64,000 nucleotides of DNA, taken from a virus. The stretch is from positions 1 to 64,000 of the IMG/VR virus record IMGVR_UViG_3300028027_000060; one strand, 5' to 3'. The notes below the pieces were generated by a model. That model ran no database searches. It was not told the origin of the DNA and saw only the letters and a list, made by a program, of their open reading frames with translations. Positions 1 to 64,000 of this stretch are shown one piece after another. The translations under genes were made by a program, and so were the position numbers. Each line of letters begins with the position of its first letter. Positions within the stretch are counted from its first letter, which is position 1.

Positions 1-376
1 CATTCTGAGGGGGCATAGGGCCACTATCTCGGGCGCGGTGGTATATAGATATCACCCATGCAGCGAACGTCGATTTAAAGCGTTTTCCGCATGTTTACAG
101 GGGTTTCGGGAGGGGGGCTTGGTTGGCTCGGGGCAACCCCATGTTGTGGGGGTATAATGTGCGGGCGTGCACGAGGCTCTTATCTGCTACCTAGGGGGTT
201 TGGGGATCTCTTGTCTTCCCTTATATGGGTATGAGGGCTATGTGTAGTGTGTTTGCCCGCGCCTAGGTATGGCCTGTAGGCTTGAAACGCTGACTCAGTA
301 AGGCTTTGCGGGGGATTTCCGCTAAGATAGTCAATGTTTACAGGCATTCCAAGAGATTGAATGAAAATAGTTAGAT

Positions 377-406
377 ATTCGTCGATAATAAATGGTCATT
401 CGTCGA
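377..406 (+). repeat. Pair of 9-bp direct repeats two helical turns apart
   Basis: ATTCGTCGA occurs at 377-385 and again at 398-406. The start-to-start distance of 21 bp puts both copies on the same face of the helix, as in protein-binding sites or iterons. They lie inside the non-coding leader upstream of the early genes. Which protein binds, if any, is unknown. Confidence 0.35.
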
Positions 407-800
407 CACTTTTAGCCTTTATGTCATGAGTATTAAAAATAAATTAGGAATAAAGATTAGAACCATAGTATCATTGCAACGGCAAACGGGAACAGCGGTT
501 CCTGCCAAGTGTGAAACAAAATGTTCCACGAAGCATTGCAGGTGTGAAAAGCACCAACAACAGGATGAGGTTATGCAGGTGTTTACTTCCCGACCTGCGA
601 CTGAGGCTAACTGATGAAAGGGTGCCAAGGTCAAAGAAGTACGAGTCGCAAGGCTCGCTAAATCGCAAGTTCTTTGTTTACTGACTATGTATGCTCAAAG
701 CACGCCACCGAGCAGGTGGGGGACTAAGGGTCGGCCGATGACACCCGATACCTAGTTGCGCTGATAGCCGAAAGGACGCGCAGTATACAGGTCGCAATTC

Positions 801-871
801 AACAACAACTATAGCAACGGCAGGCGCTACATTCCGCAAGGTTGTACGGGGTTCGAGTCCCCGCGTTGTTC
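801..871 (+). ncRNA. tRNA-like element 1 (cloverleaf-like, no usable anticodon arm)
   Basis: A canonical T arm, CGGGG/CCCCG around the loop TTCGAGT (847-863), is followed by a 7-base acceptor strand CGTTGTT and the base C871. AACAAC at 801-806 pairs with GTTGTT at 865-870. Between them a D-like arm TAGC/GCTA (812-829) and a second arm TACA/TGTA with an inner CC-GCAA-GG (828-846) can form, but they compete for two bases. No 5-bp stem with a 7-base anticodon loop fits, so this is not an ordinary tRNA. It ends in C-TAAAC like the elements at 1633 and 2643, and the next start codon is 19 bases further on. A decayed tRNA gene is the alternative. Confidence 0.55.
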
Positions 872-876
872 TAAAC

Positions 877-885
877 TTATACACA
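877..885 (+). promoter_or_regulatory. Single DnaA-box-like sequence
   Basis: TTATACACA fits the relaxed DnaA-box consensus TTATnCACA. It lies just after the first tRNA-like element and before the gene at 891. One box does not make an origin, but the window also encodes a DnaA domain IV-like protein at 63372. Confidence 0.25.
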
Positions 886-890
886 ACAAT

Positions 891-1076
891 ATGAGCAACA
901 AAGATTTCATCAAAGCCCTGCGCTCTAAGCGCAAACTACTTGCATACACTAAGTTCAACAACGACATCGGCACGTATATGCCAATGGTAAAGGCTGACTT
1001 CCTTATCCTTGCCAACACAGGCCAAATCGAAACTTGGGACGCAACAATTACTGACACTTCAATTTATCTAGGATAA
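891..1076 (+). CDS. Small early protein, unknown function (61 aa)
   Basis: First gene of the early plus-strand run, starting at an ATG 19 bases after the tRNA-like element. The protein has a basic N-terminal segment (RSKRK near residue 12) and no membrane segment or metal-binding cysteines. The leader is A- and C-rich and has no Shine-Dalgarno sequence, as in most genes here. Codons favour C in third position, like the genes that follow. I do not recognise a family. Confidence 0.7.
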   Translation: MSNKDFIKALRSKRKLLAYTKFNNDIGTYMPMVKADFLILANTGQIETWDATITDTSIYLG

Positions 1077-1087
1077 CACAACACACC

Positions 1088-1369
1088 ATGGAAACTACTG
1101 AAAAATTCGCTCGCATATGCAGTGCAACAAACGAGGGCATGAACGAGGGCTTCCTATTCGAAGAGAGCCTTCAATACTTCATTGAGCAGGACGACGCCGA
1201 ACGCTACGCAATTGAGCTAGGCTACGCCGACCTCGACGAGGCATACGACGACGACGCCTACTGCTACACTGAATGGGACGCGGAAGACGAGCGCGAATGG
1301 TATGAGAAGCACGACGGCCAATGGTACGAATGCACACAGGACAGCAAAGTATTAATCAATAACAACTAA
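1088..1369 (+). CDS. Highly acidic small protein, possible DNA mimic (93 aa)
   Basis: About 27 of 93 residues are Asp or Glu against six Lys/Arg, giving a net charge near -21. The centre is dense in acidic residues spaced by aromatics (for example YTEWDAEDEREWYEK). Very acidic early phage proteins often mimic DNA and block host restriction or nucleoid proteins (ArdA- and Ocr-like proteins); that role here is inferred only from charge and position. It follows the 891 gene by 11 bases and precedes another acidic gene by 5 bases, so the three are probably co-transcribed. Confidence 0.75.
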   Translation: METTEKFARICSATNEGMNEGFLFEESLQYFIEQDDAERYAIELGYADLDEAYDDDAYCYTEWDAEDEREWYEKHDGQWYECTQDSKVLINNN

Positions 1370-1374
1370 CCCAC

Positions 1375-1638
1375 ATGCTACACAACGAGCACCTACAGAA
1401 AGCGGACGAACTATACGAAATCCGCCACGACAACAACGGCAACGTCATCCACGTCTATGTAAAGGACGGCGAGGCTATCGTATTCCCCTCACTACACGAC
1501 TTCGTGATGAGGGTATACTACGGACAGGAGGTCGAGCGCTTCTACCTAGATGAGGAAGAGCTAACCGACCTGTATAACGAGAGCGCATACGACTACTACA
1601 CGCTCAAGGCTAAACACGAGGCAATACAGAACAGCTAG
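1375..1638 (+). CDS. Small acidic early protein, unknown function (87 aa)
   Basis: An acidic, tyrosine-rich protein (for example LDEEELTDLYNESAYDYY near the C terminus) with no motif I recognise. ATG start 5 bases after the preceding gene. Its TAG stop codon, 1636-1638, lies inside the acceptor-like stem of the tRNA-like element at 1633-1679, so a terminating ribosome would cover or unfold that structure. Confidence 0.75.
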   Translation: MLHNEHLQKADELYEIRHDNNGNVIHVYVKDGEAIVFPSLHDFVMRVYYGQEVERFYLDEEELTDLYNESAYDYYTLKAKHEAIQNS

Positions 1639-1679
1639 GCATGGTGGCCATGGAGGGGTTCGCTTCCCCTCCCTAGCTC
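1633..1679 (+). ncRNA. tRNA-like element 2 (compact three-way junction)
   Basis: A 47-base fold with every stem perfect: acceptor AGCTAGG/CCTAGCT (1633-1639 with 1672-1678); a mini-arm CATGG/CCATG with loop TGG (1640-1652); and a T arm GAGGGG/CCCCTC with loop TTCGCTT (1653-1671). C1679 takes the discriminator position and TAAAC follows. Acceptor plus T arm total 13 bp, as in selenocysteine tRNAs; ordinary tRNAs have 12. D and anticodon arms are replaced by the mini-arm, so it cannot decode. It lies 35 bases before the DUF932 gene and is a close relative of the element at 2643. Confidence 0.75.
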
Positions 1680-1714
1680 TAAACATATAACATCAATTTT
1701 TTTAAACAACTTTT

Positions 1715-2638
1715 ATGAACACAAACTTCAACCTCGACAACATGTTGTCAAACATCGCCACAGGCGCTAAAACAATCGAAACCCTTCAGTCTACAGGCCT
1801 TGATTGGCAGGTAAACAAGGTACAACTCTACACACCCGACGGCACACCTGTCGACAGCGCATGGGCCAACCAACGTGCCGACAACGGGGCTATCCTAGGC
1901 GTCATGTCAGAGCAGTACGCGGTCTTCCAAAACGACGAGCTCGCTGAGCTATGCGAGGCAATCGCAGGCGAGTTTGGCTACAGCATCCACAAGGGCGGCG
2001 CTCTTAACGGCGGCAAAAAAGTGTACCTGCAATTGTCAGCAGGCAGCGTGACCGGCATCGGTGACAACAACGACAAGGTAGAAAAGTACGTGACCGCGCT
2101 CAACTCATTCGACGGCAGCAGCAGCGTTTGCTTCGGGTCCCTAGGCTACACCATTAGCTGTCAGAACACGTTCTACCGCGCAGCCCGTGACAAGGCCATG
2201 AGCCGCGTCCGCCACACCTCTAGCATGCGCGACCGAATCGAGGCAGCCAAGCACCAAATCTTGGGCATCATCAAGGCCGACGAGAGCCTGTACGACACCT
2301 TCTTCAAGATGGCCAACGCTCAGATGACGCCCGAGATTGTACGCAGCGTGGTTCAGAGCCTCACGGACGTCGACATCACCAAGACGCCGAGCAGCATCAA
2401 GGCTGACCACAGCGCCCGCAAGTTCAACATCGCAAGCGACCTGCTAGACAGCATCCGCCGCGAGACAGCGTACAAGGGCGGCTCGCTATGGGGCTTGATG
2501 AGCGGGGTTACTCACTACACCACTCACAAGGCGTCCGCTCCTAACCGCGAGAACGGCCGTATCGAGGCTAAGATGACAGGCAATGCAGGTTCAATGGACG
2601 CGCAAGCATTCGACATCCTAGCGAAAATCGTAGCCTAA
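1715..2638 (+). CDS. DUF932 family phage/plasmid protein
   Basis: A 307-residue protein matching the pattern of the DUF932 (phage/plasmid-like, TIGR03299) family: an N-terminal segment on WQVNKVQLYTPDG, a central region with QYAVFQNDELAELCEAI, and CFGSLGYTISCQNTF followed by RVRHTSSM. The family is common in phages and plasmids with recombination or early accessory genes; its biochemical role is not settled. The leader after the tRNA-like element is very AT-rich (a run of T at 1697-1703). The next tRNA-like element begins 4 bases after its stop codon, so the gene is bracketed by two of these structures. Confidence 0.85.
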   Translation: MNTNFNLDNMLSNIATGAKTIETLQSTGLDWQVNKVQLYTPDGTPVDSAWANQRADNGAILGVMSEQYAVFQNDELAELCEAIAGEFGYSIHKGGALNGGKKVYLQLSAGSVTGIGDNNDKVEKYVTALNSFDGSSSVCFGSLGYTISCQNTFYRAARDKAMSRVRHTSSMRDRIEAAKHQILGIIKADESLYDTFFKMANAQMTPEIVRSVVQSLTDVDITKTPSSIKADHSARKFNIASDLLDSIRRETAYKGGSLWGLMSGVTHYTTHKASAPNRENGRIEAKMTGNAGSMDAQAFDILAKIVA

Positions 2639-2642
2639 CGGC

Positions 2643-2689
2643 AAGCGGGCATGGTGGCCACGGAGGGGTTCGATTCCCCTCCCCGCTTC
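2643..2689 (+). ncRNA. tRNA-like element 3 (compact three-way junction)
   Basis: Same 47-base architecture as the element at 1633: acceptor AAGCGGG/CCCGCTT (2643-2649 with 2682-2688), mini-arm CATGG/CCACG with loop TGG and one mismatch (2650-2662), T arm GAGGGG/CCCCTC with loop TTCGATT (2663-2681), C2689, then TAAAC. Four of seven acceptor pairs differ from element 2, each by a compensatory double change, while the mini-arm and T arm are almost identical. The ATG of the next gene is 12 bases downstream. Confidence 0.75.
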
Positions 2690-2701
2690 TAAACAACTAA
2701 T

Positions 2702-2947
2702 ATGAACACAATGTACATCATCAAAATGACTCGCATGACATCGGGAGAGGTGACCATGCGCAAGGAAATCAGCGGCTACACCCGCGCCTACACACTATTC
2801 ACGGAGCTATGCGACGAGCGGTCTTACGACGTACAAGAAAGCCCAATGGACGGCACGTACTTCGGCGGCGGCCATGGCTACGACTTTATGATAGAGCTAT
2901 CGGTAGACGACGAGGATAGCGAAGAAACTCAATACGAACCCTTTTAA
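2702..2947 (+). CDS. Small acidic early protein, unknown function (81 aa)
   Basis: Begins at an ATG 12 bases after the third tRNA-like element. It has a basic first third and a strongly acidic C terminus (SVDDEDSEETQYEPF), with a glycine cluster (GGGHGYD near residue 57). No family recognised. If the upstream element is cut like a tRNA, this mRNA would start with TAAAC and carry a 12-base leader. Confidence 0.7.
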   Translation: MNTMYIIKMTRMTSGEVTMRKEISGYTRAYTLFTELCDERSYDVQESPMDGTYFGGGHGYDFMIELSVDDEDSEETQYEPF

Positions 2948-2959
2948 CAGCACCAAACC

Positions 2960-3127
2960 ATGAAGACCAAGTTAACCCTCATCGCCGTGCTTATCGCGGC
3001 CTTATGGCTAGGCTCTAGCATCGACAACGACATGCTCCTGCACGACTGCGTTATGCAAACCGACGGCAGCGACACGGCATGCGATAGCTGCTACCATGTA
3101 ATCTACGGAACGTACCCAAACAACTAA
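2960..3127 (+). CDS. Small secreted or membrane-anchored protein (55 aa)
   Basis: An ATG-initiated 55-residue frame 12 bases after the previous gene. Residues 2-20 are a hydrophobic stretch behind two lysines (signal peptide or membrane anchor), followed by a short polar part with three cysteines, two as TACDSC. It fits the spacing and codon bias of its neighbours. Unknown function; envelope location is predicted from the N terminus. Confidence 0.6.
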   Translation: MKTKLTLIAVLIAALWLGSSIDNDMLLHDCVMQTDGSDTACDSCYHVIYGTYPNN

Positions 3128-3139
3128 CCCCACAGCAAC

Positions 3140-3283
3140 ATGACAACACAGAAACTCAGCGCGGAAACTATCAAGATGCTGACAGGCCGCACCATTAAAA
3201 AAGCAAACGAGAATTGGATACAGCTAGACAACGGCGTCCACTTCTACCTAGACGACAGCGAAATAGAAGCACTAAACTCATAA
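3140..3283 (+). CDS. Small early protein, unknown function (47 aa)
   Basis: An ATG-initiated 47-residue frame, 12 bases after the previous gene and 10 before the next, filling an otherwise empty slot in the early operon. The sequence is soluble and alternating (NWIQLDNGVHFYLDDSEI), resembling a small beta-strand protein. Existence is supported by spacing and codon bias only. Confidence 0.55.
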   Translation: MTTQKLSAETIKMLTGRTIKKANENWIQLDNGVHFYLDDSEIEALNS

Positions 3284-3293
3284 CAACAACACC

Positions 3294-3668
3294 ATGAACA
3301 CCATGTTAAACCACCACAAGACGGGCCACAACCCCGCACTAGTAAGCAAGTACAACGCGCTCATCGACGCCATTGGCGAGGGTGAAATGCTGATGCAAAT
3401 CGAGCTATGGCTAGACGACAGCGACCTAGAGTCTCTCGTCGAATACATCGAGGACAAGATGAAGCCCAAGGTAGTCTTCAAGGACGTAGACGGCAACGAG
3501 TTACACGTAGGCGACATGGTAGTCATGCTCGACAACAGCGGCCTACAACAGCCCCCGCAGCGAGGCGCTGTGCTGATAATAGAGGAGCTGTACGAAGAAA
3601 CCAATTGCATCGGCGCAGGCGGCGGCAGGTACCTACCTCACAGGGTATTGAAAGTATCAAGAAACTAA
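3294..3668 (+). CDS. Early protein with SH3-like C-terminal half, unknown function
   Basis: 124 residues. The first half is helical and acidic; the second half, from about residue 62, has the KOW/SH3-like pattern of a short beta barrel (VVFKDVDGNELHVGDMVVML, then a turn and VLKVSRN at the end). The ATG at 3303 is an alternative start. No enzyme motif is seen. Part of the early operon, 18 bases before the next gene. Confidence 0.7.
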   Translation: MNTMLNHHKTGHNPALVSKYNALIDAIGEGEMLMQIELWLDDSDLESLVEYIEDKMKPKVVFKDVDGNELHVGDMVVMLDNSGLQQPPQRGAVLIIEELYEETNCIGAGGGRYLPHRVLKVSRN

Positions 3669-3686
3669 ACACAACACACAACACAC

Positions 3687-3920
3687 ATGAAAATCTTATT
3701 CTTCGCAGCCATGGCGCTGCACCAACACACAGCGGAAATGAAATTCCGTGAAATGCAGGACGACGGATCTATAGTGTACGAGGGCGAAGACCCCGACACA
3801 GGGCGCGGCATGTTCACCCTGTTCATGCCCGACAGCAGCATGGTACACTACGTCTACCAAGAGGAGGCAATCGAGTACATCAAGACGGGACAATTTGTAT
3901 ACAACGACTTCATTAAATAA
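3687..3920 (+). CDS. Small early protein, unknown function (77 aa)
   Basis: A 77-residue protein with a short hydrophobic start (KILFFAAMALHQH) too polar to be a confident signal peptide, then an acidic body (DDGSIVYEGEDPDTGRG). No family recognised. Ten bases separate it from the lipoprotein gene that follows. Confidence 0.65.
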   Translation: MKILFFAAMALHQHTAEMKFREMQDDGSIVYEGEDPDTGRGMFTLFMPDSSMVHYVYQEEAIEYIKTGQFVYNDFIK

Positions 3921-3930
3921 CAACAACAAC

Positions 3931-4119
3931 ATGGACAGACAACAGAAACTCAGAACCTACGACAACATCATGGCGGTCGTAGTCATGGCAATCATCGCAG
4001 CAATGCTCCTAGCATCCTGCACAACGCAGCGAAGCGCGGGCTACCAAGACCACCTACGCTCTACGCCGAGCCAAAACTTTGTAAGGCACGACAACGGCGG
4101 GTGCGGTTGGAGTCGTTAA
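3931..4119 (+). CDS. Small putative lipoprotein
   Basis: 62 residues from the ATG at 3931; an in-frame ATG at 3895 would overlap the previous gene and add an Asn-rich, non-signal start, so I prefer 3931. Residues 15-29 form a hydrophobic signal core ending in LLASC, a good lipobox with the cysteine at about residue 30. After acylation a ~33-residue polar tail would remain on the membrane. Phage lipoproteins often act in superinfection exclusion or as outer-membrane spanin subunits; nothing here picks one. Confidence 0.65.
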   Translation: MDRQQKLRTYDNIMAVVVMAIIAAMLLASCTTQRSAGYQDHLRSTPSQNFVRHDNGGCGWSR

Positions 4120-4132
4120 CATTCATTAACAA

Positions 4133-4166
4133 GTGGGTGCAATGTTTAGAACTACATTGCGCCCAC
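4133..4166 (+). other. Long intergenic hairpin before a small early gene
   Basis: A 13-bp stem (4133-4145 with 4154-4166, one T-G wobble) closes an 8-base loop TTAGAACT. No U-tract follows, so it is not an intrinsic terminator. Seventeen bases separate it from the ATG at 4184, and the leader again contains CTAAAC, as after the tRNA-like elements, but the loop is not a T loop. It may protect or process the mRNA. Confidence 0.5.
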
Positions 4167-4183
4167 ATTTAAACACTAAACAT

Positions 4184-4381
4184 ATGCAACTTATAGACAA
4201 AGCAATTGAGCACGCTCAGAATCAAGTCATGTTTGCTTGGAAGAGCGTCATGGGATACGAGGCACAGCTAAACAACCTAGAACTTAATGACCAAGACACG
4301 GCCATCATCCGCACGCTAATCGAGGCGGAAAAGGAGCGGGTTGAAATCTATACACTAATCTTAGAAAACCTAGAACAATGA
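4184..4381 (+). CDS. Small helical early protein, unknown function (65 aa)
   Basis: I take the ATG at 4184 rather than the in-frame ATG at 4133, which would start inside the hairpin. The 65-residue product is predicted to be two amphipathic helices with heptad-like spacing (QLNNLELNDQDTAIIRTLIE). The stop overlaps the next start as ATGA, so the two are probably translationally coupled. Confidence 0.65.
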   Translation: MQLIDKAIEHAQNQVMFAWKSVMGYEAQLNNLELNDQDTAIIRTLIEAEKERVEIYTLILENLEQ

Positions 4382-4737
4382 TTAACGGATACGACTCATG
4401 GAAGCTCTCCAATCCTTGGGATGATGGAGACGAAAGCGAACAAGAAATTGAGCGCATTAACGAAACGGTGTTCTTTAAGTATGTGCATGGCAAGAAGCAC
4501 TCTTACGGCATGATTAACACGGAGGGCAGCGAAATTCGGATACACCACTACATGACAATACCAATCATCGAGATGGATGAGATTGAGCCTACCGATCAAG
4601 ACCTCTGCGATGAGATAAGCCGAATCAAGAGGAGCTACTCGCAATTCGAGTACATCGAGCAAGACGAGTTCATGGAGCATTTCAAGATAGCGCAAGATTG
4701 CCTAACTAAAATCATATCCAATGAAACGGGCGATTGA
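4378..4737 (+). CDS. Acidic early protein, unknown function (119 aa)
   Basis: Coupled to the previous gene through an ATGA overlap. It is acidic and mixed alpha/beta, with a central strand region (YGMINTEGSEIRIHHYMTIP). No known domain is visible. Base composition is more AT-rich than in the genes left of 4100. Confidence 0.7.
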   Translation: MINGYDSWKLSNPWDDGDESEQEIERINETVFFKYVHGKKHSYGMINTEGSEIRIHHYMTIPIIEMDEIEPTDQDLCDEISRIKRSYSQFEYIEQDEFMEHFKIAQDCLTKIISNETGD

Positions 4738-4789
4738 CTACCTCGTACACAGCCTTATGATGTGGATACTTAAAGACCTTGACAGATGA
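4721..4789 (+). CDS. Possible tiny coupled ORF (22 aa)
   Basis: A 22-codon frame starts at 4721 inside the end of the previous gene and stops in an ATGA overlap with the next. It fills the only gap between them and has a hydrophobic middle (YLVHSLMMWIL) like a micro membrane protein. It could equally be a chance frame that merely reinitiates ribosomes. Confidence 0.25.
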   Translation: MKRAIDYLVHSLMMWILKDLDR

Positions 4790-5106
4790 TGATAGACTAC
4801 CGCGCAGGGGACGAAATCATCTGCATCCGAGACCATTCACAGGGCATAGTCAAGAAGGGACAGATATACACCGCGCAGCACCTCCAACGGATGGACTGCG
4901 GGTGTATACACCTTGTTGACGTGGGATTGAAATCTGACCGCCCGTTTACAATGTGTGCGGTGTGCGGGACAAGGCACGAGAAGACCGACGACATATGGTG
5001 GGTCGATGCAAGGCTGTTCCGCCGACTACTGACCAAGTCTGAGGAGGATGACCTAGCAGAAGTGCTTGCCGAGGTGTTCTCTGAGGAGCTAATTAGTCTT
5101 AATTAG
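4786..5106 (+). CDS. Small protein with a four-cysteine, zinc-type cluster
   Basis: 106 residues. A beta-rich segment (DEIICIRDHSQGIVKKGQIY) is followed by two cysteine pairs, DCGC near residue 38 and CAVC near residue 58, spaced for one zinc site, then WWVDARLFRRLL and a very acidic C-terminal tail. ATG start at 4786; a second ATG at 4789 is possible. The layout suggests a nucleic-acid or protein adaptor, but I cannot name a family. Confidence 0.7.
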   Translation: MMIDYRAGDEIICIRDHSQGIVKKGQIYTAQHLQRMDCGCIHLVDVGLKSDRPFTMCAVCGTRHEKTDDIWWVDARLFRRLLTKSEEDDLAEVLAEVFSEELISLN

Positions 5107-5116
5107 TTAAGATTAA

Positions 5117-5147
5117 TTGTAAGCACTGAAGTTATAACTATATTTGC
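5117..5147 (+). promoter_or_regulatory. Bacteroidota-type promoter, TTG-19-TATATTTGC
   Basis: TTG at 5117-5119, 19 bases, then TATATTTGC at 5139-5147: an exact match to the primary sigma-factor promoter of Bacteroidota. The ATG at 5155 is 7 bases beyond the box, so the transcript would have almost no leader. It starts a new unit for the nuclease operon. Confidence 0.75.
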
Positions 5148-5154
5148 AATCTAA

Positions 5155-5370
5155 ATGACAAGGCTATATAAAACGAAAGAGGGCTATGAGGTTGTCAAAC
5201 ATTCGCGTGACGTTTATGCAATTGTAGGCAAGCGCGTGAAGTACATTGGCAGGGTCTCACCTAGCTACCAATCGAGCGGCAAACTGCTCAAGAACATACC
5301 AAACGAAATCAAAACAATCTTTTTTAATCTACAACAAAATGCATTGGAATCTACAACAGCTATGGAATGA
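5155..5370 (+). CDS. Small basic protein, unknown function (71 aa)
   Basis: A basic 71-residue protein with an N-terminal beta-hairpin-like half (MTRLYKTKEGYEVVKHSRD, then YAIVGKRVKYIGRV). It is the first gene after the promoter at 5117 and is probably translated from a near-leaderless mRNA. Its last 32 bases overlap the nuclease gene in another frame. Possibly an accessory DNA-binding factor; no family recognised. Confidence 0.7.
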   Translation: MTRLYKTKEGYEVVKHSRDVYAIVGKRVKYIGRVSPSYQSSGKLLKNIPNEIKTIFFNLQQNALESTTAME

Positions 5371-6334
5371 ATGCGTGTACTCGCAACAGCGCCCGCTAGA
5401 ACAGCGCGACTACTGCTACGCTTCGGAAATCGGGCAGCCTCTCGTTGACCGCTACCTCAAGATGAAGGCGGTGACGCCGACAAACCCACCCAACATGCGC
5501 AGCCTGCGTAAGTTTGAGGCGGGCAACCTAGTGGAATGGATTGTACGCTACGTGCTAGAGCGTGCGGGACTGATCAACAACACGCAGGAACGCGTCATGG
5601 TCGAGTACCCTAACATGCTCCGCGTGTCGGGACGCCTAGACTTCCTAGCGGGCGGACGCATCGACATCGAGCGTGCCCAACAGGACATCACGTCCTCACA
5701 CCTGCCCGAGTCTATCCAAGCATCCTCCCTGTACATCGCCCAGAAGTTGTACGAGAAGTTTGGCGACAGCGAGCTAGAAAGGAAGGTGCTCGAGATTAAG
5801 TCGTGCTCATCCTTTGTGATGGACATGATGGAAAAAACCGAGAAGCCTATCAAACATCACCGCCTGCAACTATTCCACTACATGAAGGGCTTGGGTCTGA
5901 ACGGCGAACTCGTGTACATATGCAAGGACGACCTGCGCATGATGTGCTTCCAATACGAGCCAAGCGCAGACCTAGAACAGGAGTACCTCGCAGACCTAGC
6001 GGCAATCACGCACTACTTCACATCCAACACACGACCACCGCTTGAGAAGCACATTGTAGTGGAGGATGGTAAGTTCAAGAAGAACTTCGGCATCGAATAC
6101 TCCAACTACCTCAAATTCCTGTACGACTTCGAAGAGCCACGCGACTATGCCGATTCGGTTAAGTCACAGGTTGCCCGATGGACTCGCGTGGTTGCTCGAT
6201 ACGCCAAGGGTGACAAGATTACCCCAAAGAACGCAGAGGTACGCGCCGAGATCGAGGCAGCCGGATACAACTTCAATCAGATAGTAGAACAAGCCAACAA
6301 GTTTGGCGTAACAGAAGAAGAAGAAGAAATTTAA
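5339..6334 (+). CDS. PD-(D/E)XK nuclease, Cas4/RecB-like
   Basis: 331 residues. The active-site signature is visible: GRLDF with Asp101, then LEIKS with Glu152 and Lys154, and a QLFHY (QxxxY) motif at 177-181. These define the RecB/Cas4-like branch of the restriction-endonuclease fold, which cuts DNA with metal ions and in phages serves recombination or end processing. The expected Cys4 iron-sulphur cluster of Cas4 is not obvious. I start at the ATG at 5339; the in-frame ATG at 5246 would add 31 residues deep inside the previous gene. The C terminus is a run of Glu. NinB- and NinG-like genes nearby support a recombination role. Confidence 0.85.
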   Translation: MHWNLQQLWNECVYSQQRPLEQRDYCYASEIGQPLVDRYLKMKAVTPTNPPNMRSLRKFEAGNLVEWIVRYVLERAGLINNTQERVMVEYPNMLRVSGRLDFLAGGRIDIERAQQDITSSHLPESIQASSLYIAQKLYEKFGDSELERKVLEIKSCSSFVMDMMEKTEKPIKHHRLQLFHYMKGLGLNGELVYICKDDLRMMCFQYEPSADLEQEYLADLAAITHYFTSNTRPPLEKHIVVEDGKFKKNFGIEYSNYLKFLYDFEEPRDYADSVKSQVARWTRVVARYAKGDKITPKNAEVRAEIEAAGYNFNQIVEQANKFGVTEEEEEI

Positions 6335-6345
6335 TAACAAACCAA

Positions 6346-6567
6346 ATGATAATCGAAACACTTTACAACGTGGGGGATATGGTATATTTCCTACACAACA
6401 ACAAGATGATGCACATCGCAATCTACAAGCAAGACATCAACCTGTACGAAGACCGCATCAGCACCTACCTAATCTTCAAGGATGGGGACGACATCATCGT
6501 CAAGCCGCAAGATCAAGTCTACACGACACAAGAAGAATTAATCCAATCAATAACTCAAGCAGCATGA
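6346..6567 (+). CDS. Small SH3-like protein, unknown function (73 aa)
   Basis: A 73-residue protein with the YNVGDMVYFL start typical of small SH3/Tudor-like barrels and a helical C terminus (TQEELIQSITQ). ATG overlap with the next gene. Such barrels often bind nucleic acid or protein tails; the target is unknown. Confidence 0.7.
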   Translation: MIIETLYNVGDMVYFLHNNKMMHIAIYKQDINLYEDRISTYLIFKDGDDIIVKPQDQVYTTQEELIQSITQAA

Positions 6568-6800
6568 GAATCCAAATTGAAACGGGTGTACCCGTACCAA
6601 CAACAACAACACGAAAGTCAAAGTACCCGTTCCGCGACATGGAGGTAGGAAACTCCTTCTTTGTCAACGAGAAGCTAGACGTCAAGCGTATGCAACAGAA
6701 GCTAGCGGCTGCGGCCTCCATGTTCTGTAGAAAGAATCCAGACCACAAGTTCAAGACGCAGGCGTTCCCCGCAGGCGTCCGCTTATGGAGGGTTGCATGA
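6564..6800 (+). CDS. Small conserved phage protein (78 aa)
   Basis: 78 residues containing YPFRDMEVGNSFFV near residue 22 and ending in PAGVRLWRVA. This pattern (M-vGdSFfv, a helix rich in Ala, then GvRvWRv) recurs in many phages of different hosts as a small protein of unknown function. Overlaps the genes on both sides by an ATGA, so expression is coupled. Confidence 0.75.
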   Translation: MRIQIETGVPVPTTTTRKSKYPFRDMEVGNSFFVNEKLDVKRMQQKLAAAASMFCRKNPDHKFKTQAFPAGVRLWRVA

Positions 6801-7228
6801 AGCACAACGCAGTGATCACACCACAGGGGGCGTTACGAATCTACGACCGCCCCCTCTTCGAAGAGCAAGTCAGAGCCATGTCCCGTGATAAGGACTTGGC
6901 TGTGACCATCGAAGTCAAACTGAAGAAACGCTTCCGCTCTGATGTGCAGAACGCTTACTATTGGGGAGTTGTTATTGCGATGATAGTGGAAAGGCTACGG
7001 GAGCTTGGGCATGACATCGACCGCGACCTTGCCCATGAGTTCCTCAAAGGCCGTTTCCTTTATTCTGAGTTGACCGACCCGAACTCCGGAGAGGTGATGA
7101 AGATTCCACGCAAAACGTCGGAACTTGCAACGGAGGAATTTATTGAGTACATGGAACACGTCAAGCAGTTTGCTGCTGAGACGCTCGACATTTACATTCC
7201 CGACCCGAACGAACAACTTGAGATATGA
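6797..7228 (+). CDS. NinB-like recombination protein
   Basis: 143 residues from the ATG at 6797, which forms an ATGA overlap with the gene before; an ATG at 6785 is less likely. The core RSDVQNAYYWGVVIAMI, the conserved HEFLKGRF, the KTSEL...EEFIEYMEHV segment and the C-terminal IPDPNEQ match the NinB/YbcN family, single-strand-DNA-binding recombination mediators in lambda-like phages. Here it would work with the nuclease at 5339 and the NinG-like protein at 9616. The family call is by pattern only. Confidence 0.7.
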   Translation: MKHNAVITPQGALRIYDRPLFEEQVRAMSRDKDLAVTIEVKLKKRFRSDVQNAYYWGVVIAMIVERLRELGHDIDRDLAHEFLKGRFLYSELTDPNSGEVMKIPRKTSELATEEFIEYMEHVKQFAAETLDIYIPDPNEQLEI

Positions 7229-7461
7229 GGTACGAGATAGACAAGCAGATGCGCATCAGTTTTTGGCAGCAGGTAGCCGAATTTTACGCTGAAGACAAGG
7301 GTTGGGATGTTAGGTTCATCACGCCATATCAGATACGTTTAACGGGCGCTAATGCAAGGGTTGATTTGTACCCTGTGGGACAAAAGGTAAACCTAGTAGG
7401 GACTCTTGAATACACGGTGATTGAAGATATCGAGGCTTTTATCAATAACCTCTCTCTTTAG
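7225..7461 (+). CDS. Small alpha/beta protein, unknown function (78 aa)
   Basis: Last gene of the left early run, coupled to the previous one by an ATGA overlap. It has an N-terminal helix (ISFWQQVAEFYAEDKGW) followed by beta strands (VDLYPVGQKVNLVGTLEY). No family recognised. No terminator directly follows; the nearest is at 7817. Confidence 0.7.
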   Translation: MRYEIDKQMRISFWQQVAEFYAEDKGWDVRFITPYQIRLTGANARVDLYPVGQKVNLVGTLEYTVIEDIEAFINNLSL

Positions 7462-7816
7462 GGCACACCCCCCTTCTTACCGCCTGAAATAACCCTTGCT
7501 CAGAGTTAGATCAAAGACGATTTTCCCCAACTTCAAGCAAGGTGGGTACGAGCCAATTCAACTTATCCGCTTACCGCAACGGAATCCAAAGCCATTTGGG
7601 TTTACTTTCAGTATGGTGTTAGTTGTCGGGGGTGGGGACAGAGCTAAATTGTCCATCGTTAGATGGTGGCTTGGATTGATCTCCCCTGCTTGGTCAAGTC
7701 CTGTAAAGGCAAGTTTCAAGTGGGGCTTGTGTTGGATGACAATGAATCTTTCATTCTCCGACAGAGACTGCTTGGGCGGAACGGGTGAAACACTTTTAAG
7801 ACCGTGGTACATAAAT
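7462..7816 (+). other. Gene-poor gap with several hairpins
   Basis: No frame here convinces me. Stable short hairpins follow one another: CCAAA-GCCA-TTTGG near 7586, GGACA/TGTCC near 7635, CCATC-GTTA-GATGG near 7652, GGATTGA/TCAA-g-TCC near 7673 and AATGAA-TCT-TTCATT near 7741. The stretch ends at a strong terminator, so it could be a long 3' untranslated region or a second structured RNA. A minus-strand frame of 84 codons (7558-7812) begins right after the terminator U-tract, but its composition is Pro/Ser/Thr-rich and lacks any motif. Confidence 0.35.
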
Positions 7817-7854
7817 AAAAAAAGCCCTCGTTGGAGAGACCGAGGGCAATTTTT
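7817..7854. terminator. Bidirectional intrinsic terminator
   Basis: Stem GCCCTCG/CGAGGGC (7824-7830 with 7841-7847) with a 10-base loop. It is followed by AATTTTT on the plus strand and by seven T on the minus strand. It separates the left early genes from the unit starting at 7960. Confidence 0.8.
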
Positions 7855-7959
7855 ATAAGAAGTATTTTCTTACTCCCCATATTGCGCCGCTCTCCAACAC
7901 CGCAATACGAGGATGAGACAAATGTATGGCGACCGCAACACGGAAGTCAAAAAAAATAA

Positions 7960-7990
7960 TTGCATTAACAACACACACAAGTTATCTTTG
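7960..7990 (+). promoter_or_regulatory. Bacteroidota-type promoter, TTG-20-TATCTTTG
   Basis: TTG at 7960-7962, 20 bases, TATCTTTG at 7983-7990. The ATG at 7995 lies 4 bases beyond the box, at or next to the expected transcription start, so the mRNA should be leaderless. It drives the 7995-10928 genes. Confidence 0.75.
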
Positions 7991-7994
7991 TAAA

Positions 7995-8372
7995 ATGAAA
8001 CAACAAATCGAACAACTAAAGCAGTGGAACAACGCCACGGGCATTGCAACACCGAACAAGATTAGCGCACTAAACGATGAGCGCATGACCCTTAGATTCG
8101 CCCTGATGGAGGAGGAGAACCTTGAGTACATGAGGGCGAGGAGCTACACGGACATAGCCGACGCGCTGGGCGATATGCTCTACGTCCTTGTGGGGACGAT
8201 TGTGGAGCATGGCCTTTCGGACAAGATAGAGGCCGTCTTCGACGAGATACACCGAAGCAACATGACCAAGGTCGTGGACGGCAAGGTGAAGAGACGAGAA
8301 GATGGGAAGATACTCAAGCCCGAAGGATATGAGAAGCCAAACCTTAAACCAATACTGGAGGACTCGATATGA
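7995..8372 (+). CDS. MazG-like nucleoside triphosphate pyrophosphohydrolase
   Basis: 125 residues. LMEEENLEYMRA and DIADALGDMLYVLVGTI give the two acidic helices (E..E and D..D) that hold magnesium in the all-alpha MazG/PRA-PH family; the C-terminal EIHRSNMTKV and KILKPEGYEKP are typical of the phage branch. Such enzymes hydrolyse (d)NTPs or alarmones to monophosphates and may damp the host starvation response or clean the nucleotide pool. I choose 7995 because the promoter at 7960 would exclude the in-frame ATG at 7926 from the transcript. Confidence 0.85.
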   Translation: MKQQIEQLKQWNNATGIATPNKISALNDERMTLRFALMEEENLEYMRARSYTDIADALGDMLYVLVGTIVEHGLSDKIEAVFDEIHRSNMTKVVDGKVKRREDGKILKPEGYEKPNLKPILEDSI

Positions 8373-8599
8373 AAAAACAAACAGCAGTAGAATTTTTAGG
8401 ACACGAATTAAATGTCAAACTATTTTATGACATCAGTCCTGAATTATGGGAGCAAGTCAATGAGATTTTCAAGCAAGCCAAAGCAATGGAGAAGGAGCAG
8501 ATGATTGTTTTTTATTGGGGAGGATATGATAATGGGTATATAGATAATGGTAAGTTAGGAGAAGAATACTACAACGAAACATACGGAGGTGACAAATGA
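8369..8599 (+). CDS. Small QTAVE-type phage protein (76 aa)
   Basis: Coupled to the MazG-like gene by an ATGA overlap. Start QTAVEFLGHEL, centre IFKQAKAMEKEQMI and end GEEYYNETYGG match a small protein family frequent in flavobacterial phages, of unknown function. The protein at 9048 is a paralogue with the same three blocks. Confidence 0.75.
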   Translation: MKKQTAVEFLGHELNVKLFYDISPELWEQVNEIFKQAKAMEKEQMIVFYWGGYDNGYIDNGKLGEEYYNETYGGDK

Positions 8600-8823
8600 C
8601 AATAGCACAGCGGTTAAACATCAAAGATTTTCCCTTTGTTGTCAGAGACAGCGGGGACAGAATTATTTATTACGAAAACAGCGACCATTTTTGGGAGATA
8701 AACGAATACGAACAAAGTGGAAAGCAGATCTATTACGAAAACAGCGAGGGGTTAATTGAAGACTACCGCCCCAAGCCCGAAGCCAATATACTAGGCCACT
8801 GGCATAAAGGAGTTGACAAATGA
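8596..8823 (+). CDS. Small tyrosine-rich protein, unknown function (75 aa)
   Basis: ATGA overlaps on both sides. It carries a short internal repeat: IIYYENSDHFWEINEYE and QIYYENSEGLIEDY share YYENS. Soluble and acidic; no family recognised. Confidence 0.65.
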   Translation: MTIAQRLNIKDFPFVVRDSGDRIIYYENSDHFWEINEYEQSGKQIYYENSEGLIEDYRPKPEANILGHWHKGVDK

Positions 8824-9041
8824 AAAAGAAAGTAGACTTTTACCAAGTTCCCAAGAACGAATGGCAGATGCCAATCGAGAAGGGATACAAGATGGCCTGT
8901 TGCGACTGCGGACTTGTCCACGTCATGGACTTCAAGGTGATTGACCCAGACACCAACAAGGTAATCAAGAACGCACGGACGATCCTCAGAGCAAGAAGGC
9001 ATGAGACGTTGACCAAGCAGCTCAGAAAAAACAAATACTGA
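8820..9041 (+). CDS. Small basic protein with a CCDCG motif
   Basis: 73 residues; the motif CCDCGLVHVMDF at about residue 27 is a cysteine knuckle followed by a His, and the C terminus is very basic (RARRHETLTKQLRKNKY). Small zinc-binding, nucleic-acid-binding role suspected from charge and cysteines only. Coupled by ATGA to the gene before. Confidence 0.7.
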   Translation: MKKKVDFYQVPKNEWQMPIEKGYKMACCDCGLVHVMDFKVIDPDTNKVIKNARTILRARRHETLTKQLRKNKY

Positions 9042-9047
9042 AAGAAT

Positions 9048-9320
9048 ATGAATGAACAAACAGCAATAGAATGGCTAGTGGAGCAGGTCAACAGCGACTG
9101 CCTAAACTCCGCGTTTATCAGACCAGAACTGATTAGGAAGGCCAAGGCAATGGAACGCGAGCAAATTGAAGCCGCGTTCAATTCAGGGACTAACTTTGAC
9201 GCATACAGGCTAGACTGCCCCGCAGGGTATGCCTATTACGAGACGATGTACGAGAAGCGTAAGGTCATGATGGGTGACCTGAAGGACTTCTTTAACTTCA
9301 GCAAATACAAAAAAAAATAA
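9048..9320 (+). CDS. Small QTAIE-type phage protein, paralogue (90 aa)
   Basis: Shares QTAIEWLVEQ, IRKAKAMEREQIEAAF and YAYYETMYEK with the protein at 8369, so the pair arose by duplication or separate acquisition within one operon. It has an extra basic C-terminal tail (SKYKKK). Function unknown. Confidence 0.75.
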   Translation: MNEQTAIEWLVEQVNSDCLNSAFIRPELIRKAKAMEREQIEAAFNSGTNFDAYRLDCPAGYAYYETMYEKRKVMMGDLKDFFNFSKYKKK

Positions 9321-9328
9321 CTTAAACT

Positions 9329-9607
9329 ATGATCAAGATTTCAGACAAGCCGACCAAGCAGGTCGAACACTTCGCAGGGACAATCACGATGTGCTTCCCT
9401 GGTGTTAAGAATAAGGAATGGACGTTTACGGTCTTGCGTACAACGAACGGAGTCACTACCTTTGACGTAGAAATCAACGACAAACAATTCGGTGAACACT
9501 TTGAAGAGTACAAGGACTCGATCCCTTTCTGTATCGAAACGCTCAAGGAGACCGTCAAGGCGAACTTGGCTAAGGAACAGGCAGAGTGGAAACCCGCAGG
9601 AAAATAA
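9329..9607 (+). CDS. Small beta-rich protein, unknown function (92 aa)
   Basis: A 92-residue protein with strands EWTFTVLRTTNGVTTFDVEI and a helical C terminus. No family recognised. It sits 8 bases before the NinG-like gene. Confidence 0.7.
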   Translation: MIKISDKPTKQVEHFAGTITMCFPGVKNKEWTFTVLRTTNGVTTFDVEINDKQFGEHFEEYKDSIPFCIETLKETVKANLAKEQAEWKPAGK

Positions 9608-9615
9608 CACAGCCC

Positions 9616-10155
9616 ATGAAGGAGAGGAGTAAGAAGTGCAGAATCTGTAGACAGGAGTTCATTCCTAAGTACAGCACCATGCAAGCAACGTGTGAGAACA
9701 TCGAGTGCATGATCGCATACTCCTCCAAGCAGAAGGACAAGAAGGTTAGGCGAGAACTCAAGGAGGTCAAGGAGCGCAACAAGTCCGTGTCCCAATGGCG
9801 GAAAGAACTACAGCAGGTGTTCAACCAATTCATTAGGCTCAGAGACCAAGGCAAGGGGTGCATCAGCTGCGGCAAACAACTACAGGGCAAGTATGACGCA
9901 GGTCATTTTTATTCCGTGGGATCGTACCCTAACCTCCGGTTCCACGAGTCGAATGTTTTCGGACAGTGTGTGGGCTGTAACCAGCACAAGCATGGCAACC
10001 TCCTTGAGTACGCCATAGGCATTGAGAGGCGCATAGGCAAGACCAAGCTAGAGGAATTGAAGTCGTTACGCAACGACCGCCTTAGCCTACCGCTCGACAA
10101 GATAAAGGAATTGATATACTACTACAAAGACAAGGTAAAAGAACTAAAAAAATGA
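9616..10155 (+). CDS. ninG: NinG/Rap-like recombination endonuclease
   Basis: 179 residues from the ATG at 9616 (an in-frame GTG at 9586 overlaps the previous gene). The N terminus has CRIC (8, 11) and CENIEC (26, 31), a zinc knuckle; the centre has CISCG, then AGHFYSVG, then QCVGCN and HKHGN, the paired-cysteine HNH-like core of lambda NinG (Rap). Rap cuts branched DNA such as Holliday junctions and stimulates recombination. With the PD-(D/E)XK nuclease and the NinB-like protein it completes a recombination set. Its end overlaps a tiny frame by ATGA. Confidence 0.85.
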   Translation: MKERSKKCRICRQEFIPKYSTMQATCENIECMIAYSSKQKDKKVRRELKEVKERNKSVSQWRKELQQVFNQFIRLRDQGKGCISCGKQLQGKYDAGHFYSVGSYPNLRFHESNVFGQCVGCNQHKHGNLLEYAIGIERRIGKTKLEELKSLRNDRLSLPLDKIKELIYYYKDKVKELKK

Positions 10156-10202
10156 TCGAATCACCAACCTGGGAAGACCTGGGTTACGCTAACTTTGAAT
10201 AA
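10152..10202 (+). CDS. Possible 16-residue coupled micro-ORF
   Basis: ATG at 10152 overlaps the stop of the NinG-like gene (ATGA), and its stop TAA shares a base with the ATG at 10202 (TAATG). The product would be MIESPTWEDLGYANFE. Tight coupling at both ends suggests it is translated, either for its peptide or to carry ribosomes to the spanin-like gene. It could be chance. Confidence 0.35.
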   Translation: MIESPTWEDLGYANFE

Positions 10203-10600
10203 TGGACAAGACCAAAAACATTTACACCCTGATCGTACTCGCGCTCTCCGTGGTAATACTCTGCGGCATATTCTTCATGGTCTTCCACATGGGAAGCATC
10301 GAGAAGAGTTCAGAGAACGAGTCCGTAGCCATCGAAAGGCTACACCAACTTAACGAGAAGTACCAGTCTCAGATGGACTCCAACCTCGTGATCATAAGCG
10401 CCACCAAGGAAGCCCTTGACTCGTTTATCGTACAAGACCAGCAGCAGTTCGTCATGGAGCAGGAACGCATCGACAAGGCACAAAAAATTGTTTCACGAAT
10501 ACCAAAAATGTCAAATGACTCACTTAAAACACTTTACGTTAACTCTTGGAATTATCTTCTTAACGAGTATCGTACAGGGCGTCTACGCCCAGCCAACTAG
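10202..10600 (+). CDS. Inner-membrane spanin-like protein
   Basis: 132 residues: one N-terminal membrane segment (about residues 7-29, TLIVLALSVVILCGIFFMVF), then a long coiled-coil-like periplasmic part rich in Glu, Gln and Lys. This is the topology of i-spanins (Rz-like), which help disrupt the outer membrane after the endolysin acts. The 3' 86 bases overlap the next gene in another frame, as in Rz/Rz1 pairs. No sequence homology is claimed. Confidence 0.55.
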   Translation: MDKTKNIYTLIVLALSVVILCGIFFMVFHMGSIEKSSENESVAIERLHQLNEKYQSQMDSNLVIISATKEALDSFIVQDQQQFVMEQERIDKAQKIVSRIPKMSNDSLKTLYVNSWNYLLNEYRTGRLRPAN

Positions 10601-10928
10601 CCCACAGCTTCCACGAGAGGCACAGGAGGTAATATCCTCAGCGGCCGAGACCATCCGTCAGGACAAGATAACCATCGAGTCCCGGTCAGTCCGCATACAG
10701 CAGATGCGTGAGCAGCTGACCACCGCACAGCAGGCGTTAGACCTCGCCATAAAGAACGGAGAACTGTGCGAGGAGGTACGCAAGAACCAACAGGCAGAGA
10801 TTAAGTTCCTTGAGATGTCTTACAACGACATGAAGCACGAGATGAAGAAGGAACGCCGTAGAAAAATATTTTGGAAATGTACATCGGTAGCCTTGGTAGG
10901 CCTATCGTTGTATTCATTGTTGTTATAG
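10515..10928 (+). CDS. Second spanin-like protein (signal peptide, coiled coil, C-terminal TM)
   Basis: 137 residues from the ATG at 10515. A signal peptide (about 1-25, LTLGIIFLTSIVQGVYAQ) precedes a helical Gln/Glu-rich region (RIQQMREQLTTAQQALDLAI) and a C-terminal membrane segment (about 119-136). It has no lipobox, so it is not a classical o-spanin; its two-ended anchoring could resemble a unimolecular spanin. In-frame sequence before 10515 lies inside the previous gene and reads as low-complexity serine, so it is rejected as coding. Confidence 0.5.
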   Translation: MTHLKHFTLTLGIIFLTSIVQGVYAQPTSPQLPREAQEVISSAAETIRQDKITIESRSVRIQQMREQLTTAQQALDLAIKNGELCEEVRKNQQAEIKFLEMSYNDMKHEMKKERRRKIFWKCTSVALVGLSLYSLLL

Positions 10929-10943
10929 TTGTTATAGTTGTTT

Positions 10944-10980
10944 AAGGGGGGTGGCCTAGCGTGGCTGCCCCTTTTTTTTG
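10944..10980 (+). terminator. Intrinsic terminator after the spanin-like genes
   Basis: AAGGGG pairs with CCCCTT around an 18-base, partly structured loop, followed by a run of T. It is preceded by a short tandem repeat of TTGTTATAG units (about 10918-10940). It isolates the gene at 11013 from the upstream operon. Confidence 0.7.
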
Positions 10981-11012
10981 TAAATTAGCATCGCGAATTA
11001 ATAAATAATCAA

Positions 11013-12080
11013 ATGTCAAACATTCAGAAAGCACTAGAGGTGTTAGACCTCCCACAGGAATTTGCACAATATGATGGGCAAATCCAGACCCGTACCCAAC
11101 GCCAGGCGTGGATCTACGAGGTAACAGACATCACATCATCACCAACCCGCGTGTACTACACGATGGAGATTGCTCCAGACAAGAACGAACTCTTTGGTAT
11201 GTACCCGCTCAACTACCTTGCAAACGTCATCCATCAGATGGGATTCGTGTACGAGGGACAGGACGATAACGGCGTGGCAATTATGACCAAGCCAGCCGCA
11301 TTCGTAAAACATGAGGCTCCAAGCGGACTTGCAGGGCAGACCGTCTACTACGTGTGGACTCAAGTCAAGGCAAGCGAAGAAGGCATAGACTTTATTGCCG
11401 AGCCATATGAAACGACTTGGAAGGGCGTGGCCGACGACATGAAAGACCCGATGATCCGTATTGGATACAAGGCACGTCTGGTGAAGAAAGGATCAGACGG
11501 AAAGCCGATGGTGGCGTGGACGTCTAAGTACGCAATTAATCCAAAGCGCCGCATCCGTCGTGCTGAGTTCATGCAGATGATTAATATGTCTATGGAGGAC
11601 TTTATGTACCAGACCCGATGGACTTGGAACCGTGTCGCTACAGACCCTGCAACCCACATCAACAACATCGCAATGGACGTGGAGCCATTGGAGGGCGGCA
11701 AGTTGAAGAGCGTGTTCTACATCAACGGACAGGACGCACAGACCTTCGACTACAAGAAGCTCATCACATCGTTCAACAAGACCTACAGCGGATACATCTG
11801 GATGTGGCGCCTGTACAACGGCGTAGACCCAAAGATTGCGGACAACGCATACGGAAGCACGTTGAACATTGGCATCGACCCTATGGCCGACTCCACCATC
11901 ACGCTTGTTTCTGGCAAGACCAACGGATGGGACGCCAAGACCAAGACTTTGACGTACAACCCAGACCTCACCACCGAGGCGCAGATCCTCGCATACATGG
12001 AGTTCCTTCCCGCAACAGGAAAGAACGAATGTGTCGGGCGGATGTACAGCCTCGAACAAGACCACGAGTTTATATGGTAA
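11013..12080 (+). CDS. Unknown 355-residue protein, single-gene unit
   Basis: A 355-residue soluble protein between two terminators, so probably its own transcription unit; a weak box TAAATTAGC lies 24 bases before the ATG. It has a strand-rich first half (WIYEVTDITSSPTRVYYTMEI) and a basic patch NPKRRIRRAEF near residue 180, and it is rich in Trp and Tyr. I recognise no domain. The basic patch and isolated position would suit a DNA-associated or abundant early protein, but that is a guess. Confidence 0.8.
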   Translation: MSNIQKALEVLDLPQEFAQYDGQIQTRTQRQAWIYEVTDITSSPTRVYYTMEIAPDKNELFGMYPLNYLANVIHQMGFVYEGQDDNGVAIMTKPAAFVKHEAPSGLAGQTVYYVWTQVKASEEGIDFIAEPYETTWKGVADDMKDPMIRIGYKARLVKKGSDGKPMVAWTSKYAINPKRRIRRAEFMQMINMSMEDFMYQTRWTWNRVATDPATHINNIAMDVEPLEGGKLKSVFYINGQDAQTFDYKKLITSFNKTYSGYIWMWRLYNGVDPKIADNAYGSTLNIGIDPMADSTITLVSGKTNGWDAKTKTLTYNPDLTTEAQILAYMEFLPATGKNECVGRMYSLEQDHEFIW

Positions 12081-12086
12081 CAAAAT

Positions 12087-12109
12087 GGGGGCAATCGCCC
12101 CCTTTTTTT
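12087..12109. terminator. Terminator between convergent operons
   Basis: A perfect GGGGGC/GCCCCC stem (12087-12092 with 12097-12102), loop AATC, then seven T on the plus strand. It lies between the plus-strand gene ending at 12080 and the minus-strand endolysin ending at 12108. On the minus strand only a weak T-rich tail follows. Confidence 0.85.
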
Positions 12110-12692
12110 ATCTAAACTTTTCTGACTTCTTCCACCTCGTGATGTGGGTGTTCTTAGATAGCGGACGGATCTTGATATAGACGCCATCCCGTGACCGTGA
12201 GTCGCGCATCCCCTGCTCGTTGGTGTTGCCCTCTATTACTCGAATAGAATGCTCTCCAATGCGATCTATGATGCCGGTGTGGCCGATGCCTTTGTATCTT
12301 GACTTCTTGAAATTTGAGTATGTGTATGTGGCAACAAGGACATCGCCATCACGAAAGCTCTGATAAAATCTCCCATCTGTATAGATCACGTCTTTTTTGT
12401 TGTACGCGCTAGGACTCCAGCCCGTAATGGTATTCTCGATCCCACACTCGTCAAGGATTGCACGAACGAAGAAGGCGCACCACGCGTAGCCGGGTCTCCA
12501 GCCCACGTTGTACATCATCTTCTGGAGTTCTTTGTCTCCGAATGCTTGGTTGTTACCTCCCTTCTCCCTTACACCTACAAAGGAAGCGGCAGTGGCGCGG
12601 ACGCAGTAGCCGTCATTATCAGCCACAGTATAAACAGGAATGCTAAGAGCAAACCAAAGTAGACACAGATGTATAATACGATTCTTTGCCAC
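12108..12692 (-). CDS. CHAP-type endolysin with signal peptide
   Basis: 194 residues, GTG start. A signal-like hydrophobic stretch (8-24) is followed by a CHAP/NlpC-like catalytic domain: Cys72 in YAWCAFFV, His138 in GIGHTGII and Glu154/Asn156 in VIEGNTN form the expected Cys-His-acid set. Such enzymes cleave peptidoglycan peptides or the amide bond. The signal sequence would export it without a holin-made hole, or tether it as a SAR endolysin. Its first 118 bases overlap the end of the membrane protein gene at 12575, so the two are coupled in a lysis cassette. Confidence 0.8.
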   Translation of the reverse strand: MAKNRIIHLCLLWFALSIPVYTVADNDGYCVRATAASFVGVREKGGNNQAFGDKELQKMMYNVGWRPGYAWCAFFVRAILDECGIENTITGWSPSAYNKKDVIYTDGRFYQSFRDGDVLVATYTYSNFKKSRYKGIGHTGIIDRIGEHSIRVIEGNTNEQGMRDSRSRDGVYIKIRPLSKNTHITRWKKSEKFR

Positions 12693-12967
12693 GGTGATGA
12701 GTTATATTCTAGTTCCTCCTTAGCATACTTCGAGTAGAAGTAGTTCTGTAAACCACGGAAGTTAAAGAACCCGCCAAGGAACACCACAAAGTTAGCGAAA
12801 ATCATGACAAGTGCGGCAAGAATTACCTGCTGAATGTACTCGATTGAGATCAGCCCGTCGCCAAAGTACTCGGCGCTGTATGACCCTGCGAGCAGGAATA
12901 GGAAGAACGCGACTGGGATAGACCACAAGCCGTCGAAGAGTTGGAGTTTGCGTAGTATCTTTTTCAT
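12575..12967 (-). CDS. Holin-like membrane protein
   Basis: 130 residues with three clear membrane segments (about 14-33, 46-68 and 96-118), a charged cytoplasmic N terminus (KKILRKLQLFDG) and location just upstream of the endolysin, with which it overlaps. Topology and context fit a holin; no family match is claimed. It starts 4 bases after a TATATTTG box, so the mRNA may be leaderless. Confidence 0.6.
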   Translation of the reverse strand: MKKILRKLQLFDGLWSIPVAFFLFLLAGSYSAEYFGDGLISIEYIQQVILAALVMIFANFVVFLGGFFNFRGLQNYFYSKYAKEELEYNSSPWQRIVLYICVYFGLLLAFLFILWLIMTATASAPLPLPL

Positions 12968-12971
12968 GTAA

Positions 12972-12979
12972 CAAATATA
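12972..12979 (-). promoter_or_regulatory. Promoter -7 box TATATTTG before the lysis genes
   Basis: On the minus strand TATATTTG is followed after 4 bases by the holin ATG. No TTG is found 19-20 bases upstream, so this is a partial match. It would let lysis genes be expressed separately from the fibre operon. Confidence 0.45.
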
Positions 12980-12981
12980 AA

Positions 12982-13602
12982 CTATCCGAACGATATGCCG
13001 CTAACTGTTGGAGGCTGAGTTGCCATAACGTACCAGTTGTTACAGTTACTTACCGTGCCTTTGTAAGTCCACGCGGTTAGCCCTGCCGCCCCATTGATGT
13101 CCGTCACGTCGAGGTAGTCAATGTCCTGGTCGGTAACCCCGTTATTGAGCAGCGTGAATGTGCGCTGCGTCCCTGGGACCGAGGACCGCATGATTATAGA
13201 TCCGGAAGGAGTTCCCTGAGAGGTCAACCCCTTGGACAAGACCCAAGTGTCGGCTATTTGAATTGTTGTGCTAACGGTTATAAACCTGAGATTGACACCA
13301 AGCGTATGCCCTGCGGCGGTAAGCGTGGCGTTTGCGGACACGTCTAGGTTTCCCGTTCCTGTTGTGGTCATGCCACTTGACATGGTTATATTTCCAGCAA
13401 CTATGAGGTTGGCATTTATCGTCAAGGTGTTGACATATCCCGTGCAGGTTAGGCTGAGTAATGCATTTGTATTAGCACCCACCGTACACGCAGCAGAAGC
13501 GGCGTTGAATACGACATCATCCCCAGCAGCAGGCACACCTGCTGGAGTCCAGCTACCTGCTGTAGCCCATGTGCCAGTTCCTGTCCAAGTCTTAGTTGCC
13601 AT
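12982..13602 (-). CDS. Beta-rich tail fibre/appendage protein, short paralogue
   Basis: 206 residues of Thr/Gly/Asn-rich beta repeats, a typical receptor-binding or fibre composition. The start (WTGTGTWATAGSW, DDVVFNAASAACTV, LTCTGYVNTLTI) is a relative of the 591-residue protein encoded just upstream, indicating tandem duplication. Four bases separate the two genes. Confidence 0.75.
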   Translation of the reverse strand: MATKTWTGTGTWATAGSWTPAGVPAAGDDVVFNAASAACTVGANTNALLSLTCTGYVNTLTINANLIVAGNITMSSGMTTTGTGNLDVSANATLTAAGHTLGVNLRFITVSTTIQIADTWVLSKGLTSQGTPSGSIIMRSSVPGTQRTFTLLNNGVTDQDIDYLDVTDINGAAGLTAWTYKGTVSNCNNWYVMATQPPTVSGISFG

Positions 13603-13605
13603 GCC

Positions 13606-15381
13606 TTAGTTTGTAAATGTTGAGAACCTTGTCTTTGGGTACGTCCAAAGGCTCCAATTAATAGTGTTTGTAAGCAAGCCCTTTCTGCTCCATACGGTCT
13701 GCCCCGCGCTGCTGTCCACGTTAGTTCCTCCCATGTAAAACACGTCCTGACTAGCCCCAGGCACGAGCGTAAATATAGCCCGTGTCGCTGCCCCCGTATT
13801 CTTTGACACGTTACTCCTTGGGACAATGCTGTTCCACGCCCTAAGCGTCAGACTTGTGTTAATCTTGTAAACTATGCTAGCCTCCGCAACCAGCCCTATG
13901 TCACAGCCCCCAGCGGTTGACGTCTGTTGGTAATAAAGGGTGTTACACGTCCAACCCGCCGTGCCTAAGTATTTGTGGGCGTTAGTTGTCGAGAACCCAT
14001 CGAAACTGAGTGTACCTATAACAAAAGGCGCAGAATCGTTTATGGTTATGGCCGACAGCGTTGTAAGGATCGTACCTCCACTGCTATGATACACGGTCTC
14101 GACTGGTATGCCGCCAGATCCAAAGCCATTCACCGTAGCACCCAGCAATCTAAATCCGAAACCGGTGGTGACAAGTGAACCTGCCGTGTACGTTATGGAG
14201 TTAGACCTTATGCCAACAAAACTTGTCAGCGTTATTGTTCCCGTTGTGTTTATAACAATTGGGGTTCCAGATCCAAAGTTTGTTGATGCACTTGATAGCG
14301 TTAAGCTCTCAGACCAGCTACCTGTCCCCTGTAACCTTATTATGGTTGTTGACGCGCTTGTAATGTATCCGTTAAGCGCAAAGCTCTTGTTTGCGTATAG
14401 AGTACTCCCCGTCAACAAAACAGCGGACTTTGTACCAGAGGTTGTCGTTACAGACAAGTCATTTACCACGCATATTGGGCTTGAAAATGTGCAGTTGTTG
14501 GGGGCTGTGGCGGCGGCTGTTTTTAACGAAAGGTTGCTAAAGTTTACGCCCGTAGTACTTGTCGTTGTAGCCGATGGCGACGTGCTGCCGTTTATGTTTA
14601 CGGTGTAGGCTGTGCCAGACTGGCTAAAGTTTAGGTGAAACGTGCCTGTGCAAGTCACGGTTCCTGCAACATAAGTAAACGCGCTAGTTGCCTGAGTTCC
14701 GTAACCTCCCCAACTTGCGCCATCCGCTAAAGTGACGGTGTTTCCTGGGGCATTGATGGTTAGGTTTACCCCAACAGATGCAGCGTTTGCAGTGTAAGTT
14801 GAATTACCAGCAAGCACTATGGTGGAAAGGGCTGCCGTTGAGTTAAGTACAGAGTTTTGCGCCACACCTGCGTTTATCGTAAGGTTGGCATTGCACGTCA
14901 AACTAAATGATCCTCCTAAAGTTAAGCTACTAGCGCCCGTGCCTATAATAACATTTCCAGAGACAACCCAATTGCTCGCCAGCGTGATGGTGCTGTTTGT
15001 GGCAACCGTTATCGTGTTTATGCTAAAGGCGTTTGGCCACGTCTTGCCATTACTTGTAAGGGTTGTTATCCCGTTAGCCCTCGTTATCAAGGCGCTAGTT
15101 CCCGCCACAACAAACGATGGAGACGCCGAAAGCGTGACCGAATGGTTTGCGCTAGCGGCACTCGAACTGCCAACGGTTATAGTGTTGTTCATGGTTATGG
15201 TGTTGGCATAACCAGTGAAGTTTAGATTACGACAAACACCAGCCACGTTAACAGTACAGGCAGGAGATGCCGCGTCAAATATCGCATCAGTTCCAGCCAG
15301 CGTTGCGCTTGGTAGAACTCCCGTGTCCCAATTAGTGGCAGTTCCCCAGTTAGAATTTGTTGTACCTCTCCAAATTGGCAT
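13606..15381 (-). CDS. Beta-helix-like tail fibre/appendage protein, long paralogue
   Basis: 591 residues. The N terminus (WRGTTNSNWGTATNWDTG, DAIFDAASPACTVNV, LNFTGYANTITM) is shared with the 206-residue protein that follows; the rest is a run of short Ser/Thr/Asn-rich strands repeating the pattern ...TITLAxNSTYTxN..., as in surface beta-helices. Probably part of the host-recognition apparatus. No catalytic site is seen. Confidence 0.75.
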   Translation of the reverse strand: MPIWRGTTNSNWGTATNWDTGVLPSATLAGTDAIFDAASPACTVNVAGVCRNLNFTGYANTITMNNTITVGSSSAASANHSVTLSASPSFVVAGTSALITRANGITTLTSNGKTWPNAFSINTITVATNSTITLASNWVVSGNVIIGTGASSLTLGGSFSLTCNANLTINAGVAQNSVLNSTAALSTIVLAGNSTYTANAASVGVNLTINAPGNTVTLADGASWGGYGTQATSAFTYVAGTVTCTGTFHLNFSQSGTAYTVNINGSTSPSATTTSTTGVNFSNLSLKTAAATAPNNCTFSSPICVVNDLSVTTTSGTKSAVLLTGSTLYANKSFALNGYITSASTTIIRLQGTGSWSESLTLSSASTNFGSGTPIVINTTGTITLTSFVGIRSNSITYTAGSLVTTGFGFRLLGATVNGFGSGGIPVETVYHSSGGTILTTLSAITINDSAPFVIGTLSFDGFSTTNAHKYLGTAGWTCNTLYYQQTSTAGGCDIGLVAEASIVYKINTSLTLRAWNSIVPRSNVSKNTGAATRAIFTLVPGASQDVFYMGGTNVDSSAGQTVWSRKGLLTNTINWSLWTYPKTRFSTFTN

Positions 15382-15383
15382 AG

Positions 15384-15620
15384 TTACAGATTTTCAATTA
15401 ACACATCAATCTTCTGTTGGGCTAATATTTTTTCCCTCTCGGTTACAATCCTGTTCTCAATATTGGCATCTATCTCCTCCACCGTCTCTGGGCGAAAGTG
15501 GTACACGTTAGTTTCCACGGTAGCCGTGATGTCTCCCGTGAACTCAATTGTGATGTCGGTAATAAGCAGGTCGTCCTGGCGATACTTGTTTGTAATCGTA
15601 AATGATGATGTAATTGCCAT
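15384..15620 (-). CDS. Small fibre-operon protein, unknown function (78 aa)
   Basis: 78 residues: a beta N-terminal part (ITDITIEFTGDITATVETNVY) and a helical C terminus (EKILAQQKIDVLIENL). It lies 2 bases before the next fibre gene; it could be a fibre assembly or capping protein. Confidence 0.7.
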   Translation of the reverse strand: MAITSSFTITNKYRQDDLLITDITIEFTGDITATVETNVYHFRPETVEEIDANIENRIVTEREKILAQQKIDVLIENL

Positions 15621-15625
15621 TTCTA

Positions 15626-16363
15626 TTATGTTCTAGTTACTGTTAATTGAACGACTGCCCAAGACACTGTGGTTGCAGAGTCTACGTTGAATGCCAGCAT
15701 ATCGTTGGCCGCAATTGCTGTAGACGTCCAACCTGTCGGGGCCGCTGAGTTTGTCTGAGCGGTGCTTAAAAGAGGTTTGTTTCCACCGCCGCCAATCAAA
15801 GATACGGTAGGTATAGTTCCAGACGTAGCCCTGAAGATGTCAAACTGAATACTGCCGACCGCGTTTGCTATAACCCTCCAACTTGTTATTGTACAGGCGT
15901 ATGGTATCTGAACGTAACCCTTTACCCCGATTGTGATTGTCCCGCCCGATCCGTCAACCGTCGCGCCGATCGACTGTGTTGAGCTAGACGCAATCGTCCA
16001 AGATCTATCCGCCGATAGGTCATAACTTGTCCCGTTGATTGTTAAAGTTCTAGTAGACGGAACCTTGCCAATAAAATCTAAGTACTGAGCTGCCGTGATT
16101 ACGCCAGGCCGTCCACCGTCCGCATAAGGAATGTAAATGGTATGGTTGCCACCAATTGTGTTTATCGTAGGTGTCGACTCGCCCGTGCCGCCAAACTGAA
16201 TAAAAAACTCTTGTACCGGCTCGGTTGCTGCGTTAATGGTTGTAACCGCGTTGTTTGCAACGTAATCCCTTACAGCGCTCTGAGACGGAACAACGATGTC
16301 GCTATCAAGCGACATGGTTGGGTCTGTGTCTATGGGTAATCCCCTTGTAAATCCTTGTGCCAT
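15626..16363 (-). CDS. Tail fibre protein
   Basis: 245 residues. It begins MAQG, like the next gene upstream, and contains SQSAVRDYVANNAV and GVITAAQYLDFIGKV, segments typical of phage tail fibre stalks, then TLTINGTSYDLSADRSWTI, another stalk repeat. The C-terminal ~110 residues look like a separate beta-sandwich tip (RATSGTIPTVSLIGGGGN). Role in host attachment inferred. Confidence 0.75.
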   Translation of the reverse strand: MAQGFTRGLPIDTDPTMSLDSDIVVPSQSAVRDYVANNAVTTINAATEPVQEFFIQFGGTGESTPTINTIGGNHTIYIPYADGGRPGVITAAQYLDFIGKVPSTRTLTINGTSYDLSADRSWTIASSSTQSIGATVDGSGGTITIGVKGYVQIPYACTITSWRVIANAVGSIQFDIFRATSGTIPTVSLIGGGGNKPLLSTAQTNSAAPTGWTSTAIAANDMLAFNVDSATTVSWAVVQLTVTRT

Positions 16364-16364
16364 G

Positions 16365-17618
16365 TTATCTGCTTATTTCTTCCCAGTCCATTGATGCGAG
16401 AACGTCACCGCCTGCATTATTGGTAGCTACCACAACAGTGAGTTCGTATGGGGTTGAAGTTAATCCGTTTCTTTCAAGCTGTGTCTTAAAGAGCGCCTCC
16501 TTGAGTATGTCAACCTGGGTTGATCCCTGGTTTGATACGCTAAAGTAACCGCTTGCAAGTATTCTTCCACTACCTGTAGAAAAACTAGTACCTGTTATGT
16601 TGTAATCTACAGAAGACCCCCCTGGCGAAGGCAACCAACTACCCCCCGTTGTGGTTCCGCTTGCTATTACCTGCCAGTTATAATCTCCCGCACTAGTGGC
16701 TATTACAGAAATTGCGGTTGATATTACTATGGCATCTAGTCGATCAGGAGATGTTTTAAGGCGTATACTTACTATAGGGTAAAATGTACCCGCTACCGCT
16801 AAATTTATTGGAGCAGTTACAGGAATGCCGATTGCTTGTTGTAGTCCGTTGAGTTGATATCCTCCTTCAGATAATACAGTAGAGCATATCTGCTTCAGTG
16901 TGCTTGCTCCGCTTGTGGCTCCCGTGTTTGTTACCTCATACCTCAATGGCAAAGATGCCGTCGTGATATACGTAGAGGTAATCAAGTTGGCGTGATGGAA
17001 CTTATGGCAAACGTAGAAGTTTCCATTAATTACAAATCCCATTCTAACTGTACCTACCCCTAGCCATTCCAAGTCCATGAACAGGATCTGTGCCTTTGTT
17101 AGGTCAAGGGTGATTCCACTAGGTCCTGAGCCGTCCATCGGATCAACATTCCAGCTTGCCTGTGCAACTGGTGTGTTTACTAATGAACCTGAAACAGAAG
17201 TTCTTTCAACAAAACTTACTGTGGTATTGTTAAGTTCTAGATAATAACCATTAGCTGCTCCATAGTATCCAACCCTTTGTCTAAGGTTAGTCTTAGCAAC
17301 ATTCATTACAAATGTGCTGAGTACCAACAAGCTCTTTCCAGGCTGGTAGGCAAACACTTTAGTAGTCTCCCTAACAACCTCAGACCCCGATGCTGCGGTT
17401 ACAGCCAGGTCTACCAATCCTTGAGCAGAGTTAAACGTGGCCGTACCGCCTGTTGCAGTACTCGTTGACCACAGCTTGTTATCGTCAAACCTGTGGCTTG
17501 AGTCGAAGAGTGTAAACGGGTTGCTTACCCTAAGTCTTCCGAAGGCGTCTATGTTAGGAGTATTTGCAAACGAAATCTCGCTACTAATTATGTTGTATGA
17601 TGAGTATCCCTGTGCCAT
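16365..17618 (-). CDS. Conserved phage structural protein, fibre operon
   Basis: 417 residues. The segment DAFGRLRVSNPFTLFDSSHR near residue 25 is a signature I associate with virion proteins in marine cyanophages and other phages. The body is beta-rich, with a jelly-roll-like pattern and a conserved acidic end (VLASMDWEEISR). The gene is more AT-rich than the flanking 19700-21500 region. Probably an appendage or baseplate-associated protein. Confidence 0.75.
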   Translation of the reverse strand: MAQGYSSYNIISSEISFANTPNIDAFGRLRVSNPFTLFDSSHRFDDNKLWSTSTATGGTATFNSAQGLVDLAVTAASGSEVVRETTKVFAYQPGKSLLVLSTFVMNVAKTNLRQRVGYYGAANGYYLELNNTTVSFVERTSVSGSLVNTPVAQASWNVDPMDGSGPSGITLDLTKAQILFMDLEWLGVGTVRMGFVINGNFYVCHKFHHANLITSTYITTASLPLRYEVTNTGATSGASTLKQICSTVLSEGGYQLNGLQQAIGIPVTAPINLAVAGTFYPIVSIRLKTSPDRLDAIVISTAISVIATSAGDYNWQVIASGTTTGGSWLPSPGGSSVDYNITGTSFSTGSGRILASGYFSVSNQGSTQVDILKEALFKTQLERNGLTSTPYELTVVVATNNAGGDVLASMDWEEISR

Positions 17619-17619
17619 G

Positions 17620-17949
17620 TTAGCTTATTTCAGATCCGTAAAGTTGAAAAGATAAGTTTGTGTTGGACGCATAAACCCTTACAACGTCCGTGGTCGCTAA
17701 GGTAATACCTACCGTCGCAATAAAGGTATCGTTTGATCCTATTTGAAGATCGTAGTAAATATAGTCCTTATTCGTTGTTGCAGCACCCGCCGCAGACACG
17801 CTCACTCGGAACGATGCCGTAGACGTGCCTCGATTTGCTACAATCAATGAACTCCCAACAGCCGATGTGGCCGCTGGGACGGTGTATAAATTCGTTGGCG
17901 TAGTTGCCGCTGGGCTTGACTGCCCTAATATTTTATAAGTAGTTGCCAT
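17620..17949 (-). CDS. Small structural protein, fibre operon (109 aa)
   Basis: 109 residues of alternating small and hydrophobic residues in a single beta sandwich (SLIVANRGTSTASFRVSVS, then TVGITLATTDVVRVYAS). Such short proteins commonly sit beside the DAFGRLRVSNPF-type protein, as here, with 1 base between them, and probably form a complex with it. Confidence 0.75.
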   Translation of the reverse strand: MATTYKILGQSSPAATTPTNLYTVPAATSAVGSSLIVANRGTSTASFRVSVSAAGAATTNKDYIYYDLQIGSNDTFIATVGITLATTDVVRVYASNTNLSFQLYGSEIS

Positions 17950-17960
17950 ATTTTATTTTA

Positions 17961-20900
17961 TTATGCTCCCATTAACATTAGTATCGCCTCAAGCCCTACG
18001 CTCGATGCTGTTGCCGTACCCCACTCGGCCTCTCCCGTTGTTGGATTTACCAACTTTAATACATCTCCAGCAGCCTTGGTTGCGTATAGCGGAGTCTTGA
18101 TTTGAATCTCTGTAGATTTAGTCGTTATTGAAGTCGTAGCGCCACCAGAGGCTGTGCCTGTCATGGTAACGGCTCCACTAGCAGTCAAGGTGTCTACCAG
18201 TATGCTTGCTACCGACCCAGACGACCCAGTTGAAGTCATCTGACTATACCCCGTTGTGTTAACGTCTACCTTGTAGTTGTTATCAAACGTCAAATTAAAT
18301 CCACCGCCATCTATAGTATTGCTTGCGGTCAACACGGGGTCTTGGGTAATCACGTCCTGAAGGCCAGGCGTTGTGCCGCTCGGAGCTACAATCCATTTCA
18401 AGCCTGTAGCTTCCGCGCTGTCCGCAGAGAGGATGTAACCGTTTGTACCTACAGGAAGTCTTGCATCTGCCGTGTCGTATGTGTAAAGGTCGCCCTTAGT
18501 TGTGAGGGGGGATGACCCCGTGCCTCCGCTTCCAACAAATACGTTACCTGCATTATCTACATTCAACACGCCTACAGAAGAGCCAGAAGAACTAGCAAAT
18601 GCGGTTGACGTAATGTATGCATTGAGTTTAAGTTGACCAGAGGATGCGATTTCCATCCTCGTATTATCAATGTTGTTTTCTACAACGCTTACATGATATT
18701 TAGCATCTTGACTGGCGTTAGTAGGATCCGTAAATGAATAACTTATTCTACCCGCGATTATACCGCTTGATCCGTTAGTGCTGTTTCCATTGTAAAATGC
18801 TATAGAATTTTTTATTCCAGCGGATGCAGCAGAGGATGATATTTTTGAAAGTTTTAATACATCATCATTACCCGAAGAGCTTCCTGTTTTAGTAGCATCT
18901 ATAGCGGCTATTGATGGACTATTAGATACCGTTGTAATAGCACTTAATCCGTTACTAGCATATGAACGAACAACTATTCCTTGAGCGCTTGTTGACGTTA
19001 CGTCGACACCTGTTCCATTAACCGTGTTACATAGAATACCATATGGACCTCCAATAGCGGTGATTTTTAACACCCCTCCAAATGAGGTTGCATCTATTCC
19101 AGACTGAAGCGATAAGGCATATGCTTGGTTTGACCCTGTATAAGTATTTACTATTCTTAATGGAGCCGATGAAGTCGTTCCGTTAGCTATACCAGACAAT
19201 AACAATTGTTTATCGCCTGTATTTATAAATCTATTAGCTGTAAAATCAGATGTTCCAGAAAGGGTCTCAGCACCCAATTGAAAATTATAAGTCGGATTTT
19301 GAATAAGACCATTATTAGCCGTATAAACAGGAAGTGTTTGAAGATTTCCTGTTCCGTCAAGATATTGCGTAGATAAACCGCCAAGAGAAACACCAATTGT
19401 CCCATTGGCCGTAAGCGGAGAGTTTGTTACCGTAAACGCTGTAGGCATTGTAAGGCCAACAGATGTAAGACCTCCCCCGCCTCCGCCGCTTGCCGCAATC
19501 GTGAAGTTCGGATATGCACCCGTAATGGTCACGTTAGATCCTGCCGTCAACGAAACTACTTGATCGGGAGCCGAGTTGGTAATCGTAAAGTTTGGATACG
19601 TTCCGCTTGTCGATATGCCTGTTCCAGCAGTAAGCGAAACAATTTGATCAGGCGCCGTGTTGGTTATTGTAATTACAGGGGTTGTCGTCGGGTTGGCAAC
19701 GCTTGCGGAAATACCCGTACCAGCAGTAACGCCAACAGAGATTACCGTCCCCGTGCCAGCCGTGGCCTTCCACACCTTGCCCGTGTTGTCCACGCCGATA
19801 AAGTAGGCGAGGGTCGTGCTGATGTTTGTAGTACCGTCAGAAAATGTAGACGTCGCATACTCAGGCAACTCAAGCTGCCCCTTGCCTTGCACCACCAACT
19901 TGTCGGCACGAGATCCGCCGTCGAACAGTTCTATCTTGAACTTGGACTGCTCGTCACCCTGCGTGTAACTCGTGACCTCCGTGGTCAAACGACCGCCGAT
20001 GAAGTAATCTGGAGAAACACCGTCGTTGATGAACTCATAGTCAATGGATGTGGCGGCGAGCGATGGCTCACCCTGATACTTCAAACGAAGCATTGCTATT
20101 CTGTCATCCAATGGGCCTCCTGCCGGGAGGTTGCCCTCCATCCTGAGTTCGAGCAGCGGCTGGAAAAGATCCACGTCGCCCACAACCTCAACCGACGGGT
20201 TTGGCCTAAAGCCTGACCCGTAGTCCTGGAACGTGGCAACGCCGCCTATGCCCAGGTTAGCCACCCCAAAAGGAAACTGAGTGTCCTGGGCGGCAGTGCC
20301 CGCAACAGAGAACTGGTACTGGTTAAGCCCGTCCGTGGTGGTTATGGTCGTGTCTTCTATAAGCGTTCCGCCCAGGTGAAACACGTAATCGCTTGCTGGA
20401 TCCTCCTGCGTGTGCAAGCCATTGGCTACAGTGTAGGCAGGAAACGTGGCGAGTTCGCCAAGGCCGTTAATGTACTCGGTAACCAAGCCATCCACGGTAA
20501 CGGTAAACGTGCCGTTGCTTGTCAACGGGTTCGGGTCGCTAACCGTAAAGGCTGGTGGCATCACAAGCTCAATAGAGCTTATAGTCCCCGTACCTGCCTC
20601 GGTGTATTCGACATGTCCGCCCGCATCCAGCGCGAGAACCATGCCCGTGGTAGCGGATGCGTAAAGCGGCGTGATTATGTCAACATATCCGCCAGTTACA
20701 AAAACCCGCTGAGCGCCAGCATTAAGCGAAGCACCGTCTGCATCAGTCTCAACAGAGCCACCAGCAGAGTTAATAACGAAAGAAGCGTTATTGTCAAAAG
20801 TAAAGTTGTAACCCGCGCCATCTACCGTATTGTCCTTATCAAGGGTTGAGTTAATATCCAACGTATCCTGCCACCCCTGAACCAATGAGCCACCAACGCT

Positions 20901-21530
20901 TGTAAAGTCTACACAGAACTGAGTACCCTCAACAAACGGAACACCGTTAGCGTTGAGTTCTATAGCATCGAACTTGCAGTATGTGCCGTTGTCTACAAAG
21001 TTTGACAACTGAACTACCACGTATACCGTAGGGTCTGTCTTGCTAAACACAAACACCCACGACCCGTCTTGTACAATTGGGAAGAACCCTGTGAAGTCCT
21101 GGTTGTTGCCTGTTACATAATTAAACAGAATAGAACTCCCATCATATTGAAACCTTCCCAAGGTCATAACGTCACCTGCCGTATACTGTATCGAGCATTC
21201 GGGCATTGTGTCCCCGCACTCGCAGCACCCCTTGAAGATGCTGGTAACCAGCAACTTGTAGATGTCCGTGGTCTTCTTCTGTATGACCGCTGGGGCGTCC
21301 TTGAGACCCAAAACAGCGAATGCATTGCCGCCAACGTCCGTGATCGTGTACACCGTAAAGCTAAACGCCTCACCCCCCACCTGGGAGATGGTGATGGTGT
21401 CGTAACGGTATGAGATGTAGGTAGGACTCTGCGGCAGGATCTGACTCATGCTGCGGATGTACGTCGTGTCGTCAAGGAATGACACCACGTCGTTGTTCTC
21501 TACCTGTACTTTGGATATTATTTGACTCAT
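17961..21530 (-). CDS. Giant modular tail fibre protein (1189 aa)
   Basis: An N-terminal domain of ~200 residues carries a cysteine cluster GCCECG (101-106) plus Cys112, likely the virion attachment part. A long beta-rich shaft follows, with duplicated modules: residues ~218-315 resemble ~1057-1175 (both have NTxDGxGxNxTFDNN and ITPLYA/KTPLYA blocks), and ~324-400 resemble ~695-790 (both MPxAFTV, NGT, NGL). A Gly run near 688 marks a hinge. The centre (18590-19440) is more AT-rich than the ends, suggesting a swapped segment. It is likely the main host-range determinant. Confidence 0.85.
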   Translation of the reverse strand: MSQIISKVQVENNDVVSFLDDTTYIRSMSQILPQSPTYISYRYDTITISQVGGEAFSFTVYTITDVGGNAFAVLGLKDAPAVIQKKTTDIYKLLVTSIFKGCCECGDTMPECSIQYTAGDVMTLGRFQYDGSSILFNYVTGNNQDFTGFFPIVQDGSWVFVFSKTDPTVYVVVQLSNFVDNGTYCKFDAIELNANGVPFVEGTQFCVDFTSVGGSLVQGWQDTLDINSTLDKDNTVDGAGYNFTFDNNASFVINSAGGSVETDADGASLNAGAQRVFVTGGYVDIITPLYASATTGMVLALDAGGHVEYTEAGTGTISSIELVMPPAFTVSDPNPLTSNGTFTVTVDGLVTEYINGLGELATFPAYTVANGLHTQEDPASDYVFHLGGTLIEDTTITTTDGLNQYQFSVAGTAAQDTQFPFGVANLGIGGVATFQDYGSGFRPNPSVEVVGDVDLFQPLLELRMEGNLPAGGPLDDRIAMLRLKYQGEPSLAATSIDYEFINDGVSPDYFIGGRLTTEVTSYTQGDEQSKFKIELFDGGSRADKLVVQGKGQLELPEYATSTFSDGTTNISTTLAYFIGVDNTGKVWKATAGTGTVISVGVTAGTGISASVANPTTTPVITITNTAPDQIVSLTAGTGISTSGTYPNFTITNSAPDQVVSLTAGSNVTITGAYPNFTIAASGGGGGGLTSVGLTMPTAFTVTNSPLTANGTIGVSLGGLSTQYLDGTGNLQTLPVYTANNGLIQNPTYNFQLGAETLSGTSDFTANRFINTGDKQLLLSGIANGTTSSAPLRIVNTYTGSNQAYALSLQSGIDATSFGGVLKITAIGGPYGILCNTVNGTGVDVTSTSAQGIVVRSYASNGLSAITTVSNSPSIAAIDATKTGSSSGNDDVLKLSKISSSAASAGIKNSIAFYNGNSTNGSSGIIAGRISYSFTDPTNASQDAKYHVSVVENNIDNTRMEIASSGQLKLNAYITSTAFASSSGSSVGVLNVDNAGNVFVGSGGTGSSPLTTKGDLYTYDTADARLPVGTNGYILSADSAEATGLKWIVAPSGTTPGLQDVITQDPVLTASNTIDGGGFNLTFDNNYKVDVNTTGYSQMTSTGSSGSVASILVDTLTASGAVTMTGTASGGATTSITTKSTEIQIKTPLYATKAAGDVLKLVNPTTGEAEWGTATASSVGLEAILMLMGA

Positions 21531-22177
21531 TGCTTACACTCTTCTTCTGTGGCGAAGGTACAAAATTCGTCGAGACTTTTGTACATTTTCGCATACTTAG
21601 AAGAGGGAAACTTTTCGCGCCACTCCATCTTGACCCGCGCCCACTCTGGACCCGTCCGTACAGGCTGCGCCCGCCTTTCTTCCCTGGCGCCCGAAAAGAT
21701 AAAATCGATGACCGACTTCTTGCTTGGACGGCCGCCATTCTTGCGCTTGCTCTCTATCATGACCTTCACATCGCCGAGCTTTTCGTGGTTCGCATCTTCG
21801 AGCAGTTCCACCAGCTGGCGCAGGGAAACGCAGCCGTCTAGCTTGCCACGGGTTATCGTAACCTTCTCACGAACGATTGGATCGCTGTCAAGGAACTTGA
21901 TATCAAACCCAAGTTCACGCATAGCGAAGGTAAGGGAGAGAATGTCCGCCTTGAGCTGCGCGGTTCCCCTGTTGGGAACTGAGGGGTAGATGGCGAAGTG
22001 TATCGCTGTGTGCTTGTCATCGTCTATCCATATTGATGTGCCGCTTATGGCGTAGTCACCATCGCCACGGTCCACCATGAGGTGCGCCTCTGGGAACTTG
22101 TCCTTCAGTTCGCTAATTAATAGTCTATATTCACCTAATTCATGCGGTGTAGGGTCCGCCAGTTTCAATTCAATCAT
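21527..22177 (-). CDS. Unknown protein leading the fibre operon (216 aa)
   Basis: 216 residues, mixed alpha/beta, with a basic segment KRKNGGRPSKKSVIDFIF near residue 145 and a helical C terminus. Its stop overlaps the fibre start by ATGA. A -7 promoter box lies 15 bases before its ATG. It could be a fibre chaperone or a DNA-binding regulator; no family recognised. Confidence 0.75.
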   Translation of the reverse strand: MIELKLADPTPHELGEYRLLISELKDKFPEAHLMVDRGDGDYAISGTSIWIDDDKHTAIHFAIYPSVPNRGTAQLKADILSLTFAMRELGFDIKFLDSDPIVREKVTITRGKLDGCVSLRQLVELLEDANHEKLGDVKVMIESKRKNGGRPSKKSVIDFIFSGAREERRAQPVRTGPEWARVKMEWREKFPSSKYAKMYKSLDEFCTFATEEECKQ

Positions 22178-22192
22178 AACTTCGTTTGTCGT

Positions 22193-22201
22193 GCAAATAT
22201 A
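22193..22201 (-). promoter_or_regulatory. Promoter -7 box TATATTTGC for the fibre operon
   Basis: A perfect TATATTTGC on the minus strand, 15 bases before the ATG at 22177. No TTG lies 19-20 bases upstream, so the -33 element is weak. It follows the terminator at 22207, making 22177-12982 a separate late unit. Confidence 0.55.
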
Positions 22202-22206
22202 AACGA

Positions 22207-22232
22207 AAACCCCCAGCCATTGCCAGGGGTTT
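22207..22232 (-). terminator. Terminator insulating the fibre operon
   Basis: AAACCCC pairs with GGGGTTT around a 12-base loop; on the minus strand the stem ends in TTTTCGTTT. It would stop transcripts arriving from 22690 and precedes the promoter box at 22193. Confidence 0.55.
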
Positions 22233-22336
22233 CCTTAATCATCTTTAAATCACTAAACCTAAAACTATAATCACTATAAACACACACATAAAATCGGGGC
22301 GAATATATACGCAGATCTTGCATACGCCAAATTATT

Positions 22337-22367
22337 TTGCATTAATTAAGATTTGTTGTATATTTGC
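22337..22367 (+). promoter_or_regulatory. Plus-strand promoter, TTG-19-TATATTTGC, inside the late region
   Basis: TTG at 22337-22339, 19 bases, TATATTTGC at 22359-22367: a full match. It points against the surrounding minus-strand genes and no plus-strand gene follows, only the candidate RNA at 22371. Confidence 0.8.
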
Positions 22368-22370
22368 GGT

Positions 22371-22447
22371 GCAAGTTCGCGTACAATCTGTACAGTCGGG
22401 AGACGAGAACTTTGAGGGCGGGCTGATCACCGCCCTCTATGTTTTCT
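22371..22447 (+). ncRNA. Candidate small RNA with own promoter and terminator
   Basis: About 77 bases between a full promoter and an intrinsic terminator. The 5' part folds as a three-way junction: AAGTTC/GAACTT (22373-22378 with 22407-22412) enclosing GTACA-ATC-TGTAC (22381-22393) and GTC-GGGA-GAC (22395-22404). The 3' part is a terminator stem GAGGGCGG/CCGCCCTC (22414-22421 with 22430-22437) followed by TATGTTTTCT. It contains no frame of useful length. It is antisense to any read-through from the 22690 gene into the fibre operon. Unknown to me as a described RNA. Confidence 0.7.
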
Positions 22448-22480
22448 AGAAGGTATACAAAAAAATAGTCGGGAAAACTC

Positions 22481-22690
22481 TTACTTAGTGCGCTTGGCCT
22501 TGGACTTCTTGTAGTGGCCGTAAAGGATTACAACAGAAACGGTGCAGGCTAACAATAGGGACGAGATTCTGAACAGCCATTCGGTCTGCTCTTGCCATGA
22601 AACAACTGCGGCAAATGTTGTTAATAAAACCGAAGCCGCCCCATCTACATACCCGTGACCTGTCATATCCGTGTGATTAATGTCTTGCAT
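22481..22690 (-). CDS. Small two-TM membrane protein, holin-like (69 aa)
   Basis: 69 residues with two hydrophobic segments (about 18-32 and 41-59) and a very basic C terminus (YKKSKAKRTK), the shape of a class II holin. It stands alone between the virion and fibre units, with a TATATTTG box 8 bases before its ATG. Whether this or the 12575 protein makes the membrane hole is open. Confidence 0.55.
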   Translation of the reverse strand: MQDINHTDMTGHGYVDGAASVLLTTFAAVVSWQEQTEWLFRISSLLLACTVSVVILYGHYKKSKAKRTK

Positions 22691-22698
22691 TGTCCCTA

Positions 22699-22706
22699 CA
22701 AATATA
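22699..22706 (-). promoter_or_regulatory. Promoter -7 box TATATTTG before the 69-aa membrane protein
   Basis: TATATTTG on the minus strand, then 8 bases, then the ATG at 22690. No TTG at the expected distance. The box overlaps the gap after the 1164-residue gene and would give a nearly leaderless mRNA. Confidence 0.45.
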
Positions 22707-22711
22707 GATTA

Positions 22712-25700
22712 CTACTTCTTATTTTCTTGAAGTTTTTTTAGTTTTTTGTTGTAGTCCTCGACCGCGTCTTTCAAGGTTACGGGTACCGTCTTGCCGATAG
22801 ATGCGAAGTATTCCGCCGCAGCAGCCTCCCTGGCGAGTGTAGCCAGTTCGCCGATGTCGGAGGATATCTTCTCGCGCTTCTTGGTCTCAATGGCGATGGT
22901 CTTCCCCTCCTTCTCCAGGTCTGCCTCTGGCACGCCCTTCTTCATGGCCTTCACCTTGCCCTCTTCCAGCTGGTTGTCGGTAACGGTGACCTCCTTTGGG
23001 AACAGCTCCTTGCTCTCGAGCGATGGCGCCCTTGACGCATAGATGTCGAGCAGCGGTGCCGCCTTGTCTCTGTACCTGGCGTTCAGCTCGATAAGCTGTT
23101 CGTCCGTAAGCGCAACCGCAAACGTGTCCTTCTTGATGTCTGGTATGCCCTTGGGCTTGAACTCCTTTATCACGGTGGATGTGGCTGGGTTGGTGTACTT
23201 TGGTGTAACCTTCTTGTCCTTGTAGACGTTGATGCTGGACCCTAGGAACGCATATGCAGAAAGGAATGCACCCTTCATGTTTGGCTCCTCTTTAAATATC
23301 TCGTTTATTGTACTGAAGATCATAGGCGTGGTGCGCTCTAAGACCTGGTCAGACCATATCCATTCCTCGCCGTATGGGTTGATACGCTTACCCTCTTCCT
23401 CGTGTGTGGTAAGGTAACCGACAAAATAACTCATCGTTGGGTGAAACTTGTTCTGGGCAAACTCTGCAATAAGACCACCCCTAGTAGGCGTGTTGTAGTC
23501 CCCAAGTTTTCTTTCCTCTCCGCCACGTACCAGCGCCTCTGAATACAGGCGTGCCTGTAAAACAATGTGTTGAATAAATCCGCCCCATGGGTCCACGTAT
23601 ATGTCCCCGATACGAATCTTACCAAACTTAGAGCTGAGTGGGTCTAGGTCAACCTCAAACTCGTCCTCGTCATCCTCGTTAGCCTTGGCGGCTATCATGG
23701 AAACTATACCAGCCGTGGTTGTAAACCAGACTATGAAGTCACGGGCCGCCATCTTCTGTGCGACAGATGGCTTAAATGTGCCCTGGTCCTTTAATGTAAG
23801 CAAAAATATTGGGAAGCCTACAGTTGAAGTCTTAAGCTGAGACGCCCAGTTCTTTGGCGAGTAGAATATCTTAGACAGCGGGCCAGATATGGAATTGAGT
23901 GGTCCCAATGATGCGCGGCCAGTAAAGGTGTTCACCATCTCGGCCACGTTTTCGTATGACTTTGGATCGGTCTCAAACGTCTTGCCCTGCTTTTCCAACA
24001 TGGCCTTGCCGTCCAGGTAACGAAGCACACGCATTGTGTTGAGGTACCCGATACCAGCACGCTCAAATGCCTTGAATGGGTTGAGCATTAGTGTCTTTTG
24101 GTACGCCCCTTCGCCAAAAAGTTTCATCGGCTTGGCAAGAAAGTCAAATATAGAGTTACCCACGCCGCCAAGGAATCCCTCCTCCTTCTCAGAAAGGGAA
24201 GCATCATACTCAGAAAGCGAAAGACCTGCCTTCATCATCTCCTCGTAATATGGCTGTGCCTTAATAAATTCACCCCACTTGCGGGCCTTCTTTTCGCTTG
24301 TAAAGTGCTCAAAGGTCTTAGCAAACGAACGGGCTGCGTGTATTGGGTGTGACACGGTCAGTTTAAGACCCTGTACCAGCACCATTGAAAGGTCAAAGGT
24401 GGCCTGTAACAGTCGGGACACCTCCCAAAAGCCACTAAGCCCATCTAAAAACTTGCTAGGGCTGTTCTGCTTCTTGATCTTGTCCACCTCCTTGTCGAAC
24501 TGGTTCTGTAAGGTCTGGCGTTCTGCACGCAGCTCGCGCAACTCGTCGTCTTCCAGTACCTGTTTGCGCTCCTTGGGGGCAAAGTCGCCCTCTGCAAGCC
24601 TGCGTTCCAGCTCGGTGATACGCTTCTGGGCGTTCCGCTTGGCGTTTATAAGCCTCTGCGCGTCGGCAATGCCTGCCGCCTCGTATGCGTCCTGTATATC
24701 ATACGTGAGTTGTTCTTCCCTGTCGGTAAGTTTTGCCCTCTCCTGGGGGGTCTTGGCCTTGACTATCCCCCTTCGGATGTCCTCAAGTCGAGACTCCATG
24801 CGCCCGATGTTGCGGAGCCTTCCGATCTCCTTCTGCATGTCGTCGCGGGTCAACGAACGCTCACGGCCATAGCCGCTTATCGCGTCGCGTATCTGACGGT
24901 CTGTGGCGTTGGGATACTTCTGGGACATGCGCTGCCTTACCTGGGTGACAAGGTCATTCATGTCCACCACGCCGTTCTCTACGATCTCACGGATCAAGGA
25001 GGACGGGATAGATATCTTGCCAGGGGTCACGCTCTGGAACTGTGCGCGTATCTGGTCCTCTACAGCCCTCTTGTCCGCGTCAGACAACGCCTGGAAGAAT
25101 GGCTCGGCACGTACCGCAGCCAGTGCCGCGTCGAGTGCTGCGTTTGATGCGGCACCAGACAGGCTGGACTTGGACACGATAGACGGCTTGTTCTTTATGT
25201 TCCTCACGGCCTCTGCTGCCGCGTCTACTATCTTGGACCACGTGCCCTTGGGCATGTTAATCGGCTTGCCGTTTGAGTCCTTGAACGTGACCGACTTGGA
25301 CTTAAACTTGGACACCTCTGCGGCGGCCGCGTCGGTATCCTTGAGGTCGATGTTTGCGAGCTTGTCCTCAGCCGCTGCCCTCTCTATCTCTGCAAGGTTC
25401 CGAGCATCCTCGGCCTCTTGTGCGCGTTGCTCGGCCTCTGCTATTCTCTTGTTCAGTTCCTTAATCTGCTCGTCTAACTTCTCGAACTTGGCCTGTACCT
25501 CTGGGGATATGTAGTTGAAGTTTGCCTTCTTGTACTCGTTGATCTGGTTGTCTACGGTGTAGTTGAACAGAGAGTTGCGGTAGATGTCCTTGAGGGCGTT
25601 GTTGAACTGACCACCTGCGGTTGCCGCGCCAGAGAACTCCTTAATCATCCTGGCCTGCAATTCAAGCAACTCGTTCTGTGCGTCTACGTACTCTTGTGGA

Positions 25701-26206
25701 CTGAGCGAACTGTCCTCCAGGTTGGTGAACTTTGCCGTCTCCAGCCTGTCAATGAGGTCCGCGTAAACGTATGCGGCCACAGCATCGTTCAGCTTGCGGT
25801 CCATCACGGCCTGGTATGCCGCATCGAAACCCACCATCTCTACAAACTCCTTTGCCCTAGCCCTGGCCTCGGTGAGCTTCTGTACGCCACGGTCTAGTCC
25901 CGTCTTGCGTAGGGCCTCTGCCAGCTGCTCGTCGGTAGTCCCCGCGTATGCCCTGGCAAGCAGGGTCCTGAGTGCCTTCCCCTTACCAGCAAGTGACTTG
26001 AGGTCAAGTCTTTTGACTGGCTCTGGCTCGGCCGCAATGAACGGGTTCTCACCCTTCATACGCCCCTCGTCCAATAGGCCCTGGTTTATAAGGTCCATCA
26101 GCTTGTTCTCATCCTTGAGCATCTGCATGAACTCGTCATACGAATACTTTACAGGATCCTCACCCTTAGTGTTCTTAAAGAATAGAATGCAGGGATTTTT
26201 GGCCAT
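22712..26206 (-). CDS. Large internal virion / polyvalent-type protein (1164 aa)
   Basis: 1164 residues. The first ~600 are helical and charged with long coiled coils (EEQLTYDIQDAYEAAG, ELERRLAEGDF). From about residue 610 comes a hydrophobic, membrane-like part (FDLSMVLVQGLKLTVSHPIH, later DFIVWFTTTAGIVSMIAAKA), then a charged tail. Proteins of this build are packaged with phage DNA and ejected into the host (internal or cargo proteins, often polyvalent). No enzyme motif is certain. Immediately follows the ferritin-like gene. Confidence 0.75.
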   Translation of the reverse strand: MAKNPCILFFKNTKGEDPVKYSYDEFMQMLKDENKLMDLINQGLLDEGRMKGENPFIAAEPEPVKRLDLKSLAGKGKALRTLLARAYAGTTDEQLAEALRKTGLDRGVQKLTEARARAKEFVEMVGFDAAYQAVMDRKLNDAVAAYVYADLIDRLETAKFTNLEDSSLSPQEYVDAQNELLELQARMIKEFSGAATAGGQFNNALKDIYRNSLFNYTVDNQINEYKKANFNYISPEVQAKFEKLDEQIKELNKRIAEAEQRAQEAEDARNLAEIERAAAEDKLANIDLKDTDAAAAEVSKFKSKSVTFKDSNGKPINMPKGTWSKIVDAAAEAVRNIKNKPSIVSKSSLSGAASNAALDAALAAVRAEPFFQALSDADKRAVEDQIRAQFQSVTPGKISIPSSLIREIVENGVVDMNDLVTQVRQRMSQKYPNATDRQIRDAISGYGRERSLTRDDMQKEIGRLRNIGRMESRLEDIRRGIVKAKTPQERAKLTDREEQLTYDIQDAYEAAGIADAQRLINAKRNAQKRITELERRLAEGDFAPKERKQVLEDDELRELRAERQTLQNQFDKEVDKIKKQNSPSKFLDGLSGFWEVSRLLQATFDLSMVLVQGLKLTVSHPIHAARSFAKTFEHFTSEKKARKWGEFIKAQPYYEEMMKAGLSLSEYDASLSEKEEGFLGGVGNSIFDFLAKPMKLFGEGAYQKTLMLNPFKAFERAGIGYLNTMRVLRYLDGKAMLEKQGKTFETDPKSYENVAEMVNTFTGRASLGPLNSISGPLSKIFYSPKNWASQLKTSTVGFPIFLLTLKDQGTFKPSVAQKMAARDFIVWFTTTAGIVSMIAAKANEDDEDEFEVDLDPLSSKFGKIRIGDIYVDPWGGFIQHIVLQARLYSEALVRGGEERKLGDYNTPTRGGLIAEFAQNKFHPTMSYFVGYLTTHEEEGKRINPYGEEWIWSDQVLERTTPMIFSTINEIFKEEPNMKGAFLSAYAFLGSSINVYKDKKVTPKYTNPATSTVIKEFKPKGIPDIKKDTFAVALTDEQLIELNARYRDKAAPLLDIYASRAPSLESKELFPKEVTVTDNQLEEGKVKAMKKGVPEADLEKEGKTIAIETKKREKISSDIGELATLAREAAAAEYFASIGKTVPVTLKDAVEDYNKKLKKLQENKK

Positions 26207-26209
26207 GCC

Positions 26210-26701
26210 TTAGAATAGTTTTTTCTCCAACAGGAGCATGTTGAACTTGTCCTTCGCGTCTACGCCCTCGAGCATGTTGAGCTTGTCGCTATACTCGGCC
26301 ACTGAGTCCTTCTGGATCTTGCGGAACTCCTGTAGGAAGTCGAACACGCACAAGTCCTTCTTGAACACCTCCATTGACGTGCCCTCGTAGTCCTCGTACA
26401 GCGCATACTCGATGAGGTACGCGTTCTCGATGACGTCGATGAGTCCGCCGAAGGTGATCTGCGGGCGGTCTACGGTAGGAAGCTCTGGGCTGATGTTCCA
26501 GTCCACGAGGTAGTCCTCAATCTTCTTTGCATGCGTCAGCTCGTCTGCCGACTCCTTGGCGAAGAACTCGGCCGCCTTGAAGTAGCTCACGTTCTGGCAC
26601 CAGTTGCTGGCTGCGCGGTAAAAATAAAACGCGTTGTACTCGTCCTTGAGGCGAGGCAACAGCAGGTCTACGACCTCTTTATCTAACTTATTTGGTGTCA
26701 T
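26210..26701 (-). CDS. Ferritin-like diiron protein
   Basis: 163 residues aligning without gaps over long stretches to bacterial non-haem ferritin (FtnA), from recall of the E. coli sequence: FYRAASNWC, AAEFFAKESADELTHAKKIEDYL and FDFLQEFRKIQ. Ferroxidase ligands appear conserved at Glu21, Glu54, His57, Glu97 and one Gln of the C-terminal helix; the position of the sixth ligand reads Ser. Ferritins oxidise and store iron in 24-subunit cages; a phage copy inside a virion operon is unusual. It is coupled by ATGA to the 1293-residue gene and lies 3 bases before the 1164-residue gene. Confidence 0.8.
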   Translation of the reverse strand: MTPNKLDKEVVDLLLPRLKDEYNAFYFYRAASNWCQNVSYFKAAEFFAKESADELTHAKKIEDYLVDWNISPELPTVDRPQITFGGLIDVIENAYLIEYALYEDYEGTSMEVFKKDLCVFDFLQEFRKIQKDSVAEYSDKLNMLEGVDAKDKFNMLLLEKKLF

Positions 26702-29700
26702 GGACAGTTACCTGATTTCGTTAAAAGTTGAGCGTCCTCGAGCATTCGAGTGATCTCCTTAAAGTTGTTGTAAATATAGGACAGTTTAGGGTCTCCGTCC
26801 AAAATAGCGTTTATCTTCTGGCGCTCAGACCATCCGCCACCCTCACGCATCTTGGCGTATAGGTCGGCTACCTCCTTGGCGTTGTTGTCCGCGAGCTGGG
26901 CCTTGGACTTGATTTCTGGCTTAATTCCTAAATCAACTTCAAGCCTTTTTACGGCTTGTTGTTTCATTATTTCTTCGGCTGAGTCATATCCGTTTTCGTC
27001 AAAAGACTTGGTGTTGAATTTATCGTAAGCATTATAGGTGTCAAACGATCCAAGTTTGTTTTCTATAGTGTTTCTGTCTCCACCATCGTAAATGAAAAAC
27101 ACAACATCCGGACGACCGTTATTAAAACGCTTATAGGTCTCGTAATCCCAGTCTTTTATAGTGTTTCCATTGCTGACCTGTGGTCTGTACTCGTCATTGA
27201 ATGATGTGCGAGATACCGCCTTAAAGCCAAACAATGAATAGTAATCTGGAAGAATAGTGTCAAACGCTTCGGCTGTTGTGGCGCCTTCTTTTATCCCAAG
27301 CACCATGAGCTGGGCTAGGTTTTGCGGTCTGTTAGCTGATGGATTCGAGAATGCGCCACCCAGAAACCCTTCTTTATTAAGAGTAACCCCTGTCGATCCG
27401 TCTTCGGTAACAAACATACGCATCTTGCCAAAGTCTTCTTCGGAATGAATCGTAACAGAGGCTGCAAATGGGTTGTCCTTTAAAGACTCCATCATCATCT
27501 GACGGTATGCCTTAGGGTCAGTTACTTCGTAAATCTTTTGAACTCCCTTGAATTTAGGGAATGCATTTATGATACCGGAATTTATCTTGTCGTCAAGACT
27601 GTATTCGGCAGATACTGCTACGTCAAGTGATCCAACGCGCTTAGTTCCTTGTACACTTTTTCTGGTGATTCCCCTTGTTCCATTGCTTTTTGAAGAGTAG
27701 CTCTCCAGTAAACTGGATAATTCTCCAGGGTCTTTTTCTGGTCTGCTGTCAATTCTTTCTTGTTCATTGATTCTTCTTTTTGTTTCATCGGATAAGTTCT
27801 CTAGGCTAGATTTTGATTTAACACCTTTTGGCGATTTACCTACAGCTTTTCCAGCTCTTGCGCCCACTGTGGGAAGTCCGCCGCTAACTGCCCCTTCTGT
27901 TCGTTGTCCAGCGGCAGGCTTATTCCCGCTAGAGAGAGGTAATTCTTTAAGGTATGTGGCTGTTTTATTTTCGTCAAGGATTTCATCAACATATCCTCCC
28001 CAGTCTGTGATTGATAAGTCTTTTCCATATGATTTTATATTGTTTTGAGCTTCTTGTAAGGTTATTTTACCCGCACTGTAATCGGCCCAAATATCTTTAA
28101 CTTTTTGTTTTTGTTTTTCGCTTTTTTGATTAGCCGGGAATATAGCTCTTGCACCTTCCCAAGTAATACTTTGCATTTCCCTAGCAAGCACGTTGCGCTT
28201 CTTTGCTGCTTCTCTATACGCATCTGCAAAAAACGAGTATGTGCCTTCGTCAAATTTAACCTCTGCGCTTGTGCTGCCTAAAGGCAACATATACGAAACA
28301 GCTATGGCATGAGTGTCAATAGTCACCTCACCGTCCGTTTGAGGGGCTGCAATATTATTGTAAAAATTCCTTACTTTATAAGCGTTACCAATATTTGCAG
28401 ATATATTTTCTTTGGATCCATCTTGTATAATGGAAACCGCCTTTGCAATAGTATCGTATCCAGAAAAAGAAGATGGGGACTTTATTTTAGCATCTACTAT
28501 CGTCCCTGTAGGTATTCGTAATGGTGCGTTTCTTTCATAGTTTTGATCAAATCTAGCACGCGTCATTGCGGATTTATCATACCCACTTAGTTCAGAAAAC
28601 GGCTTGCCTATGGCCTTTTGTAACTCTGGAAGATACGCTATTTGTTTAGGGTAAGGCTTGCCTGTGCCATCTACTGTTTTTGACTTGTAATAATCGTAAT
28701 CACTTTGTTCAAATATCGTGTTTTGATTATTAGCGTAAAAATCCAATATGAAATGCGCCAAATGCACATTATCAAACCATGGCTTCTGTGGTGATTGAGT
28801 TGCTATTACAGCTGATGCTTGCTCTAACGTGACATTATATTTATCAGCCATTTCTTGAGCAATGATGTTTGCTCCGTCATACCACAATTTGGATATGTTA
28901 CGAACATCTGGAGTTATGTTATCGTACACAAAAAGCAAGTTAGATACCACGGTTTCTTTCGCTTTTGAATACACCTTGTCAGCCCATTTTATTTTTTCTT
29001 CTGAAGTTAAAGTTTTAGAAAACTCACCTACATCCCCCTTTACCAAATGTGTTTTTGATAATTCAACAGCCCTTGAAACATACATGTCAGGCTTGTTTTC
29101 TTTCAAGGCCTCAATGCTTGCTGGTCCAGAATATGTGATAACTTCTTTTTTGTCTCTCTTAGCCGTCAGCTGCATACTCGGTTGAACTTCTCCAGCTTTT
29201 GTTTTAGCCTCTGTTCTTTCTGCAATTTGTTGAGAAGTAAGAGAAGATTTAGACTTAATTCCTTTCAAACTAAATTCTGCTCTTTTGCCAACAAACGCGT
29301 CCTCTACTGCTGTACCCGCTTTGATACTCTGAGCAATCGTGTTGAAAAACTCAAGTGTGTCCTTCTGGTCCTGTAGATCCTGGAACGGCTGGAACCTATC
29401 GAACGTAACCGTTGACACGAGCTTGTTAATAAGTTCAGCTATCTTACGGACGATGCCGTATTCCAACGGGGTCTGCTTGTCGGACAGCATGCCCGCAAGT
29501 TCTGCTAAGTACTCCTCGGCCTGGCCAATCTCTTCCACCCCAATCTCTTTGTACTGGTCTGCAAAGTCTGAGAGCCTTTTGTTTCCCGAGGCAGAGATTA
29601 TCTTCTCGATATTTTTACGGAAGTCAAGGAACACGGCAGAGTTGTCTCCAAACGTCTTGAGGAGTATCGCGTGAGTAACCTCGTGTACCACCGTCTTTGG

Positions 29701-30579
29701 CGTGGCGTTGCTGAGGTTGATGTCAATACGCCCCACGATAGTGCCGTCGTTTGACGTGGTGTAGCTGAAGTTACCCGAAGAGTTTATCTGGCCCTTGAGG
29801 CCGTTCATTGCGGCGGCGTACTGCTTAGAGTCCTCGTGTACGTGGATGTCCATCGATGGGAACACGGACTTGAGAGTGCGAGCGGCCTTCTTTACCATCG
29901 CTATTACCGACTTCTTAGTTGCGTTGTCTGAGTGCTTACGCTCCAGGGCGTCGATTGATGCCTTGTTGCTTGCGCGTGTCCCCATTGGCACGCCTTCCAC
30001 CTCCAGCGTCTCGTTGGTCTCAATGCCTTCAGCCAGGCTTGGCTTGGACTTCATCTGTTCCTGCAACGCAACCGCGTTCTCTACGGCCGCAACGAGTTCT
30101 GGCTCCACGCCATTCTCTACCGCGTTGTGGTAAGCCTCGGCTATCTGCTGTGATGCAGGCTTGCCGATGGACAGCTTTACCTGCTTAACGAGCGATTCGT
30201 ATACCGAAGGGAGCACCTTCGACAGGTTCATGATGGCCGCGGTCGTGTTGTCTACGGACTTCAGTGCCGACTTGACAACGTCTGTAACTGGGGCCTTTGG
30301 GAACTCCTTCTTGGCTGTCGGCTTCTTCTCTGTCGGCTTCTTAGTAGGCTCAGTCTTCTTGGTTGTAGGCTTGGCTGCCGCTGCCTTTATATACCCGTTG
30401 TCGGTGAGCCACTTGGTCACGCTGTCCACGTCCATCTTGCCGTCAGCCTTCTGGTACTTGGCCATCATGTCCGCCAGCGCTGGGGTGTAGTTCATGTGGG
30501 CGGCAAGGGTCTCCTTTGATCCGAACACCTTACCAGCATCCTTGCCCGTCTTGGGTATATATACGCAGCCTTTTGCCAT
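26698..30579 (-). CDS. Multidomain internal (polyvalent) protein with HEVTH metallopeptidase motif
   Basis: 1293 residues. The N-terminal ~90 residues are a Lys/Thr/Pro-rich tail after a short AHMNYTPALADMMAKY segment. Near residue 300 VVHEVTHAIL gives the HExxH zinc-peptidase signature with a downstream EEYLAELAG. Residues ~520-900 resemble a phage domain I know as DUF7178 (SKLWYDGANIIAQEM, SAVIATQSPQKPWFDN). The last third has LPDYYSLFGF, as in GNAT acetyltransferases. The gene is mosaic: about 26930-29330 is clearly more AT-rich than 29340-30579. Likely injected with the DNA; each activity is inferred. Confidence 0.75.
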   Translation of the reverse strand: MAKGCVYIPKTGKDAGKVFGSKETLAAHMNYTPALADMMAKYQKADGKMDVDSVTKWLTDNGYIKAAAAKPTTKKTEPTKKPTEKKPTAKKEFPKAPVTDVVKSALKSVDNTTAAIMNLSKVLPSVYESLVKQVKLSIGKPASQQIAEAYHNAVENGVEPELVAAVENAVALQEQMKSKPSLAEGIETNETLEVEGVPMGTRASNKASIDALERKHSDNATKKSVIAMVKKAARTLKSVFPSMDIHVHEDSKQYAAAMNGLKGQINSSGNFSYTTSNDGTIVGRIDINLSNATPKTVVHEVTHAILLKTFGDNSAVFLDFRKNIEKIISASGNKRLSDFADQYKEIGVEEIGQAEEYLAELAGMLSDKQTPLEYGIVRKIAELINKLVSTVTFDRFQPFQDLQDQKDTLEFFNTIAQSIKAGTAVEDAFVGKRAEFSLKGIKSKSSLTSQQIAERTEAKTKAGEVQPSMQLTAKRDKKEVITYSGPASIEALKENKPDMYVSRAVELSKTHLVKGDVGEFSKTLTSEEKIKWADKVYSKAKETVVSNLLFVYDNITPDVRNISKLWYDGANIIAQEMADKYNVTLEQASAVIATQSPQKPWFDNVHLAHFILDFYANNQNTIFEQSDYDYYKSKTVDGTGKPYPKQIAYLPELQKAIGKPFSELSGYDKSAMTRARFDQNYERNAPLRIPTGTIVDAKIKSPSSFSGYDTIAKAVSIIQDGSKENISANIGNAYKVRNFYNNIAAPQTDGEVTIDTHAIAVSYMLPLGSTSAEVKFDEGTYSFFADAYREAAKKRNVLAREMQSITWEGARAIFPANQKSEKQKQKVKDIWADYSAGKITLQEAQNNIKSYGKDLSITDWGGYVDEILDENKTATYLKELPLSSGNKPAAGQRTEGAVSGGLPTVGARAGKAVGKSPKGVKSKSSLENLSDETKRRINEQERIDSRPEKDPGELSSLLESYSSKSNGTRGITRKSVQGTKRVGSLDVAVSAEYSLDDKINSGIINAFPKFKGVQKIYEVTDPKAYRQMMMESLKDNPFAASVTIHSEEDFGKMRMFVTEDGSTGVTLNKEGFLGGAFSNPSANRPQNLAQLMVLGIKEGATTAEAFDTILPDYYSLFGFKAVSRTSFNDEYRPQVSNGNTIKDWDYETYKRFNNGRPDVVFFIYDGGDRNTIENKLGSFDTYNAYDKFNTKSFDENGYDSAEEIMKQQAVKRLEVDLGIKPEIKSKAQLADNNAKEVADLYAKMREGGGWSERQKINAILDGDPKLSYIYNNFKEITRMLEDAQLLTKSGNCP

Positions 30580-30581
30580 GC

Positions 30582-31283
30582 TTACTTTTTAATTTTATTT
30601 TTTTCAGAAGAGTTTTCACCTTTGTTAACAGGGCCGTATAGCTCCTCTGTACCAAAAAGGTTTACTATCTGTTGCCATGGAATGCTTTTCATAACAGGCT
30701 TTGCCAAGTTTGATCCTTGTGATAAATATGCATACTTACCATACTTACCAAGCCCAGGAACTGCGCTAAACATGTCCAAACCTTCTTGCAATGTCGGTGT
30801 TACCCTTCCAGATGCCTTCCAAACCTCGTAAGCTCTCTTGGCGTCGTCATGAGAAAACGTACCAGTGGGATCCACTAATTCCATTATATTTTCCAAGGTA
30901 GAGTCTGGCAATCTCCATTGCTCGTTATCATAAACGGCCTTCTCCTCGTTTGTCATCGGCCTAAGTGCCGAGTTAGCCTTTGACGGCACCTGCATGCTTG
31001 TAGGCTTTGCGTATTGTCCCTGGCCGTTAATCCAGGGAAGATTTGCTGGCGGTGTCCCTGTAACTGGCGGATCAGTCTCTAACATTACTCCATCTGCCGC
31101 CTTCTGGCCCTGCTGGTCAAAGTTGGGTAGGCTCTCCACCAGCGCGTCGATGCACTCGTGGCAGCCCTCGTTCAGCTTCTTCTTGACCCAGTTCACCTTG
31201 TTTTTAGGAATGATGGCCATCACCCCCTTGCTGGAGAATATAGCCATCTCGTCGCCTTCGACCTCTAACAGTTTCTTTTCCAT
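30582..31283 (-). CDS. Small companion of the internal virion proteins (233 aa)
   Basis: 233 residues. The opening LLEVEGDEMAIFSSKGVMAIIPK is a short beta domain I have seen at the N terminus of internal proteins of Bacteroidota phages; then a Cys pair CHEC and a Pro/Gln linker. It shares one base with the 1830-residue gene upstream, so the two are coupled. Function unknown; internal virion location inferred from neighbours. Confidence 0.7.
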   Translation of the reverse strand: MEKKLLEVEGDEMAIFSSKGVMAIIPKNKVNWVKKKLNEGCHECIDALVESLPNFDQQGQKAADGVMLETDPPVTGTPPANLPWINGQGQYAKPTSMQVPSKANSALRPMTNEEKAVYDNEQWRLPDSTLENIMELVDPTGTFSHDDAKRAYEVWKASGRVTPTLQEGLDMFSAVPGLGKYGKYAYLSQGSNLAKPVMKSIPWQQIVNLFGTEELYGPVNKGENSSEKNKIKK

Positions 31284-34200
31284 TACCTTACGGGGATTAA
31301 GTTGCCATACTGATCAGGGGCGTAATTTACACCATTTATCGTTATGATTGGGTTCCCGTTTGGAGAAACTTGCTGCTGCGGCTGTTGTACGGGCTGTTGT
31401 GCTGGCTGTTGAGGCGTGATGCCGCCTACCACCTTGTTGGCCGTGCCTAGTCCCCTGTTGATCGCGCTCATCTGCATGGACATCTTCTGTGCCGCGCTGA
31501 GTTTATTCCCCGCAGCGAATGCCTTAGACGCGTTGTTTGCCACGCCTGCCCCAACGAACATAGAGGCCACGTTGCCTAAGCCGTTTACCACGTCCCCGAC
31601 CTGGTCAAGTTTGCCCGTGTGCTGAGATGCGTCGTAGTTCTTGGCGTCGATCTGTCCGACCTGGTTGACGATGTTACCCACGCCGCCTACAGCCGAGGCT
31701 ATGGGTGCGGTTACTGGAATGACCTTGAGCGCCGTACCCGCGAGCTTGCCAGCAAAGTTTGCCCCAGTGTCGAACCTGTCGTTGTTGTACTGGTCCTCGT
31801 CCACTATGTCCTGCATGGACTTGATGCCAGCAACACTGCCGACGGCCCCGAGTGCGGTGTCGGCTATCCCGTAGCCCACGTCGCCAAGTGCGTTCCAGAA
31901 CCCGCCCTGCTTTGCCTTGAGCTTTGGGTTTTTGCCTGTGTACTTTATCTTGCCGCCAGCGATCTCTACGTCGATGCCGCCCTGTGCATGGCTCTTGCCC
32001 TTGAACTCCTTGATAACCTCCCACTTGCCGCCTGGCTTGAAGTCGAACGACATGCCGTCCTTGGCCTTCTTCTGGCCTGGGGGACACTTCACCTCGACCT
32101 TGTTTTCGCGGACCATCTTGTCCACGTCCTGCATGGTGACAACCTTTTCGCCAAGCGCCTTCTTCATTGCCAGCTCTGCCTCGGTAAGGCCGCCCTGCTT
32201 CTGTTGCTTCTTGGCATCGGCCAGCTTTGCCTGGGCTGCGGACAACTCCTCGAGAGACAGCGTGCCCTGGCCCGTGGCCTGCTCGCTGACAAGGTGGTCG
32301 TGTATCATCTGCTCCAAGGCGTTTACGGCGGCTATGCGCTGCTGTCCAGCCGTTGGGATCTCTGGCATCTTTGGAGGTCCTGCCTTCTTGCGCTTCTCTG
32401 GCTCCTGCTTCTGGCCCTCCTGCTTGGTCTTGTTGACCTCCTCCTGTAACGCGGCGTACTGCTTGCCGTCTGCGGTGTTTTTCCACTCAGCCTCGGTGAC
32501 CTCGTATGCCTGGTCTGGGGTCATGCCCTGTGCTATCAACTCCTTGACACGGCCCTGGCTTTCCTGCACACCCTTCTCCATCAGGTCCATCATCTCCTGC
32601 TCCTTCTGGGCGACGGTTGCCTCTGGGGTACGTGTCTTGCCCTGCTTCTTGCCCTTGGATGGCTTCTTGCCCCCCTTGGTCTCCTCTGCCGCAAGTTTGT
32701 TCTTCCAGTAGTCCACGTCGGAGTCTGCAAATCTCTTAGCGTCATCGTCGGACATACCCTCCACGTCGTAGCCGTTCTCCGCAAGGAACTCCTTGGCGGT
32801 CTTCTTGCCGTCGATGTAGTCAAACGCTGCCCGTGCCTCCTTACGTGCCCTGTCGGCCGCCTGTTGTTTTGCCGCGTCGTTAGACTTGATGCGCTCAATG
32901 TCGGACGTGGTTATGGCTGGGGCGTTGTCGATGTGGTCCTGCTCGGTCACGGCCTGTAGCACGCGCTCGCGAGGGTCCTCAGATACTACTTCTTCTTGTG
33001 CTTGAAGTACTCCACCTGCTGGAGTCGTTTCTGTGCCTGCGCCTTCGACAGGTTGGGTTGTGATAGGTTCTTGCCCGACTCCGACTTCACCTGGTACCCC
33101 TTGGATGTTTTCTTGATCATTTTTTTTACCGTTTAATATGTCGTAAATACTCTGCTCATTTGCCGCGATCTGCTCCTTAGCCTTTCCATACTCGTTGGAC
33201 TCGGCTGGGTTGTCTGCCATTGACTGGCGGTGCGCCCTGTTCTGGTTGGCTATGGACTTGATTGCGTTCCTTTGCGTCTGGTCCAACTTGGACCATAACG
33301 GGTTGCTTACAACCGATGTCAAAAAGTCGTCAGCCATCTTGGTGGCCTCGACCAGGTCTGCGGTGTTGTTGTAAGCCTGTTCCGACCCCGCCTGCTGGGC
33401 CTGTAGGTCTTCAGCGCTTGGCTTCTTCTTGTCCTCAATCTCTACCTGCCTTGGTGCGAACACGGCCTTTGCTATGCCGCTTATGTTCTCAGACATTGAC
33501 TTCCATGCACCCTTGGTCTTGTGGTCGTTTACCTGTTTCTGCAAATCGTCTAGGATAGGCTTGGTGTTGCCAAAGCCCTCAACGCTAACACGCTCCTTGG
33601 CCAACATGGTCAAGAAGTCCTTGTTGGTGCCAAGATTCCTTGCATCCTCTGGGGTCATCATCATGACCGTGCCGTCGGCATAGGTCAGAGTGAGCATGTC
33701 TGGAGACTTGCCCTGTAGGTACTCGGCGCCCGTGCGCTCGTAGTCCGACTGCTGTTGGCGATACATCTTGGACAGGATCGGGTCCTGGTCGTGCTTGTCT
33801 GCGTTCCTTCTCGCCTCGTCTGCGCGTGCCGTAAAGAATCCGTACACGTTGCGCTGTGCGTTGTTTAACTTAGCATCGTCAGCAGACTTCTTAATGGTCT
33901 CTGCATGCGTTATCTGCTCCTGCATCACCGCCGCTTCATCCTTGTCAACCTGCCCGCTGGCAAACATTGCAGACACGACAGAACGTGCGTACTTCTCATC
34001 TTTATCGAACACAAGTTTCTGTAGGTACTGCCTGCGCTGGTCCTCAAAGCCTCCCACCAACGTGGCCTTGTCTTGGAAAGCCTTGGCGTCGTCTACGGCC
34101 TGTCCCTGGCGAGACTTTGTCCTGGCACCTCCAACAAATCCTAACAGACCTATTGGGGCCACGCCTACAAGGGTCTCCTGGATGCGCTTTGCTGAGTACA

Positions 34201-36775
34201 TCTCGCCAAAGTTTGCGGTAGGCGAAACCTCGTTTATGATGTTCTCCTCGAATATGTTCTGCGGTATCTCCTGTAAAAACGTCTCGACCCCTACCTCAAT
34301 GCCTGCACCCACTGTGCCCCTGGTCACACGCCCTGCTATGTCCGCGCCTAAACCCCTTCCATAGCTGGGGATCATTCGGTATGCGCCCTTGGTGAGGGGA
34401 AGCCCGTCCAGTGCGTATGTTAAAAACAGTGCCTGTTGCGTGTCGATGCTGCGGTCTATGGCCTGCTGTGAGCGTCTAACGTCGCCAGTCTTGTCAAAAA
34501 CCTCCTGCCCGTTCTGGCCAGCTATAGACATGGTGTCCGTTGCCCATCCACTCAACCATCCAGCCATGAGGGTTATAGCCTCTGGCGCGGCGGCTCCGCC
34601 TGTTGCATATGTGGCAAGGGCCGTTGTTAAAAGACCTGGCGTCATGTTACCCGCGAGGCTACCCCCGAGGTTCTGCATGTTGTAGTACAGGTCGTCAGTG
34701 TTAAAGCCAAGGTCGCTGACCTTTGGCGCGGCCATGCTCCACTCGTTCTGCATAGCCTCCCCGAACACCTTCGTGTTGTTGCTGCCAAAGAAGCTGCCCA
34801 CGCTCTTTATGTACGAGCCTACGCCGTTCATGAACGAGCGACGGGCCATGTAAAGGGGAATGATTGACTCCTGGCTGGCGAGCTTTAGCTGCCTAAACAG
34901 TTCGTTGTTTTTCTCGGTAAACGCCTCGCCGTATGCCTCCGAGTATGCCGTGTTTATCTTCTCTAGGTCTGCCGCTGGTATTCCGCCGCTCAACTTCTGT
35001 AGTTCGGCATCCGTTGACTTGATTATGTTAGCCCTCTGTGTCTCAAACTTGGCGTTGTACCTGGAGTATATCTTGTTGGTCTCGGCTAGGATGTCCTCCT
35101 CTTTCGGCATCTGGTCCTGCATGGCCTTGCCTAGCGCGTCGAACTGGTCGTTGATCTTGCCGAACTCGCTCTGGTAGGTCATCTCGTCGATCTGGCCGTT
35201 CTGCATGGCGTCGTTCAGCTGCTGACCCTGCTGCTTTAGAGCCTCTATCTGTTCGCTGTATTGCTGAGATATCTCATCTGCCTGCTTCTTTGCCGCGCCA
35301 ATTATGATGTCGGCCTCGTCGCTTGCCTGTGACTGGTAGTCGTTGTATATGCCGTCTATCTGTGAGACAAACTTGGCGTTGATCTCCTCCTGGAACTTGC
35401 CGCTCTGGTACTTCTTACGCAGCTCATATTCCTCTGGGTGGTTTTCCTTGAAGTTCTCCTCGACGTTGTACATGTCCGACTCGGACTTTATAGCCGCCGC
35501 CGCCTTTGCGTACAGGGCCTCTGCGGCCAAGCCGTCGGGGTCCATGCCGTAGTGCTGGACAATCTCCTTCACCTGCTTGTTGAGCTTGAAGGCGTCAACG
35601 GTAGGCTGGCTGATGGTATCATCCGCCTCGGTTAAAAAGTGTGCGTATGTCTTGCTGTTGAAGTTTTCCTCGACAAGTTTGTCCATTGGCAACGAACCCA
35701 TTGCAGAGTTTTGCTCGTCGTTGACCGTGCGCAGCTGCTTTAGGATCCTGTTCTTTACCTCCTCGTGTGTTGCCTTGCGCTTGTTTGGGTTAGGCTCGTA
35801 GTACTCGCCTGGCCACGGGATGTCTGTGCCCACGTACTTCTGCCAAAGCTCTTTGCTTGCCGCTACCTTGTCGTAGTTAACCGTGATGTCGTCAATAGAG
35901 ACGTCTCCGTTGGGAGCCACGCTGAGCATCACGTTGTCTGTCAGGCTCTTGGCGTCTAAATAGTCCTTTGAAGTGTCCTCGTAGCGAATAAGCCTTGACT
36001 TTACCTCGTCGTACTTGTCTGGGGCAAACATCTCCTCCTGCGGCTTCTGCACCATCTCGGCCAGTGAGAACTCACCAATGCCACGCTGCGGTCCTGTGGG
36101 CTTCTCTGCAACCTTGATCTTTGGTGCGCCACCCTTTGGCCTGTTTACCTGTCGGCCAGACAGTATGCCCTCGATCTCCTTTACGTTGTTGTCGAACCAG
36201 TCCTGGTTGCCCCTGTCCTCAGCGTAAAGGTTTTCCTCGTCGCTAAAGTAACTTAACGGGGAGTCACGCTGTGCGATAATATTGTTCTTGGTGTTGCCAA
36301 CGGCAGCACGCATTCCCGATGACCACTTACGGACATTGTCGCCGCCGAGGGTATCGAGTTCGTCAAGTATCTGGTTGAGGTATGCCTGCTTGTCGGAGAA
36401 GTGCTTGGTGGTGTATCCCACGTCCCATCCGTCGTCAAGGGCCTGTTTTGCCTCGGTCTTTATGCTCTTGTGTACATCCTTTGCCTTGGCAAGCAGGGTC
36501 ATCTGCTTTTCTATAGACGCCTGGTCAACCGCGCCACTCTCTGTAGAAGGCTGCGCAGGCTCTCCTGAACCTGGTGTAGTACCCCCTTTTTTTTTTACAC
36601 CTAAAAGACCTTCAAATTCATTATAATCGGTAAAACCGAGATCCTTGTTTGACTCGTCAAAAAACAACTTGCGGTTGGCGTCATTTTCCATGAGGCCCTT
36701 AAACTCATTATAGTCGGCAAATCCCTGTGACTTGCCGTAGTTGTCGTATAAGAACTTTAACTGATTCTCGTTCAT
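31283..36775 (-). CDS. Giant internal virion (cargo) protein, 1830 aa
   Basis: 1830 residues, the largest product here. The N terminus repeats a short unit twice (GFADYNEFKGLM and GFTDYNEFEGLLG). The middle is mostly long helices and coiled coils, with a hydrophobic, glycine-rich patch (SLAGNMTPGLLTTALATYA) near residue 710 that may cross a membrane. The C-terminal part has the segment GKSHAQGGIDVEIAGGKIKY, common in internal proteins of these phages, then Ala/Gly-rich helices and a poly-Gln/Pro stretch. No RNA-polymerase signature (DFDGD) is present, unlike some crAss-like cargo proteins. Confidence 0.75.
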   Translation of the reverse strand: MNENQLKFLYDNYGKSQGFADYNEFKGLMENDANRKLFFDESNKDLGFTDYNEFEGLLGVKKKGGTTPGSGEPAQPSTESGAVDQASIEKQMTLLAKAKDVHKSIKTEAKQALDDGWDVGYTTKHFSDKQAYLNQILDELDTLGGDNVRKWSSGMRAAVGNTKNNIIAQRDSPLSYFSDEENLYAEDRGNQDWFDNNVKEIEGILSGRQVNRPKGGAPKIKVAEKPTGPQRGIGEFSLAEMVQKPQEEMFAPDKYDEVKSRLIRYEDTSKDYLDAKSLTDNVMLSVAPNGDVSIDDITVNYDKVAASKELWQKYVGTDIPWPGEYYEPNPNKRKATHEEVKNRILKQLRTVNDEQNSAMGSLPMDKLVEENFNSKTYAHFLTEADDTISQPTVDAFKLNKQVKEIVQHYGMDPDGLAAEALYAKAAAAIKSESDMYNVEENFKENHPEEYELRKKYQSGKFQEEINAKFVSQIDGIYNDYQSQASDEADIIIGAAKKQADEISQQYSEQIEALKQQGQQLNDAMQNGQIDEMTYQSEFGKINDQFDALGKAMQDQMPKEEDILAETNKIYSRYNAKFETQRANIIKSTDAELQKLSGGIPAADLEKINTAYSEAYGEAFTEKNNELFRQLKLASQESIIPLYMARRSFMNGVGSYIKSVGSFFGSNNTKVFGEAMQNEWSMAAPKVSDLGFNTDDLYYNMQNLGGSLAGNMTPGLLTTALATYATGGAAAPEAITLMAGWLSGWATDTMSIAGQNGQEVFDKTGDVRRSQQAIDRSIDTQQALFLTYALDGLPLTKGAYRMIPSYGRGLGADIAGRVTRGTVGAGIEVGVETFLQEIPQNIFEENIINEVSPTANFGEMYSAKRIQETLVGVAPIGLLGFVGGARTKSRQGQAVDDAKAFQDKATLVGGFEDQRRQYLQKLVFDKDEKYARSVVSAMFASGQVDKDEAAVMQEQITHAETIKKSADDAKLNNAQRNVYGFFTARADEARRNADKHDQDPILSKMYRQQQSDYERTGAEYLQGKSPDMLTLTYADGTVMMMTPEDARNLGTNKDFLTMLAKERVSVEGFGNTKPILDDLQKQVNDHKTKGAWKSMSENISGIAKAVFAPRQVEIEDKKKPSAEDLQAQQAGSEQAYNNTADLVEATKMADDFLTSVVSNPLWSKLDQTQRNAIKSIANQNRAHRQSMADNPAESNEYGKAKEQIAANEQSIYDILNGKKNDQENIQGVPGEVGVGQEPITTQPVEGAGTETTPAGGVLQAQEEVVSEDPRERVLQAVTEQDHIDNAPAITTSDIERIKSNDAAKQQAADRARKEARAAFDYIDGKKTAKEFLAENGYDVEGMSDDDAKRFADSDVDYWKNKLAAEETKGGKKPSKGKKQGKTRTPEATVAQKEQEMMDLMEKGVQESQGRVKELIAQGMTPDQAYEVTEAEWKNTADGKQYAALQEEVNKTKQEGQKQEPEKRKKAGPPKMPEIPTAGQQRIAAVNALEQMIHDHLVSEQATGQGTLSLEELSAAQAKLADAKKQQKQGGLTEAELAMKKALGEKVVTMQDVDKMVRENKVEVKCPPGQKKAKDGMSFDFKPGGKWEVIKEFKGKSHAQGGIDVEIAGGKIKYTGKNPKLKAKQGGFWNALGDVGYGIADTALGAVGSVAGIKSMQDIVDEDQYNNDRFDTGANFAGKLAGTALKVIPVTAPIASAVGGVGNIVNQVGQIDAKNYDASQHTGKLDQVGDVVNGLGNVASMFVGAGVANNASKAFAAGNKLSAAQKMSMQMSAINRGLGTANKVVGGITPQQPAQQPVQQPQQQVSPNGNPIITINGVNYAPDQYGNLIPVR

Positions 36776-36793
36776 GCAATTATTTTTTTATCG

Positions 36794-38710
36794 TCAAAAG
36801 GAGTAGTCGTTCCACATGTCGGTCCTTACAAGCCAGTTCTTTGATAAATTATCTGGATCTAAATCTGGGCTTGCTGACTTTGTTGTCTTGTAAACCTCCT
36901 TTTTAGCGGCGTCAATCTTTTTAGCAAAGTTAGGATCTTTTAATTGATTTTGATCAAATTTTGCCCATGCATCCTTTAACTCTTTGCCTACGCCAGGTCT
37001 TGTATTTTCATCAGCATTTATCTGATTTATGTCTATGAGACCAGCAGCAAGCAAGATCAAGTCCCTTGTATTCCTGCCCGTATTAAAGCGGTAGTCAACA
37101 AGCCTAACCTTGGTCTGATCTGGTAACGAATCAAAGTCTGGTACCTGAGACCTTACTGGCTTGATGTACTCGTCTTCCATGCGCTGAGCATTCTTGCCTG
37201 TATAATTTTCATTAGCGTATTTACCAGTGGTTCCAAAACCACTTCCGCCAGGGGCACCATACTTCTGCTCGTGTTCCAATATCTTCAACGTCCAATCATC
37301 ACTCCAGCCTTTATTAGTAGAACCCTTTTGTGAAGACGAGGCGGGCGCTTGTGCTGATGTGCCTCCTGTGTTAGTGCTAACTGAACCTGCTGTTGTGGTT
37401 GGAGCTGCTGTTGTGGTTGAACCTGCTGTTGTGGCTGGAGTCTGAGCAGTGCTAACTACTTTTTTTTTTTCGCCAGTGCTAACACCTGCGTTTGCCCTCA
37501 TTCGTTCAGCCATTGTACCGCCTCCACTGGATGTTTTTGCTCCAGCGCTTGATCCAGCATTTGCTCCAGCATTTGCCGTGTTCTTGTTCTTGAACTCCAT
37601 GAACATGTCTGGGTATCCCTCGACGTCAAACTGGTCCTTGTTGTTGCCGTAGTTTACGGTAAGCTCAACCTCAACTCCATCCTCCTTCTTTCCAGTACCC
37701 ACCACCTCTACGTGGCCGTCTGGGCGTATCTTAAACCCGCCAGATGGTACGAAGTTAGATATGCGGTTGCCTTCGTCATCGTTAACATACACGGGCTTGG
37801 TGTTCTGTAGAAGTATCTTGTTGATGCCTAGGTTTTGATCGTACTTAGCCTCGGGATCCTTAGTGGCCACCTTTATTGTGGGCGGCTTTGTCTTGGTCCC
37901 GCTTCCAGTACTAGACTTGCGCGTGCCAGTTGAGCCTGTCTGTAAGTCCTCCTCGGCTGGCCATCGGCTCTGTCCCATCTTAGCTACACGCTCCGCAAAC
38001 GCGGCCTCGTCCTCTCCTGGCAACTTTAACGCCTCGTACTTCTCTTTTGTTTCTGGATCGTTCATTATAAGATCCAGCACAACTGACTTGTGTTCCTCTG
38101 GGTTCCTAGACTTTACCTTCTTCTTTCCCGTGTCTGTTACGCCTGGCTTTGGTATGGTCTCGTCAACAAACTTAATCATTGAGTAGTTTATCTTGACGGG
38201 GCTTTCCTCGTTACGCATCTTTGCACGCTCCTCGGGGGTCAGCTTTGGGTCTGAATACCTTTTCATCCACTCCGTAGTATGGTCCTTGTTGTACTTGGCC
38301 TCCTTGTCTCCGTTCATCAGCTTGTAGATGTCGTTGGAGTAAGCCTCGTTATCCTTTGCAAGCGATGCAGCTCTAGCCACCTTGTTCTCAAGCTCCCTCA
38401 TCTTACGGGTAACCTGCGGGTCCATGTCGTTAGGATCGATGCCCTTTGAGCGTAAATCTATAACATAGTCGTTGTAATCGTTCAGCGCCTTGTTTACGTG
38501 CTCGTAGTCGGCCTGCCACACGTCGGGCATCTCCGCCATATACGTGTTCCATGTGGCGTTCTGTTTCTTCTTCTCCTCCTCCTGCTTCTTTTGCTCGGCG
38601 ATGATATCCTTCTGCATCGTGTACATCTGGTTGTAGAACGCAGACGTGTCGATCACCGTGGCCTCGCCAGGTGCGCCGCTCGCTACTCTTGCTTCGCTTG
38701 GTACTGCCAT
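36794..38710 (-). CDS. Internal virion protein with C-terminal lysozyme-like domain
   Basis: 638 residues: a helical N-terminal half with a Glu/Lys-rich coil (QKKQEEEKKKQ), a Ser/Thr/Ala/Gly linker made of short repeats (TTAGSTTTAAPTTTAGS, ~420-455), and from ~475 a domain with LEHEQKYGAPGGSGFGT and LVDYRFNTGRNTRDLIL, resembling phage muramidase/transglycosylase domains with Glu in HEQ as candidate acid. It would cut the cell wall during DNA entry, separate from the lysis endolysin. The linker repeats also show at DNA level near 37380-37440. Confidence 0.7.
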   Translation of the reverse strand: MAVPSEARVASGAPGEATVIDTSAFYNQMYTMQKDIIAEQKKQEEEKKKQNATWNTYMAEMPDVWQADYEHVNKALNDYNDYVIDLRSKGIDPNDMDPQVTRKMRELENKVARAASLAKDNEAYSNDIYKLMNGDKEAKYNKDHTTEWMKRYSDPKLTPEERAKMRNEESPVKINYSMIKFVDETIPKPGVTDTGKKKVKSRNPEEHKSVVLDLIMNDPETKEKYEALKLPGEDEAAFAERVAKMGQSRWPAEEDLQTGSTGTRKSSTGSGTKTKPPTIKVATKDPEAKYDQNLGINKILLQNTKPVYVNDDEGNRISNFVPSGGFKIRPDGHVEVVGTGKKEDGVEVELTVNYGNNKDQFDVEGYPDMFMEFKNKNTANAGANAGSSAGAKTSSGGGTMAERMRANAGVSTGEKKKVVSTAQTPATTAGSTTTAAPTTTAGSVSTNTGGTSAQAPASSSQKGSTNKGWSDDWTLKILEHEQKYGAPGGSGFGTTGKYANENYTGKNAQRMEDEYIKPVRSQVPDFDSLPDQTKVRLVDYRFNTGRNTRDLILLAAGLIDINQINADENTRPGVGKELKDAWAKFDQNQLKDPNFAKKIDAAKKEVYKTTKSASPDLDPDNLSKNWLVRTDMWNDYSF

Positions 38711-40063
38711 TTAATTAAAATTTGAAAAATTTACCGAGTTTAATGCGTTCATCATATCGAATAGCGAAGATGGCGTCTGTCCCCACATTCCTGATTGATA
38801 TGGATTGCCACCTTGTGGAACCTGTTGTCCCGACTGAAGCGATTGTCCCCCCATAATATTACCATAGTTAGACGTGCCCTGGTTGCCCATTGACAATGGT
38901 AGCTGTTTAAATTGCCCCATCTGTGCGGCCATTTGATCTTGAAACATCTGAGCTATAGCCGCATCAGAGGAACCGTTTGGTGGTACTGCAACACCGCCTG
39001 GTAGGCTTCCCGTTATGGACCCCTGTTGGGACGGCATACCAGAGGGCATGTTGACCTGCATGTTTGGTGGAACGGTGTAAGACGGTGAAGGCTGTGATCC
39101 AAATCCATTATACGGGTTATTTCCCGTCATGGGGACCTGTGGCCCACCTGGTAGATTTCCTGTTACAGATCCAGGCGTGTAAAAAGATGTCGTTGGTTGG
39201 TTTACCGATATACTTGGCGGAACCATGTACGGCTGAGTTCCCGTGGCCCACACGCCTGCGCCTGGGGCGTTGGATGTAGGAACCTGGTTTCCGCCTGGTA
39301 GTTGCCCAGTAGTATTGCCGTAGTTTGATGGACTGGCGTTGGTGGTTGACAATGGTAGCTGTCTAAACTGGCCCATTTGAGCGGCTGTTTGATTTTGAAA
39401 ACCTTGGTTTATAATCGCGTCGGCGGCCTCTTGGTTTCTGCTGTTTTGACCTATGCTGTTTACAAATTTCTGTCCCGCTGGTGAACCTAAGAATTGAACC
39501 ATTGACTGACTAAGACCTTGCAAAGCACCTGCTTTGTTTTGTATGCCAGCACCAGTTAAACCTGCCGCTGCTGCTGCGTCGGCTTGAAATTTAGCTTGTT
39601 TGTCCCATTCCCACTTGTTCATCTCCTGCTGGCCCATGGTGCCATAGGCACTAGCCAAGGTGGCCTGTCTCTGGTTCCAGTCCGTAAGGGCCGTGTTACC
39701 AATAGACATGCTCTGGTCCATCTTCTTCTTTTCGAGTTCGGTCAAGCCGCCGAGTATCCCCGCGGCGCTGCCGCCCCTGCCTATCATATTACCGACGCCT
39801 TCTGCAACGTCGGTGTCGAGTCTGTTCTCTAAGTTCTTCTGGCCACTGAAGTATCGCGACTGGGCGTTGTTCTGCGCCATGCTGAGCTGCTTCTGGTAGC
39901 CCTGTGCAATGGGCATGTCTGGACGCACAAGGTTTTGCTTCAAAGCGTTCGCCTCCTTGGTCTGCTTTGCACCAAGCAACCCCTGGGATATGCCAGGACC
40001 CATCTGCACAAGCATGGATATCATCTGTGGAGTTAAACTACTTGTACCTGTTTCTGCTGCCAT
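38711..40063 (-). CDS. Internal virion protein with tandem repeats
   Basis: 450 residues from the ATG at 40063; the in-frame TTG at 40072 lies inside the promoter box. The first half is helical and Gln/Ala-rich, like small internal proteins of podoviruses. The second half is low-complexity Gly/Pro/Asn/Gln with repeats: AAQMGQFRQLPLS and AAQMGQFKQLPLS about 150 residues apart, and three copies of TGxLPGGxxVP. The repeat shows in DNA at 38897 and 39349. Starts 5 bases beyond a full promoter, so it is probably leaderless. Confidence 0.75.
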   Translation of the reverse strand: MAAETGTSSLTPQMISMLVQMGPGISQGLLGAKQTKEANALKQNLVRPDMPIAQGYQKQLSMAQNNAQSRYFSGQKNLENRLDTDVAEGVGNMIGRGGSAAGILGGLTELEKKKMDQSMSIGNTALTDWNQRQATLASAYGTMGQQEMNKWEWDKQAKFQADAAAAAGLTGAGIQNKAGALQGLSQSMVQFLGSPAGQKFVNSIGQNSRNQEAADAIINQGFQNQTAAQMGQFRQLPLSTTNASPSNYGNTTGQLPGGNQVPTSNAPGAGVWATGTQPYMVPPSISVNQPTTSFYTPGSVTGNLPGGPQVPMTGNNPYNGFGSQPSPSYTVPPNMQVNMPSGMPSQQGSITGSLPGGVAVPPNGSSDAAIAQMFQDQMAAQMGQFKQLPLSMGNQGTSNYGNIMGGQSLQSGQQVPQGGNPYQSGMWGQTPSSLFDMMNALNSVNFSNFN

Positions 40064-40068
40064 AGCTT

Positions 40069-40100
40069 GCAAATTTAAGATAAAACACCCTTAATTCCAA
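40069..40100 (-). promoter_or_regulatory. Promoter, TTG-20-TAAATTTGC, inside the end of the muzzle-like gene
   Basis: On the minus strand TTG (40100-40098), 20 bases, TAAATTTGC (40077-40069), then ATG after 5 bases. It overlaps the last codons and stop of the 1436-residue gene and would give a separate boost for the internal proteins. Confidence 0.75.
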
Positions 40101-43100
40101 CCGTAAAAAGTAACGACCCAGAGTCAACTGGTACGTACTCAACCGTGTGAGTCAAGGCGTTGGCCCTCACGTCCTCACCGTTTAACATTGCTATATCGCT
40201 GTAGTACCAGAATCCAGTCACGCCGTTGCTGCTGGGGGCTTGCCCATCTAGCGTCACAAGGCTCTCGTCGAGAATGTCGTCGTAGCTAACCGTCAACATC
40301 TTGCCCGTAAATATACTGCCGTCTACTTGAATTATCGTAATTAGCGCGTCAATGTTTGACGTCTGGTCCTTCGGGATAATCCATCCGTTTACTGGCTGCG
40401 TTGGCGGGTCATAACTAGAAGTCGTTGTGCTGCCGTTAGAATAAAAACGTGGATCGTACAGGTTCTTTCTGTAATAAACCTTTGAGTATCCCTCGTAGTT
40501 GTTCTGTATGGCGACAGGCATCGTCGTGCGCATACCGATAGGGTAGCTGCGGTTTGGTTCCGAATATGCCGTCACCGAGAACGGATAGTCCGAAACAAAC
40601 GCAATGTCCTGGTAGCGCTTGAGCAATAGCGGCTGGTCATTAGACACGAAGGTTACCTTCTGTGTAAACGGCTGCCCGTGGAACTCAAACGAATTGTCCT
40701 GGTTGTGCAGATACAGCTGGCTGTTAGTGCCCCAGCCGACAAGTGTCTGGCCGAAGTTACAGAACAGCTTGAAGTTGTAGTCGTATGTAGACCTCCAGCG
40801 CATGTTGACGTAGTCAAACACCACGTGGTCGTACTCAAAGCCGCTGGTCGTGTAGTACGTGCCTGGCTTTTGGTAGTCTGCAACGTCTGGGGTAACGCCT
40901 GTAAGCGTTATCAATGTAAAGTCGTAGAACTCAAGATATGTAGCCACGCCTACGTTGCCCTGGTAAGAGTTTCCGCTCTCTGGGAACGTGATGACCATGT
41001 CGTATCCATACAGGTTGGTATGGTCTCCGAGTATAATGAAAGCCTCTGTTGGCTGAGACGGTGGATTGAATCCCCCAAATGCTGTGCCCGTGTACTGGGT
41101 GCCGAATCGGAACGCAAACCCTACCTCTCCCATCACCTCGTTCACGTATGTGCTCACAATGGCAGAGTCGTCTGCGTTGTACTTTGCAGCAAGCTCCTTG
41201 GTCTTCGCCCTGAACTTATAGTCCTTGCCCGTTTCTGGGTCTATCTCGCTCACCACGATCTGTCCGTTTGCGGAGGAATAGATGAACATACCAGCGTTGT
41301 TGTCGAAGTACATTGCCGTGCCAGATGGCAGGATGGCTGTAGCCCCAGCGTTGGTACACCCGTACAGGCTGCGGTAGTCGAACCATGACGAGAACGTCTT
41401 TCCAGATACACGGACGGTTGAGTCCGAGCCTACCTCGTTGGGGTAGTACTGGATGTATATCGAGTTTTCCTTCTTCTCCTGTATGCACTTAAGAGTCTTA
41501 CCCTCGCGGCCTGAATTGTAAATCCTTACAATCTTGCCGTAAATAGGGTTCAGCTCCTGTATGTTGTCGTTGGACAACGAGAAGTTTGAAAGACCGTTTA
41601 TCTCCGTGCCGAACACATATGCGGCGGAGTGTATGGCAACCGCCTGCCTGTCTACCATCTTGGCGTTGGGGTCCTCTAACCTAAAACGCCCAAGCTGATG
41701 TATGTCACTCAGCCAGTAGTCGGAGTAGTGTGGGTCCTCTATCCAGTAGTAATACACGGCACTTTCGCTAATAAGACCAGTGCCATAGTTTCGCTGTTTT
41801 ATATAAACGTCACCGTACTGTAAGTTTAACTGAGCTGGCTGTACCTGTGAACCGCCAGTATACTCCTGCACCTGGTTTTGCGTAAGTAGTATCCTAAGAC
41901 TATCAGAACCACCAGTTGATGGAAGGCTAGTGCTAAGAAGCGTTATGTTTTGGTCTGGGGAATAGTTTGCGTTGATTATGTTTACCGTGCCCTGCGAAAC
42001 AATTGTGTTATACACGTTAAGTTGTTGGTAGTCCCATGTGGTACCCGCAAGTTCGGATGTATCCCCCCATGTGTATTTGTACCAACTCTCTGCCTCTGCA
42101 TTGTATGCATAATGTATTGTATACGAGTCGTATACTATCCCGTGTGACCTGTCCTCTGTGTGGGCGTTGTCGATCGGAAGTGCTGGAGTAATGTCCTTCC
42201 ACTCTGAGACAAACAAGCCATTGTTGTCGTCCGTAGCTGGGCGTGGGGTGTATATCTCTATGAGCTGACCGAACAGATTGCCATTGCTCATGTTAAAGTC
42301 ATCCTCTATCGAACCTTCATTAAACAAGGTTACATATATCTCCTGCCTGTTTGGCCTTGCAGTATCCGCTGTTCCGCCTACTGGGTTGTACTCTAAAACT
42401 TCAAGCTCCAAATACGGTATGTACTCAAATGTAGTGGCATCTGTCTGCACGCCTTCTGGGCGCTGTCTGATAAATCGTACACGGTCGCCTACCTGTATCT
42501 GGTGGTTTATTGAAGCGCCCTTGTTCTGACTCGTGTAGTAGTTATCAATCTGCATCCTGTAACGATTATTGGACGCGCTCTCCAATGTAATCGCTGAGTT
42601 GTAATTGTTTCCGTTTGCGTCAGCGGCCGACGTTACAGTGTACTGGCCAAAGCTCAATATCTCTGTAGCAGGCTTTGCGACAATCCAGTACTTGTCCGCC
42701 CATACGGGAGGCTGGTGATTTATTGTAAGCCTAGCGCCTACAGTAAAAGGATTTTGTGGGTTGGATAGCCCAGTCCTGTTTATGTCGTAAAACCATGGGA
42801 CAAATACGCTCATAGTATTCTGCGTAAGAACCGTGCCGTCTCTATAGGCCCTATCCCCGTATACTATACCAAACTGGTGCGTGGCGCCTACCTTTAGTGA
42901 AGGCGTAGGAAGCGTCTGCCTTGTGGTCCTAACACGAGGATCGGCTATGCCGTCTATGTTAGCCCCAGCCGTAAATGAATACGTAACAGAAGCCCCTGTA
43001 GGGGCGGCTACACCATATGCATAGCCAAGCTGATCCATGAAGTTGTCACAAATTGCTTGCATGATGTATATGTTCCAATCCATTGGGTTAGGACCAGATG

Positions 43101-44385
43101 CCAATGCGCTGTTTATAACCGACTGACTCAATTGGTAAGTCATCTGACCAAGGGGAACGCTGGTAGGTGCTGGACCCCAAAAAACTGTACCCGCAGAAAA
43201 CGGGAACGTAGTAATTGCATTAAAATCGGTAGCGTCGGTCTTTATAAACGACGAACCAAATGCATACGTTATATCAAAGTCTATAGCGCCAAAAGGATTC
43301 CATTTAATCTCGCTAAGCGTGTAGTCCATGCCCACATCCAATTCGATCTTGTCGTATGACTCACGAAAGTTGGCGTATACCAACTGGTTTGTAGGTAGAT
43401 ATTCCTGGCAGTCCGAAGTGATGGGCAGCCTGTCGTAGTTCTTGAGCGCGTCTATTGCGCCCTTGGTTGCCACGTTGCCGTAAAACTTTACCGTCCAGTA
43501 AAAATTATCTGGCATGCCGTCCACTGTCTTGTCAAGCTCCAAAAACACACCAAACGGGGTTATTGCCCCGCCCGTGGTCTGGTCGAACTCCTGCACCGCT
43601 AGATTGAACTTCCTTACAACCTTTGGCCCCGTGTTAAAAGAAACTGTGACGCAGTTGTCGTTGTTGAGGCCGATAAAGTTCGTGCCCGTTACAAGTTCAG
43701 ACTGGGTAGGGAGTGCCAGGTTTGAGTACATAGACCACACGCCTATTTCTCCATTCTCGTAGATCGGTTGAACGATAAACTTGAACAGCTTCTTGCGGAG
43801 CTTGTTGTCGTTGCGCGTGATGTCCGTAGTAAACTCAGAAATTGGCGGCTCTAATGGCCACTTGATGGCGTCGATCGCCTGTAGGTCTATTGACGTGTAG
43901 TATACGTCCAGGGCCTTCTGTAGGTTGATCTGGAACGGAGGGTTGAAAAGTCTCACGCCATCGGCGTCGTACATCTCTGGGTCCCAGCGGCCGTCGGTCC
44001 ACTTCAACAGGTCGTCAACCACGTTGGCGTGGTATACTGGCCAGTCTGGGCTGAAGTTAAACTGCTCGGTGGATATAACCGTCTCGTGTGTCTTGCTGTC
44101 GATGTAGTACACGCATATCGAGTCCGCGCCTACTGGGCGGTAAACGAAATAAACGATTGCACGCTTTTTAAGCCATATTGTGGCGCCCACCACCTGGTCC
44201 TGAAACTCGATGGATGGGTTGTTAATTTCTATGGTACCAAGTGAGGTCTCTACGGCAAAGCCGTTACCAGAATTGTATCCAAGGCGACAATAAGAAAAGT
44301 CGCGGTAGTCACCCTTGGGAAATCCCTGTGGGGTGTCGTCGGTGTTTATACCGCCAGTAAAACTTATGGTCTCGTTAAATTCCAT
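40075..44385 (-). CDS. Muzzle-like tail tube / stopper protein (1436 aa)
   Basis: 1436 residues starting MEFNETISFTGGINTDDTPQ, a start typical of the very long tail proteins of crAss-like phages that close the short tail (muzzle or stabilisation protein). The rest is beta-rich with many Tyr and Asn and few helices, as in beta-propeller or stacked-strand proteins. Position directly after the three ring-like proteins supports this. No enzyme motif is seen. The call is by size, start and context. Confidence 0.7.
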   Translation of the reverse strand: MEFNETISFTGGINTDDTPQGFPKGDYRDFSYCRLGYNSGNGFAVETSLGTIEINNPSIEFQDQVVGATIWLKKRAIVYFVYRPVGADSICVYYIDSKTHETVISTEQFNFSPDWPVYHANVVDDLLKWTDGRWDPEMYDADGVRLFNPPFQINLQKALDVYYTSIDLQAIDAIKWPLEPPISEFTTDITRNDNKLRKKLFKFIVQPIYENGEIGVWSMYSNLALPTQSELVTGTNFIGLNNDNCVTVSFNTGPKVVRKFNLAVQEFDQTTGGAITPFGVFLELDKTVDGMPDNFYWTVKFYGNVATKGAIDALKNYDRLPITSDCQEYLPTNQLVYANFRESYDKIELDVGMDYTLSEIKWNPFGAIDFDITYAFGSSFIKTDATDFNAITTFPFSAGTVFWGPAPTSVPLGQMTYQLSQSVINSALASGPNPMDWNIYIMQAICDNFMDQLGYAYGVAAPTGASVTYSFTAGANIDGIADPRVRTTRQTLPTPSLKVGATHQFGIVYGDRAYRDGTVLTQNTMSVFVPWFYDINRTGLSNPQNPFTVGARLTINHQPPVWADKYWIVAKPATEILSFGQYTVTSAADANGNNYNSAITLESASNNRYRMQIDNYYTSQNKGASINHQIQVGDRVRFIRQRPEGVQTDATTFEYIPYLELEVLEYNPVGGTADTARPNRQEIYVTLFNEGSIEDDFNMSNGNLFGQLIEIYTPRPATDDNNGLFVSEWKDITPALPIDNAHTEDRSHGIVYDSYTIHYAYNAEAESWYKYTWGDTSELAGTTWDYQQLNVYNTIVSQGTVNIINANYSPDQNITLLSTSLPSTGGSDSLRILLTQNQVQEYTGGSQVQPAQLNLQYGDVYIKQRNYGTGLISESAVYYYWIEDPHYSDYWLSDIHQLGRFRLEDPNAKMVDRQAVAIHSAAYVFGTEINGLSNFSLSNDNIQELNPIYGKIVRIYNSGREGKTLKCIQEKKENSIYIQYYPNEVGSDSTVRVSGKTFSSWFDYRSLYGCTNAGATAILPSGTAMYFDNNAGMFIYSSANGQIVVSEIDPETGKDYKFRAKTKELAAKYNADDSAIVSTYVNEVMGEVGFAFRFGTQYTGTAFGGFNPPSQPTEAFIILGDHTNLYGYDMVITFPESGNSYQGNVGVATYLEFYDFTLITLTGVTPDVADYQKPGTYYTTSGFEYDHVVFDYVNMRWRSTYDYNFKLFCNFGQTLVGWGTNSQLYLHNQDNSFEFHGQPFTQKVTFVSNDQPLLLKRYQDIAFVSDYPFSVTAYSEPNRSYPIGMRTTMPVAIQNNYEGYSKVYYRKNLYDPRFYSNGSTTTSSYDPPTQPVNGWIIPKDQTSNIDALITIIQVDGSIFTGKMLTVSYDDILDESLVTLDGQAPSSNGVTGFWYYSDIAMLNGEDVRANALTHTVEYVPVDSGSLLFTVGIKGVLS

Positions 44386-45116
44386 TATCCTAGATTAAAT
44401 TCTGACGCCTGTGCAAGCGCGTCGATCATCTCACTGAGGCGTGGCGCCTTAACCAGCAGGTTGGCGCTCCATTGGGCCGCCTCGTACTGCATCTGAAGTT
44501 CTTTGTATTTGCTCATGTCCCCCTGGCTTCCCCTGTGGAAACAATACTCGCTCATCAGGTACAGACGGAATGGCTCCGCGTATGCGACATCAATCATGGT
44601 GTTCTCGTTGACCTCTGATCCGTTTGAGAAGTACTCAATGATCAGCTTTCCGTCTGGGATGTTGTGGTCAAAGATGATGTTGTTGCCATCGATGCGGTAG
44701 TAGTTCTCGTTACGGCCACCGCCCATGGTGTAGTTCGGGTAGTTGTAGAAGTACCCAAAGTATCCCGTTGGAAAGAATCCGTCGGCTATAACCGAGTCAT
44801 CCTTGTCGCTCTCGCACTGGAAGAACTCCTCTGGGTAAGTAAGCGAGTTGTCTGGCGTAAGCGTCCATATACGACGGCCAGACCTTAGTCCCACCTTTGA
44901 AATGCGGATGCAGTCCGACGGCATGGTGAACACACGGGCACCAGTGTCGATGCTTGCGTTCACGGTCTTGAGGGACACGTTGCCGTCGAGCGGACTCTTC
45001 TCGCTCAAGTAGTCGATGGCTACCTGCGTCATCCACGTAAGCTCACGACCTGTAGGGTTTTTGCCCAGGCGGTATAGAGCCGATGTGGCAATGTATTTTA
45101 TGTTCTTAATTGTCAT
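44385..45116 (-). CDS. Tail ring / connector protein (243 aa)
   Basis: 243 residues, mixed alpha/beta, with a helical C-terminal segment (EPFRLYLMSEYCFHRG). It is one of three small proteins in tight order (ATGA and single-base overlaps) between the fibre-like 807-residue protein and the muzzle-like protein, the position of ring and adaptor proteins in crAss-like virions. Shares one base with the next gene. Confidence 0.65.
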   Translation of the reverse strand: MTIKNIKYIATSALYRLGKNPTGRELTWMTQVAIDYLSEKSPLDGNVSLKTVNASIDTGARVFTMPSDCIRISKVGLRSGRRIWTLTPDNSLTYPEEFFQCESDKDDSVIADGFFPTGYFGYFYNYPNYTMGGGRNENYYRIDGNNIIFDHNIPDGKLIIEYFSNGSEVNENTMIDVAYAEPFRLYLMSEYCFHRGSQGDMSKYKELQMQYEAAQWSANLLVKAPRLSEMIDALAQASEFNLG

Positions 45117-45712
45117 CCTTGAGTCCTTTGAGATTGAGCGTCAACACCGTCGTTATTCAAATCGTCTTGGAACCCTTGCGTAGAAAGCAGCTGCATGCAC
45201 GTCTGGAACAGCATGGTTTCACCCTTGCCTGTCTCATCGCTTGGCACAATCAACACGTCGTCGTCTCCCATCTGGTACACGTTAGGAACCATGGTAACCG
45301 TTACGTCGCCCGTAGGCTTCTTGTTGAAACGCAGCTTGTCTTTGAACAATATAGCGGCAGAGTTGTTTCCCCCACGCAGCACATTGAGCGCGTTTGATTC
45401 CGCCTTGGTCTGAATCGAGTAGGAATTAAATCCCGACGACTCGTCCTCTACACTAAAAATGGCAAGAGTCCCCGCGATTGGCTGTGGACTCAGTGTTACA
45501 TAGTAACCGTTTGCATCTGATGCTGGTGTGAAGACATAGGGGACCGACATGTCGCTGGCCTCATATGGGTCTCGGCTCACAATGTCGGCAAGTGCCAAAT
45601 TGAGTATGCGCGAGATAATCGACCGAGGATACAGGCGGCGCAAGTCCTCTGGGACGTCGCCACCAGTCAGCCTGTGCTGTATTAGTTCTATGGCCTGGCG
45701 TTTCGTAATCAT
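45113..45712 (-). CDS. Tail ring / connector protein (199 aa)
   Basis: 199 residues: N-terminal helices (KRQAIELIQHRLTGG), a beta centre (GYYVTLSPQPIAGTLAIF) and a polar C-terminal tail rich in Gln and Asp (DDLNNDGVDAQSQRTQG). Head-tail connector role inferred from order and coupling by ATGA on both sides. Confidence 0.65.
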   Translation of the reverse strand: MITKRQAIELIQHRLTGGDVPEDLRRLYPRSIISRILNLALADIVSRDPYEASDMSVPYVFTPASDANGYYVTLSPQPIAGTLAIFSVEDESSGFNSYSIQTKAESNALNVLRGGNNSAAILFKDKLRFNKKPTGDVTVTMVPNVYQMGDDDVLIVPSDETGKGETMLFQTCMQLLSTQGFQDDLNNDGVDAQSQRTQG

Positions 45713-46461
45713 ACTTTACTTGGCATTTGAGTTTGAATGTCCCACTGATCTTGGTTTCCAATTCCAACGTAGGTCTTGAGCATATCAATCAAATGGTCAA
45801 CACAGCTTTCTGGGTACTCAAATTCAACACTTAAACTCGGCTGTCCGAAGTTCGGGCCAGGCGTGGTGTGAACCGATCCTGGTGGTAAATATACGGGAAT
45901 CCCGTTAACAATGTCGTAGTCAAAGTAAGGAACTTCTGGAGTTCTTATGTATGTAAACGTGATTCTTGGCAGGTAGGGATAGATGAAATACTTGTCGTTA
46001 CGGGTAACGATGATTGGGTCATTCTCCTGCGGATTGTCCACGGGGCTTGTAATCGAGTTACGCATCTTGGCGTCGAACTCGTGCTGACTTACAAACTCTA
46101 CACTCCTGTAATTAGTCTCGTAACCGCAGTCCACGTTCAAAATCTCAAGGTAACTTGAACTTGCCTGGTACCACATATCCAATGGAATCGTGGCATAACC
46201 GCCGCGTTCTGGCCGTCCCTGCAACACAGGTGTGAACGACATTGCTGGGTATTGTGGTGAACCTAAAGTCTTAATGAACGTCTGCAAGTCACTTGTAACC
46301 TCTCGGTCCTTTTCAAACACGTCAACCAAACGGTTCAGATACCTCTGATTAACCGTGTTGATTGCCTTATTGAAGGTATCGGGCGTGATGTAACCACCCC
46401 TTAGGTCTTTACCAGCCCTAAAGAGTAAGTCATCATATATTTGACCGAGGTTAGTAGTCAT
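45709..46461 (-). CDS. Tail ring / connector protein (250 aa)
   Basis: 250 residues: an N-terminal helical part (YDDLLFRAGKDLRGGYITPD, then FNKAINTVNQRYLNRL) followed by beta strands rich in Pro and Tyr. Likely a head-tail connector subunit; start and stop overlap both neighbours. Confidence 0.65.
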   Translation of the reverse strand: MTTNLGQIYDDLLFRAGKDLRGGYITPDTFNKAINTVNQRYLNRLVDVFEKDREVTSDLQTFIKTLGSPQYPAMSFTPVLQGRPERGGYATIPLDMWYQASSSYLEILNVDCGYETNYRSVEFVSQHEFDAKMRNSITSPVDNPQENDPIIVTRNDKYFIYPYLPRITFTYIRTPEVPYFDYDIVNGIPVYLPPGSVHTTPGPNFGQPSLSVEFEYPESCVDHLIDMLKTYVGIGNQDQWDIQTQMPSKV

Positions 46462-48884
46462 TATGGGTAGATCTCGATTTTAACAATAGCCCCGTTAATT
46501 AATCCGTTAGTGAATCCGCCAAGGCCAAAAGCATTTGATGATGTTACAGTAAATTCAGTTGTACTTGCAATACCCGCCATCATTATATATGCACCAGAAG
46601 AGCTAGGTGTGACGTAAACCGCTGTCTTATCAGTAGTCAAAACAGCTGAAGATGCTGTAGCCCTATAAATTCCAGAGACTATAATACTCCATGTGAACGT
46701 AGCCCCAGTTGTATTAGCAATAACGGTTGCGGTTGGTACTGATGATCCAGTTTGAGTTATCCTAGCAATATAAACTAATGGACCAGAAGACAATGGGGTC
46801 TCTATTATTGCTCCAAATGAATCTACAGACAAACTGTAGGTTGGTGTACGCATTGTTATTGCGGGAGTGAAATCCCCATCACCATAATTAGGGGCAATTA
46901 CAAGTCCATCCCCCGCTAGGGTCAATGCGGTTGCCAATGTTCCGTTTGACGTTTTAAAGTCTATCTTTGACTCTAAGCCTCCCGCATTTACCCATTTTGT
47001 TACTATTGAGCTTGCGGTGTACTCACCTGCTGAATTAGCGCTAAGTCTTGTATCAATAGTTCCGCCGTAGCCATTACCTCCACCGCTTGTCTTTTCTCCA
47101 GTAATTTGTAACAGAGTGTATTCGGTGTTAGACCCAGCACCCGTAACGCGTCTTGACTCAAATGGGATTGAATTAGAAGCAACCTTTAAGGGAAGAAAGC
47201 CTGTGGTTGATGTAACCGATAATGAGTGGCCGTTTGCATCTATCACAGTGTCCCCCGTCAATTGTCCGCCAAGTTCAACATTGTTGGCGGTTTCTGTCAA
47301 ACCGTTAGATGCGCTTACTATAGCGTCGGCTTGTAGCGCAGATACGTCACCTTGAAGGGCGATAATATCAGAGTCGTAGTCAATGTTTTTCAACTGCTGT
47401 AAGGCAAGCTGAGTGGCCGCCTGTGTGAGCTGACCCTGTACATTGTTTGCCGTAAGTGGTGCAAGTGGATCGGCTGAAACGTCTGCCGCCGTGGTCACGA
47501 CCTGGTAGTCGAAGAACTTAACCCAAACAGCTGACCCTGCTGTGTTGTCTGTACACAGGTAGAGGATGTTTGTGTTGGTGTCCTCCCAAATGGCTCCATT
47601 CTCCACGCCCTGAGTGCTGTCCTCGTTTTCGGCTGGTATGCCGTCAAACAAACGGAACTGAATGGCGTTGATGAGCGTATCGATTGTAGATGCAGCATTG
47701 TTGTCCACCCACTGGAAGGTGTCTGGGTCGCAGCATCCGCAATCACAACCCGAAGCATCAAGTTGGGCCTCGATAAGCGCAAGTGTGCTGCGATACTTTT
47801 CAATGTCACCGCAAGAGCGATAGTTTTGAGCTTGTGTGTAGTAAAGCAACACGTTGTCTACAAACACCTGGTACTTAGAGATACGGTTACGCTGAAGTTC
47901 TGCGGCGTGGGCATTGCGAAGGCTTTCCATGCAGGGGATTAGTCCGCAAAGAGATCCAACACAGCTAACCACGAACTCTTGAGTCCCTGAAGACGTGTAC
48001 TGAAGGATCAAGCCATCGGTCTGGGTCTTCTGAATAACCTGGCTCAACGACACGCCAAATGTTCCAGTAGCAAGCACGTTGTTGCTGTATGGAAGCGTGT
48101 TCGTTACAATCTGAGAGTTGAACGTAGGGGTTAAGCTGGTCCAGGCTGGGTAGTTAATTGTAGCGTTTAGGCTTGCAATTGTTTGGCCGTTCAATACCGT
48201 TGAGTTGGCTACCGCAAATGTTCCGTTTGTGCCGACCTCGCAGTCGTATGTAAACGTGATGTCCGTGGTCGCCTGTACACATCCAGAATAAGAATATACA
48301 GCGTCAAGCTGTACGTTGGTGATGTCAAAGTTTACATTGATGTCTACGTCGTTGTCCAAACCTGTCGTGACAATCGTCATGATGTCTCCAGCAAGGTTTA
48401 GTGATGCAGAAACAACGGTTGCGTTTGTGCTGCTAGGCAACATAAGCAACTGGTTTCCTGCCTCAAAGAAGTTTACGTATCCAAGACCAGTAGTTGACTG
48501 TATGTCGTTAGGGAAGTTGATGCCCACGTCAAGTATCGCCCCAGCTAAACGAAGAGAATAAGTGAACGTATAAACCCCATTTGCCGCGTTTCCGTTGGTG
48601 TCAAGGGTCAACGGAAAGGTGTAAACTGGGGTCTGCCCTGGATTGAGCGTACCCCAGTTTTCTAAATCTATCAAAGGATCTTCGTCCGTGTTCTTGTCCA
48701 CGATGATGTCCCCGTTAAAAGTGATTATACCCTTCCCCTTTGCCTGGTTTGTCAAAAGGTCTATTCCCAACCCCCCAGGTCCTGAGTAATTGGTTGAGTC
48801 TGTTACGATACCTCTCGGCTCTAACGCGCCCGTTGTAGGGTTTGTGTACGTTAGGTCAAACGTAAGGGTTACGGTACTGATCAT
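46461..48884 (-). CDS. Head or tail fibre protein with cysteine cluster (807 aa)
   Basis: 807 residues. About 310 residues of beta sandwich repeats come first, then a Cys-rich helical segment (VGSLCGLIPCMESLRNAHAAEL and further CDCGCC near residue 380), a predicted trimeric stalk with NNVQGQLTQAATQLALQQLK, and a beta-helix part with SNGLTETANNVELGGQL like the giant fibre at 17961. The C-terminal ~170 residues look like a globular tip. Probably a capsid or collar fibre. The Cys cluster parallels GCCECG in the other fibre. Confidence 0.75.
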   Translation of the reverse strand: MISTVTLTFDLTYTNPTTGALEPRGIVTDSTNYSGPGGLGIDLLTNQAKGKGIITFNGDIIVDKNTDEDPLIDLENWGTLNPGQTPVYTFPLTLDTNGNAANGVYTFTYSLRLAGAILDVGINFPNDIQSTTGLGYVNFFEAGNQLLMLPSSTNATVVSASLNLAGDIMTIVTTGLDNDVDINVNFDITNVQLDAVYSYSGCVQATTDITFTYDCEVGTNGTFAVANSTVLNGQTIASLNATINYPAWTSLTPTFNSQIVTNTLPYSNNVLATGTFGVSLSQVIQKTQTDGLILQYTSSGTQEFVVSCVGSLCGLIPCMESLRNAHAAELQRNRISKYQVFVDNVLLYYTQAQNYRSCGDIEKYRSTLALIEAQLDASGCDCGCCDPDTFQWVDNNAASTIDTLINAIQFRLFDGIPAENEDSTQGVENGAIWEDTNTNILYLCTDNTAGSAVWVKFFDYQVVTTAADVSADPLAPLTANNVQGQLTQAATQLALQQLKNIDYDSDIIALQGDVSALQADAIVSASNGLTETANNVELGGQLTGDTVIDANGHSLSVTSTTGFLPLKVASNSIPFESRRVTGAGSNTEYTLLQITGEKTSGGGNGYGGTIDTRLSANSAGEYTASSIVTKWVNAGGLESKIDFKTSNGTLATALTLAGDGLVIAPNYGDGDFTPAITMRTPTYSLSVDSFGAIIETPLSSGPLVYIARITQTGSSVPTATVIANTTGATFTWSIIVSGIYRATASSAVLTTDKTAVYVTPSSSGAYIMMAGIASTTEFTVTSSNAFGLGGFTNGLINGAIVKIEIYP

Positions 48885-48887
48885 CTT

Positions 48888-49814
48888 TTATAGTTTTCTT
48901 AATTTACCTAATAATTCTTCATTCACTTTGAGGTGGTCAATCAAGGCAAACGCAGCCTCGCTGCCAGCTGCGGACTCAAAAAATGGCGTCTTTAGCCATT
49001 TGGTTCCGTCACCTCTACGGTCGCGAATATACCACAAACCGTCCTCATTTTTGATAAAATTTTCACCCAAAAGTCTGTTTACCAGCTCGTGTACTGACTC
49101 TTCATCTGAAGACTTTGTCTGCTTTGGGGTTGCCGATTCAATAATTTCAAACGCGTTCTTCTTAAATGTTTCAGTTCCATTCTTGATTGCGTCATGAAGC
49201 ATTACACGAGTCTCATCATCGGTGTGCAGTGGCGTCAATCCAAGGCCGTCTACAACCTTCAAGACAACCGCATAATCCAATGTGAAGTAAATAAGGTCCT
49301 CAAGCTGACGAGCCGACTTAGCGGTTTCAATCTTGCTTCTAGCCTCAACGTGCTTCATTTCAAATTCGTACATCTGATCCATTGACTTATAAATGGACTT
49401 ATTTCCATTTACAATTGGACACATATATTGAATGTAGAATAATAAATCCTTTTGATGTGGTTGAATTTTAAATCCATCACCAATCTCAATTCGAGAATTT
49501 TGATAGTTTACGCTTCCGTTTATTTGAGTTGGGGACACACTGGTATAAATCAATGTGTATTCTGACTCAGTTTCTTTATCGTAAAAGTTAGCCTTTGTCT
49601 TTATAGACGAAGCTCCTGGCGCTTGAACAAACAGTCTAGGATCTGCGTCAGGATTATTACTAGGAACCTTGTGGGTTTTTAGTTTATACTGGTCTCTAAC
49701 TCTTAAAACAACAGCACGTTTGTTGTTGAAAAATTCAGGAAAATCATTTCTTAACTCTTGTTCTGCCCATTTAGGAATTTCTACAGGCTTGTTGTCGCTT
49801 AAATCGAATATCAT
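48888..49814 (-). CDS. Capsid-associated protein, unknown function (308 aa)
   Basis: 308 residues between the capsid gene and the fibre-like gene. It has a beta N-terminal half (ANFYDKETESEYTLIYTS) and a helical second half (MYEFEMKHVEARSKIETAKS). A head-auxiliary or head-completion protein is likely from position. More AT-rich than its neighbours. Confidence 0.65.
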   Translation of the reverse strand: MIFDLSDNKPVEIPKWAEQELRNDFPEFFNNKRAVVLRVRDQYKLKTHKVPSNNPDADPRLFVQAPGASSIKTKANFYDKETESEYTLIYTSVSPTQINGSVNYQNSRIEIGDGFKIQPHQKDLLFYIQYMCPIVNGNKSIYKSMDQMYEFEMKHVEARSKIETAKSARQLEDLIYFTLDYAVVLKVVDGLGLTPLHTDDETRVMLHDAIKNGTETFKKNAFEIIESATPKQTKSSDEESVHELVNRLLGENFIKNEDGLWYIRDRRGDGTKWLKTPFFESAAGSEAAFALIDHLKVNEELLGKLRKL

Positions 49815-49831
49815 TTTGTTTTATTTTATAT

Positions 49832-49863
49832 AAAACAGGGAGAGGTTGCCCCCTCCCCGTTTT
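49832..49863 (-). terminator. Hairpin terminator after the capsid gene
   Basis: On the minus strand AAAACGGGGAGG pairs with CCTCTCCCTGTTTT nearly throughout (about 14 pairs, two wobbles) with a short loop; the stem ends in TTTTATAT. No promoter follows, so read-through must feed the next genes; partial termination would raise capsid over downstream products. Confidence 0.65.
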
Positions 49864-49878
49864 GAGTTTACATTAAAA

Positions 49879-51345
49879 TTATGCAGTGAACAAGCCGTAC
49901 TTGTTTGCGTTAACAAACTTGTAACCGACTTCAGATACAATGTGAACGCCAAGTTCCCAGTTCTCTGTCTTGTTAGCAGCCGCACGGCCACCAGTTTGCC
50001 ACATGTTCATGAACGCACCTGGCTTGTGGCACATACGGATGTATTTACCCATGTTACCAATACCGTCGTCAACACCTCCGTTAGTACTAAGAGGGATGAA
50101 GAATGCAAGGTTTTTCCAAGTATTTTGTGTGTTAGTAGAACCAACACCAAACATGGTTGGGTTGTCAAAGATACCCATACGAACAAATCCGAAGTTCTTG
50201 TTGTTGAACACCAAATTGTTGAATGAGAAAGTCTTGCTCATCAAGTCAGCGTAAGCGCCCTCGCCCCAGAAGGTTTTCTCCATCTGAACCTTATTAATAG
50301 CGATGTTAAGGTTTAACGGGTTTTGAGCTGTTGTTACACCTGTTCCTGTGAACAAACCTTGTTCCATCAACGCCTGCATGTAACCGCTTGCCCACACCAT
50401 GTAGTTCTTTACAGAACCGTCCTGTGAAGTCAAGGCAGCTTCCATTGCGTAGAAGTCAGTTGGATCAACTCCAGCTACAGAAGCGGCAACTGAAACAATA
50501 GTGCTAATACCACCTCCATTTGAACCAGAGCCATTGTTTTGAATTGCATTAAGCAATCCCTGTGTGGTTTGGAATGATGAAGTTGATGGCAATTGATAGT
50601 TAGTGCTTCCTGTTGGAACACCCGCAAAGAAGGTGTTTACCAATGCAACTTGATGCTCACGCTGCAAGTAGATGATGTCGCGTGAGTTAGAGTATGGAGT
50701 TTGAACCCCGTTCTCCAACTGTGAGTACCAAAGTTGGTTGTAAAGCGCCTCAGAGCTAGACTTGGTGTCGTTACGGAAAGTTTGCAAGTAAGAGGTGTGA
50801 ACCGTGTCAAATGTAAACTTAGAGTCAAAAGCACCGCTGTTTTCTTTAGCTGAATTACCTACATAGTAGTAGTAGCTATCAGCACCTGGATCAGTTGATG
50901 TGCTTAGCAAAGGCAAAAGCGTAACGGATGGGGTTGCTGGAGTAGTAGCCGTAACTTGAAAAAGTGCGCCAGTTTTAGCGCTCTTCCAAATATCACCTAC
51001 AGTTGGGAACATATACGGAGTTCCACCAACGGTAGTTACGCTCGCAGCAGTAACGGTTACTACAAATCCAGCTGCTGCTGAACCTGTTGCCGCGCCTACC
51101 TGTTGGATAGGGGCCTCCATACGAGTCATCTCAAACCAACGAACCTTAGGGTTCTTTGCAATTTCGCGGTTACCTACCGCGTTCATGATCTGGTTCATAG
51201 CGTCCCAGTATTCGTCACCGAATGGGAGGTATGCTACCGCGTCAAAATCTTCCATCAAGGCGTCCCAGTTGTTCTGGATCCCGCCATAGGTCATCGAACC
51301 CGTACTAATAGGAGGGGCGATGGCTGGGCTTTGTGAAAATGCCAT
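49879..51345 (-). CDS. Major capsid protein
   Basis: 488 residues, the usual capsid size. It lies straight after the scaffold-like gene, is followed by a strong hairpin and has a rich alpha/beta composition with few cysteines. The region LPFGDEYWDAMNQIMNAVG, an insertion rich in Thr/Ala/Val (residues ~85-150) and VHTSYLQTFRNDTK are compatible with an HK97-fold protein carrying an inserted domain. The fold itself is inferred, not shown by a motif. Confidence 0.75.
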   Translation of the reverse strand: MAFSQSPAIAPPISTGSMTYGGIQNNWDALMEDFDAVAYLPFGDEYWDAMNQIMNAVGNREIAKNPKVRWFEMTRMEAPIQQVGAATGSAAAGFVVTVTAASVTTVGGTPYMFPTVGDIWKSAKTGALFQVTATTPATPSVTLLPLLSTSTDPGADSYYYYVGNSAKENSGAFDSKFTFDTVHTSYLQTFRNDTKSSSEALYNQLWYSQLENGVQTPYSNSRDIIYLQREHQVALVNTFFAGVPTGSTNYQLPSTSSFQTTQGLLNAIQNNGSGSNGGGISTIVSVAASVAGVDPTDFYAMEAALTSQDGSVKNYMVWASGYMQALMEQGLFTGTGVTTAQNPLNLNIAINKVQMEKTFWGEGAYADLMSKTFSFNNLVFNNKNFGFVRMGIFDNPTMFGVGSTNTQNTWKNLAFFIPLSTNGGVDDGIGNMGKYIRMCHKPGAFMNMWQTGGRAAANKTENWELGVHIVSEVGYKFVNANKYGLFTA

Positions 51346-51370
51346 TTTATTAAATTTTTTTAACTGTTAA

Positions 51371-52432
51371 TTATGATTTTATCGTCTGTGAAGGCAACGG
51401 AATACCACGCTCCATCAAATCTCTTTGAGCTGGCGTAAGATTCTTGTTGTCCACAGACGTTTTGCCTACACGATTCGGCGTTTTAGGCTGACCGTTGTAG
51501 ACCTCGCGCACTACCCTTTTTTCGGCTTGGGCAGAAAGTGATTTAGCAATTTGAACCCCGATGTCCCCAGACTGAACCTTATGAATGAGGACTTGGTTCG
51601 CCAACCAATCACGTACCGCTTGCTTGCCTTCCTTTGTGGTAGCATCAAAGGCTTGACCTAAATAACCAGCATACTGCGACTTCAAAATCGATTCGACCTC
51701 TTCGTTTGAAACTTGTAACGAAACTTCCGTATCGCCGAATTTGTAGGGAACCTCCTTTAGCTGTTTGGCGTAGGACTCTGCCTCGCCAAATGCTATAGTC
51801 TGTCTTTCCGCAATATATCTTTGATTCTGGCTCTTTAGCTCTTTAGCAAAGGTAAAAGGATTTTTAACATCCTCAACCTCTTTTTTAGTTTTATTTATCA
51901 GATCAATCGCGTCGATTGCGTCTGACTTCATGAGTGCGGTGGCATAGTATTCACCGTCTCCAATATTGTACTTTTCACGAATTGCTTCCTCAATAGTGTC
52001 CTGGCCAAGCTGCTTGAACTTGTTGGGGTTCTTTACAGCCTCAGCAATTACAAGGGCCTTCAACGGGTCCTGCATCATGTTTGACTCGTCCATAGAGACG
52101 ATTTGGTTTGCAATAGACGAGCTGATACCCTTCTTGTTAAACGCAACAATTGTCTTGATATCGTCATTCCCCGCAAATGGATCGTCGGCCTCTTGCAACA
52201 GGGCTAACCCCTCTTGGACTTCGCGTTCCTTCTCCGCAAGAGATGCGGCCAAGCCCTTGTATGACTTCAGCTCCTCAAACTCGTTTTTAAACGTGTCCTC
52301 GTTGTCGTAGCCATACGCAGCAAACCACGGCATATCTGCTGGGTCAATCTGCGTTTCTGCTTGTCCTTCTACTTGTTCGTTAACTTGATCGTTTACAAGT
52401 TCGTCTTGGTTTTCAAATTCGTTGTTTTCCAT
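51371..52432 (-). CDS. Scaffolding-like protein
   Basis: 353 residues, strongly acidic N terminus (ENNEFENQDELVNDQVNEQ), mostly helical with coiled-coil stretches (LAASLAEKEREVQEGLALLQ) and a short basic, Pro-rich C terminus. Composition and place between portal and capsid genes fit a capsid scaffold. No protease motif is visible, so maturation may not be by a protease encoded here. Confidence 0.65.
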   Translation of the reverse strand: MENNEFENQDELVNDQVNEQVEGQAETQIDPADMPWFAAYGYDNEDTFKNEFEELKSYKGLAASLAEKEREVQEGLALLQEADDPFAGNDDIKTIVAFNKKGISSSIANQIVSMDESNMMQDPLKALVIAEAVKNPNKFKQLGQDTIEEAIREKYNIGDGEYYATALMKSDAIDAIDLINKTKKEVEDVKNPFTFAKELKSQNQRYIAERQTIAFGEAESYAKQLKEVPYKFGDTEVSLQVSNEEVESILKSQYAGYLGQAFDATTKEGKQAVRDWLANQVLIHKVQSGDIGVQIAKSLSAQAEKRVVREVYNGQPKTPNRVGKTSVDNKNLTPAQRDLMERGIPLPSQTIKS

Positions 52433-52437
52433 AATGT

Positions 52438-54834
52438 TTATACTCTACCTGTTATTTCGTTTCCGTATTGAGCCTCGAGTGTTGCCTCTAGCTGTATCTC
52501 GTCTAGTGTTTGTTTTCCTTTTAATAGCTGCACCTGGTATGCGGCATCTGCCTTCATCTTCTGGAGTTCCTGTTCCTTCATGAGGTCCATGTTGGCCATC
52601 TCTCTGTGTTTGGCAATCTCCATCTGGGCCTTCTGCATCATTGTCTGACGCTTAGCCTCCTCGGTCATCATAGCGGACTGCTGCTGGCCCTGGATGGTCT
52701 GCTGCATCATCTGCTGTGCATACTGCTCCTCACGCTGGCGTGCCTCTGTCTCCTCTGTTGCCATGTACCAAAGCGCCTCGTCTACGTCGCCGTTCTTCAA
52801 GAGTTGGGCTACACGTTCTACGCTCGACGGGCGGAGGAGGACGGAGCCATCTTTTGTGGGGATCTGCGACATGCCGATCGCCCTTTGAAGGATCGCGCTC
52901 TTTTCCTTTTCGTTTGGAAGAACCTTGCAACTAATAGCAAGATGGTCCAAAGACAGGCCCTCAATATCATCAAGAGCTTCAATAAGATTCTCTCCAATGA
53001 TTGACTTATAGAAATCACGAATTTCGGTGTCATATTCAATGTCTATACGGGCCTGGTGAATCATTCGCTCACCCAGCTTCTGTTTGAATTGACGCTCTGA
53101 CTCGCGAAGCGGCCAGTTGGCGTGGTTACCCGCGACATAGTCTCCCTCCATTACACCAACCAATCTTTCGGCTGACTGATCAGGACTTGCAGCCATCGCG
53201 TCTGGTATACCCATGATGTCCTTGATCATCATCTGTAGGTTGGCAATCTGGGACATCCATTCCTGTCCCTGTGGACCTAAACCGTTGTCCATCTCGGTCA
53301 ATGGCTGTGAAACATACTTGCCCGTTGCTGCGTTAAACTTGGTGGCAACGATCTGAATACCGTTCTGACGGTGGACGTGCATGAGGTCGAACAGGTCGTA
53401 CTCTACACCCCCAATCTTGATGTTAGCAGCCTCGCCGACATCAATTCTATATCCCTTTGGAGCGGCAGCCCATACAGCCGCACGTAATTTCAACACCGCA
53501 AACATCAAATCATCAAGCAACCCCTTCACGCTACGTGTGGGTGACTGACCGTTAATACGATGAATTACATACGAACTCATCGGAGACAAGCCCTTCTGCA
53601 TCTGGTTTGGCTTCTTCTTCCATTCGTAGATGCGATCTTGTCCAGTTCCAGAGATGATGTATGAACCCTCGTACCAATAGTTACAAGAAATCTCGTCGTA
53701 GGTATCGCTTGAGTTTTTTTTCTTCTCGTCTACTGGCTTATTGTTTCTGAGGTATGTGCCATACCCCTGCTTGTTTGTGCGCTCTACATACTGCTTATAG
53801 TCTGTAGATAAATACTCAAACTTCAACACATATATTTTAAAGTCCATCCAAACCCAACGGTTTGTCGTGGAGTCCTTACGCTCAAATGCCCACTGCGGGA
53901 TTGTGGATACGTTGGTCTGATACGGAACGTAAGACTTGGCCATTGCCTGGATCTGAGCCTCGTTAAAGCCAGCGTCAATCAACTTGGTGTACATCGACTG
54001 AACTGTTTCAGCCTCAATGTGTCCAATAGCAACAGGTTCGTCCTGGTTGTCCTCGTTCCAGAGCATAACCATACGGGCAGGGTCAATGTAATTGAATTTA
54101 ACCTGACCTGTAATTGGGTCATTGTAAACCTTTGCCGCACGGAAGTGGAAGTCGATTGCGTCACGGTTAAACTCCATGCGCTGACCAGCCCAGTTAGAAG
54201 AACGGAATCCAGCCTCGGCTAGTTTCTCTAACGCCACTTCGTATCGTGTCTTGAAGAATCCAAGCCTGTCCGCCATCTCAAGCATTGTCTCGTCCTTGGG
54301 AACAAATGGCAATTTAAACTCTGGCAACCCTAGCTTTTTAGCCAATGGATTGGTAAAGTTTGCCTTGGCGTATAAGTCGTGTTTCTTGCGCTTCTTTTTT
54401 GTGATAATGTTTTTATCTAAGGAAACGCAATCTAACTTGTAGTCATTGTCTGAAAGTACTGAAAGCAATACGTTTGTCAACTTACGCATTGGAGAGAATA
54501 TGTCGTAGCTAACATTAGCCATAGCCTTTCTTTGGGCCTTAGACATACCACTCGTGCTTGTAGATGCCTGTCCCTGGGAAATAGCCTTATTGCCGATTGG
54601 AGACCCGTTTGTAAACCAGTTTCTATACTTCTCTTGTGACTGGTTACCAGCACCGTAGTTTCTAGTCTCTTGCATCTCAGGAAGTTGCGTGTACGTAAAG
54701 TATGTACCTCCCGCGCAAAAACGAGTATATAAGGCACGCGCACATCGCAGGCCGTACTCTGGCTTTAATTTATCTACCTCTGGAATGTTGTCGTTGGGGA
54801 ACAACATGCTACCAACCAACTGTGGTAATATCAT
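52438..54834 (-). CDS. Portal protein
   Basis: 798 residues. Order terminase-portal-scaffold-capsid and length match the long portals of crAss-like phages. A mixed body is followed from about residue 690 by a long Gln/Glu/Met-rich coiled coil (EEQYAQQMMQQTIQGQQQ), the barrel-like C-terminal region seen in large portals. Forms the 12-mer gate for DNA packaging and ejection (family knowledge). A -7 box lies 6 bases before the ATG. Confidence 0.8.
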   Translation of the reverse strand: MILPQLVGSMLFPNDNIPEVDKLKPEYGLRCARALYTRFCAGGTYFTYTQLPEMQETRNYGAGNQSQEKYRNWFTNGSPIGNKAISQGQASTSTSGMSKAQRKAMANVSYDIFSPMRKLTNVLLSVLSDNDYKLDCVSLDKNIITKKKRKKHDLYAKANFTNPLAKKLGLPEFKLPFVPKDETMLEMADRLGFFKTRYEVALEKLAEAGFRSSNWAGQRMEFNRDAIDFHFRAAKVYNDPITGQVKFNYIDPARMVMLWNEDNQDEPVAIGHIEAETVQSMYTKLIDAGFNEAQIQAMAKSYVPYQTNVSTIPQWAFERKDSTTNRWVWMDFKIYVLKFEYLSTDYKQYVERTNKQGYGTYLRNNKPVDEKKKNSSDTYDEISCNYWYEGSYIISGTGQDRIYEWKKKPNQMQKGLSPMSSYVIHRINGQSPTRSVKGLLDDLMFAVLKLRAAVWAAAPKGYRIDVGEAANIKIGGVEYDLFDLMHVHRQNGIQIVATKFNAATGKYVSQPLTEMDNGLGPQGQEWMSQIANLQMMIKDIMGIPDAMAASPDQSAERLVGVMEGDYVAGNHANWPLRESERQFKQKLGERMIHQARIDIEYDTEIRDFYKSIIGENLIEALDDIEGLSLDHLAISCKVLPNEKEKSAILQRAIGMSQIPTKDGSVLLRPSSVERVAQLLKNGDVDEALWYMATEETEARQREEQYAQQMMQQTIQGQQQSAMMTEEAKRQTMMQKAQMEIAKHREMANMDLMKEQELQKMKADAAYQVQLLKGKQTLDEIQLEATLEAQYGNEITGRV

Positions 54835-54840
54835 ATCTTA

Positions 54841-54848
54841 CAAATTTA
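54841..54848 (-). promoter_or_regulatory. Promoter -7 box TAAATTTG before the portal gene
   Basis: TAAATTTG on the minus strand, 6 bases before the ATG at 54834; a second box TACATTTG lies at 54860-54867. Neither has a TTG at 19-20 bases. The 63-base gap after the terminase gene is otherwise AT-rich and empty. Confidence 0.45.
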
Positions 54849-54897
54849 GTTGACCACGACAAATGTAGTAAATTTTTTATTAAATAGTTGAAAACAA

Positions 54898-57360
54898 TCA
54901 ATCTACATCAAACATTGCAAAACTTCCCTTTATCTCAATTGGCTGATATATTTCCTTGTAAAGGTCTGGCATCCTGCTTTTTATAGCCCTCATACACCAG
55001 CCTGTTGCTGCACACAAGTCATGGTTTGTGAGGTCGTCTATTCCCCTCATCTGACTCCATTCCTCAATTATCTCCCACATCTTAACGTACTTAACATTGT
55101 TGTTGAAGTAGGTCATGATGTCCCCAGCCATTTCATTTTTCTCTGCCTCACCTGCCCAAACACCCGCCCTAGCATCCTGCTTGCCGTCCGATCCTAAGTC
55201 CTTCAATAGGTAGCCATCGAATCCGTTGTCCCTAAAGTATTCGACCAAAGCCTCTCCATCGGGCCACTCTGGGTATACATATGCACCAAGGAATACAGCA
55301 GCCTTTAACCACTCCTCGTGATACTCGGACTTATCCTCTGTCTGTCTGTTGTAAATAAGAATCCAGTCGTTACTCACCCACTCATTGCGCGGCTTGGTGT
55401 CTGGATCGGCCTGACTGTCTCTTTTATAAAACACAGCCGCTGCCGCGTTTGACTTCTTCTTACCCACGGTGTTTCGTCTGTGAAACTTTACTGGGTCACA
55501 GCAAAGAAAAAACTTGTTCATCACCGAAGGATCGGGTGCGTATATCGGACCACGTTCCTTGGGGGGTATGTACCCCTCGTCTGGGGTAACTACAGTCTTT
55601 CTGTTCCTATGCTCCTGAGGGGGTAGGTAACTCATTGTCCAACTACCCTTGGGGTCGTTTTCTACAAACACATCCCCTCCAAACTTGTCGCCTACCCACT
55701 TGAAGTTAACCTTTGTAGTGATTGGGGTGCGAGAAAACTTGAGTTCAGATATGCGGTCACGCATCTTCTCGATAGGCATACCCATATCCTTGGGAATTAC
55801 AGCGAATGCCTGTTTCCAAGTCATTGGAAAGTTCTGCTGCAACTTAATAAGTTTCTGCCACTCTCGTTTACGCTCAAAGTAATCAGCTTGGTTTAGCAAG
55901 TATGACTTGGCGCCTTTGGTGATCCACTTGCCCTCGTTGGACATGATTGGTTCCTTGGGGTCATCGATAATGCTTGCCCCATACTCGTCGATGTATCCCT
56001 CCACGGCGTAGTATCCAGGCAGGAAGAAGTTGATAAGTCCCGATGGCGTTGTTCCGTTCTCGTTGCGGTCAGAGAAGTGCGAGTCGTTGGCAATGTCAAA
56101 GAACTGCGCACCACCACCCGTGTCCATGTCACCCACTGTAGAAGGCATGATGCAAAAGCCTCGAATATTCTCCCCGCGCTCGATAGCGGGCTTCATCGTG
56201 TTGTACCACCACGTCGGGATGTTTTGGTCCGCCGCCTTCGCATCCGTCTTCTTCGCTGGCTCATCACGGTAGACAAAAGCGATCTCCGCCTCCCCGTCCG
56301 CAGCCTTCTCCGCCGACGATAGTGGTGTAATGAAGCACTCCATCTGTTCGGGAATGATTCCTGCCCTTGCGGCTGACGCGATTGATCCTTCATATTGGAA
56401 ACGTAAACCCTCCTTGGCCTCAATCCTTCCACGATAGTATGGGCGGAAGAAGAATAGAAGTTTACTTACTGGAGTTTGTATCTGCTTGATAAATATCTTG
56501 TTAACCGCTTGGTCTTCGTTCATCGCCTGGATGATAAAGGTCTGGTCAGGCATATTAAGTGTCCCCCATGTGCAGAAGCAACAAGCAATTGCGGTCTTGG
56601 CAATGCGTCGTCCAGACACAAAGTTGATTCCGTGTACGGTGCGCTTACCCTTGCTAACGCTTATGTTTACGTTTGGCTCCATAAAATACTCCACACCCAT
56701 CTCGTTCATTTCTTCCACCACATTTTTTACATCCTGGTTGGAATACTTTGTTTTGACAACGCCATCCTCTCTGTAAATTATCTTATGCTTGTAGAAGGCG
56801 TCCTCTGTGGTGTAGGCGTACATGAACAGGTGAAACATCTTGCGCTGATAGTCGCGGTAGTCTGGACGGTTGTTGTTCTTACCAAAGTTTTTTACTGTCC
56901 AAAAGTTTAAAAAGAAGTAGTTAGCCCCGTTTAGATATACGGGTTTCCCTTTAATGAAACACCAGTAACCAACGTATCTGCGCTTAATTTGGAGTTTGAT
57001 CCATTCAATCTCCATTGCGTAATACTTCTGATTGGATTCTATCTCTTCATAGATGTCCTCAAGCCTAACGTCGCCCATCTCCTTGTACTTGGACTTGTTA
57101 GCTATGTGTTTTTTATTAAACACAACCTCGTAGATGAGCTTTATTTTTTCAGGAACTTCCTGGTATGGGAACCTTTGTTCCTTTGGATCAATACCATACC
57201 CTTCAACGTAAGTGAGCGCCTCTTCCCTTGTAACCTCACGCTTCAAATGGCGTGAGTACCACTCCTCAAGACGGGGTAGTGGGATACGGATTGTATCCAA
57301 CTCATCGTCATCCTCATGGAATGAAACGTACTTATCTTCCTCTTCGTATTCGTAACTCAT
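54898..57360 (-). CDS. terL: Terminase large subunit
   Basis: 820 residues. ATPase domain: Walker A SGRRIAKT (249-256) and Walker B IAFVYRDE (360-367, catalytic Glu after Asp). Nuclease domain: FLCCDPVKF around residue 618, a Glu in VYPEWPD near 700 and TNHDLCAATGW near 785 supply the acidic metal ligands of the RNase H-like nuclease. The protein cuts concatemeric DNA and drives it into the prohead through the portal. A long acidic N-terminal extension (MSYEYEEEDKY) and total length resemble crAss-like TerL. Overlaps the gene before it by ATGA. Confidence 0.93.
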   Translation of the reverse strand: MSYEYEEEDKYVSFHEDDDELDTIRIPLPRLEEWYSRHLKREVTREEALTYVEGYGIDPKEQRFPYQEVPEKIKLIYEVVFNKKHIANKSKYKEMGDVRLEDIYEEIESNQKYYAMEIEWIKLQIKRRYVGYWCFIKGKPVYLNGANYFFLNFWTVKNFGKNNNRPDYRDYQRKMFHLFMYAYTTEDAFYKHKIIYREDGVVKTKYSNQDVKNVVEEMNEMGVEYFMEPNVNISVSKGKRTVHGINFVSGRRIAKTAIACCFCTWGTLNMPDQTFIIQAMNEDQAVNKIFIKQIQTPVSKLLFFFRPYYRGRIEAKEGLRFQYEGSIASAARAGIIPEQMECFITPLSSAEKAADGEAEIAFVYRDEPAKKTDAKAADQNIPTWWYNTMKPAIERGENIRGFCIMPSTVGDMDTGGGAQFFDIANDSHFSDRNENGTTPSGLINFFLPGYYAVEGYIDEYGASIIDDPKEPIMSNEGKWITKGAKSYLLNQADYFERKREWQKLIKLQQNFPMTWKQAFAVIPKDMGMPIEKMRDRISELKFSRTPITTKVNFKWVGDKFGGDVFVENDPKGSWTMSYLPPQEHRNRKTVVTPDEGYIPPKERGPIYAPDPSVMNKFFLCCDPVKFHRRNTVGKKKSNAAAAVFYKRDSQADPDTKPRNEWVSNDWILIYNRQTEDKSEYHEEWLKAAVFLGAYVYPEWPDGEALVEYFRDNGFDGYLLKDLGSDGKQDARAGVWAGEAEKNEMAGDIMTYFNNNVKYVKMWEIIEEWSQMRGIDDLTNHDLCAATGWCMRAIKSRMPDLYKEIYQPIEIKGSFAMFDVD

Positions 57361-58010
57361 GGTATAATCTCAGGGAATATCTCTTTCTTCTCACGCCATA
57401 TGCGCGAATAGTGTTCTGGCTGTATGCCTAAATTTTCTGAACGCACGGAGAACGTGATTGCCTTCTGCAAGGTAATGCTTGCCTCGTCGTTCATGATGCG
57501 TGTACGGGCATCTACTAGCGTCTGCCTCCAACTCTCAAGACCTGCCTGGAAGTTCTTGTCGTCGTTAGACCTATCTACGGGCTGTGTCAACAGCGCTCTC
57601 TGCAATGCTGCAATACGGATATCAGCCGTACACATGATTGAATAGTCCTCCGAGCATTGTAGGCGGGTGAAGACGATGTATCGCTCCACCGCCCAGTCCA
57701 CATTCATCATGCAGAGCTGGGCGTAGCCGTTGTCAGGATCCGTGTCATCAACCTGGATATTCAGCTTGTTTAGCGTGTACCTTTTTCGTTGGTTGATGTC
57801 TGGATACGCATCCTTTACAGGCGTTCCTGGAGCAAACATATATATGAGATAGCGTACAACCTTGTCCGCGCTAACCCCTTCAGGAAGGTCGTCAGACCTG
57901 TCGAGAATATGGGCTTGACTGGCCAGGTCCGAGAAACGGTATATCACCGACTCGTCATCCTGGATGCCTTCAATGTTGTACGATATTTTTGTAAAGTCTA
58001 GTTTTATCAT
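57357..58010 (-). CDS. Possible terminase small subunit (217 aa)
   Basis: 217 residues, helical, with QRKRYTLNKLNIQVDD and a basic C-terminal part (EHYSRIWREKKEIFPEIIP). Its place directly before terL with an ATGA overlap is that of small terminase subunits, but no DNA-binding HTH is evident, so the assignment is positional only. Confidence 0.6.
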   Translation of the reverse strand: MIKLDFTKISYNIEGIQDDESVIYRFSDLASQAHILDRSDDLPEGVSADKVVRYLIYMFAPGTPVKDAYPDINQRKRYTLNKLNIQVDDTDPDNGYAQLCMMNVDWAVERYIVFTRLQCSEDYSIMCTADIRIAALQRALLTQPVDRSNDDKNFQAGLESWRQTLVDARTRIMNDEASITLQKAITFSVRSENLGIQPEHYSRIWREKKEIFPEIIP

Positions 58011-58810
58011 TTGATGTGCGCCATTATAACTCGCGGCTGAAAGCGAACATAGTCTGTTGTTTTAGCAAGCGTTGGATCAAGTTTTGTTGCATATATATTT
58101 CTAACACAAACCACGTCTCCAACCTTCACCTCAGTATTACACCACAAATCTGGACGCGTGTATGTTGGTAACTTTGCTGGAGCAACTACAACCTCCACCC
58201 TTTGAATGTCATTGTCTGGGATATAAACAGACCCATGCATTCTTTCGTTCCCGAGAAGTTTTCCTATGATATAGCCATTTAAACTAATAATTTCATTACC
58301 GCGTTTTGCTGCGTGTATTGATCGTTTTGCGATCATCAAATAAATCTTACCGTCTACTATACACCCTCCCTCTCCTTCGGTAATCATTTCACGTGTAAAT
58401 GTTGCGTCAAACCAGACCTCATCCCCAATAACCGCATCAAATTCGCAGTCATAATCCCAACCCCCATAACTTAACTCAGCTTCTGCAATTTTTACTATTT
58501 TTCCACGTCTAACAGCCTGTTTGTCTTGAATGTTTTCCCTCTCCATGTCCGCCTCTCTATGTGCCTCATTCGCCATTTTACTATACTCACTAAGAAGCGC
58601 TTTGTCTTTATAACCTGATTTTTTCAGAGCTTTTACAACTAAAACCATTTCGTTATCATCAATATCAGAAATATAGTTTTTTACTTTATTGACGATTTTC
58701 AGTTTTCCACCATTGAAATCAATCTCATCCTCAGTAAGCGAATGAAGTTCTACAATGCATTCGCCGTTTATCAGTCTTAACTTGTCTAGGTCTATTCCGT
58801 TCAAATTCAT
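58007..58810 (-). CDS. Tandem GroES-like (co-chaperonin fold) protein
   Basis: 267 residues that read as two GroES-like barrels. The first (about 13-168) has GECIVEL, GKIVKIAEAE, VIGDEVWFDA and YLMIAKRSIHA; the second (about 177-267) has NGYIIGKLL, VEVVVAPAK, VKVGDVVCVRNIYATKL and QPRVIMA, each ending in the tyrosine/isoleucine strand of the fold. A phage co-chaperonin would help fold the capsid, as T4 gp31 does. The duplication and the insertion in the first barrel are unusual. A structural role is possible instead. Confidence 0.65.
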   Translation of the reverse strand: MNLNGIDLDKLRLINGECIVELHSLTEDEIDFNGGKLKIVNKVKNYISDIDDNEMVLVVKALKKSGYKDKALLSEYSKMANEAHREADMERENIQDKQAVRRGKIVKIAEAELSYGGWDYDCEFDAVIGDEVWFDATFTREMITEGEGGCIVDGKIYLMIAKRSIHAAKRGNEIISLNGYIIGKLLGNERMHGSVYIPDNDIQRVEVVVAPAKLPTYTRPDLWCNTEVKVGDVVCVRNIYATKLDPTLAKTTDYVRFQPRVIMAHIK

Positions 58811-59064
58811 TTGTTTGCTATTTTTTGTTCGTAAATCTCTAGTACTCGTTTCTGTTTGTCAAAGTTTTTCTTTCCGATTGGAATCTTTTTCTTCAGCTTA
58901 TTCACGCACCTGCGTAAAGAAGAGTAGCTGCCAAAAACTTTTACCGCGTCCCATTCGGACATCAACCCTTCGACCTTAACGGGATCTACGGTTTCCCTGC
59001 GGATGTAGTACTCGTATACCTCTATGATTTTGAGGTAATTATTTTTTGTCTTTGTTCTTATCAT
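58807..59064 (-). CDS. Small basic helical protein, unknown function (85 aa)
   Basis: 85 residues, strongly basic (SLRRCVNKLKKKIPIGKKN), with a helix-turn-helix-like start. Overlaps both neighbours. DNA binding is possible from charge; no family recognised. Confidence 0.65.
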   Translation of the reverse strand: MIRTKTKNNYLKIIEVYEYYIRRETVDPVKVEGLMSEWDAVKVFGSYSSLRRCVNKLKKKIPIGKKNFDKQKRVLEIYEQKIANK

Positions 59065-59341
59065 AGTGTTCTTGAAGTGTTTTAAAGAACGTAGATTTAG
59101 TTACACGTGTCTCAACCTTTGTTTGAGATATGTCATACATTGTGTCTTTGTATTTTTTTATTGCCAGCTCTACCTGGTCTAGATCCTCTGACGTAATATC
59201 TGGATCGCAATACAAAAGTTTTCTCCTAGACTTGGTTGCCATTGGCGTGAATATTTTCATAACCTCGTATATCTCAACCTTCTCCTCAATCATGATGTTA
59301 AGGATAGAAATAGCTCTGTTCCAGTTTTGTTGATTACTCAT
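59039..59341 (-). CDS. Small helical protein, unknown function (100 aa)
   Basis: 100 residues from the ATG at 59341, which shares 8 bases with the stop of the gene before it; upstream in-frame starts, including a TTG at 59398, lie within that gene. Helical, with a Lys-rich C terminus (LQEHYDKNKDKK). No family recognised; part of the packaging operon. Confidence 0.65.
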   Translation of the reverse strand: MSNQQNWNRAISILNIMIEEKVEIYEVMKIFTPMATKSRRKLLYCDPDITSEDLDQVELAIKKYKDTMYDISQTKVETRVTKSTFFKTLQEHYDKNKDKK

Positions 59342-59549
59342 ATATAAATTGAATATATCGCTCATGTACACAGTATTCTGTAACATCTTGCAGTTCAACC
59401 CTGTCTAATTTTCCAACAATACAAATTCTTTGTCCTACCTCTAATTCACAAAAGTTACCAACTCTTGTTATTACGGCATCGATCTGTTTTTCTGTTTGGT
59501 TTTCTATTTGAATAAATACCCTATGGTCGGGTGGAAATAAGTTACTCAT
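59334..59549 (-). CDS. Small single GroES/OB-like protein (71 aa)
   Basis: 71 residues with the pattern of one short barrel: HRVFIQIENQ, AVITRVG, LEVGQRICIVGKL, then CVHERYIQFIYE. This resembles a minimal GroES-like or OB fold, like each half of the protein at 58007. First gene of the minus-strand late region, starting 3 bases after a perfect promoter, so it should be leaderless. Confidence 0.6.
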   Translation of the reverse strand: MSNLFPPDHRVFIQIENQTEKQIDAVITRVGNFCELEVGQRICIVGKLDRVELQDVTEYCVHERYIQFIYE

Positions 59550-59552
59550 GCT

Positions 59553-59583
59553 GCAAATATACGAATAAATAACACAGTGTCAA
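59553..59583 (-). promoter_or_regulatory. Late-region promoter, TTG-19-TATATTTGC
   Basis: On the minus strand TTG (59583-59581), 19 bases, TATATTTGC (59561-59553), then ATG after 3 bases. A full consensus match and the head of the packaging operon. It lies back to back with the plus-strand promoter at 59592. Confidence 0.85.
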
Positions 59584-59591
59584 GTTCTTGC

Positions 59592-59622
59592 TTGCAAACA
59601 ACACTATTTTGCATAAATTTGC
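59592..59622 (+). promoter_or_regulatory. Replication-side promoter, TTG-19-TAAATTTGC
   Basis: TTG at 59592-59594, 19 bases, TAAATTTGC at 59614-59622, ATG at 59626 after 3 bases. With the minus-strand promoter at 59553 it forms a divergent node with only 8 bases between the two TTG elements, so one regulator could control both arms. Confidence 0.85.
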
Positions 59623-59625
59623 ACT

Positions 59626-59817
59626 ATGTTTATTGTTTCAATACTAGCCGTTTTATCCTCACTTGTTTTTATGATGAAGAACTCCATATATGGCTGTGGA
59701 AAAAGGTGTTACAAGACCCGAAAGGAGGCCGAGCAGCTATGCGACGGAGATCAAAAGGCGTATATGTGCTGGGAGTGCGAAACGTGGCATATAAAAAATA
59801 ATGAAGAAAATCCTTGA
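59626..59817 (+). CDS. Small membrane-anchored zinc-knuckle-like protein (63 aa)
   Basis: 63 residues: a hydrophobic N terminus (1-16, MFIVSILAVLSSLVFM) then a Cys/His region: CGKRCYKTRKEAEQLC and MCWECETWHI. Similar CxKxxYxTxxEA...C..C..WH patterns occur in small phage zinc-knuckle proteins. Expected leaderless from the promoter at 59592. Its last codons overlap the TTG element of the next promoter. Confidence 0.7.
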   Translation: MFIVSILAVLSSLVFMMKNSIYGCGKRCYKTRKEAEQLCDGDQKAYMCWECETWHIKNNEENP

Positions 59818-59845
59818 CAACCTCGCGTGGTTGTTTTATGTTTGC
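59814..59845 (+). promoter_or_regulatory. Promoter, TTG-20-TATGTTTGC, for leader RNA and replication operon
   Basis: TTG at 59814-59816, 20 bases, TATGTTTGC at 59837-59845. Transcription would start near 59850 and run through a structured leader into the gene at 59964. Confidence 0.75.
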
Positions 59846-59849
59846 CCAA

Positions 59850-59957
59850 TATTTCACTCCTCGTTTGCTACGAACCACAGTAAACTAGGGTTGGAAGTTA
59901 AGTAAAGTTACTTATCAACCTAAAAGCTCGCAAAGTGGTTCTTGCGAGCTTTTTTAT
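59850..59957 (+). ncRNA. Leader RNA ending in a terminator (attenuator or small RNA)
   Basis: About 108 bases between the promoter at 59814 and the ATG at 59964. A small inverted repeat, TAAGTA/TACTTA (about 59899-59914), is followed by a strong terminator: AAAAGCTCGCAA/TTGCGAGCTTTT (59922-59933 with 59942-59953), loop AGTGGTTC, then TTATTTT. The terminator ends about 7 bases before the start codon, so either a small RNA is released or read-through is regulated. No leader peptide is obvious. Confidence 0.65.
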
Positions 59958-59963
59958 TTTACT

Positions 59964-60680
59964 ATGCATAATCAATATTCAATCATTCCTGCAAGCGTGT
60001 TGCTGAGTAAGGAGTTGTCGTCTACAGAGAAGTTGCTTATAGGCGTTATTTCAAATCTATCAAACATTAAGGGTTACTGCTTCGCGTCAAACCACTACCT
60101 TGGCGAATGCCTTGGCATATCCAAGCACAGTGTGAGGCGAGTTATTGCTGACTTGGAACAAAAAGGTGTTTTGGGTAGAGTCGTAAAATTAAACAGCAGA
60201 AACGAGGTTGAAATTAGATGCCTTACCATAAACCCAGATGCGGACATTTTGAGTAGAACAGCCGCTCCAGAAATGCCAATATCTGATAATGAAGAGGATG
60301 AGTTTTTTAATCATACCCCTGCTCAAAAACCTGCATACCCCCTGCTCAAAAATGAGCATACCCCTGCTCAGGAATGCTCACATAATAAAAAGAATAAAGT
60401 AAAAGAAGAAAGTAAGTATAATTTCGAGCAGTTTTGGTTGGCTTACGACAAGAAGGTGGACAAGAAACAAACTCAAGCTGTATGGGACAAACTTTCTGCT
60501 GAGGACCGTACACTTGCTGTAGAAGGCGTGGGTAACCACAAGTCGGGTCGCGAGCGCAAATACTGGAAAGACCCAGTTCGATATCTTCGAGACAGGAGAT
60601 GGGAGGACGAGTCAACAACAACGAACGTAAAACAAACAAATTATAACTATGACGAAAATGACCCAAGGAATAAATGGTAA
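59964..60680 (+). CDS. Replication initiator / helicase-loader-like protein
   Basis: 238 residues. The first ~80 are a winged-helix domain (TEKLLIGVISNLSNIKGYC, then LGISKHSVRRVIADLEQKGV), close to HTH_36 of phage and plasmid replication proteins. A polar linker with a repeated HTPAQ/PAQ...PLLKNEH unit follows, then a C-terminal domain (FEQFWLAYDKKVDKKQTQAVWDKL and WKDPVRYLRDRRWED) typical of lambda O/DnaT-type loaders. It would bind the origin and bring the helicase encoded next. Its end overlaps the primase-helicase start. Confidence 0.8.
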   Translation: MHNQYSIIPASVLLSKELSSTEKLLIGVISNLSNIKGYCFASNHYLGECLGISKHSVRRVIADLEQKGVLGRVVKLNSRNEVEIRCLTINPDADILSRTAAPEMPISDNEEDEFFNHTPAQKPAYPLLKNEHTPAQECSHNKKNKVKEESKYNFEQFWLAYDKKVDKKQTQAVWDKLSAEDRTLAVEGVGNHKSGRERKYWKDPVRYLRDRRWEDESTTTNVKQTNYNYDENDPRNKW

Positions 60681-62601
60681 GGTATCAATCTACAAAGACT
60701 TCAACGACCTGCAAGGACACACAATTAGTGTACTGGGCGCACTTGAACGAATTAGGACTGGAAAATCAAAGACACTTGTTGAGCAGACGCGGGAAGCCAA
60801 AACCAAGAAGGAGGCGGACGAGTTAAAAAAGAAACTCCCTGCGGTTTGCTTTAGTGGTGTTTTTTCCAAGAGAAAGGACTCAGAGCTGCTTGAGCATTCG
60901 GGATACATCGTTTTGGACTTCGATAACGTGGCGGAAATGGCCCAAAAACGAAACGAATTGTGTTCTGTAAGGTATATTACCGCGGTGTGGGTTTCACCCT
61001 CAGGAAAGGGCTTAAAAGCGCTCGTTGAAATTGAGTGGAAAACCAAGCATAAGGAACACTTTGATTCCCTGATGGAAGAAATGCCCGACATCGACAAGAC
61101 GGGGCGCAATGTTTCTCGCCTATGCTTTGAGTCATATGATCCTCAAATTTGGTATAACCCAAACGCTGAGGTGTACACCAAGCTACCCACAAAGAAAGAG
61201 GACAGGAGGTTGCCCCAACAGACAACTACCGAAACCGTCAACGACGACGATACAATATTCCAGAACCTGCTTGCGTGGATGACGTCAAAGGGTGACGCAT
61301 TCCGTGAGGGGGAGAGGAACCACTTCGTGTTTAAGCTGGCCGCAAGCTGCTGTAGGTTTGGTATGATGGAGGAGACTTGTTACAGCCTGATGATGATGCA
61401 CGTTGTTCCCGACGCTAGTTTTAGTCAGAGGGAGTGCAAACAGGCAGTCCGTAGCGCCTATCGCGCCAACATGAACCAATGGAACACGGCTGAGTTTACC
61501 AAGGACCAACTGGTTACAAAGAGTAACCACAAGGAGATTGACATCGTAATCACAGCAGAAGATGCGGAGAATATTGCGGCGAATGACGTGATTTATGCGG
61601 AGGAAGTAATTGAACAGGCGTCCGAGATTTATCTGAAGGGATACCAGGCCGCAATGCCCCTTGGCGTTCCTTTGCTCGACAAGCACTTCAAGAGGGTCAA
61701 GGGTGAATTAACAATTGTTTCGGGTATCGGTAACTACGGTAAGTCATCGTTTATGAAGTGGGAGATGGTATTTCGTATTGTGAAGTTTGGCGAGAAGGTG
61801 GCCATCTTTACCCCAGAGGAGTTGCCAGCGGAGCAGTTCTACCATGACCTGGTAGAGATCTACTTTGGTAAGGACTGCACACCCAACAACCCCAACCGAC
61901 CATCCTACGATATGTACATGAAGGTGTACAAGATGATTGGCGAACACATCTTTATGGTTTACCCAAAGAATGTAAGCCCTACGCCAGACTATGTGAAGGA
62001 GGTGTTCCTTTCCGTGATAATTAAACACGGGGTTGACCGCGTGGTAATCGACCCATTCAATCAGATGGCAAACGATTACACCAAGGGTGGGGGACGCAGC
62101 GACAAGTACCTTGAGACGTTCCTTTCAGACTGCACAAGGTTTGCACGGAAGAATAACGTGTACTTCGACATCGTGGTACACCCACACAAGATGAGAAAGG
62201 CCGACGACGGCAACTATCCATGCCCAGAGGTGTTTGACCTGGCAGACGGAGCGATGTGGAACAACAAGGCCGACAACATCATCATCTACCACCGTCCGCT
62301 TGCCCAGACGGCTCCCGAAAGCCCTGTGTGTGAGTTCCACTCCAAGAAGATCCGACGTCAGAAGATTGTGGGCATGAAGGGATTCTTTGACTTTGAACTT
62401 GTAAGGAGCACTCGCAGGTTCACGTTTAACGGTACAGATTACTTGCAACAGGCAATTGACGGAAAATACGTGCAGGCTGAGATAGAGCAACCAAAGCCAT
62501 CAGCGATGAAGCCGAACAAGAGTTGGACGGACTCCAAGGAAGTAAAGGAATGGAACGAGGAGGTTGGACATCCGAACGGATACAAAGAAGATTGGGAATA
62601 A
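60649..62601 (+). CDS. Primase-helicase (BT4734-type N terminus, DnaB-like C terminus)
   Basis: 650 residues. Residues ~10-170 match the BT4734-like/VirE N-terminal domain (GYIVLDFDNV, VSPSGKGLKALVEIE), a primase-like fold common in Bacteroidota elements. A helical PriCT-like part (FREGERNHFVFKLAASCCRF) follows, then a RecA-fold helicase from ~330: Walker A SGIGNYGKSS (~357), Walker B VDRVVIDPFNQM (~465) and VVHPHKMRK (DnaB H4-like). It synthesises primers and unwinds DNA at the fork. ATG at 60649 or 60658; it overlaps the loader gene by 32 bases. Confidence 0.88.
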   Translation: MTKMTQGINGKVSIYKDFNDLQGHTISVLGALERIRTGKSKTLVEQTREAKTKKEADELKKKLPAVCFSGVFSKRKDSELLEHSGYIVLDFDNVAEMAQKRNELCSVRYITAVWVSPSGKGLKALVEIEWKTKHKEHFDSLMEEMPDIDKTGRNVSRLCFESYDPQIWYNPNAEVYTKLPTKKEDRRLPQQTTTETVNDDDTIFQNLLAWMTSKGDAFREGERNHFVFKLAASCCRFGMMEETCYSLMMMHVVPDASFSQRECKQAVRSAYRANMNQWNTAEFTKDQLVTKSNHKEIDIVITAEDAENIAANDVIYAEEVIEQASEIYLKGYQAAMPLGVPLLDKHFKRVKGELTIVSGIGNYGKSSFMKWEMVFRIVKFGEKVAIFTPEELPAEQFYHDLVEIYFGKDCTPNNPNRPSYDMYMKVYKMIGEHIFMVYPKNVSPTPDYVKEVFLSVIIKHGVDRVVIDPFNQMANDYTKGGGRSDKYLETFLSDCTRFARKNNVYFDIVVHPHKMRKADDGNYPCPEVFDLADGAMWNNKADNIIIYHRPLAQTAPESPVCEFHSKKIRRQKIVGMKGFFDFELVRSTRRFTFNGTDYLQQAIDGKYVQAEIEQPKPSAMKPNKSWTDSKEVKEWNEEVGHPNGYKEDWE

Positions 62602-62619
62602 AAATTAACAGTTTTTTTC

Positions 62620-62651
62620 TTGCACAAAAGCAACATATATGATACATTTGC
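62620..62651 (+). promoter_or_regulatory. Promoter, TTG-20-TACATTTGC, for the SSB-like gene
   Basis: TTG at 62620-62622, 20 bases, TACATTTGC at 62643-62651. Expected start near 62657 leaves a leader of about 26 AT-rich bases before the ATG at 62683. It would let the SSB-like protein be made in excess. Confidence 0.75.
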
Positions 62652-62682
62652 GAATATAACCAATAAATTAATCATAAAAATT

Positions 62683-63306
62683 ATGGGATTAAATCAAGGT
62701 GGTTCCTCAAGCCGTACTTACCTCAGCATATCTGACGGTAAAATTGCAAAACGTGTAGAAGAAGGCTCAGCTGGAGCGATTAAGTGTACATCCAAGGATG
62801 GATCTCGCACCTGGTACGAACAGCGCTTCTCTAGCGTGTCTGGTAAAATTACAGACGTTTTTAAGCGTGACTCAGACAAGGGTTACGGGTCACAACTATG
62901 TATTGTCCTTGACGACAAAGGCGAAGAGTTTCAGGTACAGATGCCATGGAGTTCACGCTACTCATCGGGATTCTTTGTTTGCATGCCGAACATTGATCCA
63001 TCTAAGGTCATCACGCTTTCTCCTTGGATGAAAGAGATTGATGGCACAAAAAAGACCATGCTGTACCTAAAGCAGGATGGTCAGGATAACGTGGATTGGG
63101 CGTGGACAAGGGACAACCCAGGCAACATGCCAGACATGAAGCAGATCAAGGTAAAGGGCCAGACCGTGTGGGACGACACCGAACGCCAGGAGTTCTTTGA
63201 GAGTTATCTTAACGACATGTTCCTTCCCAAAATAAAGGGCGCGAGCGCTATTGAAAAACTAGACTCGCTTGCCGACGACCAGGAAGATACTGGATTGCCA
63301 TTTTAA
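62683..63306 (+). CDS. Single-stranded-DNA-binding protein-like
   Basis: 207 residues from the ATG at 62683; an in-frame ATG at 62620 lies in the promoter. The N-terminal part is beta-rich, with an OB-like pattern (SQLCIVLDDKGEEFQVQMPW), and the C terminus ends in an acidic tip ADDQEDTGLPF, the same logic as the DDDIPF tail by which bacterial SSB recruits partners. Position after the helicase supports a role coating single-stranded DNA. Fold assignment by pattern. Confidence 0.75.
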   Translation: MGLNQGGSSSRTYLSISDGKIAKRVEEGSAGAIKCTSKDGSRTWYEQRFSSVSGKITDVFKRDSDKGYGSQLCIVLDDKGEEFQVQMPWSSRYSSGFFVCMPNIDPSKVITLSPWMKEIDGTKKTMLYLKQDGQDNVDWAWTRDNPGNMPDMKQIKVKGQTVWDDTERQEFFESYLNDMFLPKIKGASAIEKLDSLADDQEDTGLPF

Positions 63307-63313
63307 CCTTAAC

Positions 63314-63358
63314 AAAGTCGTGGCGGGGGATGAATGCAAGCTAACTCGCCACGGCTTT
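63314..63358 (+). other. 12-bp intergenic hairpin
   Basis: AAAGTCGTGGCG pairs with CGCCACGGCTTT (63314-63325 with 63347-63358, one wobble) around a 21-base loop. Only CTTTAA follows, so it is a poor terminator. CCTAAAC and the ATG at 63372 follow. It may stabilise the SSB mRNA. Confidence 0.5.
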
Positions 63359-63371
63359 AACCTAAACAAAC

Positions 63372-63866
63372 ATGAGATATACATTCAAGGATTTAGTAGA
63401 CATGGTCGCCTCGCATAGACGGGCGGAGTTTACAAAGGTATACGACTACCTGCACAAGGTGGAAAAGCCAGAGTATAACGACATAATTCAAATTGTAAGC
63501 AAGCACTTTAACATTCCTGTAATTGACATCAAGAGCGATAAGAAGTATGCTGAGATTGCATTTGCAAGGCAGCTTTACATGACTGCGATAAAGGTTTGCT
63601 CTACAAAAACATTAGCTGAGGTTTCTCGCACCGTGAACAAGCACCACTCTACCGTATGCCACGCCATACACACGATTAGAAAGGATTACGAGTTTTGCGC
63701 AATTAGACGTCACAAGATTCGTGGATTCATATCTAACTTAAATCAAACACAACAAGAACTTTTATTAGACTTTTTAAATGAACGGGACCCAAATATCATT
63801 GCCTCCTACGCCGTGGATGCAAACAGAGTTGCAACACCTGCGGACACTCAGACACACTATGCTTGA
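63372..63866 (+). CDS. DnaA domain IV-like protein
   Basis: 164 residues. IVSKHFNIPVIDIKSDKKYAE, then ARQLYMTAIKVCS and NKHHSTVCHAIHTIRKD (about 88-104) match the helix-turn-helix of bacterial DnaA domain IV (consensus DHSTV), which reads DnaA boxes. No AAA+ domain is present, so it cannot replace DnaA; it may compete for or mark origin boxes, or regulate transcription. The stop overlaps the next start by 8 bases. Confidence 0.8.
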   Translation: MRYTFKDLVDMVASHRRAEFTKVYDYLHKVEKPEYNDIIQIVSKHFNIPVIDIKSDKKYAEIAFARQLYMTAIKVCSTKTLAEVSRTVNKHHSTVCHAIHTIRKDYEFCAIRRHKIRGFISNLNQTQQELLLDFLNERDPNIIASYAVDANRVATPADTQTHYA

Positions 63867-64000
63867 GAAGGACGTGCTTTACTCAAAGATAGGTAAACAC
63901 AAGCCGCAGAACGATTACAAAAAAGACATCCGCATGATGCGTAAAATAAACGTAAGACTTTATGAACTAACGGGTAATGATATGTACCTTTGGCTTGGCG
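63859..64000 (+). CDS. Partial gene running off the window
   Basis: An open frame from the ATG at 63859 continues to the window end (47 codons seen, no stop). The start MLEKDVLYSKIGKHKPQND is basic and helical with a later MMRKINVRLYELTG. Eight-base overlap with the DnaA-like gene suggests coupling. Too short to name. Confidence 0.6.
   Translation, partial: MLEKDVLYSKIGKHKPQNDYKKDIRMMRKINVRLYELTGNDMYLWLG

Follow-up and report, generated by a model that had tools for sequence, protein, structure and literature searches.

Introduction

In mitochondria, tRNAs and tRNA-like t-elements lying between genes direct the cutting of polycistronic messages (PMC4919922). Bacterial RNase P also cuts phage and operon RNAs at tRNA-like structures, examples being the M3 RNA of phi80, the C4 RNA of P1/P7, the gene 32 mRNA of T4 and the his and lac operon mRNAs (PMC11143913). 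An acceptor stem, T stem and T loop suffice for the bacterial enzyme, which measures a distance of 12 bp from the T loop to the 5' end; G19 is a strong interference position, and the GGU motif of RNase P RNA pairs with R73-C74-C75 (PMC11143913). The elbow of the substrate is gripped by both RNase P and RNase Z, and the latter is blocked by CCA (PMC4919913). A further likeness is offered by mascRNA and menRNA (RF01684), tRNA-like elements at the ends of the long RNAs MALAT1 and MEN beta that are cut by RNase P and RNase Z.

Mechanisms of the kind considered here thus have precedents in mitochondria and in single RNase P substrates. What does appear to be new is the family described below, with its minimal form and its distribution across phage operons; no description of the element family was found in the open-access literature, and no Rfam family reached its gathering score in the window or at the mini-element sites checked.

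Two mini elements in a phage operon

The DNA analysed (the window) is a stretch of 64,000 nucleotides, part of a 70,061-base IMG/VR virus record. Its phage likely infects a member of the Bacteroidota, because the terminase is distantly related (~25% identity) to those of Flavobacterium, Cellulophaga and Maribacter phages and A-rich leaders precede the gene starts. The features that concern us first are the following.

1375 to 1638, plus strand: upstream ORF of 87 amino acids, without a family (ORF list, family search)
1633 to 1679, plus strand: mini tRNA-like element 1 (fold, comparison, covariation)
1636 to 1638, plus strand: stop codon TAG of the 1375 ORF, within the acceptor strand of mini element 1
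1679 to 1684, plus strand: CTAAAC trailer of mini element 1, which begins the leader of the DUF932 gene (ATG 1715)
1715 to 2638, plus strand: DUF932 protein gene (PF06067, phrog_1221), between the two mini elements (family search)
2643 to 2689, plus strand: mini tRNA-like element 2 (fold, comparison, covariation)
2689 to 2694, plus strand: CTAAAC trailer of mini element 2, which begins the leader of the 2702 ORF
2702 to 2947, plus strand: downstream ORF of 81 amino acids, without a family (ORF list, family search)

The original prediction described two 47-base copies, each with an acceptor, a TTCG-type T arm and a CTAAAC tail and each standing before a start codon, and this description was confirmed, the ATGs downstream being those at 1715 and 2702. 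In the first element the 7 bp acceptor AGCTAGG/CCTAGCT (1633-1639/1672-1678) is followed by a linker (1640-1652, CATGGTGGCCATG), a T stem (1653-1658/1666-1671) with its loop (1659-1665) and C1679. The second is built in the same order from the 7 bp acceptor AAGCGGG/CCCGCTT (2643-2649/2682-2688), a linker (2650-2662, CATGGTGGCCACG), a T stem (2663-2668/2676-2681), a loop (2669-2675) and C2689. Both T arms consist of a 6 bp stem, GAGGGG with CCCCTC, closing a 7-base loop that reads TTCGCTT or TTCGATT, after which CTAAAC follows. The two copies differ at acceptor pairs 2 to 5 and all four differences are compensatory, as had been predicted.

Folded as single sequences, the mini elements are modestly better than shuffles (z of -2.4 and -1.5). 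Their E-values of 1e-15 and 2e-13 in the covariance model are inflated because both window sequences belong to that model. It is covariation and recurrence, not single folds, that prove the mini elements real.

A longer element upstream

A tRNA-like element of a longer type lies before these genes:

813 to 871, plus strand: longer-type tRNA-like element (Rfam mascRNA model; conserved in relatives; weak match to model R2 at 835-876)
871 to 876, plus strand: CTAAAC trailer of the 813 element, which begins the leader of the 891 ORF

Its start had been placed at 801, and is corrected to 813 by the 7 bp acceptor AGCAACG/CGTTGTT (813-819/864-870). Between the acceptor strands are a long linker with an extra arm and a 5 bp T arm with a TTCGAGT loop, and C and TAAAC follow. 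ARAGORN calls no tRNA across the window, and none in most element-rich loci. The Rfam mascRNA-menRNA model (RF01684) scores 30.7 bits (E 0.002) on 813-870 and 18.8 bits on 2644-2687, both under the gathering score of 42.5 bits. The element is kept in five related loci (L046, L045, L047, L054 and L005), with the extra arm variable, and is a mascRNA-like relative.

The region upstream of it, 430-812, is without convincing ORFs and is conserved as noncoding sequence in L046, L045, L047, L040, L054 and L188, with modules gained and lost among these relatives and no Rfam match. It may be a structured noncoding RNA ending in the 813 tRNA-like element.

Recurrence and carriers

A pattern search of IMG/VR for the T arm GGGGTTCGNNTCCCC with CTAAAC at a set distance gave 35 stretches, and the DUF932 protein led, through its relatives, to 12 loci. 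A script written to detect an acceptor strand across the linker found the same element repeatedly in unrelated contigs. A second pattern, ATGGTN{5,9}GGTTCGACTCC, required neither acceptor pairing nor the tail; applied to the resulting loci, the script returned at least 98 unique elements, a minority of them parts of real tRNAs, against 1 in reversed sequence. Another scan gave 60 elements against 3 in reversed sequence, and on these two comparisons an origin by chance was rejected. In all, at least 103 viral loci hold at least one element with a GG linker, with up to nine elements per operon. The first covariance model matched 34 of 36 records, which had been chosen as mostly already known to hold an element, and as many as seven full-length matches shared a strand within ~5 kb. 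Recurrence in related phages, together with covariation, is therefore strongly in favour of the family that the original prediction proposed.

Cultured carriers are the Streptomyces phages Endor1, Endor2, Joe, Lannister and phiScoe45, the Gordonia phages Trine and MakoManhole, and the Mycobacterium phage LittleE. The early region of phiC31 has hairpins, and this phage was scanned along with lambda, T4, crAss001 and Flavobacterium phage elemoA; none has the element, and phiC31 was dropped as a cultured model. Among bacteria, 86 genome stretches matching the pattern held no convincing mini element; the model matches inspected in two bacterial chromosomes are real tRNAs, and a third chromosome gave two weak model matches.

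Existing annotations cross the elements in Endor2 and Trine. In Endor2 (NC_054673) an annotated tRNA-Arg at 44378-44460 (L333 1879-1961) overlaps a gene and includes the mini element at 44380-44419, and is probably a false tRNA call; a tRNA-Arg is also listed in the corresponding region of phage Sitrop. Gordonia phage Trine has three tandem mini elements in 270 bases (L317 31979-32249), adjoining GGCAC-type repeats. They fall within the start of gene 40 as annotated (31440-32243); the gene probably begins instead at the ATG after the third element.

Structure of the family

The fold common to the family is a continuous acceptor and T-arm helix of 11-13 bp, a TTCG-type T loop and a short GG linker, in ~39-47 bases. 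All pair cells are formed in 11 hand-checked sequences, with two-sided changes at 12 of 13 pairs. An alignment of 118 sequences has 97.6% of its cells paired, again with two-sided changes at 12 of 13 pairs; double-changed cells number 530 against 135 in shuffles, and pairing falls to ~53% when the partner is slid by one column. Both alignments are biased towards the structure, and an unbiased set was therefore assembled from T arms picked without regard to the acceptor. Among the matches listed, 82 T arms outside tRNAs had been found without acceptor or tail, and in 69 of the 82 an acceptor helix of 5 bp or more is present. When the 3' strands were exchanged between elements, a mean of 9.1 matching acceptors was left, with a maximum of 19 in 200 trials. 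Because several sets include near-identical relatives, the number of sequences should not be taken as the number of independent events.

Of 130 elements, 128 have a helix of 11, 12 or 13 bp; the scanner accepts no helix shorter than 11 bp and goes no further than 14. In the 5' strand the break shifts (acceptor of 5-8, T stem of 5-7), while the total length is nearly constant, as would be imposed by an enzyme that takes its measure from the T loop.

The linker varies between 7 and 13 nt, as in CATGGTGCAAG, ATGGTCTTATG, ATGGTCGCAG and ACTGGCAGACA among others, and its conserved part is ATGGT. The proposal of a small CATGG/TGG arm within the fold was rejected: CATGG finds its full partner, CCATG, in the first copy alone, the second copy having CCACG, and the arm is missing in relatives such as those with the first two of these linkers. 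A peptide starting at the linker ATG was likewise rejected, since ACG, CTG or TTG often replaces the ATG and the reading frame is not conserved. What is retained is the GG: 125 of 130 linkers have it, and it corresponds in order and position to G18-G19 of the tRNA D loop. A TGGT pattern served to find some of the 130, though not the Streptomyces phage copies that carry ACCGGCAGACA and AGAGGCACACA. A subgroup with a very short linker (ATGGTGTA) occurs in L240 (1309-1347), L259, L237, L230, L226, L235, L282 and L218. In the first three of these a similar, GGTACGCCGATACCTCTAGCCGTCTAG-like stretch without an Rfam match lies 3' of the element, and the subgroup is possibly a separate noncoding RNA.

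Downstream of the helix, 11-12 bp elements have A or G next in 69 of 83 cases and then C in 62 of 83, while 13 bp helices have C next in 42 of 45. The rule is R73-C74, and where a thirteenth pair occupies position 73, C74 comes next. The C that had been taken as the discriminator of the window elements makes better sense as position 74, their helices being 13 bp long. At position 75 most elements have T, G or A, so that the trailer is mostly not CCA, as RNase Z requires. CTAAAC was given up as a universal tail because the earliest patterns had been built around it; in the unbiased set R73-C74 comes with trailers that differ between lineages. Real tRNAs without an encoded CCA (in genome contigs, mostly of Bacteroidota) have the same A73-C74 trailer, with C74 in 29 of 41. 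This weakens R73-C74 as a proof of RNase P action, since the tail is a host pre-tRNA-like end that does not single out this enzyme.

Position between genes

In a set of 36 elements, an ORF starts 10-55 nt downstream of 28, and 29 have an upstream stop at -10 to +25 nt; stop and start are both nearby in 23 of the 36, against 3% of random places on the same strand. The eight elements of Endor1, an annotated phage of Streptomyces coelicolor, are all found in intergenic gaps on the coding strand, although gene-free 40-base stretches make up 6.8% of the genome (p ~4e-10 for 8/8); the stop is 7-14 nt before the element in six of the eight, and the next start 34-53 nt after it. The elements are arranged on one strand in all 35 loci that hold two or more.

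In Endor1 (L316 44168-48128) and Joe (L318) a second small hairpin, for example GGGCAACTCTGCCC, seems to lie directly 3' of many elements; if these elements are cut, the downstream message would begin with this hairpin.

A proposed role in operon cutting

The comparisons show the structure of the elements, selection on that structure, their conserved letters and their position. Judged from these features of the sequence, the elements are probably minimal tRNA mimics that act as intergenic cut sites for host RNase P and RNase Z, to which we give a probability of roughly 60%. The linker GG would dock on the T loop and produce a tRNA-like elbow, whereupon the helix may be cut by host RNase P at its 5' end, by host RNase Z after position 73, or by both. 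A polycistronic, probably early, transcript would then split into shorter messages with defined ends, and the phage would gain gene-by-gene control of mRNA stability and translation through enzymes that every host keeps.

The anatomy is that expected of such substrates. As for RNase P, ~12 bp separate the T loop from the predicted cut site, the T loop is present and R73-C74 follows, and the near-fixed helix of 11-13 bp matches the distance that the enzyme measures; as for RNase Z, no CCA follows the discriminator; as in tRNA punctuation, the elements are on the coding strand at the junctions of genes that share a transcript. An acceptor stem stacked on a T arm with a TTC T loop is shared with tRNA genes, but the D arm and an anticodon arm with a decodable anticodon are absent, the linker of 7-13 nt leaving no room for them. 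The claim that the family is built as an RNase P and RNase Z substrate punctuating one operon is thus supported by anatomy and placement. Counting against cutting are helices of 11 and 13 bp, which are one off the canonical 12.

The position of the upstream stop bears on which enzyme might cut. The original prediction noted that the stop codon of the 1375 gene lies inside an acceptor stem, which is correct (1636-1638), and suggested that termination could be linked to folding, which does not hold generally. An RNase P cut that leaves 12 bp would lie within or ahead of the upstream stop in 30 of the 94 elements with a stop nearby, and these divide by base composition into 26 of 50 in loci below 50% G+C and 4 of 44 above. 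The overlap is therefore no general coupling device; it is a property of about half of the low-GC group and not of the family. It counts against a 5' cut by RNase P in that group, and in low-GC phages, including that of the window, either RNase Z alone cuts, or cutting competes with translation, or non-stop messages are tolerated.

Were RNase Z alone to cut throughout, on the 3' side, the upstream message would keep its stop and end in a protective tRNA-like structure, perhaps with CCA added, while the downstream message would start at or next to CTAAAC. This would resolve the low-GC overlap, and it suits the low-GC trailer, CTAAA/CTCA, which is the most uniform part of that set and lacks the CCA that blocks RNase Z (PMC4919913). 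However, G at +1 (74 of 126 elements) and the fixed 5' boundary favour a 5' cut as well, and in high-GC phages the stop codon sits 7-14 nt clear of the helix, so we regard action by RNase Z alone as unlikely.

The element might instead stay uncut, as a stable leader or trailer structure that protects the mRNA, spaces translation or binds EF-Tu, a tRNA modification enzyme or the CCA-adding enzyme. A stable G+C-rich helix does stand at every junction, and T loops are recognised by many proteins. Plain stability, though, has no need of a T loop, a GG, an R73-C74 trailer or a fixed helix length, and the element should in any event encounter the host's RNase P and RNase Z, which makes an uncut structure quite unlikely. 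Nor is it at all probable that early tRNA mimics serve as decoys that titrate host enzymes or tRNA-attacking defence toxins: the tRNA shape and the several copies per operon, near a probably early region, would suit them, but a decoy need not occupy each stop-start gene junction, and one that has no anticodon arm is no decoy for anticodon nucleases.

Two further explanations are hardly credible. Copies within one phage can be alike, and their T-arm letters match tRNA genes, as decayed tRNA genes or a mobile repeat would have it, yet stem letters vary freely while pairing, which decay would not keep, is kept, the strand bias is strict, and the bacterial matches checked are real tRNAs. Intrinsic terminators, or DNA sites for a protein or recombinase, would also be inverted repeats between genes, but CTAAAC, ACT, ACG and similar follow the helix in place of a T-rich run, and the stem letters are free, the T loop fixed and one strand only is used.

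Comparison with known systems

Returning to cutting by host RNase P and RNase Z, a wider statement can be made, whose chances we consider evenly balanced: that a widespread, undescribed family of minimal tRNAs (acceptor, T arm and GG linker, ~39-47 bases) lets unrelated phages of Actinobacteria and probably Bacteroidota hire both enzymes to cut gene junctions, with the acceptor stop of low-GC phages making cutting and upstream translation compete. If it is true, phages of different phyla have a bacterial counterpart of mitochondrial tRNA punctuation, phage gene control comes to include RNase P and RNase Z, and the element is among the smallest natural tRNA mimics. It would explain some misannotated phage tRNAs, supply natural portable cut sites for operon splitting, and offer ~100 natural substrates for asking what RNase P must see.

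Each of the described systems differs from the phage elements in its own way. The mascRNA and menRNA belong to eukaryotic long noncoding RNAs and have four-arm-like folds, whereas the mini elements are without D and anticodon arms and lie between phage protein genes. Mitochondrial punctuation relies mostly on genuine tRNAs, or in plant organelles on t-elements; the phage elements, for which cutting is inferred, are minimal, are not tRNAs, and are repeated along one operon in DNA phages of bacteria. The phage and operon RNAs cut by bacterial RNase P are isolated cases, while the elements form a family across many phages with a conserved T loop, GG linker and R73-C74 trailer. Finally, the RNase P model hairpins AT1 and pMini3bp are laboratory constructs, whereas the phage elements are natural and carry in addition a GG-bearing linker.

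What the first reader, a model, noticed from the sequence alone, without database searches (positions are those of the whole stretch)
22337..22447. Stand-alone small RNA gene antisense to late read-through
A perfect TTG-19-TATATTTGC promoter is followed by a compact three-way junction and an 8-bp terminator, all within 111 bases, on the plus strand where every neighbouring gene is on the minus strand. It faces the fibre operon's own terminator and promoter. It may regulate fibre or membrane-protein expression or target a host mRNA.
Basis: partly seen in the sequence, partly recalled or inferred. Interest (0 to 1): 0.78.

Follow-up and report, generated by a model that had tools for sequence, protein, structure and literature searches.

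The report
Conserved phage small RNA gene
A phage of Bacteroidota carries a separate gene for a roughly 75-base, folded, non-coding RNA that its relatives preserve almost letter for letter; what it acts on is not known, but a host target is likelier than the neighbouring phage genes.

Summary
Window 22337-22446 (+) is a complete small-RNA gene. It has a canonical Bacteroidota promoter (TTG-N19-TATATTTG). The conserved block starts at 22371, the +1 expected if that box lies at -12 to -5. A structured body and an 8-bp terminator follow.

Comparison with IMG/VR supports a functional RNA. The gene lies at the same place in 26 of 28 contigs holding the flanking genes. Among 18 distinct copies, 65 of 75 RNA columns are invariant, while flanking columns vary freely. 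The P1 and P3 helices are kept through double-sided changes in two distant lineages, and the GGGA loop never changes. G-U pairs in P2 point to the plus strand, and loop-length changes rule out a protein. One clade has lost it cleanly.

No Rfam family matched. No copies were found in 84,980 prokaryote species (one pattern) or among phage and plasmid records (BLAST).

The RNA points away from the fibre operon, and no phage mRNA target survives a shuffle test. Best reading: a trans-acting, host-directed RNA from an early-type promoter, possibly a decoy. A CRISPR-repeat mimic (Racr) is possible but unproven. It is a new RNA family of a known kind.

The parts
22337..22366 (+). Promoter: TTG (22337-22339), 19-nt spacer, TATATTTG (22359-22366)
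   Evidence: Pattern scan, 6 strict sites against 0.78 expected; TATATTTG invariant in 18 of 18 distinct rows; consensus TAnnTTTG at -12 to -5 in Flavobacterium (passages of PMC9723704)
22371..22446 (+). Small RNA, about 73-76 nt; predicted +1 at 22371
   Evidence: Conserved block begins exactly at the +1 predicted from the -12 to -5 placement; 65 of 75 counted columns invariant among 18 distinct rows, 0 of 4 in the four bases before +1
22373..22378 (+). P1 helix, 5' strand (AAGUUC), pairs with 22407-22412
   Evidence: Kept in L023 and L035 with double-sided changes (C-G to U-A in both; A-U to G-C in L035); outermost pair lost in both
22381..22393 (+). P2 hairpin (22381-22384 with 22390-22393), variable loop
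   Evidence: C-G to U-A double change in the window copy, U-G wobble in L012 and L022, loop length varies; absent from L023 and L035 types
22395..22404 (+). P3 hairpin GUC-GGGA-GAC, invariant GGGA loop
   Evidence: U-A to C-G double change in L035, loop unchanged in all lineages
22407..22412 (+). P1 helix, 3' strand (GAACUU)
22414..22446 (+). Intrinsic terminator: stem 22414-22421 with 22430-22437, loop 22422-22429, tail 22438-22446
   Evidence: loop 7 of 8 columns invariant
22300..22330 (-). Divergent minus-strand promoter-like site, back-to-back with the RNA promoter (TTG-N20-TATATTCG)
   Evidence: this region is retained in the RNA-less contigs L001 and L005
22205..22234 (-). Minus-strand terminator ahead of the 216-aa gene; probable end of read-through across the RNA gene
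   Evidence: hairpin seen in relatives and in L035

Best explanation
A stand-alone phage small-RNA gene, transcribed by unmodified host RNA polymerase from a full vegetative promoter and ended by its own terminator. The RNA of about 75 nt folds into a closing helix (P1) that presents a short hairpin with a fixed GGGA loop (P3), with an optional spacer hairpin (P2). It most likely acts in trans on a host partner, a host RNA-binding protein or complex (decoy) or a host mRNA. It is useful but dispensable to the phage. Shown here: promoter, boundaries, conservation, helix covariation, strand, single clean loss. Inferred: early expression, action in trans, host partner.
For: Same syntenic place in 26 of 28 contigs that hold both flanking genes, in three sequence types. 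65 of 75 RNA columns invariant in 18 distinct rows, against 14 of 68 upstream, 3 of 19 downstream and 84 of 213 in the 69-aa gene. In 5 phages whose aligned DNA is about 76-77% identical to the window, the RNA scores 0.925 and lies in the top 0.16% of 63,926 windows. P1 and P3 covary in two distant types with GGGA fixed; such a hairpin arises in 57 and 7 of 20,000 shuffles of their intergenic regions. U-G pairs in 2 of 10 rows fit the plus strand only. The promoter has the full TTG-N19 element, as at 5117, 59554 and 59592, whereas the adjacent genes have TATATTTG without TTG at 16-22 nt. No target in the phage passes.
Against: No transcript data. The host partner is not identified and no host genome could be searched for targets. 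Early expression is read from the promoter alone. Within the main type 19 of 21 pairs never vary, so the structure there is barely tested (60 of 500 shuffles reach the covariation score). The model built from the main type finds L035 weakly (E 0.043-0.56) and misses L023. L035 and the full-length window copy prefer other folds by energy alone.
Confidence: 0.55

Rival explanations
1. Trans- or cis-acting regulator of the phage's own late genes (fibre operon, 216-aa gene, 69-aa membrane protein).
For: It sits between those genes; the start region of the 216-aa gene is the best of 49 tested (z -3.7 with mononucleotide shuffles).
Against: 5 of 200 dinucleotide shuffles do as well, before correction for 49 genes; the pairing rests mostly on a T-rich terminator tail; no perfect 10-nt match is conserved in all aligned relatives; two RNA-less contigs keep these genes.
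Confidence: 0.15
2. RNA anti-CRISPR (Racr-like): a solitary CRISPR-repeat mimic that occupies host Cas proteins.
For: Own promoter and single copy, as for solitary repeat units (PMC10651486, abstract and passages). The core is bounded by GTTC/GAAC (main type) or GTTT/AAAC (L023, L035), and the main type contains ACGAGAAC, the 8-nt type III-A crRNA tag of staphylococci (PMC5687920, passages).
Against: The tag is absent from L023 and L035; in the main type the hairpin overlaps the tag instead of preceding it; the terminator loop is about as invariant as the core; no CRISPR repeat family among Rfam hits at E up to 10; no array found, but no systematic search of Bacteroidota arrays was possible.
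Confidence: 0.12
3. Antisense transcription unit: the act of transcription, or pairing with read-through RNA of the 69-aa operon, blocks read-through or the divergent promoter.
For: Convergent with the 69-aa gene, divergent from the minus-strand promoter at 22300-22330; no U-tract follows the stem on the minus strand.
Against: It would not require a fixed GGGA loop, compensated helices or an invariant terminator loop; the minus-strand promoter region remains where the RNA is lost.
Confidence: 0.1
4. A DNA element (for example a binding site or origin) or chance promoter and terminator, with no functional RNA.
For: Simple scans of the region find no excess of promoters or terminators; a short AGAAGGTA motif just beyond the terminator is also conserved.
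Against: RNA-like covariation, strand-specific G-U pairs and conservation that starts at the predicted +1.
Confidence: 0.05

Closest known systems
Stand-alone phage small RNAs that act on the host, such as lambda PreS (targets dnaN, needs Hfq) and Phi24B 24B_1
   Same: Short non-coding RNA encoded by a phage, thought to act in trans (outline and concluding section of the review PMC12197685).
   Different: No sequence or structure relation was tested beyond Rfam (no match). Those RNAs come from phages of Proteobacteria and use Hfq; here the host is Bacteroidota (inferred) and the target is unknown.
Racr RNA anti-CRISPRs (solitary repeat units)
   Same: Small single-copy RNA gene in a viral intergenic region behind its own promoter (abstract and passages of PMC10651486).
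   Different: No matching CRISPR repeat found; hairpin and tag geometry differ.
Independent small RNAs of Flavobacterium such as Rfp18, and of Bacteroides
   Same: Same TAnnTTTG promoter type, small structured RNAs (passages of PMC9723704; search listing only for PMC7366714).
   Different: Those are chromosomal; this one was found only in one phage lineage.

Membership tests
Stand-alone small-RNA gene | Own promoter | tested here: met
Stand-alone small-RNA gene | Own intrinsic terminator | tested here: met
   tail is TATGTTTT in the window, TGTGTTTT in most copies
Stand-alone small-RNA gene | Conserved RNA structure | tested here: met
   modest within the main type, clearer across three types
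Stand-alone small-RNA gene | Not protein-coding | tested here: met
   P2 loop lengths differ between copies by amounts that break any frame
Stand-alone small-RNA gene | Transcript detected | not testable with these tools
   No RNA data available
Any Rfam 15 family | Match at gathering score | tested here: not met
   0 matches in the window; permissive scans of all three types give only weak matches
Racr (RNA anti-CRISPR) | Solitary unit behind a promoter, no cas genes nearby | tested here: met
   family scans of 8 neighbouring proteins show no Cas protein
Racr (RNA anti-CRISPR) | Similarity in sequence and structure to a host CRISPR repeat | tested here: inconclusive
   Only an 8-nt tag match; no convincing hits in plasmid records; one 22-nt Prevotella match is inside a coding frame
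Racr (RNA anti-CRISPR) | Inhibits CRISPR-Cas | not testable with these tools
   Needs an infection assay
Regulator of the fibre operon | Conserved pairing with its mRNA | tested here: not met

The most novel reading that the evidence does not exclude
The RNA is a counter-defence decoy of Bacteroidota phages: a small RNA whose fixed GGGA hairpin captures a host defence complex (CRISPR type III or another RNA-binding defence system), made from the first minutes of infection by host polymerase.
Probability: 0.17. Interest if true: 0.78.

Novelty: new member of a known kind. Interest (0 to 1): 0.5.

Why it matters
Phage small RNAs are described mostly from phages of Proteobacteria, often with Hfq (concluding section of the review PMC12197685); a search for phage-encoded small RNA together with Bacteroidetes gave 3 papers, none on such an RNA by title. 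This gives a precise, conserved and deletable RNA gene, with natural RNA-less relatives, in phages of Bacteroidota. If it targets a host factor, it would be a handle on RNA-level phage-host conflict in that phylum.

Tried and rejected
Protein-coding: a 43-aa TTG-started frame overlaps the gene, but loop-length changes between copies break it, and the RNA has no ATG before its terminator tail.

Phage targets: perfect complementarity of 10 nt or more gave 6 places, none conserved in all aligned relatives. Start-region duplexes: 49 of 70 called genes had enough relatives to test; the 216-aa gene ranked first with mononucleotide shuffles (z -3.74), but 5 of 200 dinucleotide shuffles equalled it, so I dropped it.

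Partner gene: no window gene is present in all the sRNA-bearing main-type records compared (G003, G004, G007, G008, G009) and absent from both RNA-less ones (70 genes against 9 records; several records are incomplete).

Host copies: genome contigs, 0 relatives of the 69-aa protein and 0 matches to one RNA pattern. The first of these two scans was poorly spent. A 22-nt match in a Prevotella record lies inside a 323-aa open frame and is chance. An exact-core match in L054 has no promoter and lacks the rest of the RNA. Of the 60 loci of the loose pattern scan I kept those with a TANN box directly before TTTG and the RNA context; the others are chance or coding by their context.

Likeness of the terminator loop to the 3' end of 16S rRNA was noticed from memory only, not tested, and not used.

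Full report
What was checked. The reported promoter, hairpins and terminator are at the stated place. The simple scanner alone is not persuasive: in 9 kb it found 8 promoter-like and 10 terminator-like sites where shuffles give 8.7 and 8.8. The Bacteroidota consensus is more selective: 6 strict TTG-N19-TANNTTTG sites in 64 kb against 0.78 expected.

Where it lives. The window lies in a 70,061-base virus record. Terminase, portal and primase/helicase profiles match. The terminase is distantly related (24.6-26% identity in the rows listed) to those of 87 phage records: 68 Flavobacterium, 15 Cellulophaga, 2 Tenacibaculum, 1 Maribacter and 1 unnamed. With the promoter type this points to a Bacteroidota host (inference).

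Conservation. Searches with alignments of the 216-aa and 69-aa flanking proteins give the same 28 IMG/VR contigs. The RNA gene is between the two genes in 21 of 23 close contigs and in all 5 distant ones. The two without it, L001 and L005, lack the RNA and its -7 box, with intact neighbours, and form one clade in a tree of 23 distinct 216-aa genes (support 96/95): one loss. The four contigs of the L035 type are identical over the region printed, so they count as one lineage.

Among 18 distinct rows (L001, L005 and L023 left out, identical rows merged, columns mostly gapped skipped; L035 and L052 were not in this alignment) the -7 box is invariant in 8 of 8 columns, the next four bases in 0 of 4, then the RNA in 65 of 75, and the far flanks in 14 of 68 and 3 of 19. 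The jump lies at 22371. In Flavobacterium psychrophilum the TAnnTTTG box is at -12 to -5 (passages of PMC9723704), which puts +1 at 22371. Two independent lines therefore give the same 5' end.

Structure. The 41-nt core of the L003 type folds as a three-way junction. Within the main type only P2 varies: one double change and U-G pairs in two of 10 rows; 100% of cells pair, but 60 of 500 shuffles reach the covariation score. Across types, aligned by hand and checked against the sequences, P1 keeps five of six pairs in L023 and L035 with double changes, and P3 changes U-A to C-G in L035 while GGGA stays. P2 is absent from those two types. A closed NN-CGGGAG-NN hairpin arises in 57 (L035) and 7 (L023) of 20,000 shuffles of their intergenic regions. 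Against this, full-length energy folds of the window copy and of L035 prefer other pairings, and the covariance model detects L035 only weakly and L023 not at all. In the window copy GAGAAC can also pair with GUUUUC of the tail, so P1 and an extended terminator may compete.

Distribution. No Rfam match at gathering score. No match in phage or plasmid records by BLAST at E up to 1. No match to one pattern in 84,980 species. No match to the model in three distant phage relatives (W01-W03, two of them cultured). One copy per phage in the records searched, apart from weak reverse-strand echoes at the same site.

How it probably works. The promoter has both elements, as do those of the divergent early-type genes near 59.6 kb and at 5.1 kb; the adjacent genes have TATATTTG just before their start codons without a TTG at 16-22 nt. 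This suggests that unmodified host polymerase makes the RNA, probably early (inference). No phage target passes. Conservation covers paired and unpaired parts alike and, across lineages, keeps shape and GGGA loop rather than a long unpaired seed. That favours recognition by a protein, or a short loop contact, over ordinary antisense pairing (inference). The clean loss shows that it is dispensable. I therefore prefer a trans-acting, host-directed RNA, possibly a decoy.

Racr test. The GTTC/GAAC ends and the ACGAGAAC tag (seen in passages of PMC5687920) prompted the idea. Solitary repeat units are described in PMC10651486 (abstract and passages). It stays open at low probability.

In print. Text search for the core strings gave 4 papers, unrelated by title; phage small-RNA searches gave no such RNA by title. 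These cover only the held open library.

Noticed in passing
window 26210-26701 (-): A ferritin-like protein gene (PF00210, E 8e-18) inside the late operon; relatives at 69-91% identity in all 9 related records searched. Ferritin in a phage late operon seems unusual.
   Followed up: partly
window 22194-22201, 22699-22706 and 12972-12979 (-): TATATTTG boxes just before start codons of late genes with no TTG at 16-22 nt, unlike the early-type promoters: a possible late-promoter class.
   Followed up: partly
window 22205-22234 (-): A strong terminator sits directly before the -7 box of the 216-aa gene; its hairpin recurs in relatives, with GGCAACGG in the loop of many.
   Followed up: no
window 59761-59960 (+): A very conserved stretch with a TTG-N20-TATGTTTG site (59814-59844) and a strong terminator at about 59922: perhaps a second small RNA or a leader.
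   Followed up: no
window 22448-22460: A short motif AGAAGGTA(TA)CAA just past the terminator is conserved in the main type (7 of 13 columns invariant for 22447-22460); unexplained.
   Followed up: no
L192 254-802; L194 263-805: Distant cultured relatives carry a GroES/cpn10 co-chaperonin next to the terminase, as annotated.
   Followed up: no
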